From a virus: a stretch of 22,537 nucleotides of DNA. The stretch's first letter is position 1, and the number at the start of each line of letters is the position of its first letter. This document shows positions 1 through 22,537 of this stretch, in pieces. The position numbers and the translations under genes were made by a program. The stretch covers positions 1 to 22,537 of the IMG/VR virus record IMGVR_UViG_3300035665_000256. One strand, 5' to 3'. Below the pieces are notes generated by a model. That model saw only the letters and a list, made by a program, of their open reading frames with translations. It ran no database searches and was not told the origin of the DNA.

Positions 1-1
1 C

Positions 2-3000
2 CCGCAGGCCAAACGCCCGGCCACCGGGGAGCGCAAGTTGCTGGACATGCCACAAACTATCAATCTGCCACAAGCTGATAGCAAACTGATAGCAAACGCC
101 TATCGCGAGGCCGTGCGTGGCTCCAGCACGCAGATGGCTCCGCTCTCCACCGTCTATGCGCAGGCTCGGCTGCTTCAACCCGGACTCACGCCCGAGACGT
201 TCTTGGCACAGGTGCAGGAAGGCTACGACAACGGCACGCTGTTGCTCGAAGGCGCGGGCAGCCAGCAAGAAGCCGCACAGTCCAGCCTATCGCTGCCGGG
301 TACTCCCGTGGGAACGGCTGTGCGTATGATGCCAGCACCGCAGGGGACGTTGAAGAGTAAGGCCGACGACGGCGAACCACCTATCATCGACATCGGCGGC
401 GAAGCAGAACCTGCGGACGGTCCTGAGTTTGCCTTCACTCGCGCTCGCTTTGCTCCGCCAAAACCGGAGGACCAAATGTATCAAGTCCATTCGGACGAGG
501 AAGCTACCAAGAAAGCCTTTGCCTGGATCAACGCCGTTGGCCCACTCCGGGCTGCCGACCTGTTGATGGCAGACCGTGCGCCGAGCGACATGGACCTCAA
601 CGTGAAGAACATCGTCATGGGTGGTCTGCTCAAAGGTTTCACAGAGATTTCGATAGACCCCAACGCCAGTGAGGACGAGAAAACGGTCGCACGCGCCACC
701 AATCAACGGCTTGGGAAGTATCGAGTACGGATGAACCAAGACGCCGCCCGTGGCATGCGTCAGATTGGAGTGCAGAACGGTGCAGTGCTTCAACTCATCG
801 CCCCTATTCTTGCAGTGGAAGAGGTGCTCGCAGATCACGGAGAGAAGATTCTGGAGGATCAGTTCGAGGGAGGATCGGAAGGTGCGGCTCCGCGAGTAGC
901 CGGTGCTGCCGAGACGGCCACTGCCGAAGCCGACGAACGATTGGAGAACATCATCCGTCGATTGATGGGCAGCCTGCGTCCAAAGCAAACCTCTGTTGGT
1001 GCGCTCGCCCGCATGTTCCGTGGTATGGGACAGCGTGACCAGATCATCGACGAAGTAGCCAAAGCCTTGATGCTCAAAGCCCGTGGCAACGTGGTCGCTC
1101 CCGAACGGAAGACCGCGCTTGCCAATTTGGTGAGCAGCCTTAAAAGCACTCTCGCAGCCAGTGTGAAGGGTGAGAAGAAGCCCGCGCCCGAGCGCACGCT
1201 GCAAGACCTGCTGACCAGCGCATTCGTCAATCAGGTGTCTGAGGGTCCGGCGTTTGAATCAGCGTGGAAAGAGGGTCGTCAAAAAGTGCTCGACATGCTG
1301 ATTGATATGGAGTTGGACAAAACTTTCCATCCAGCCCAAAAGCGTCTGGCCGATCTTCGTGCCAAACTCACCTATTTGGAGGCTGGAAGTGCCGAACAGC
1401 AGGAAGCCAGTGCCGCAGAACGCGCTCAACTCGCCGACCAGATCAAGGTTGCCAAGGTGGAAACGAAAGCCGCTATGGATGCGGTCAAGGCAATGACGCC
1501 TCAACTCGAAGCGCAGCGCGATGCGTTGATGCCCGCCGCTCCAACGGTGGCGTTTGACCCCGTGTCTTCCCGTGAAGCGATTGGCCGTGCATTTGAGAAG
1601 GCAGGTTACACCGCCGACTTGGCAACGGGTCTGGACAAGTCCGGCAAACGCACTCTCAGCATCAAAGACGCGCTGCTCAACCGTCAACGCGCCGCTGACG
1701 CCGTGATAAAAGTGTTCGACGCGGAGATGCAAGTCCCGGACGCCGCGACTCAAAACGATTGGCCGCAAGCCCGCGCCCTTGCACTCAAGGCGGTCAACGA
1801 GACTCTCGACTCGTGGCAGGCGCAGACAGACGCCGACAAAGTGGCGAAGCTAGAAGCCGCCAAGCAGAGTCTTCTCAGCGAGGACTCCAAAGCTCTTGAG
1901 AAGCTGGTTAACTCCATCCGCAATAGAATCCTCCCCGACTCAGATTGGTCTGACATTCTCTACGACCTGCCGCGCACACAGGCGGAACGTCTTGCCGCCA
2001 TCAAGGACCGTGTCGCCAAACATGAGGCACTGAAGAACCTCACCCCGGATGAGTCGAAAAAGTTGGCGGAGAGCATCGACAAACTGTGGCAGCGCGAAAG
2101 ACTCAAAGCGTTCCAAGACGAACTCTTCAAAGCTGGCGTCCTGAAAGCCAAGACCACCAAGGCTGTTGCGAACGTGGCGTCTGCTGCTCCCGAGCTTCTC
2201 CGACTCATGAACCTGGGAGTGTTCAACTCCAGCACTTTCCGCGAAGCGATCTCCAAACGGTTCGGCTTGAAGCTCCTGACCGGCGTTCAGGCCGATGCTT
2301 TGCGCAAGCTGGCAGCCGAAGCGTGGGGCAGTCCCCAAGGCGTCCTGCGCAATCAGAAACTCGGCCAATTGGTTGAAGGCATCCAGCACGCCACTGGTGC
2401 GAACTGGGCAGACGTGATGAACTCCTACTGGATCGCCAGTGTTCTTAGCGGTTTGCGCACTCACTTCGACACCTGGGGAGGTGTCGTGAATGGTCTCGGC
2501 ACCAACCTCATTCAAGCAGGAGTCCAACTGTCGAAGGGCAGAGGGGTTGCCGCTTTCGACATCCAGGCTCAATGGTGGAAAGGATTGTTCACCGGACTCA
2601 ATGAAGCCCTGTATCTCCTGCGCACCGGAGACCCCTCATTCACCAAGCGTTTTGAGGCCGATCTTATCGACGCTCTGAATGGCGAGAAGACCGCGCACCC
2701 CATTGCCATCGGCGAGAAGATGTGGAAAAGCGGCAGCCTGCTCCAGAAGATTCCCGGCGCTCTGATGATGGTGGTCGGTCGTAGCATGGTCGCCGCCGAC
2801 CACGTGAACAACACCGCCACCACGCAGGGAGCGATGGCCGTGGCTCGGGCGATGAATCCTGAGCTTTATGAAGGCAAGACATCTTGGACTCAGAAGGAGA
2901 TCGCCGACGCTCGCAAGCAGGCGATTGCCGAGGCCACGGCAGGAGCGGAACCCGCGACCAAATTTGAACGCATGCTGGTCGCCAAGCGCACTCGCGAAAT

Positions 3001-4327
3001 TCTTAACGCCGGGCTGACCGAGGCAGACCAGATGGCTGCTTCTGAAGTAGGAGACATCGCCGCATTCCAGAACGATCCGACGGGGTTGTTTGGCGGACTC
3101 TACCATGCGGTTAAGTCAGGCTTGTCTTCCGCAGTCCGCAGTCTGGACCAAGTTGCACAAGATGAGGAAGCTGCCAAGATCACGCGAGCGTTCGCCGCAG
3201 TGACGGCAGGCAGCGTCCACGCCCTCACCGGCACGAGGTTCATGCGCTTCGGCTTCAACCTCGGCAACGAGTTCATGCGCTACATGCCCGGCTCGTGGCT
3301 GCTGAACAAAGGCACCAACATCCTCGGCAGCAAACTCAGCCCGATGCAGCAGGATATGCTGATTGGTAAGAACGTGGTCGGGGGCATTCTGCTTGCCACT
3401 CTCTATTCTCTGTTTGGAGACGACGACGAATCCGAGGACGGCAAGTGGCACATGGAAGGTCCGTGGAACGATCTCAGTCTCGGTGAGCAGTCTTCCCGCC
3501 TGAGCGCGGGATTGGCGAAGAACTCCTTTTGGCGCAGGAAAGACGGCAAGATTGAGCGCATCAGCTATGCACAATGGCCGACTGCCGGACTTCTAGCCGC
3601 TGTGGGAAGCATGCTCGACGAGAAACGCTACAAGCCTGAAGACTGGAATCAGCGCGGAGTAGCGGGACACATTCTTCAAGGCGCTGTCACTGGGCTGTTT
3701 CAAGTCCAAGATGCTGCCGCCATGCAGCAGGTTGCCGAACTTTTCAGCACCTCGTCCTCGTACGGGGCGGCACAAGGGATGCCGGAGAAAGTCATTAAAA
3801 TGGGTACGAACTACCTTGGGGGTCTGGTACCCACATCCGTCAAAGATTTGGACAAGTGGCAAGACCCACGCAATTTCCGGGCAGACGGCGTCTGGGAAAA
3901 GCTCGTCCGCGAGATGCCTGTCGCACGTCGATTTGTCAACGATGGGCGTCCGCAGTTCAACCGCATCGGTCAAGATGTCCGACTCCACCGCGAGCCTTAC
4001 AGCCGTCTCTACACAACTGACGAAGCAGACAAGGCGACTGTGGCCTACGGGCAGTTACTCGCGAGGGGTATCGACTTTCCTACACCGAGCACCAAACGTC
4101 AGATCATCAAGGACGGCAAGAAGGTGCCTATGGACACCCTCGGCAAAGGAGTTACTTACGACTTCGAGAAAGCGGTCGCTCTCAGCTATGGCAAGTTCTT
4201 GCAGGAGAACGGCGAGCGGATCACAGGAATGTCCACCAAGGCGCTCGACAAACTGATTCGTGATCGGGCCACGCGCATCCTCGACATCGAGACCCGCAAG
4301 GTTCAAGCGAAAGTCAACAACCCATGA
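2..4327 (+). CDS. Giant phage protein (polyvalent or virion-associated type), 5'-truncated by window edge
   Basis: The frame is open to the left edge with no stop, so the true start lies upstream; the TTG at 38 is only the first possible start inside the window. At least 1441 codons are present. Numbered from that TTG, residues about 25-75 (SSTQMAPLSTVYAQARL onward) resemble a small winged-helix-like segment seen in giant phage polyvalent proteins. Residues about 290-650 are Ala/Glu/Lys-rich and probably largely helical. A segment near residues 790-850 contains SVLSGLRTHFDTW and NGLGTN, like the SGxxTHxxNxxGN stretch of large phage polyvalent proteins. A hydrophobic stretch (VVGGILLATLYSLFG) near residue 1115 precedes an acidic DDDE patch. 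I infer a virion-packaged or ejected internal protein; no catalytic motif was recognised. The gene overlaps the next start by ATGA. The exact role is uncertain. Confidence 0.8.
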   Translation, partial: PQAKRPATGERKLLDMPQTINLPQADSKLIANAYREAVRGSSTQMAPLSTVYAQARLLQPGLTPETFLAQVQEGYDNGTLLLEGAGSQQEAAQSSLSLPGTPVGTAVRMMPAPQGTLKSKADDGEPPIIDIGGEAEPADGPEFAFTRARFAPPKPEDQMYQVHSDEEATKKAFAWINAVGPLRAADLLMADRAPSDMDLNVKNIVMGGLLKGFTEISIDPNASEDEKTVARATNQRLGKYRVRMNQDAARGMRQIGVQNGAVLQLIAPILAVEEVLADHGEKILEDQFEGGSEGAAPRVAGAAETATAEADERLENIIRRLMGSLRPKQTSVGALARMFRGMGQRDQIIDEVAKALMLKARGNVVAPERKTALANLVSSLKSTLAASVKGEKKPAPERTLQDLLTSAFVNQVSEGPAFESAWKEGRQKVLDMLIDMELDKTFHPAQKRLADLRAKLTYLEAGSAEQQEASAAERAQLADQIKVAKVETKAAMDAVKAMTPQLEAQRDALMPAAPTVAFDPVSSREAIGRAFEKAGYTADLATGLDKSGKRTLSIKDALLNRQRAADAVIKVFDAEMQVPDAATQNDWPQARALALKAVNETLDSWQAQTDADKVAKLEAAKQSLLSEDSKALEKLVNSIRNRILPDSDWSDILYDLPRTQAERLAAIKDRVAKHEALKNLTPDESKKLAESIDKLWQRERLKAFQDELFKAGVLKAKTTKAVANVASAAPELLRLMNLGVFNSSTFREAISKRFGLKLLTGVQADALRKLAAEAWGSPQGVLRNQKLGQLVEGIQHATGANWADVMNSYWIASVLSGLRTHFDTWGGVVNGLGTNLIQAGVQLSKGRGVAAFDIQAQWWKGLFTGLNEALYLLRTGDPSFTKRFEADLIDALNGEKTAHPIAIGEKMWKSGSLLQKIPGALMMVVGRSMVAADHVNNTATTQGAMAVARAMNPELYEGKTSWTQKEIADARKQAIAEATAGAEPATKFERMLVAKRTREILNAGLTEADQMAASEVGDIAAFQNDPTGLFGGLYHAVKSGLSSAVRSLDQVAQDEEAAKITRAFAAVTAGSVHALTGTRFMRFGFNLGNEFMRYMPGSWLLNKGTNILGSKLSPMQQDMLIGKNVVGGILLATLYSLFGDDDESEDGKWHMEGPWNDLSLGEQSSRLSAGLAKNSFWRRKDGKIERISYAQWPTAGLLAAVGSMLDEKRYKPEDWNQRGVAGHILQGAVTGLFQVQDAAAMQQVAELFSTSSSYGAAQGMPEKVIKMGTNYLGGLVPTSVKDLDKWQDPRNFRADGVWEKLVREMPVARRFVNDGRPQFNRIGQDVRLHREPYSRLYTTDEADKATVAYGQLLARGIDFPTPSTKRQIIKDGKKVPMDTLGKGVTYDFEKAVALSYGKFLQENGERITGMSTKALDKLIRDRATRILDIETRKVQAKVNNP

Positions 4328-4911
4328 AACGCCCCTTCAACGAAACTGTGGTCCCGCCTGGAGGTGGCTGGAAATACACCGACCCCGTCACCGGAGTTCC
4401 CGTGTCGTCCAACTCCCTGACCGTCATGCTCCAGCAGGTGAAGGCGCAGCGCGTTGCCAATGGTGTCGAGGTCGGGAGTGGCTGGGAGCATGTGGTGCTC
4501 GACGAGATGTGCGAGCAGAACCCCGGCTTCCGGTGCATCGAGGCTGGAGCGCCCGAGATCCACATGACGGGGGACGACGTGAAGCGGTTCCTGCTCACAC
4601 TTCAAGAGCTGTACGGCAATGAGTTGGTCAGTGACGAAGAGCATCGCCGCCGCGCCGACATCTGCCTGTCATGCCCCAAGATGGCTGACGTTGCCTGCAC
4701 GTTCCCGTGCGGTTGGGTGAGCAAGAAGTTGACCGAGATGCTCGGTGGTCGGAAGATTCACCGGCCTGCGGAGCTATATAAAAAGGGGTGCAGTGCTTGC
4801 GGCTGCGACGTGTCGAGCAAAACATACTACCCCCTCGACGTGCTCAAATCTGTGGACGTGAAGCTGGGGAAGCAGCCGGACTACTGGGAGAATTGCTGGA
4901 TGCGGGAGTGA
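4324..4911 (+). CDS. Cys-rich putative zinc-binding phage protein
   Basis: This 195-aa protein starts at an ATG overlapping the upstream stop by 4 nt (ATGA), so it is probably translated by coupling to the giant gene. The C-terminal half holds eight clustered cysteines: C114-x2-C117, C125-x3-C129, C156-x2-C159-x-C161, and C191 near the C-terminus. This fits one or two structural zinc sites. The N-terminal half has no recognisable catalytic motif. No signal peptide or membrane segment is seen. It is the last plus-strand gene in the window, and its last 68 bp are antisense to the 3' end of the Dps-like gene. Context suggests a structural or morphogenesis accessory protein, but the function is unknown. 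Confidence 0.85.
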   Translation: MKRPFNETVVPPGGGWKYTDPVTGVPVSSNSLTVMLQQVKAQRVANGVEVGSGWEHVVLDEMCEQNPGFRCIEAGAPEIHMTGDDVKRFLLTLQELYGNELVSDEEHRRRADICLSCPKMADVACTFPCGWVSKKLTEMLGGRKIHRPAELYKKGCSACGCDVSSKTYYPLDVLKSVDVKLGKQPDYWENCWMRE

Positions 4912-5305
4912 TCCTCTTCTGGATCAAGAACTGCCGTTGCTCCGAGTCGTCACATAGCTGGGCCAGCAGGTTCTTGGTGCCTTCGGTGGCTTTCGGCATC
5001 TCCGACACGAGGACGGCGCACAGGTTCTTCTCACCTGACAGGAGATCAGCAAACAGCTTTTCCGGGGAGTGCTCGTTCGGGTGGAACGCGGCTTTCGTGG
5101 CAGCGTCCATCCCCAGCTTGGCGAGGTCCATCTTGCTGCCGAGACCAACAGCCCGTTCAACCACCGAATCGTAGGCCGCGTCGTAGGCTTCGTAAAACTT
5201 CCCGAACGTCTTGTGGTCGGCGAAGAACGTCGGCCCTTGCGTGTCGTGATGGGCGCGTTGGGCAAACAGACGCAGGGTGAGCAGTTGGAGGGCGGCGAGG
5301 TCCAT
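4844..5305 (-). CDS. Dps/ferritin-like protein
   Basis: A 153-aa protein. Residues 18-56 align without gaps to the Dps ferroxidase region: H19 and H31 correspond to E. coli Dps H51 and H63, D46 to D78 and E50 to E82, and ERAVGLG matches ERAVQLG. The residue matching D67 is G35, with E39 nearby. In known Dps proteins these residues bind and oxidise iron at subunit interfaces of a 12-mer that protects DNA from oxidative damage. The N-terminus is shorter than in E. coli Dps and lacks its Lys-rich DNA-binding tail. The C-terminus ends in a Ser/Pro/Ala-rich tail encoded antisense to the Cys-rich gene. The ATG at 5305 is only 8 nt from a good -10 box, with no SD. Dps identity is fairly sure; activity is inferred. 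Confidence 0.78.
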   Translation of the reverse strand: MDLAALQLLTLRLFAQRAHHDTQGPTFFADHKTFGKFYEAYDAAYDSVVERAVGLGSKMDLAKLGMDAATKAAFHPNEHSPEKLFADLLSGEKNLCAVLVSEMPKATEGTKNLLAQLCDDSEQRQFLIQKRITPASSNSPSSPAASPASRPQI

Positions 5306-5313
5306 GGTGGCGG

Positions 5314-5342
5314 ATTGTAGTGGAGCCGGGGTGATGGGTCAA
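5314..5342 (-). promoter_or_regulatory. Sigma70-like promoter for the Dps-like gene
   Basis: On the minus strand, TTGACC (5342-5337), a 17-nt spacer and TACAAT (5319-5314) match the sigma70 consensus at 10 of 12 positions with ideal spacing. The ATG follows 8 nt after the -10 box, so transcription would start about 2-3 nt before the start codon, giving a nearly leaderless mRNA. The -35 sits in a 10-nt block, GGGTTGACCC, that recurs at the promoter upstream of the DUF2815 gene. Found by eye only. Confidence 0.5.
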
Positions 5343-5355
5343 CCCTTTGCAAGTG

Positions 5356-5505
5356 TCATGGAAGGTGCAGCCAAACCCAGCGATACCATACCCGTATAAA
5401 TAGTTGCCTTTGAACGGTTTTTATCTCAGGGCAGAACAGCCACACCAGAGTAGCCGCCCACATAGCAAGGAGCCTGCGCATTGGTCTGGTGATGGGGAAG
5501 TGCAT
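5356..5505 (-). CDS. Possible 49-aa membrane peptide
   Basis: The ATG at 5505 lies 4 nt after the stop of the glycosyltransferase-like gene, and the ORF ends at TGA 5356-5358, leaving about 50 nt before the Dps start. The product begins MHFPITRPMRRLLAMWAA, continues hydrophobic through LVWLFC, and has a Trp/Arg-rich C-terminus. A basic stretch followed by a hydrophobic stretch ending in Cys could be a short membrane anchor or lipoprotein-like signal. No SD is evident. It fills most of the 204-nt gap between the two neighbouring genes. No family is recognised, and it could be chance coding. Confidence 0.4.
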   Translation of the reverse strand: MHFPITRPMRRLLAMWAATLVWLFCPEIKTVQRQLFIRVWYRWVWLHLP

Positions 5506-5509
5506 AAAA

Positions 5510-6733
5510 TCAAGCCTCCGTGATCGGGATGGTGTTCTGCACCCAGCCAGCTTTGGCTACGGCATATCCGTTGATCGAGAACGTGCCGATGAGGTAGGCC
5601 ACATCAACTTCCAGCTTCTCCGCCAAGTCGTTGACGCGCATCTTCTTGCCACCGAGGGCGGCTTCGATGTCGGCGCGGGTGATTTTCTTGACGGGTTTGA
5701 CCTCGGGGGTTTTGATCTTCACCTCCTCGGGCAACTCGGTAACAGTGACGACGGGTGCCTTCGTGACGGTGTGAGCCGGAGGCTCGGGAGCCTTCACTGG
5801 GATGACCTCGGTAGGCTTCTCATCGTCGCCCCAGAAGGCGTCATCTTGGGCCGGGTTCGTGGCAGCCTCGACCACGTTTTCTGCCGCCTGCCGAAAGGAC
5901 TCGACATCCACCTCAACAGTAGTCGTCTCCACGCTCCAACCGCTTCCCAACGTCCGCGCTTTTTCCCCACGTCCCAACACGATGTCAGCCAGCGACCCGT
6001 CTTTGCAGCCATGCACCAGCACGGCCTTGGGGCTGACGACACCACCGCGAGGACGCACCACACGGCTGCCGTGATCCACGGACTCACAGACGAGGTTGGT
6101 TCCTTCCATGTGGTAGTTCTGCGTGGACCACATGTCGCTGATGAGTTCGGTGTGCGACACGCCGATGTTGCGGATAGGCCAGCGAAGGTACACGTCGAAC
6201 GGTTCACGCGGGTTCATCGTGTAAGGTTTGGCGAGATCGAGCAGCAGCGGCTTGATCCGTTCGTCCTTCTCCATGTTGGCGGGGTAGATGCCGGTGCCCA
6301 TCATCATCTGATCGCCGTCCTTGTAGGCGATCTGTCCGTTCACGTTGAACGGCGTGTTGACGAGGACGCCACGGAACGGGGTGCCGCCGTAGCGGTAGTC
6401 CTCGAACAGGGCGACCGCCCAGCGCGGCTTCACCGGCAGCATGTCTAACTCCATCCACAAGAAGGGATCGGTATTGCCCATCTTGGCGAGTGCGAAGACC
6501 ACGCTGGCGAAGTGTCGGTTGCAGGCGACAGGCGCTCCACCCTCGAAGTCCTGAGTCAGCGGGTAGGTTTCCGCGCCCAGACGCTCGGCATGCTCATAGG
6601 CGGTGTCCTTGGCGGCAGATGTGGGGAAGAAGATGACGGGATGCTCTTCCAACCCGCCGAGCTTGAGCAGGCATTCGGTGAGGTCGGGCAGCAGGTGCTT
6701 GTCGTGGGCGGATACGGGGATGGCGATTTTCAT
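5510..6733 (-). CDS. Glycosyltransferase-like protein with C-terminal helix-turn-helix-like domain
   Basis: A 407-aa protein. It opens with a hydrophobic beta strand (MKIAIPVSAHDKHLLPDL), as in GT-A nucleotide-sugar folds, and has FLWMELDMLP at residues 91-100, where ELD resembles the metal-binding DxD-type motif. The globular part runs to about residue 270. A Pro/Val/Glu/Lys-rich linker follows to about 345, then a compact domain (about 345-407, KKITRADIEAALGGKKMRV onward) that resembles a small winged-helix or helix-turn-helix. The start codon overlaps the upstream stop (ATGA). It probably transfers a sugar to a surface or small-molecule acceptor; donor and acceptor are unknown. The appended C-terminal domain is unusual for a glycosyltransferase and may hold a partner or template. 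Confidence 0.72.
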   Translation of the reverse strand: MKIAIPVSAHDKHLLPDLTECLLKLGGLEEHPVIFFPTSAAKDTAYEHAERLGAETYPLTQDFEGGAPVACNRHFASVVFALAKMGNTDPFLWMELDMLPVKPRWAVALFEDYRYGGTPFRGVLVNTPFNVNGQIAYKDGDQMMMGTGIYPANMEKDERIKPLLLDLAKPYTMNPREPFDVYLRWPIRNIGVSHTELISDMWSTQNYHMEGTNLVCESVDHGSRVVRPRGGVVSPKAVLVHGCKDGSLADIVLGRGEKARTLGSGWSVETTTVEVDVESFRQAAENVVEAATNPAQDDAFWGDDEKPTEVIPVKAPEPPAHTVTKAPVVTVTELPEEVKIKTPEVKPVKKITRADIEAALGGKKMRVNDLAEKLEVDVAYLIGTFSINGYAVAKAGWVQNTIPITEA

Positions 6734-7221
6734 GGTTCAGGCGTTGAGGCGTTAAAGAGTTTGGCTGGGTACAAAGTAGTTAAGAAATAACCCAAAGAGC
6801 AAAAAGGGTTGTCTTGTTTGTCTATTCGGTTGACCCACCTTACTTCCAGGATGTCTTCCGGCATCAAGTTTTCGGGAGTGGATAGGGCTTGAGCAAAAGC
6901 GTCGAGAGTAGTTTTTTTCGGGTTCTCGTCTTTGCACAGATAGGTAATATCCAGATATGTCCTCCCGACCTCAACGGCTTCACGCCTACCCACGCTCTGA
7001 GGCAAACGCAGAGTCCTGTTTTTTATGCACAGGTTGTGCAAGAAGCGGTTGAGAGGAGTGTCTTCGCTGACAGAATCCGCAAACACTTTTTCCGCCACGA
7101 GGGCATACTCCTCGCGATCTTTCTCAGTCTCCTCAGACAGATCAGGACCACCAGTCTGCACCCATTTCCAGTCTGATAGACCGGATCGGGTGAATTTCAT
7201 AGGCTCTTTGGAAGTACTCAT
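6730..7221 (-). CDS. Hypothetical protein in the glycosyltransferase cassette
   Basis: This 163-aa soluble protein is not recognised. It starts MSTSKEPMKFTRSGLSDWKW and has an acidic stretch (SEETEKDREEYALVAEKVF) near residues 29-47. The remainder is mixed alpha/beta in character, with two cysteines around LCIKN and YLCKDEN. No signal peptide or membrane helix is seen. It overlaps both neighbours by 4 nt (ATGA), which supports real translation and fixes the start at 7221. It lies between the Tat-signal protein and the DxD-type glycosyltransferase, so a role in the same modification or assembly process is plausible but not shown. Confidence 0.7.
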   Translation of the reverse strand: MSTSKEPMKFTRSGLSDWKWVQTGGPDLSEETEKDREEYALVAEKVFADSVSEDTPLNRFLHNLCIKNRTLRLPQSVGRREAVEVGRTYLDITYLCKDENPKKTTLDAFAQALSTPENLMPEDILEVRWVNRIDKQDNPFCSLGYFLTTLYPAKLFNASTPEP

Positions 7222-7583
7222 GGTGCGAGAACGTGTTGGGGGATTCGTAGATATTCTCCGTTGGCGAAGTTGTATCGGTTCGGGTTCGCGTCGGCCAACA
7301 CTCCGGGGCGCGACTTGGACATGCCAATAGATAAAGGCTCGTCTTGCCCCTTCCTCCGAAATCTCAGCAACAATCTCGCCGACCCTTTCTCTTCCACCGT
7401 TTGGCGCATCTCAACAGAGAGAGCACTGCTAAAGATCACCACGTCCTCATAAGCCGCTGTCAGATACTCAGGGTTGACCACATACTTTGCCGCTTTCGGC
7501 AGAGCAGGCACCAAGCCGGTGATCTCCATGGCTGCGGCACACGCTGCCCCGGCAAGGAGTTTGAAGATGGAGCGACGGTTCAT
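7218..7583 (-). CDS. Small protein with Tat-like signal peptide
   Basis: The 121-aa product begins MNRRSIFKLLAGAACAAAM, a twin-arginine n-region (RRSIFK, close to the SRRxFLK consensus) followed by a small-residue hydrophobic core, with a plausible cleavage region around residues 28-32 (ALPKA). The mature part of about 90 residues is unrecognised; it contains VVIFSSALSVEMRQTV and ends IPQHVLAP. Start and stop both overlap neighbours by ATGA. If the signal works, the folded protein would be exported across the inner membrane, which is odd for a cytoplasmic phage enzyme cassette and suggests an envelope-acting protein. Some phage structural proteins also carry such N-termini. Confidence 0.72.
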   Translation of the reverse strand: MNRRSIFKLLAGAACAAAMEITGLVPALPKAAKYVVNPEYLTAAYEDVVIFSSALSVEMRQTVEEKGSARLLLRFRRKGQDEPLSIGMSKSRPGVLADANPNRYNFANGEYLRIPQHVLAP

Positions 7584-8578
7584 AGGCTGTAATTTTCAAG
7601 AGCTTGTTGTACGCGGAGAAACTGGGCCTGCCCCCCGTGATCCGCAAAGAAGGCGGGGCATCGTTCGACATTGGCGTCGTACACGGCGTCCTCGGCATCA
7701 TCAATAGTGAGATTCTCCCTCTTCGCAACTTCTCTCACCAAAAGTTCAAAGCAGGGTGAAGCTCCACCGTTGTAGCGCCAGTTCCCCGGTGGCGTGGTGT
7801 GGATTTTCTTCTCCGTCTTGGGGCGGACTCCGCGCAGCACGGTGCCGTCTGGCAGCGTGACCACGCCGTCAGCGACATGGGAGGCGTTGGGGCGGACGTA
7901 GATGCAGTCGGGGAAGCCCAGATGAGTCTCTTGAATGAGGTTGTGTTTCAGCCCTTCGGCGATGGCGTTGGCACAGGACTGGTTGCCGATGAACAGGTCA
8001 GACCCTTTGATCAGCCGCGCCACCTCCAACATGTCTGTGGTGGGCTGGAACTCGACGTAGCCGTGGTGGCCGATGAACTCGCGCCACTCGTGATGCAGTC
8101 CGACGAAGAGCAGACGGTTGCGGAGATGAGCCACGATCTCTTTCCACGGGAACCGCTCGTTGCGATAGCGCCCGGTGCGGTTGATCACCACACGCCCTTT
8201 GGAGCGCGGCGACGGTTCGACGCCGTACAGCCACGGCTCGTCGGCGGTGAAGTTCTGCCCGATGCTGTGCGTCTTGATGAGGTGGTTGAGGTGCGCCCGC
8301 ATGAGCGTCTCGCCTTTGGTGTAGTGACGTTCGCGGAAGCCCTCGCTCTTCCAGTCCACCGGGTCGCCCGGCTGGATGATCTGGATGTCCGCGATGTAGG
8401 GTTGCAGCTTCACCAGTGGTGCCAGCAGATCATACATGCGTTGCACGCCTTCCGGTCCTTTGGCCTTGGTCGAAGACGATGAACGCAGGCACAGGGTGTG
8501 TGGGCCGTCGGGGATCTGTTTGAGCAGACACAGCGCAAACACCACATCGCCAATGTCACCTGTAGAAGAAATTTTCAT
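7580..8578 (-). CDS. GT-B / family 9-like glycosyltransferase
   Basis: A 332-aa protein from the ATG at 8578. It opens with MKISSTGDIGDVVFALCLLK, the glycine-rich first strand and helix of heptosyltransferase-like (GT9) or ADP-heptose-type enzymes. The C-terminal half carries EVARLIKGSDLFIGNQSCAN (about 185-204), the usual donor-site segment in which the GNxS loop precedes a helix. A possible in-frame TTG at 8626 would overlap the upstream stop (TTGA) and add 16 residues. I prefer the ATG because it places the Rossmann strand at the N-terminus, although neither start has a good SD. The tail after about residue 280 is extra. It probably transfers a sugar from an NDP donor; the acceptor is unknown. 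Confidence 0.75.
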   Translation of the reverse strand: MKISSTGDIGDVVFALCLLKQIPDGPHTLCLRSSSSTKAKGPEGVQRMYDLLAPLVKLQPYIADIQIIQPGDPVDWKSEGFRERHYTKGETLMRAHLNHLIKTHSIGQNFTADEPWLYGVEPSPRSKGRVVINRTGRYRNERFPWKEIVAHLRNRLLFVGLHHEWREFIGHHGYVEFQPTTDMLEVARLIKGSDLFIGNQSCANAIAEGLKHNLIQETHLGFPDCIYVRPNASHVADGVVTLPDGTVLRGVRPKTEKKIHTTPPGNWRYNGGASPCFELLVREVAKRENLTIDDAEDAVYDANVERCPAFFADHGGQAQFLRVQQALENYSL

Positions 8579-8622
8579 GTGTTGGGGGATATTTCTTATT
8601 TCGTCATAAAATCTCCCCACGG

Positions 8623-9849
8623 TCAAATGAAGTTCTTATGCCGTGGCTCCGGCCCCACTGGCTGCGGGTCAGCCCCTTTCCAGATAGCGTCCAAGGCGCG
8701 GTTCTGCGTGCCGAACACGCATTTCTGGCAATGCACCATCGGGTCGATCAGCGAACGCACAGGCTGCTCGTAGAGTTCATGAATGGTGTCCCAGCGTCCG
8801 ATGACGTAGGCGCTGCCGCCCTGTGAACGGTTGGCTTGATCCAAAAGGGTTACGCTATCGCAGGGTGTCACGTCGCCGGAAGGCCATAACACGGGATGTG
8901 AATAACCAAGCAGACAACAGGTGTGGGGGGCTGGCGGCTTGTACTGCACCATGATGCGAGGGTCCACTTCCAACGCCAGTTGTTCCAACTCGATGCACCG
9001 TTCCGGGATCTTCTGAATCTCGTAGCAGTTCGGCAGCGCACGGATGTAGGTGAACGGTTTGGTGGAAAGCAACTCCTTCAATTTCTGCTTTATGAACGGG
9101 AGGCGGTCCTTGCCATAGGTCACGCGCTCCGCTTCATCGCCTGCGAGCAAAGGAGTTTGAAGGTCTTCGGGACGACTGACTTTTCCGTGCCGGTCGAGCG
9201 GATCTTTGTAGGAGTCGTGATACACCCAGCTTCCGCCAAGAGCAGTCAGTTCTGGATTGATGTCAGGCACTTCCACTTCCTCACCATGGTCCCACGCGCT
9301 GAGAGAGATGCGAATCCATGTCAACTTATCCAAGGTTTCAGGCCGAACGGTTCTCCAAGAGGTCCGGCCATCGGGATACTGCACCATGTTCTTGAGGCCG
9401 TTGCTGATCAGCCCGATTTGCAGACCTTTGCCATGCAGCGTGTCCACCAAGTCGTCGAAATCGTAGCCCTTTTCGCGGTCCTTCCACAATATGGGGTTCC
9501 CTCCCCCGCTCAGAATAACGGCTTTCAAACCCAATGGAATGAGCTGATCCACATATGTTTCCACCTGATGCAATGTCAGGGCGGCGTTGCCTCGGTTGGC
9601 AGTAGAACAGAAAGAACACTTGTGCTGGCAGGCGTCTCCCACAAAAATCCCGCTCACCTTGGGCACTCCTTTGCCTTGATGCAGCCCCTCGATGATGTCG
9701 CGGTGCCAAGGGATTTTGGATGAGGTGCTGGTGAACTCGTTGAGCAAATCCTTCATGGACTCAGGAGTCTCGTGATTACACGTCTCTGAGTCGCCGGGGA
9801 TGGTGTCCAGTTCGGGCTTGTCGGCGATGGCGGAAGGGAGGGTGTTCAT
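8623..9849 (-). CDS. Radical SAM protein with SPASM-like C-terminal cysteines
   Basis: A 408-aa protein. C74-x3-C78-x2-C81 (ACQHKCSFC) is the radical SAM 4Fe-4S motif, and SGGGNP at about 114-119 corresponds to the SAM-binding GGE motif. The C-terminus has more cysteines (C311, C312, C330 in GDVTPCDS, C374-x2-C377), arranged like SPASM or twitch domains that bind auxiliary Fe-S clusters. Such proteins perform radical chemistry on peptides, sugars or small molecules. The ATG at 9849 overlaps the upstream methyltransferase stop by 4 nt; a GTG 18 nt upstream is less likely. The position among glycosyltransferases and methyltransferases suggests modification of the same product. The substrate is unknown. 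Confidence 0.88.
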   Translation of the reverse strand: MNTLPSAIADKPELDTIPGDSETCNHETPESMKDLLNEFTSTSSKIPWHRDIIEGLHQGKGVPKVSGIFVGDACQHKCSFCSTANRGNAALTLHQVETYVDQLIPLGLKAVILSGGGNPILWKDREKGYDFDDLVDTLHGKGLQIGLISNGLKNMVQYPDGRTSWRTVRPETLDKLTWIRISLSAWDHGEEVEVPDINPELTALGGSWVYHDSYKDPLDRHGKVSRPEDLQTPLLAGDEAERVTYGKDRLPFIKQKLKELLSTKPFTYIRALPNCYEIQKIPERCIELEQLALEVDPRIMVQYKPPAPHTCCLLGYSHPVLWPSGDVTPCDSVTLLDQANRSQGGSAYVIGRWDTIHELYEQPVRSLIDPMVHCQKCVFGTQNRALDAIWKGADPQPVGPEPRHKNFI

Positions 9850-10427
9850 AGAGGTTTCCGTGCCCACATCTCCAACGAGAAGATACGGCGGTTAAGTTTT
9901 GGCACGATCTCGGCAACCGTGGGCGAGTGGTTCTCGTCTGAGTTGACAAGGAGATGGACGTGGTGTGAGGGGAAACCTGCGCGGACAAAATGTGCCCACA
10001 TGGAATCCTCTGTGAAGATTTGAGCGTGCTGGTCAAACCACAAAGCTGCCTCGAACCACGTTGGGATAGGGTTCGGTGGATCTGTCACCTCGAACAAACG
10101 AGGCCAGTTCTCGTTGCGGTCCTCGTCGTGGACAGAACGGAAGTAGGTGGCGTCTGGCACGCTCACCAGTATCACGCCACCAGGGTTGAGCACTCGCAGC
10201 ACTTCCTTCATCACCTTGACCGCTTCACGGCAGTCCATGTGCTCCAGAACATGGCTGCACAAACAGCCGTCAAACGAGTTGTCGGGAAAAGGGAGTGGCT
10301 GGCGCAGATCGTGCCGGACGAAGTTCGGCTCGTTGATCTCATGACCACCGCCCTCCCAGTTGTCGAGGTTGACCCAGATGTTGTCGATGGGTCTTGTTGA
10401 CCCGGCTCCGAGGTTGAGAATTTTCAT
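9846..10427 (-). CDS. Class I SAM-dependent methyltransferase (Methyltransf_11 type)
   Basis: A 193-aa Rossmann-type methyltransferase. Motif I is LNLGAGST (residues 4-11), right at the N-terminus. The acidic ribose-binding position follows in strand 2 (VNLDNW), FPDNSFDGCLCSHVLEHM is the motif IV/post-motif region typical of Methyltransf_11, and LNPGGVILVSVPD is the beta5 region. The start overlaps the upstream gene's stop (ATGA at 10424-10427). The acceptor may be a sugar, lipid or small molecule; no DNA methyltransferase target-recognition domain or NPPY-type motif is present. It is one of three methyltransferase-fold proteins in the cassette. Confidence 0.87.
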   Translation of the reverse strand: MKILNLGAGSTRPIDNIWVNLDNWEGGGHEINEPNFVRHDLRQPLPFPDNSFDGCLCSHVLEHMDCREAVKVMKEVLRVLNPGGVILVSVPDATYFRSVHDEDRNENWPRLFEVTDPPNPIPTWFEAALWFDQHAQIFTEDSMWAHFVRAGFPSHHVHLLVNSDENHSPTVAEIVPKLNRRIFSLEMWARKPL

Positions 10428-11161
10428 ACTTTCAAGTCGTGTTCAGTTTGGTCGAGGATGCTGGAATAGTCCAGTCCGGTGATGGCGCTGGCCTCGTCAA
10501 AGTGGGCCTTCTGCTGCTCCAGGGTGAGCGGGCGCAGGTCAACGCCGGGGTTGGGGTAGGGCAGTTCTTGGGAGAACGTGATCAACCGGCGCGACTGTTT
10601 CTTGACGAAGAGGGTCAGCCCGTTGTCGGAGTGGAGGTCGAGTTGCTGCCAATCTGTAAGCCCTCCCAACCTGTCGGTCAGTCCGTCCACCAACATGCGG
10701 GGACCAACGCAGTTCTCCACGTCATCGAAGGCTATAAAGGAAGCGCCTCGGTTGATCGCCGTCTTCATCTCGAACAGCGCGGCCTCGTGGCTGTGCCAAG
10801 CGTCGATGTAGATAAAATCCACACGCTCCGGCCAGATGCTCAAGTTCTTGGTGTCACCGTCATGGAACTCCACCCAATCGCGGACACCGAGATGAGTCAG
10901 GTTCTCCTCGGCGTGTTGCTTCGGCGTCTTACCTTCAAGGATGTGTACGTGCTCCAATAACGACCAGTTGTCGAGGCAGTGGACGCGGCCTAGGTTGTTC
11001 TCTTGGCAGGCTTTCGCCATCCATGCGGCAGACAAGGCCCGGTAAGTGCCACAATCGACGATATGCTGCGGCTTCAGACAGCGGGTGAATCCGTGCAGCA
11101 GGCGCGGGCTGTCGTAATTCCAAGAGGCGTAAACCTTGTTGATTTCTTCGTAAAAACTCAT
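10424..11161 (-). CDS. Class I methyltransferase-fold protein (Methyltransf_24-like)
   Basis: A 245-aa protein from the ATG at 11161, which overlaps the upstream stop by ATGA; an in-frame ATG 39 nt upstream is less likely. IVDCGTYRALSAAWMA (34-49) is motif I, VHCLDNW supplies the acidic end of strand 2, and FIYIDAWHSHEA (116-127) resembles the IDxxHxxE motif of Methyltransf_24 proteins, in which the Asp/His region helps bind metal or the acceptor in O-methyltransferase relatives. The following FIAFDD strand also fits this family. It probably methylates a sugar or another cassette intermediate. The C-terminal 60 residues are not assigned. Confidence 0.8.
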   Translation of the reverse strand: MSFYEEINKVYASWNYDSPRLLHGFTRCLKPQHIVDCGTYRALSAAWMAKACQENNLGRVHCLDNWSLLEHVHILEGKTPKQHAEENLTHLGVRDWVEFHDGDTKNLSIWPERVDFIYIDAWHSHEAALFEMKTAINRGASFIAFDDVENCVGPRMLVDGLTDRLGGLTDWQQLDLHSDNGLTLFVKKQSRRLITFSQELPYPNPGVDLRPLTLEQQKAHFDEASAITGLDYSSILDQTEHDLKV

Positions 11162-11937
11162 GCTTTTGGTTGGTGTGAAATCCACATGTCTTTGGTGCAT
11201 CCCGGCATCAACGCCTCGTAGGTGGCGATGTCCTCGGTGTTCTGTTCAGGCTCCATGGCTCGATAGTGGTGCGAGTAGTGGTCGATGTAGAGCGACCCGT
11301 CAGTCACCCGGATAAACTTTGGCTCGGCCCATGTTGGCGTCCATATCAGGCGCTCGTGCATCTTCACCTCCGGGTCGTAGCACAGGAAGGGGGTGTTCTT
11401 CAATAGCCTGAGTTGCCAGTCGTGCTCCGCGTGCCAGTTCTGGCAGGGGCGGTCCCACTCACCGGGAGCACCGAACCAGTGACGGCGGGACACGCAGATG
11501 GCGAGAGCTTGCTCTGCCTCGGCATGCCCGATTAAATGCCGCAGCTTCTCACGCTGGTTGACGTTGCCGCCAGCACCCGTTTGGTTGGAGACGTGCAGAT
11601 CGGGGGTGAGTGTCTCGGGGAACTTGCCGGTGCCAGTGACGCCGAGGATGGGGGCAAGCGGCCACACCCGTTCATCCGCGTCCAAGATCATCACCCATTC
11701 GCAGGACGAATACCCGATGCAGCGGGTTCGTAATGCTCCGAAGCCCTGGCTCAGGGTATCGTGGATGAGCTTGTGACCGGACGCCTCTGCAATGGCAATC
11801 GTCTCAGGGTCAGCCGGGGTGCCGTCCATGGGAGAGGATACGAGCACGATCTCGTCGAACATTCGCTCGGCGGTTTCGATAAAGCCGGGCAGAGCATGGC
11901 GCTCGTTGTGGAAATGACAGACTGCGGAGATTCTCAT
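11158..11937 (-). CDS. Family 2-like glycosyltransferase
   Basis: A 259-aa protein with a GT-A start (MRISAVCHFHNERHALPGFI) where NE follows the first strand, and WVMILDADERV at residues 81-91, in which DAD matches the DxD metal/nucleotide-sugar motif of GT2 enzymes. HEHDW-type acidic/aromatic residues (NWHAEHDWQLRLLKN) about 165-180 fit the acceptor-side region with the conserved R-L-K pattern. No membrane helix is seen, so it is not a polysaccharide synthase. It overlaps both neighbours by 4 nt. It is the third glycosyltransferase-like gene of the cassette. Sugar and acceptor are unknown. Confidence 0.85.
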   Translation of the reverse strand: MRISAVCHFHNERHALPGFIETAERMFDEIVLVSSPMDGTPADPETIAIAEASGHKLIHDTLSQGFGALRTRCIGYSSCEWVMILDADERVWPLAPILGVTGTGKFPETLTPDLHVSNQTGAGGNVNQREKLRHLIGHAEAEQALAICVSRRHWFGAPGEWDRPCQNWHAEHDWQLRLLKNTPFLCYDPEVKMHERLIWTPTWAEPKFIRVTDGSLYIDHYSHHYRAMEPEQNTEDIATYEALMPGCTKDMWISHQPKA

Positions 11938-12569
11938 ACTCGCGTAAATTGGATAAACCCGCAGGACTTCGGCACCTCAGAGGAGGCAGGTTTGAGTCCG
12001 GGGTAGTGCCATGAACCAGTGATGCACCCTTCGTCTAAGGAGACACTCTCCCTGAACAAATCCATCCACATGTCCAGCGGCCATGCGTTGCAGTGTGACG
12101 GGTCGGAGTTGTCCTCGTCGCGGAGGTAGGGACCGTCGGGATGGTGAGTCAGCGGGACGATGGCGAGTAGGTGCTTCCGGGTGGAGGCGAGCAGTTGTTT
12201 GAGCAGAGGACGAAGTTGATCGAGCAGGATGTGCTCTGCCACATCCTTCAGGATGATGTGATCAAACCGTTCATCGGGCATCACGTTGGACACATAACCC
12301 TTCACCCCTTCGTCGCAGTTCTGGATGGCCCACTCGCTGCTGTCGTATCCGAAAGCGTTCACCCCGCGCATGCGTAACGCCTTGACGAGGTAGCCTCGGG
12401 CGCACCCAAAATCGAGAACCGTGTCGCCGTCCTTAATGTGCAGGACGCGCTTGAGCCAGTCCGCCATGGGGAGCGTGAGATCGGGCTTCCAACTGTAATC
12501 GACGTAGTTTGATTTGCCGGATGTCGGGCCGGTCAGGTAGTACTCGGCGTCGTAAAATTCAGATTCCAT
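11934..12569 (-). CDS. Class I SAM-dependent methyltransferase (Methyltransf_23-like)
   Basis: A 211-aa protein from the ATG at 12569. VLDFGCARGYL (51-61) is motif I, FGYDSSEWA the acidic strand-2 region, and FDHIILKDVAEHIL (102-115) motif IV with the AEHI signature of SAM-dependent methyltransferases acting on small molecules or glycans. An in-frame TTG at 12608 overlaps the terminase stop as TTGA and would add 13 residues (MTFTLSNTKNAAP). The ATG is preceded by an A/C-rich leader like other starts here, so I choose it with modest confidence. It is the first gene of the cassette downstream of the terminase, so it should share its transcript. Confidence 0.83.
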   Translation of the reverse strand: MESEFYDAEYYLTGPTSGKSNYVDYSWKPDLTLPMADWLKRVLHIKDGDTVLDFGCARGYLVKALRMRGVNAFGYDSSEWAIQNCDEGVKGYVSNVMPDERFDHIILKDVAEHILLDQLRPLLKQLLASTRKHLLAIVPLTHHPDGPYLRDEDNSDPSHCNAWPLDMWMDLFRESVSLDEGCITGSWHYPGLKPASSEVPKSCGFIQFTRV

Positions 12570-12604
12570 GGGTGCGGCGTTCTTCGTGTTTGATAGGGTG
12601 AATG

Positions 12605-14569
12605 TCAATGGAAACTTTGATCAGCCCAGCCCTGATTGGCGCTGAGTGAGGCGGTGATCAGGTCCGAGTATTTGCCCCGTCCCTTCGTGTCGGTCACGGC
12701 TGCCACCAGATGAGCGTGACGGACGGACATGGGGTTCTTGGGCGCGTTCGACGGCAACGCGGTTCGGCGGGCAGCCTTGACCAGCGAAGTCAGCCCATGA
12801 CGGCGACGGGCGATCTCGATGCAGCCGAAGAAGGCGTCGGCGCGGTCGGGGCTTCTGCCGTTGGTCCGCTGCTTCATCACCTTCTTGGACTCCACCTCAA
12901 CTTTCTCCCGGTCCACGAGCTTGTACATTCTCGCACACATCTGGATGCACGTCTCTGGGTCGAGGCCACGAATCTGTCCGGCCTTGATGAAGTCTTTGCC
13001 GACGTACCACAGCTCGGACACCCGGTTGGCGAACCTGTCCTTGCCGGTGCGCGAGTTGGTGGTGCCCACGGTCTTGTCTGACGGCGCTCCCGCGAAGCTC
13101 ACCATCTGGAAGCCCCGGCCCATCTTGATCGCCATGAGCGAGGCGAACGGATCACCGGCCCCTGTGGAGTCGGAGCCTCGGTCTTCCACTTTGACGCCGC
13201 GCTTGGCGCACTCGGCATCGTAGAGATTCACCAACTGCTGATTGCGGTCCACCGTCTTGTTACTGGCATCGACCAAGGCCATGAGGTTGATCGTCTCAAC
13301 CAGTTCAATACCTTTGACGGTGCGCTGGTGGATGGCTGAGTAGTAGTCGCCCACCCGACAAAAACAGGCGTCCGCTTCGTCTCCACCATGGCTGAAGGCC
13401 GGGTCGAGGAAAGCAATTGGGGTGGGCGGGGTGAGCCATGTGCTGACTCTGTGCTGGCTGCCGCTGCTGGTGATCTCGACTTCCGTGTAGATGGCATTGG
13501 CGTCTCCATCGGGGGAGAGGAAGCCGCGCACCATGCGGTAGTACTCCGGCGACTTCGGGCCAAGGTCTCGACGCAGATCCGTGACGGTGCGCAGGCTGAG
13601 AATGCCCTTCCACACCTCCCGACCGGCGAGCACGTTGGGAGACTTCTCCCCGTCAAATCGAATGCAGTAGCCACGTTTGGTCTTCCACCCGTCGAAGGTT
13701 TCGTCGATGGAGTTCCACCCTTCCTCCGGCTCCATGAACACGCCGAGCGGGTCAAACGGCGAAGTGGGGTTGCCAATGCCGATGAACTGCAAGTACTCAT
13801 TGGACTGCAAGTTGGTGATGGCGGTGTTGTAAAGACTGTGGGTGAGCAACGGCAGTTCGTCCGCGATGAAGATCACACAACGGTTCTTGAAACCGATCTT
13901 GGTCGAGGCGTCCTTGTCCTGTCCCTTGCCGCCAGCAACGAGAGTGATGCCTGCGAGCTGGTTCTGCTTGCCATCAGAATTGACGCGCACGATCTTGCCG
14001 AGGGAGGACACCAGCTTGGCCTGCATGTACTGCTCGCCGCCGAAGAACCGGCAAATCTCCGCCCAGTAGCCCTCGACGACGCCCCAGATACGACCGCGAG
14101 ACTCGTCCAACGATGTCGAGGTAATGAACACCTTCACATACTCAGGAGATGCCACAGGGCAGTCGGGAAAACGTGCGCCGATGAGGAAGCGCCCAATGGC
14201 GTAGAGGGCGAAAAATTCAGACTTGGAGCAACTGGCGTGCCCCGCGACGGCGAGGAAGTTGTTGGAGTAGGCTTCTTCCAACATCCGCATGGCGTACGGG
14301 TTCCACTCGAAGCGGTAGCGGGGGTTGGTCTCGGGACGATCCAGCATCAACGAGATGAACCTGCGGAAGTGCCACGTCCACGGGTTGAGCTGGCTGCCCG
14401 GCAGATTAACGAAATGCTCGTAGTTGCCCAAGATAAACTTTTCGAGATCCACCTCCTGCAACAGCTCATACCCGGCGCTCGTCTTGGGCACGCCGGGGAG
14501 ACGTTTCCACCACCGCCCATAGCGAGCGATGTGGGTGCGTTCCATCTGCTGGGGAGAGGGTTGGGGCAT
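12605..14569 (-). CDS. terL: Phage terminase large subunit (TerL)
   Basis: A 654-aa protein. The N-terminal ATPase has a Walker A-like loop GHASCSKS (110-117), which keeps the terminal KS but has an atypical GHASCS lead-in, and a Walker B CVIFIADE (231-238) with the catalytic Glu. The C-terminal RNase H-like nuclease shows FLDPAFSHGGDEAD (388-400), then VEDRGSDSTGAGD, and SPDRADAFF near the end, supplying acidic metal ligands. The protein cuts concatemeric DNA and drives it into the procapsid. I start at the ATG at 14569, which overlaps the upstream TGA by one base (TGATG); an in-frame ATG at 14605 is less likely. No small terminase subunit is recognised beside it. Confidence 0.9.
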   Translation of the reverse strand: MPQPSPQQMERTHIARYGRWWKRLPGVPKTSAGYELLQEVDLEKFILGNYEHFVNLPGSQLNPWTWHFRRFISLMLDRPETNPRYRFEWNPYAMRMLEEAYSNNFLAVAGHASCSKSEFFALYAIGRFLIGARFPDCPVASPEYVKVFITSTSLDESRGRIWGVVEGYWAEICRFFGGEQYMQAKLVSSLGKIVRVNSDGKQNQLAGITLVAGGKGQDKDASTKIGFKNRCVIFIADELPLLTHSLYNTAITNLQSNEYLQFIGIGNPTSPFDPLGVFMEPEEGWNSIDETFDGWKTKRGYCIRFDGEKSPNVLAGREVWKGILSLRTVTDLRRDLGPKSPEYYRMVRGFLSPDGDANAIYTEVEITSSGSQHRVSTWLTPPTPIAFLDPAFSHGGDEADACFCRVGDYYSAIHQRTVKGIELVETINLMALVDASNKTVDRNQQLVNLYDAECAKRGVKVEDRGSDSTGAGDPFASLMAIKMGRGFQMVSFAGAPSDKTVGTTNSRTGKDRFANRVSELWYVGKDFIKAGQIRGLDPETCIQMCARMYKLVDREKVEVESKKVMKQRTNGRSPDRADAFFGCIEIARRRHGLTSLVKAARRTALPSNAPKNPMSVRHAHLVAAVTDTKGRGKYSDLITASLSANQGWADQSFH

Positions 14570-15114
14570 CAGTCTGTTCGTGGTTTCTTCAGTTGGCCTG
14601 CGCATTCGGCATACCCGATGATGTCAACCAGGGTGTCTCGCTTCGTACTCGTCTTGGCTCGGCTGACTTTCAACAGAATCATCATCTGCGCCACGTCCCA
14701 CGGGGAGATGTGCGACCCTGTGTAGGCGCTCCACAGTTTCGCGATGCGAGCGAAAGAGTCGTTCACGTCGCCGTAGTCGGCTGCACGGTCTCCAGCCACA
14801 ATGGCTGCGGCCTCTTCGGCGAGGGATTGAGGGGCTTTGGGGTCTGTGTCGGGGGATACTACACGGTAAGGCCCGCGCAGGTGCAGGGTTTCGTCGTCGG
14901 TTTCGACGTTCGGCACGGCGTACCAAGAGTTGAACTGCTCTGCATGTAGGTGTGCCCCAATCAGCAGACTGGGTCGCCACTCGTGGGGGCACCCTTCGAG
15001 ATCGTTTTTCGCATCCCAGACCAACGTGTCCTGTGGCACTGGGTCTGGCACGTCTTTCCCGAGCATCACTGTGTAACCTTCCGGCGCTTTTGGTCTTTGG
15101 TCGTCGTCTTTCAT
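14569..15114 (-). CDS. DUF6378-containing phage protein
   Basis: A 181-aa protein. Residues about 98-175 (EEAAAIVAGDRAADYGDVND onward, through ISPWDVAQMMILLKVSRAK to DTLVDIIGYAECAGQ) match the DUF6378 pattern as I remember it: a helical phage domain with a GDR..YGD motif and a W/D-V..MM.LLK..R helix. The charged helices with DxxxD spacing look MazG-like, so nucleotide pyrophosphohydrolase activity is a guess only. The N-terminal 95 residues (YTVMLGKDVPDPVPQDTLVW) are a separate unassigned part. The start follows an A/C-rich leader ending ACAAACACC with no SD. The TGA overlaps the terminase ATG. Confidence 0.8.
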   Translation of the reverse strand: MKDDDQRPKAPEGYTVMLGKDVPDPVPQDTLVWDAKNDLEGCPHEWRPSLLIGAHLHAEQFNSWYAVPNVETDDETLHLRGPYRVVSPDTDPKAPQSLAEEAAAIVAGDRAADYGDVNDSFARIAKLWSAYTGSHISPWDVAQMMILLKVSRAKTSTKRDTLVDIIGYAECAGQLKKPRTD

Positions 15115-15135
15115 GGTGTTTGTATGGTTAAATGT

Positions 15136-16569
15136 TCATCCCCAAAAATCTTCTTCGTTGAAATCCGGTTCTTCGGCTGGCTTGACGCTCAAACCGACAT
15201 CGCGGGAGCTTTCTAGCATCATGAGCGCGGACAAAAGCCTGTCCTCAGTGTCGCGTTTGTCCTCCAACACGGTAGCGATAGCGTCGTCCACGGTGCCGGG
15301 GCACATCAGGCGGTACACGTCCACGTTACACACCTGACCGGGACGTGCCAGACGAGCGAGCATCTGGGTGTATCGGCGGTGGGAATAGATGAGAGACATC
15401 CAGACCATGGTGCTGCCACCCCACTGCATGTTCAGCCCGTGGCTGGCGGAGAAGGGGGACACAACCAAGATGGGTATCTCTTTGCGGTTCCACTCAGCCA
15501 GCATCTTCGTTTGCGCTGCAAGGGTGGTGGCGTCGGCAAAGAACGTGGCGTTGGGGAACGCTTCTCGCAACCGGGCCTGCTCGTGCTTGAAGATCGCGGC
15601 CACCAGAACCGGCCCTTTGGTCTTCTTGATGATCTTCCTGAGAGCGTCAATCTTGAGATCGTGGATGCAGTGGTAGGTGCCGTTTTCGTCGTACACTGCG
15701 CCGCTGGTGTATTGCAGTAGCTTGGTCACAAGGGCTGCCGCGCTGGGGGCTGTGATCGTTACCGAGCTTTTCAGTTCCAACACCAACTCCCGTTCAAACT
15801 CCTGATACTTGGAAAGTTGATCCGGTGTCATGTGGACATCCACATCCTGCACCACCGCGTCCGGCATGTCAGGCATCCACTCAGAAGCTCGCAACGTGAT
15901 GGTGATGTCACAGATGCGTTTCTCAATCAGTTCCTTCGCCCCGTCGTTGGCGTCCCACTTGTATCCCATGTAATCGGCTTTGTGGAAGTAGGTGGACTTG
16001 AAGTGCTGGAAGCTGCGGCCCAGTCGTTCTCCACCATCTAGCAGACGGAACTGTGCGAACAAGTCCACCAGCTTGTCCATAGGAGTACCAGTCATTCCGA
16101 TGCGTCGTCTCACTTGGGGGGCTTCTCGGCGTAGCAGGGCTATGCGCTTCGAGTCAGGGGATTTCGCGGAATCAACTTCATCGTACACCACGGTATCGTA
16201 GGGCACGGTGCCTCCTCGCTTCTCGATCAACTTCACCAACAGGGGGATGCTGTCGAAGTTGATTAAATATATGTCTGCCCTACCGGCGATGAAGGCTTGA
16301 CGACCAAGAGGTGTGCGCAGGTTGGCAACTTTGAAATTCTTGAAATCCGACCACTGTGAAATTTCAAGAGGCCAGACCAAATTCGCCACACGGAGAGGCG
16401 CTATCACCAACATTCCAATGGTGTCGAGCGACGAGTGCCACTCTTTGAAAGCACTAAGCACCGCCGCCGTCTTCCCGAGACCCATAGAAATGCTGCCATA
16501 AACCACGTCATGCGACAGCATGTGGTCGATGAAAGCCTTCTGCGCTGGGCGTGGGGAGAACTTGCTCAC
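15136..16569 (-). CDS. SNF2-like (superfamily 2) helicase
   Basis: A 477-aa protein. Motif I is SMGLGKT (28-34), motif II DEVD (130-133; SNF2 proteins usually have DEAH-type boxes), motif III MTGTP (159-163), and motif VI QMLARLARPGQ near the C-terminus, close to the QxxARxxRxGQ of phage SNF2 helicases. The N-terminal PRPAQ supplies the adenine-binding Q. It likely uses ATP to translocate on DNA during replication or recombination. The start is chosen as the GTG at 16569, whose GTGA overlaps the upstream stop; another GTG three codons earlier exists. The C-terminus is acidic (PAEEPDFNEEDFWG). Such helicases often accompany VRR-NUC nucleases and DUF2800/DUF2815 proteins in phages, as here. Confidence 0.9.
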   Translation of the reverse strand: MSKFSPRPAQKAFIDHMLSHDVVYGSISMGLGKTAAVLSAFKEWHSSLDTIGMLVIAPLRVANLVWPLEISQWSDFKNFKVANLRTPLGRQAFIAGRADIYLINFDSIPLLVKLIEKRGGTVPYDTVVYDEVDSAKSPDSKRIALLRREAPQVRRRIGMTGTPMDKLVDLFAQFRLLDGGERLGRSFQHFKSTYFHKADYMGYKWDANDGAKELIEKRICDITITLRASEWMPDMPDAVVQDVDVHMTPDQLSKYQEFERELVLELKSSVTITAPSAAALVTKLLQYTSGAVYDENGTYHCIHDLKIDALRKIIKKTKGPVLVAAIFKHEQARLREAFPNATFFADATTLAAQTKMLAEWNRKEIPILVVSPFSASHGLNMQWGGSTMVWMSLIYSHRRYTQMLARLARPGQVCNVDVYRLMCPGTVDDAIATVLEDKRDTEDRLLSALMMLESSRDVGLSVKPAEEPDFNEEDFWG

Positions 16570-16883
16570 GCCCTCCACCCCTCCACCGTGCGATACTCAA
16601 TAGGACGACCGGCAAGCTGCGCTGCACGAACACCAAACTCCATGCCGCGACTGATGCCGCAGTCGGTGTACACGACGGTCTTGTCCGCTTTCCACGCCAG
16701 TCCTGCCGCGATGCCCATGGCACGGTCGGTCGGGTCTTCGTCGTCAAGGACTTGGGTGTAGAGCAGGTGGCTCACCATCGGCGCTTCGCCGCGCAACAGC
16801 GAGTCGCGCATGGCGGCACGGGCGTAGCGGATATTGCGTTGCAGGTTGCCTGCGTAGGGCGATTCGAGGATTACGGTGGTCAT
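16566..16883 (-). CDS. DUF7768-type phage protein
   Basis: A 105-aa protein. ILESPYAGNLQRNIRYARAA at the N-terminus, SHLLYTQVLDDEDPTDRAMG in the middle and VVYTDCGISRGMEFGV are hallmark stretches of the DUF7768 family common in phages and integrative elements. The fold resembles nucleoside 2-deoxyribosyltransferase or SLOG-like nucleotide-binding proteins, but no activity is established. The ATG at 16883 lies one base after the HNH stop and has an SD (AGGAG at 16900-16896) about 12 nt upstream. An in-frame longer ORF to 17027 is rejected because it overlaps the HNH gene with low-complexity Arg-rich sequence. The 3' end overlaps the helicase start by 4 nt. Confidence 0.87.
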   Translation of the reverse strand: MTTVILESPYAGNLQRNIRYARAAMRDSLLRGEAPMVSHLLYTQVLDDEDPTDRAMGIAAGLAWKADKTVVYTDCGISRGMEFGVRAAQLAGRPIEYRTVEGWRA

Positions 16884-16884
16884 G

Positions 16885-17331
16885 TCAGAAAGGGTCTCCT
16901 TCATTATCTGCTGCGTGCTGTCGTGCGCCGATCTTCGCATCAACGAACCGTTGCCGACGTTCCGCGTGCTCTTTCTCCACGTTCTCCGTGCATGTGAGCA
17001 CCTGGATGTTGTCCTCCTCGTAGCCACGGGTGCTGTCCTTGCGGTCGATGTGCAGACAGAATCGCTCCTTACCCTTCTCGTCCATGTAGCAGGTCGGCAG
17101 GATGGCGGCTTTGAACTGATCGAAGGTCAAGGTGAAGGCGATCTTGCGCTTGCGAGCGGATGCCCGGAGGTTGTCGAAGGCACAGTGAACGGGGTTGTTC
17201 AAACGCCATTGCTGCTTGGCGTGGGAACCGCAGAGCTGCGTGGAGGTAGGATGGTCGGACAGGTTGCGCGGCACACCTTTGCACCGGCTGACGGGGCAGC
17301 GACCAGGGATTTTGATTTTGCGCAGTTTCAT
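16885..17331 (-). CDS. HNH-type endonuclease with zinc-binding N-terminus
   Basis: A 148-aa protein. C12, C17, C34 and H37 may form a zinc site. The catalytic segment FCLHIDRKDSTRGYEEDNIQ (91-110) has H94-x-D96, Y104 and N108, the pattern of HNH or endonuclease VII-like nucleases in phages, where the first His activates water and the D/N help position metal. It is followed by VLTCTENVEKE. It may process recombination or packaging intermediates, or be a free-standing homing-type nuclease; its operon position with coupled start (ATGA) and stop favours a phage-integrated role. Its stop is one base from the DUF7768 ATG. Confidence 0.83.
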   Translation of the reverse strand: MKLRKIKIPGRCPVSRCKGVPRNLSDHPTSTQLCGSHAKQQWRLNNPVHCAFDNLRASARKRKIAFTLTFDQFKAAILPTCYMDEKGKERFCLHIDRKDSTRGYEEDNIQVLTCTENVEKEHAERRQRFVDAKIGARQHAADNEGDPF

Positions 17332-17636
17332 CCCCAGAACCCCCTAGGGCTTATCAAGCCATCCACGAAGTCTTTGCCGTCCGACACGTTGTCGCACCAG
17401 CCTGTGTTGGCACCCACCTTCGCCAGCAGTTCCATTTCTGCTTCCTGTGCCTTGGTCGGCTTGCACCCACCGCGCTTGATCTCCAAAAAGCCGACCACCC
17501 CGCCCGGCGCAATGATCAGACGGTCAGGCACCGAACGGTTGTTGGGTGAGACGAACTTGCGGACGTAGCAGCCTTTCAACTTGGCGTAGTCGCAGATTTT
17601 TTTCTCGATCTCCTTTTCGAGGGGTGGGGGTTTCAT
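17328..17636 (-). CDS. VRR-NUC domain nuclease
   Basis: A 102-aa single-domain protein from the ATG at 17636. LEKEIEKKICDYAKLKGCYV contains the first-helix Glu; VPDRLII carries D38; GFLEIKRGG carries E52 and K54, giving the PD-(D/E)xK signature of VRR-NUC; KPTKAQEAEM supplies the conserved Q. The family includes FAN1 nuclease domains and phage enzymes that act on branched or flapped DNA. The start overlaps the preceding 29-aa ORF by ATGA, ruling out the TTG-initiated extension to 17663. The stop overlaps the HNH start. A full-length family member; substrate unknown. Confidence 0.9.
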   Translation of the reverse strand: MKPPPLEKEIEKKICDYAKLKGCYVRKFVSPNNRSVPDRLIIAPGGVVGFLEIKRGGCKPTKAQEAEMELLAKVGANTGWCDNVSDGKDFVDGLISPRGFWG

Positions 17637-17722
17637 AAGTCGTGGTCTCCATAAATTACCCAATGGATGGTCAGAAGAACCAATCCAGAGAAGACGAGGA
17701 TGAAAGGAAGGTGCTCACTCAT
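17633..17722 (-). CDS. 29-aa predicted membrane peptide
   Basis: A short ORF from the ATG at 17722, coding MSEHLPF, a hydrophobic run ILVFSGLVLLTIHWVI and a polar end YGDHDL, consistent with a single transmembrane helix. It has one of the best SD sites in the window, GAGGAG at 17734-17729 with a 6-nt spacer, and overlaps both neighbours by ATGA. That context is the main argument that it is real. Function is unknown; small phage membrane peptides can act in lysis, superinfection exclusion or replisome anchoring. Confidence 0.6.
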   Translation of the reverse strand: MSEHLPFILVFSGLVLLTIHWVIYGDHDL

Positions 17723-17865
17723 TTCCTTCTCCTCTTTTTGATTTTGTTGGCGTGATATTGCATCCGGCATGGCGGGCACATTAGAAAGTCGGCTTCGTCT
17801 GTGTGCAACTTGAATGTTCTGCCGCACCGACAAATGCGACCTCGGGTGTGTGGTGTTTCGGACAT
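17719..17865 (-). CDS. 48-aa zinc-ribbon-like protein
   Basis: The ATG at 17865 begins 5 nt after the polymerase TAA, and the ORF ends in a TGA overlapping the next start (ATGA). The product starts MSETPHTRGR, has C12-x-C14 (ICRCGR) and C30-x2-C33 (LMCPPCR) 16 residues apart, and ends with the basic KIKKRRRK. Four cysteines in two knuckles fit a small zinc ribbon, and the basic tail suggests nucleic-acid contact. It is below usual ORF length limits. Position directly behind the polymerase suggests a replication or transcription accessory protein; no family is assigned. Confidence 0.65.
   Translation of the reverse strand: MSETPHTRGRICRCGRTFKLHTDEADFLMCPPCRMQYHANKIKKRRRK
17723..17735 (-). promoter_or_regulatory. 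Shine-Dalgarno site formed by the zinc-ribbon gene's Arg/Lys codons
   Basis: AGAGGAGAAGGAA on the minus strand immediately precedes the ATG at 17722. The same bases encode the basic KRRRK tail of the 48-aa zinc-ribbon protein through AGG and AGA codons, so one stretch serves as peptide tail and ribosome binding site. It stands out because most other starts here lack an SD. Confidence 0.65.
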
Positions 17866-17870
17866 GGTGG

Positions 17871-19919
17871 TTACTTGGTGTAGTAGGGTTGAACTTTACC
17901 ATCGGCTGCCACGGGCAGACCTTTCGTCCACTCAGGCACATTGGTCATGTGTCCAACCAATTCTTCGATGGACTGGCTTTCACGAGTGTAGGTGAGAATC
18001 TGGTCATGGATCAGCGAGCACACCTCGTAGCCCGCTGCCTCTGATTTGATGATGCCGTTGTTGAGCAGGTCAGCGCCGACCCCTTCGCAGAAATTCTGGA
18101 GCAAAAGACCTCCGTATAGACCGCATCGACCCCAGATAGTTTTGCCGCGAATCTGCCCCCAGTAGGTGAGAGATTGACGAGTTTTGATCTTGCCGCTTTC
18201 CCACGTCTCAATCTCTCCGGTCTTCTTGTTCCGACTGACGGTCTCCTCAATTTTGGGATCGCGGTAGGCGAGACGACGACCTGACGGCAGTTTGGCGAAC
18301 AGATACTTGGTTCCCGCCGTTACCGCGCAAAAGAACTCGACTTTGCCCGCCTGATGGCGGGAACCAAAATTACTCACGGCGGCTTTGGCCGCACGATCAT
18401 AGGCGTGCCAGACTTTGACGATGTTCGGATTAGCTTCTCGCCATTGCTCGACCACCTCCTCCAACTCTTCCTCCTTCACCCCCATGTCGAGAGCACCCAT
18501 GTCTTTGAGAGCTTCCACTCCGCCCTGGTATTGAAGTGCCAAACTTGCGACCTTACCCTTCTGTCGGTCTGGGTGATGTTTGCCGTGCTCTTTGGCGTAG
18601 TCTAGCATCTCCTGCAAAGGCATCCCAGACATGCGGCATGCGGTCGCCTCGTAAATCTTGCCGTGAGTGCGGAACACTTCAAGCGTCCACTCCTCGTTCG
18701 CCAACCATGCCGCGATACGGGCTTCGATACTGCTGAAGTCCACGTCGAAGATCGGCCCAGCTTCGTCGTGAATGAAGTGACGGATGCACGAGCCGATGAC
18801 CTCCAGCAGAGGTCCGTAGAATATTTCGATGTGTGCCTCGCTCGCTCCCGCCATGATGTCGGCGTAGGCGGCGTCGGTGTTTTTGATCGTGGGGCGTTTG
18901 AAGTTCTGCGGCTGAACCAGTCTGCCGGATGCACGACCCGGACCTGCGCCGTAGAATTGAATGGTGCCGCGCACCCGGCTGTCAGCACACGCACACTCGA
19001 TCATTGCTTTCACCTTCTTGATGCTGGCAAAGCTGAGAGACTTTTTGATGGTGAGCACGCGACCAACCGTCGTGGTGGGGTCAAAGGCTTCATCCTCCAA
19101 CTGTTCGTCCAGTGTGTCGGCGCGGAGGTTGTCGCCCTCATACCCGTGCTCCTTGAGCCACTTCAACAGCACGTCACGTTGGGTCGGGTTGAAGCCGGTG
19201 AGTTCACGGAACTCCTCGGTCATGCGAGCCTCGTTGGCTTCGATCAGCGTTTGAGCGTGACGCAGGGCGGGCAGGTTGACCGGCAGACCACGGGAGTTGA
19301 TGGCGAGGTCAGCCTGGAACGCTGCCAGCGTGTTGCCGGTCAGCTCGAAGTGCTTGAGAGTTTTGTGGATTCCCTGCTCCGCACGAACGTCTTGGATACA
19401 GTAATTGCAGAATGCAATAAAGTCGTCCTGTCGGTCAATGGGTTGAATGAACTTGCCGGAGGCTTTCTGCGGGATGGAGAACTTGCGGATCAGTGCTTTG
19501 CCTTTGCTGTCCTTCTGTTGCAGCAAGCCCAGCGTCTCGGCAGCTTTCTCCAGGGATGGCGGGATGGCAGCGCGGCGGGACATGGCGGCGGTGCAGCGCC
19601 AGCGGCGGTAGTCGATCTTGAACCAACGGTTGTTCGGGCAGTGGTTGGTGATCGCCTGCTCGAAGTAGGCGTTATGCGCGTACACCGGAGCATCGTTGCG
19701 GTTCATCTCGGCAATCAGTTCGTCCACCCCTGGCGACGACCGGCACACGGACATGTCGTCGAACTCGAACTTGGGATTCACCCACAGCAGCGGACCCTCG
19801 CCGTCGCGAGCTATGGCTGCGCACAGGATCTCAGTGGACGGGTCTTCCGCGTACCGAAAAGCGCCTGTGCGCTTGATGTCCGCCGTTGAGCGTGTCTCGA
19901 AATCCAGATGAAAATTCAT
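17871..19919 (-). CDS. Family A DNA polymerase with 3'-5' exonuclease domain
   Basis: A 682-aa protein, comparable in length to T7-type phage polymerases. Exonuclease: LDFET (D6, E8), AHNAYFEQ (81-88) and YCIQDVRAE (173-181, D177). No 5'-3' exonuclease domain. Polymerase motif A is DFSSIEAR (394-401; D394, E399). Motif B is RQKGKVASLALQY (452-464): R452, K456 and Y464 align with E. coli Pol I R754, K758 and Y766, which puts L460 at position 762. Motif C is LIHDQ (636-640), with catalytic D639 but Gln where HDE is usual. It should be the replicative polymerase. The ATG at 19919 has no SD and follows a 107-nt leader after the tRNA-like gene. Confidence 0.93.
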   Translation of the reverse strand: MNFHLDFETRSTADIKRTGAFRYAEDPSTEILCAAIARDGEGPLLWVNPKFEFDDMSVCRSSPGVDELIAEMNRNDAPVYAHNAYFEQAITNHCPNNRWFKIDYRRWRCTAAMSRRAAIPPSLEKAAETLGLLQQKDSKGKALIRKFSIPQKASGKFIQPIDRQDDFIAFCNYCIQDVRAEQGIHKTLKHFELTGNTLAAFQADLAINSRGLPVNLPALRHAQTLIEANEARMTEEFRELTGFNPTQRDVLLKWLKEHGYEGDNLRADTLDEQLEDEAFDPTTTVGRVLTIKKSLSFASIKKVKAMIECACADSRVRGTIQFYGAGPGRASGRLVQPQNFKRPTIKNTDAAYADIMAGASEAHIEIFYGPLLEVIGSCIRHFIHDEAGPIFDVDFSSIEARIAAWLANEEWTLEVFRTHGKIYEATACRMSGMPLQEMLDYAKEHGKHHPDRQKGKVASLALQYQGGVEALKDMGALDMGVKEEELEEVVEQWREANPNIVKVWHAYDRAAKAAVSNFGSRHQAGKVEFFCAVTAGTKYLFAKLPSGRRLAYRDPKIEETVSRNKKTGEIETWESGKIKTRQSLTYWGQIRGKTIWGRCGLYGGLLLQNFCEGVGADLLNNGIIKSEAAGYEVCSLIHDQILTYTRESQSIEELVGHMTNVPEWTKGLPVAADGKVQPYYTK

Positions 19920-20026
19920 AGTGCGGAAAAAGGTGCCAGCGCCAAGGATACCAAGCAGGCTGGCGGCTACTCCAATAGAAGGGTAAAGAGAAAACCCTCG
20001 GTTGCGACTCTCTTGGCTTATCGGAT

Positions 20027-20140
20027 TGGTGACTCAAGTAGGACTCGAACCTACGGTCTAGGGTTTTACGGATTGCTCCGCGTGTATGAGCCTAGCTTGG
20101 AATGCACTCCAATGCGTGCCGCCTTCCACGCTTTTGAGTC
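20027..20140 (-). tRNA. Atypical tRNA-like gene with 42-nt variable region and encoded CCA
   Basis: Read on the minus strand from 20140: acceptor GACTCAA (20140-20134) pairs over all 7 bp with TTGAGTC (20037-20031), followed by discriminator A and encoded CCA (20029-20027). The T arm is canonical: GTAGG, loop TTCGAGT, CCTAC (20054-20038). A 5-bp D-like arm GCGTG/CACGC (20131-20114) has a GG-containing 8-nt loop. The next hairpin, TTGGA/TCCAA (20112-20097), has only a 6-nt loop, GTGCAT. A 42-nt region (20096-20055) follows with stem CTAGG/CCTAG and inner hairpin CGGA-GCAA-TCCG. If the first hairpin is the anticodon arm, GCA could be the anticodon, but positions 8-9 are AA and the loop is short. 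Alternatively CTCATA inside the large arm mimics a CAT anticodon loop with an insertion. Isotype cannot be assigned. Confidence 0.6.
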
Positions 20141-20147
20141 GAATTGG

Positions 20148-20390
20148 TCAGCAACCCCACCGTTTACGCGCAGCCTTGCCGCGTTCGCCGGTCCACCCGC
20201 TGGAGCGAGCGCAGAAGCTAGCCTTTCGGCCTTTGTCCGCGTCGGTCTTGGGGCTTGGTGCTGGCGGCTTCAGGTTGGAGCCGGTAGCCGCGTTGTATTT
20301 TGCACGACCCTTGGCGGTGAGTCCTGCACCTTTGGACACAGGCAGCTTTTCGCCTCGTCCGACACTGAGATTTGGTTTCTTGTCTGGCAT
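20148..20390 (-). CDS. DUF6321-type small phage protein
   Basis: An 80-aa basic protein from the ATG at 20390. GLTAKGRAKYNAATGSNLKP (23-42), PPAPSPKTDADKGRKASFCA (42-61) and the end KAARKRWGC match a small conserved phage family that I recall as DUF6321, with invariant-looking ATGSNLKPPAP, RxSFCAR and terminal KxRxxWxC patterns. The function is not known; the high Lys/Arg content suggests nucleic-acid or virion contact. The stop lies 7 nt before the first base of the tRNA-like gene, so the two probably share a transcript. The start has an A/C-rich leader and no SD. A longer in-frame reading to 21062 overlaps the DUF2815 gene and is not used. Confidence 0.83.
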   Translation of the reverse strand: MPDKKPNLSVGRGEKLPVSKGAGLTAKGRAKYNAATGSNLKPPAPSPKTDADKGRKASFCARSSGWTGERGKAARKRWGC

Positions 20391-20410
20391 GATGTTTGGG
20401 TGTTGGCGAG

Positions 20411-20521
20411 CTACCACATTGTCAGCAGGTTGCTCAGTCTCCGTTCGGAAGGTGGAGTCTTTAGTTCTTGGATTGGGTACCAAGCGATCAAGACGATATA
20501 GCCACCTCCAAAATTCTTCAC
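20411..20521 (-). CDS. Possible 36-aa peptide coupled to the DUF2815 gene
   Basis: A GTG at 20521 overlaps the DUF2815 stop as GTGA, the same arrangement used by the helicase start in this window. The ORF encodes KNFGGGYIVLIAWYPIQEL and a polar C-terminus and ends at TAG 20411-20413, about 20 nt before the DUF6321 ATG. It fills the 127-nt gap between those genes. The short hydrophobic segment YIVLIAW could be a membrane contact. No family is recognised, and chance coding is possible. Confidence 0.35.
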   Translation of the reverse strand: MKNFGGGYIVLIAWYPIQELKTPPSERRLSNLLTMW

Positions 20522-21150
20522 ATGTCGTCGATGCTAAGATCGGCGGCAGGTTTCTTCGCAGCCGGTTTGGTGGCTGGCGCGGGTGCGCTCTCGGACTCGT
20601 CGTCCAGATCAATACCGGCAAACTCGGACTCGGCGTCCACCGGGGCAGCGCCGAAGGGTTCGCCGTCAGCATGGAAGATGACCACACGCAGCTCGGCGTT
20701 GATGCGCTTGCCGAACTTGTTGTCCATGGCCCAGAGGCGCACAGAAGCGTGGACGTAGCAACCAGCGTAGGGCTTGCCGTCCTCGGGAGACAGAGGCTCG
20801 AACGCCTTGTTGACCACACGAGGTTTGCGGTCCTGCTTGGAACTGGCGGAGAGGAACATGACGTTGTCGCCATAGCCGTCGCTGCCGTCGCGCTCGGAAC
20901 CGTCGCGAAGGCAAGGTTTGATACCGCCCGGAGGCTTGCCTTTCCACTTTTCTTTCTTGAGGGCGTCGATGCGGGCCTCGACAGCTTTGATGGTTTCAGC
21001 GTTGGTCTTCTTGTCGAGGATGAAGTTGGCGCTGTAAAACGGATCGCCGCCTTCGTCGCCAAAAGGGGCAGGTTTGAAGATTTTCGGGTAGGACAGTCTG
21101 ACGTTTTTCAGCAGAACGATGTTCGGATCGGCGGTGTTGGCTTGGCTCAT
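20518..21150 (-). CDS. DUF2815 phage protein, probable ssDNA-binding protein
   Basis: A 210-aa protein. VLLKNVRLSYPKIFKPAPFG (12-31) followed by FYSANFILDKK is the DUF2815 N-terminus; VMFLSASSKQDRKPRVV, PYAGCYVHASVRLWAMDN and KRINAELRVVIFHADGEPFG continue the beta-rich OB-fold-like body. The C-terminus is acidic then Ala/Pro/Lys-rich and ends SIDDM, resembling the acidic partner-binding tips of single-stranded DNA-binding proteins. DUF2815 proteins are annotated as phage ssDNA-binding proteins and regularly sit next to DUF2800 and family A polymerase, as here. It should coat single strands at the fork. A predicted promoter and a 68-nt leader with a CA repeat lie upstream. Confidence 0.9.
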   Translation of the reverse strand: MSQANTADPNIVLLKNVRLSYPKIFKPAPFGDEGGDPFYSANFILDKKTNAETIKAVEARIDALKKEKWKGKPPGGIKPCLRDGSERDGSDGYGDNVMFLSASSKQDRKPRVVNKAFEPLSPEDGKPYAGCYVHASVRLWAMDNKFGKRINAELRVVIFHADGEPFGAAPVDAESEFAGIDLDDESESAPAPATKPAAKKPAADLSIDDM

Positions 21151-21164
21151 GTTCGTGGTCTCGG

Positions 21165-21221
21165 TTTGTGTGTGTGTGTGTTTCTCGGGTCGCCGCGTTG
21201 TGCGGTAGAGGTAGAGGTAGA
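21165..21221 (-). repeat. Short tandem repeats in the DUF2815 leader
   Basis: On the minus strand the leader contains three consecutive TCTACC units (21221-21204, starting inside the predicted -10 box) and then seven CA units (21180-21167) before the ATG at 21150. Both make the leader unstructured and rich in A and C. Copy number of such repeats can vary between isolates. Confidence 0.6.
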
Positions 21222-21248
21222 ATATCCACAGATGGTTCTGCGGGTCAA
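21219..21248 (-). promoter_or_regulatory. Sigma70-like promoter upstream of the DUF2815 gene
   Basis: TTGACC (21248-21243), an 18-nt spacer and TATTCT (21224-21219) precede the DUF2815 gene. The -35 lies in GGGTTGACCC, identical over 10 nt to the -35 block of the Dps promoter. It sits in the 106-nt gap after the DUF2800 stop and would give a leader of roughly 60 nt. The -10 match is moderate and was judged by eye. Confidence 0.4.
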
Positions 21249-21256
21249 CCCCGAAA

Positions 21257-22456
21257 TCATTCTTCGTTCAAATCTACGCCAGCAAAGTCGCTGGTCATGT
21301 CGTTCTCGTATGTTTTGCGTGGGTCGCTCTCAGGCACGGCCATCGGGCTGCCGGGCGGCTTCACAATCAGGCGTTGCAGCTCGATCATCTTCGGACCTTT
21401 CATCTTGTCCGTCAGTTTCTCTGCCGCAGCAGGGGTGATCACGTCAGACGGCGGATAGACTTCGTCGTGTGGAAGGTTCAAACTGAGCAGCAGTTTGCCC
21501 GCTTCGGCAGGGTCGGTCCAACGGCGGTGCCCGCCACGGGAGAGCACCAGCTTGACGCCGGGCAGTTTGTTGCCGGAGATCAGCCGAGCGGTGACGAACT
21601 TCTCGATCTCACTCAACCACAGGCAAATGCTTTCCCTCGCTTTGAACGCCTTCACCACATGCTCATCAGGGAGGGTGGCTACGGCAGGCGGCTCGTTGCC
21701 CTCCAGCACTTCCAACACCTCATCCTTAAAGTCGTCCAACATGGCGTCGTTGTAGGTAGGGCAGATGGCTGCCCCACGGCACCACTTGCAAATCTTCGGC
21801 CCGCACTTGAACACGCCGGGATCGCCGCGCAGGATGGCTGCCGCTTTGGGGGTGATCCGCTCATCCGTGAATTTCTTCAACTCACCCCAGGTGGTCGTCC
21901 AGGTGACGTGATCCTGCTCCAGCCGGGGTTGGAAGATGGTCATGGTGACGGGGTAGCTGTCGGCTGGCAGTGCCTCCCAGAACCCGTCGAACATGGACTC
22001 GATCAAACTGCGGGCGTAGATCGCCATCTGGAGGTTGTTCTCACTCTCCACTGGATCGTAGCCGTACTTGTAGTCAACGAGGTGAGCGCCGTTCTTGGTG
22101 AGCGCGTGGAAGTCCACGGTGCCACGCTCGGACGGGAGGTAGTAGAGTGGCGCTCGGAACTCGGCACCCCAGCGGATGACATCACACTTTGGACCCATCA
22201 CGTCATGGCAAAACTCGGCGTACGCTTTGCCGTGCCGCAGCATTTCCTTGGTCGCCCACTTTGGCGGCTCTTTGCCGAGAAGCAGATACTCGGCAACTGT
22301 GTGGGCCTTGGTGCCTTCCATGGCTGACGGTCCCGGTCTGTCCGGTGGCAGCCGGTGCTCGTTGGCCTTGACGAAAGCCAGGGCAACCGTGCATTCGGTC
22401 CAAGTGTGAGCCTTGGACGGGGAGAGGCGAGAGTGTTCGGGAGTGGTGTCGGCCAT
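21257..22456 (-). CDS. DUF2800 family PD-(D/E)xK nuclease with predicted Fe-S cluster
   Basis: A 399-aa protein from the ATG at 22456; a TTG extension to 22489 is unlikely. The N-terminus RLSPSKAHTWTECTVALAF carries C22. Nuclease residues are E99 (GAEF), D115 (GTVDFHA), D128 and K130 (LVDYKYG) and Q143 (NLQMAIYA), the order of RecB/AddB/Cas4-type PD-(D/E)xK enzymes. C223-x2-C226-x5-C232 (CKWCRGAAIC), together with C22, matches the four-cysteine 4Fe-4S arrangement of AddB and Cas4. It probably resects DNA ends in phage recombination or replication. The C-terminal part (RLIVKPPGSPMAV, then an acidic end SDFAGVDLNEE) resembles the acidic tail of the DUF2815 protein, with shared FAGxDL. Confidence 0.9.
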   Translation of the reverse strand: MADTTPEHSRLSPSKAHTWTECTVALAFVKANEHRLPPDRPGPSAMEGTKAHTVAEYLLLGKEPPKWATKEMLRHGKAYAEFCHDVMGPKCDVIRWGAEFRAPLYYLPSERGTVDFHALTKNGAHLVDYKYGYDPVESENNLQMAIYARSLIESMFDGFWEALPADSYPVTMTIFQPRLEQDHVTWTTTWGELKKFTDERITPKAAAILRGDPGVFKCGPKICKWCRGAAICPTYNDAMLDDFKDEVLEVLEGNEPPAVATLPDEHVVKAFKARESICLWLSEIEKFVTARLISGNKLPGVKLVLSRGGHRRWTDPAEAGKLLLSLNLPHDEVYPPSDVITPAAAEKLTDKMKGPKMIELQRLIVKPPGSPMAVPESDPRKTYENDMTSDFAGVDLNEE

Positions 22457-22461
22457 GGGGA

Positions 22462-22537
22462 CTATTTGTTGAGTTCCGCGATAAGGCAAACCGCGTGGAT
22501 GGTGGCTTTTTCAGCGATGTCTTCGTAAAAATCATAT
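22462..22537 (-). CDS. C-terminal end of an unidentified upstream gene (partial)
   Basis: The minus strand is open from the right edge to a TAG at 22462-22464, giving the last 24 residues YDFYEDIAEKATIHAVCLIA plus ELNK, an amphipathic helix-like end. It stops 5 nt before the DUF2800 ATG, in keeping with the compact gene order. The alternative ATG-initiated frame at 22535 runs into the DUF2800 gene as Pro/Arg-rich shadow sequence. Too short to identify. Confidence 0.5.
   Translation of the reverse strand, partial: YDFYEDIAEKATIHAVCLIAELNK

Follow-up and report, generated by a model that had tools for sequence, protein, structure and literature searches.

A 114-nt element with tRNA-like ends and an abnormal interior in the replication operon of a phage

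The window, by which we mean the whole stretch of DNA analysed here, comprises positions 1 to 22,537 of IMG/VR virus record IMGVR_UViG_3300035665_000256 and thus spans all 22,537 nt of it. Four minus-strand genes border the locus of interest: a DUF2800/PHROG 69 exonuclease (21257–22489), an Enc34-type single-stranded DNA-binding protein (20518–21150), a small DUF6321 gene (20148–20390) and a family A DNA polymerase (17871–19919), the last identified by PHROG 17 (E 3.7e-96) with a Pfam DNA_pol_A score of 30.6 bits that lies below the cut-off of 34.3. Within this replication operon, with DUF6321 as the next gene upstream and the polymerase as the next gene downstream, sits a 114-nt unit with tRNA-like ends (20140–20027, minus strand), which begins 7 nt past the DUF6321 stop codon and ends 107 nt ahead of the polymerase start on the same strand. 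The interval 19400–20800 yielded no sigma-70-like promoter, which carries little weight as shuffled sequences average only 0.5. ARAGORN also places a tRNA-Ser(cga) at 19628–19721 on the plus strand, antisense inside the polymerase gene; this call is without Rfam support and is likely spurious. Elsewhere in the window, a run of radical SAM, methyltransferase and glycosyltransferase genes occupies 8623–12608 on the minus strand.

Read along the minus strand, the element opens with the 5′ half of an acceptor stem, GACTCAA (20134–20140), which pairs perfectly over 7 bp with TTGAGTC (20037–20031). It is followed by a D-like arm of 5 bp with an 8-nt loop (GAAGGCGG, 20114–20131), in which the GG pair is kept, and by a hairpin at the position of the anticodon arm (20097–20112), formed by 5 bp of TTGGA/TCCAA around the 6-nt loop GTGCAT. 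The place of the variable arm is taken by a large arm of 38 nt closed by CTAGG/CCTAG (20058–20095), within which an inner hairpin, GCGGA-GCAA-TCCGT, contains one G-U pair (20068–20081). On inspection of the sequence, this arm also holds CTCATA (20085–20090), which removal of a 21-nt insert would turn into a CAU anticodon loop. The T arm, GTAGG-TTCGAGT-CCTAC (5 bp, 20038–20054), leads into the 3′ half of the acceptor, TTGAGTC, and then the discriminator A (20030) and an encoded CCA (20029–20027), so that this last segment covers 20027–20037. In the predicted fold the six helices are fully paired, with one G-U pair among them, and the linkers measure 2, 1, 1 and 3 nt. An earlier reading, made from the sequence alone, had listed this tRNA-like unit with its coordinates and features, and all of these proved right when checked against the sequence and the fold. 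By eye, the element is flanked by an imperfect 10-nt direct repeat on the minus strand, with copy 1 (ACCAATTCGA) at 20139–20148 and copy 2 (ACCAATCCGA) at 20021–20030, 118 nt from copy 1; this repeat is absent from the families listed by the repeat search.

The element is not an ordinary tRNA. It shares with tRNAs a 7-bp acceptor that abuts a 5-bp T arm with a TTCRA loop. The tRNA consensus also includes the core bases U8, A14 and A21, and an anticodon loop with U33 and a purine at position 37. When the sequence is read by eye, U8, A14 and A21 are all missing from the element, two of which (U8 and A14) are named as consensus positions in a passage of PMC7609411. The G-G of the D-like loop and the T loop are retained. 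The element has no 7-nt anticodon loop with U33 and purine 37, having the 6-nt loop GTGCAT instead, and the alternative anticodon context, CTCATA, sits in a 28-nt loop. ARAGORN does not call the element at default settings. Under relaxed settings, which the sequence-only reading had proposed, it was called twice: as a tRNA-Ala(ggc) with a 33-nt intron over exactly the element's span (introns allowed, threshold 50%), and as a partial call of unknown type (threshold 30%, no introns). The Rfam tRNA model RF00005 scores it at 15.8 bits, in another register and below the family cut-off of 29.

With class II tRNAs (Ser, Leu, Tyr) the element shares acceptor and T stems of 7 and 5 bp, the order of the arms, A73 and CCA, but it departs from them in its 42-nt variable region, in the 6-nt loop at the anticodon position and in the missing core bases. 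It likewise resembles allo-tRNA and selC* tRNA-Cys in having an unusual cloverleaf and a long variable arm. In those RNAs, whose anticodons are known, the stems of the acceptor and the anticodon are longer, as described in part of PMC7609411; unlike allo-tRNA and tRNA-Sec, the element has an acceptor that does not extend beyond 7 bp (7/5) and no normal loop. The comparison with class II and allo-tRNAs had already been drawn from the sequence alone. It missed a closer kind, that of T4 rnaC and PAK_P3 sRNA2.

The tRNA-like ends of the element exceed chance. Across 60 loci (L001–L060, of which L001 is a piece of the window and L001–L007 hold the element), a 7-pair acceptor, with G-U allowed, is joined to a 5-pair T arm in ten places. 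Eight of these end in CCA, namely the seven element loci and one tRNA gene in L011, and the other two places, which lack CCA, appear to be coincidental. Support for the interior is weaker than for the ends. The whole unit with four flanking bases has a z of −2.5, and 2 of 200 shuffles were as stable. When the ends were fixed and the interior was dinucleotide-shuffled, 880 of 5000 shuffles were at least as stable, and three or more inner arms of at least 5 bp formed in 23 of 5000; the interior folded alone was matched in stability by 271 of 2000. Under arm-count and linker rules that were set after the structure had been seen, three arms occurred in 15 of 10000 shuffles when all inner arms were required to have at least 5 bp, and three such arms with every linker no longer than 3 nt occurred in none of 10000.

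Six further IMG/VR contigs of the same phage, listed under other IMG identifiers, carry the element unchanged, so that seven copies are identical. This identity says little because the region hardly varies, with only 5 differing columns between 22537 and 18500 in L007. Compensatory changes, which the sequence-only reading had proposed to look for in homologues, are not seen in the element, the copy in the window and the six others being identical and the scans having found no homologue. The relative L008, with 86% identity in the polymerase and 91.5% over 260 nt of the upstream flank, has an empty site. In place of the window's two imperfect 10-nt copies it has one similar short copy, and the order from the DUF6321 gene to the polymerase is kept without the element. 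L009 also lacks the element at the same place, and its sequence there is not alignable. None of nine records, of which seven belong to this phage and two to the nearest relatives and some may be fragments, contains a tRNA above the Rfam cut-off, and the element therefore does not look like a member of a tRNA array.

The element is found in one phage species, and six scans of viral contigs together with one scan of bacterial and archaeal genomes revealed no copy outside this phage. The sequence TTCGANTCCTACTTGAGTC matched at least 120 viral stretches; among those listed, three are the element and three have no acceptor within the contig, while 114 of the at least 120 are ordinary tRNA genes (74–75 nt spacing, loop CTTCTAA, discriminator G). 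These ordinary viral genes, which have the anticodon TCT, possess an acceptor identical to that of the element and a nearly identical T arm. Scanning with CTAGGCTCATA...CCTAG gave 91 matches, five of them the element; only three of the other 86 (L201, L208 and L244) passed a loose filter, and these were dismissed by eye. With GACTCAA...TTGAGTCACCA there were 57 matches, of which five are the element and none of the other 52 has a T stem of five pairs. Both gapped scans recovered five of the six known IMG/VR copies and so are not exhaustive. All six matches to CCTAGACCGTAGGTTCGA are the element, whereas GCGTGGAAGGCGGCACGC gave 13, comprising six copies of the element and seven sites without adjoining tRNA ends, as judged by eye. 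The 3′ end with A73 and CCA found eight places: the element six times, an ordinary tRNA-Glu (L439) and one site without a gene call (L440). Genome contigs scanned with the 25-nt 3′ end of the element yielded no match. Among GenBank phages, the whole region as query retrieved 222 records, the best 20 of which all match the end formed by the T arm and acceptor, and the interior as query retrieved two records at E 9. Plasmids gave six records with short and weak matches.

A covariance model built from the element (R1) was run on 50 records, made up of the window, 42 of the 53 polymerase relatives L008–L060, five relatives of the single-stranded DNA-binding protein (L335–L339) and two bacterial genomes; L002–L007 were left out as holders of the element. 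At E up to 1, three of the 50 records match, namely the window and the two bacterial genomes. The sequence-only reading had proposed a search of phage metagenomes with such models; here the search came back empty for all 47 other virus records, L008 and L009 included. Within the bacterial genomes, three of the four matching places are ordinary tRNAs and the fourth is weak (L429). A weak match in L009 (13 bits) has a different fold and was dropped. In six of the eight best R1 matches, the anticodon arm of an ordinary tRNA is the counterpart of the TTGGA hairpin in the alignment, which favours the large arm as a variable arm over an interrupted anticodon arm. A genome scan with the polymerase alignment recovered 76 loci that are mostly Firmicutes by title and that, being mostly 31–38% identical, do not point to a host.

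We then compared the element with two small RNAs of other phages. According to a passage of PMC4933390, the functions of the T4 band C and D RNAs have been unknown since the 1970s. The first of these, rnaC (band C or species 1 RNA; L430:909–1047, minus strand), is annotated as a small, stable RNA of 139 nt, and its fold has a T arm and a closing stem (z −4.6). BLAST with rnaC matched 714 phage records, and eight homologues taken from the 60 listed of these 714 were all used, giving nine phages with T4. In these nine T4-like phages, a 7-position acceptor lies beside a 5-bp T arm, and the acceptor contains two U-U mismatches in 9 of 9. Both partners change in a single acceptor pair, which is A-U or G-C, and in a single pair of the T stem, which is G-C, U-A or A-U. 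The covariation score was reached by none of 500 shuffles, to be read with the proviso that, for the pair counts of rnaC and sRNA2, related sequences can exceed shuffles even without structure. The tally of pairs in which both partners change (as high in 348 of 500 shuffles) and that of further pair types (381 of 500) are unremarkable. Like the element, rnaC is phage-encoded and joins a 7-position acceptor straight to a 5-bp T arm (loop TTCGAAT) around a non-tRNA interior. Unlike the element, it has the two constant acceptor mismatches, ends in TA without CCA, and is predicted to fold with two long interior arms and no D-like arm. tRNA genes are annotated on both sides of rnaC in four of the eight fetched homologues. 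The element and rnaC have no word of 8 nt in common. In T4 rnaD, by contrast with rnaC, the fold has no tRNA ends.

The second RNA, sRNA2 of phage PAK_P3, was detected by RNA-seq; part of PMC4933390 describes it as one of the late features with the strongest transcription and as having 11 nt in common with tRNA T loops. It lies between two tRNA genes. Overlapping it is a unit (L442:31308–31428; NC_022970 86307–86427) that has a fully paired acceptor of 7 bp, four of the five T-arm pairs and CCA; the annotated sRNA2 (86344–86477) is shifted from this tRNA-ended unit, and their ends do not agree. BLAST gave 162 records, and six homologues from the 30 listed of these 162 were all used (seven phages with PAK_P3). 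Three acceptor or T-stem pairs are changed on both sides in this family, with a score reached by 2 of 500 shuffles; counts of pairs changed on both sides (284 of 500 shuffles as high) and of further pair types (248 of 500) are again unremarkable. The innermost acceptor pair is broken in three of the seven phages, CCA is present in two, the outer T-stem pair is missing in five, and in YQ78 the lowest-energy fold has no tRNA-like closure. The sRNA2 unit resembles the element in its size (118 nt plus CCA), its 7-bp acceptor, its T arm (loop TTCGATT) and its non-tRNA interior, and differs from it in lacking a D-like arm and in having one branched interior arm, with other folds in relatives. The sole word common to the element and sRNA2 is the T-arm AGGTTCGA. 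A 9-nt interior word, CGTAAGCCG, is common to rnaC and sRNA2, and the element shares no interior word with either.

The element has an acceptor and a T arm around a non-tRNA interior, which places it in an informal kind, the phage small RNA with tRNA ends. It is akin to rnaC and sRNA2 in design only, its sequence giving no sign of shared ancestry, and by this analogy of design it is best placed with them. We found no literature that links rnaC and sRNA2 as tRNA-ended RNAs; older T4 papers may already note tRNA-like ends. Our preferred reading, to which we give somewhat better than an even chance, is that the element encodes a small RNA that has tRNA ends and does not decode. Backing comes from the combination of undamaged tRNA ends, CCA included, with an abnormal interior, from the fully paired helices and short linkers, from the identical copies in six further contigs and from the like design of rnaC and sRNA2, two phage RNAs reported from infected cells. 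The sequence-only suggestions of a structural variant or a tRNA mimic are those that fit best, given these intact ends and the absence of a canonical anticodon loop. We infer that the element is transcribed, trimmed, stable and functional. Should it be transcribed as part of the operon, it would be a likely substrate for host RNase P on the 5′ side, for 3′ nucleases and for the CCA enzyme, since the enzymes that process tRNA ends recognise an acceptor-T-arm stack bearing CCA. Such trimming would free a stable RNA of about 111–114 nt. Two hairpins, including a very large one, stand in for the anticodon half, so this RNA should not decode normally, and because it is without a decoding loop it would be expected to act by binding. 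Its probable use during infection would be to bind a tRNA-handling partner, for which a processing enzyme, EF-Tu, an anticodon-ignoring synthetase and a tRNA-cutting defence enzyme are candidates. More speculatively, a mimic of tRNA that bears a giant variable arm might serve to bait a tRNA-targeting defence.

The same ends could be those of an acquired tRNA gene whose middle was recently scrambled by insertions or recombination, leaving a functionless remnant. The identity of the acceptor and near-identity of the T arm with the TCT tRNA genes (114 of the at least 120 listed matches) point this way, as do the confinement to one phage species, the lack of the element in L008 and L009 and of any model match in the 47 other virus records, and an interior no more stable than its shuffles. 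The flanking direct repeat would also suit a remnant, as recombination between its imperfect 10-nt copies could gain or lose one unit. Decay would, however, be expected to break stems, and here six paired helices are joined by short linkers, an arrangement seen in 0 of 10000 shuffles (by the rule set afterwards), and are unchanged in seven contigs; we regard a remnant as unlikely. Improbable, but a live rival, is the reading, also offered from the sequence alone, that the tRNA fold is a processing signal in cis, excised to part the upstream mRNA (exonuclease, single-stranded DNA-binding protein, DUF6321) from the polymerase mRNA, with the excised piece a by-product. This would agree with the placement between genes on one strand, 7 nt after one stop codon and 107 nt before the next start, and, for what little weight it has, with the lack of a sigma-70-like promoter. 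An ordinary tRNA or hairpin would nevertheless do for this role, which leaves the elaborate interior unexplained, and L008 has DUF6321 and the polymerase in the same order without the element.

Two readings that retain decoding carry still lower probability. The element may function as a class II tRNA that has a giant variable arm and the anticodon GCA in its 6-nt loop and is charged by an anticodon-blind synthetase of the leucine or serine type. The order of the arms and the linkers fit this, the model aligns the TTGGA hairpin with the anticodon arm in six of its eight best matches, and the element has A73. In E. coli tRNA-Leu, according to a section of PMC9976931, A73 is crucial, unlike the anticodon and the long arm, and A14 and A73 are leucine determinants. 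A loop of 6 nt with T instead of a purine after the anticodon, the absence of U8, A14 and A21, a variable region of 42 nt and an Rfam score of 15.8 bits, short of the cut-off of 29 and in another register, make such a tRNA quite improbable. Very unlikely, in our estimate, is a reading whose core, an insertion in the anticodon loop, had been put forward from the sequence alone: a CAU-anticodon tRNA with its loop split by a 21-nt spliced insert and an extra hairpin between the D and anticodon arms. In its favour, CTAGG-CTCATA...CCTAG looks like a normal anticodon arm except for the insert, and ARAGORN (introns, 50% threshold) does report a tRNA over exactly this span, but as tRNA-Ala(ggc) with a 33-nt intron. 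We know of no bacterial splicing route for an insert of this kind, the bacterial tRNA introns familiar to us being group I introns and far larger. No bulge-helix-bulge was seen by eye, the extra hairpin would need a second event, only 3 nt would be left for the variable region, and the codon ATA, if the tRNA were of the isoleucine type, is rare at 2.7 per 1000 in 12 window genes. We give the least credence of all to the idea that the element is a bacterial Y RNA of the YrlA type, which mimics tRNA and is bound by a Ro-like protein. tRNA mimics of this type are reported in bacteria and mycobacteriophages in part of PMC12282133, but no Y RNA family occurs among Rfam matches up to E 10, as far as the library holds such families, and a TROVE/Ro domain occurs in none of the 10 phage records searched.

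If the element is a non-decoding small RNA with tRNA ends, and if band C RNA, sRNA2 and the element have one design, a common hypothesis would cover them, in which they are trimmed and shielded as tRNAs and their middles are functional. We put forward only tentatively, as possible and on balance doubtful, that unrelated phage lineages have repeatedly kept the tRNA ends for processing and protection and swapped the middle for a custom domain, with rnaC, sRNA2 and the element as three cases of a single unrecognised design, serving as baits or inhibitors of tRNA-targeting defences or tRNA-handling enzymes. Were the middles to bait tRNA-cutting defences, phages would have a counter-defence made of RNA only, in addition to the spare tRNAs they bring.

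Other units with tRNA-like features were seen among the sequences collected. At L341:877–970 (minus strand), a simple descriptor finds an acceptor, D arm, T arm and CCA where ARAGORN and Rfam are silent, and the lowest-energy fold is tRNA-like only in part. A distant polymerase relative carries a tRNA-like gene of 88 nt plus CCA (L011:1428–1518) that scores 44.7 bits, above the Rfam cut-off, and has a 39-nt abnormal centre with no clear anticodon arm. Upstream of a polymerase gene in a Lachnospiraceae MAG contig, presumably a prophage, one tRNA-Met lies together with three tRNA-like units with abnormal centres (L414:2869–3733), and two of these three units have the acceptor CGGAACG in common.
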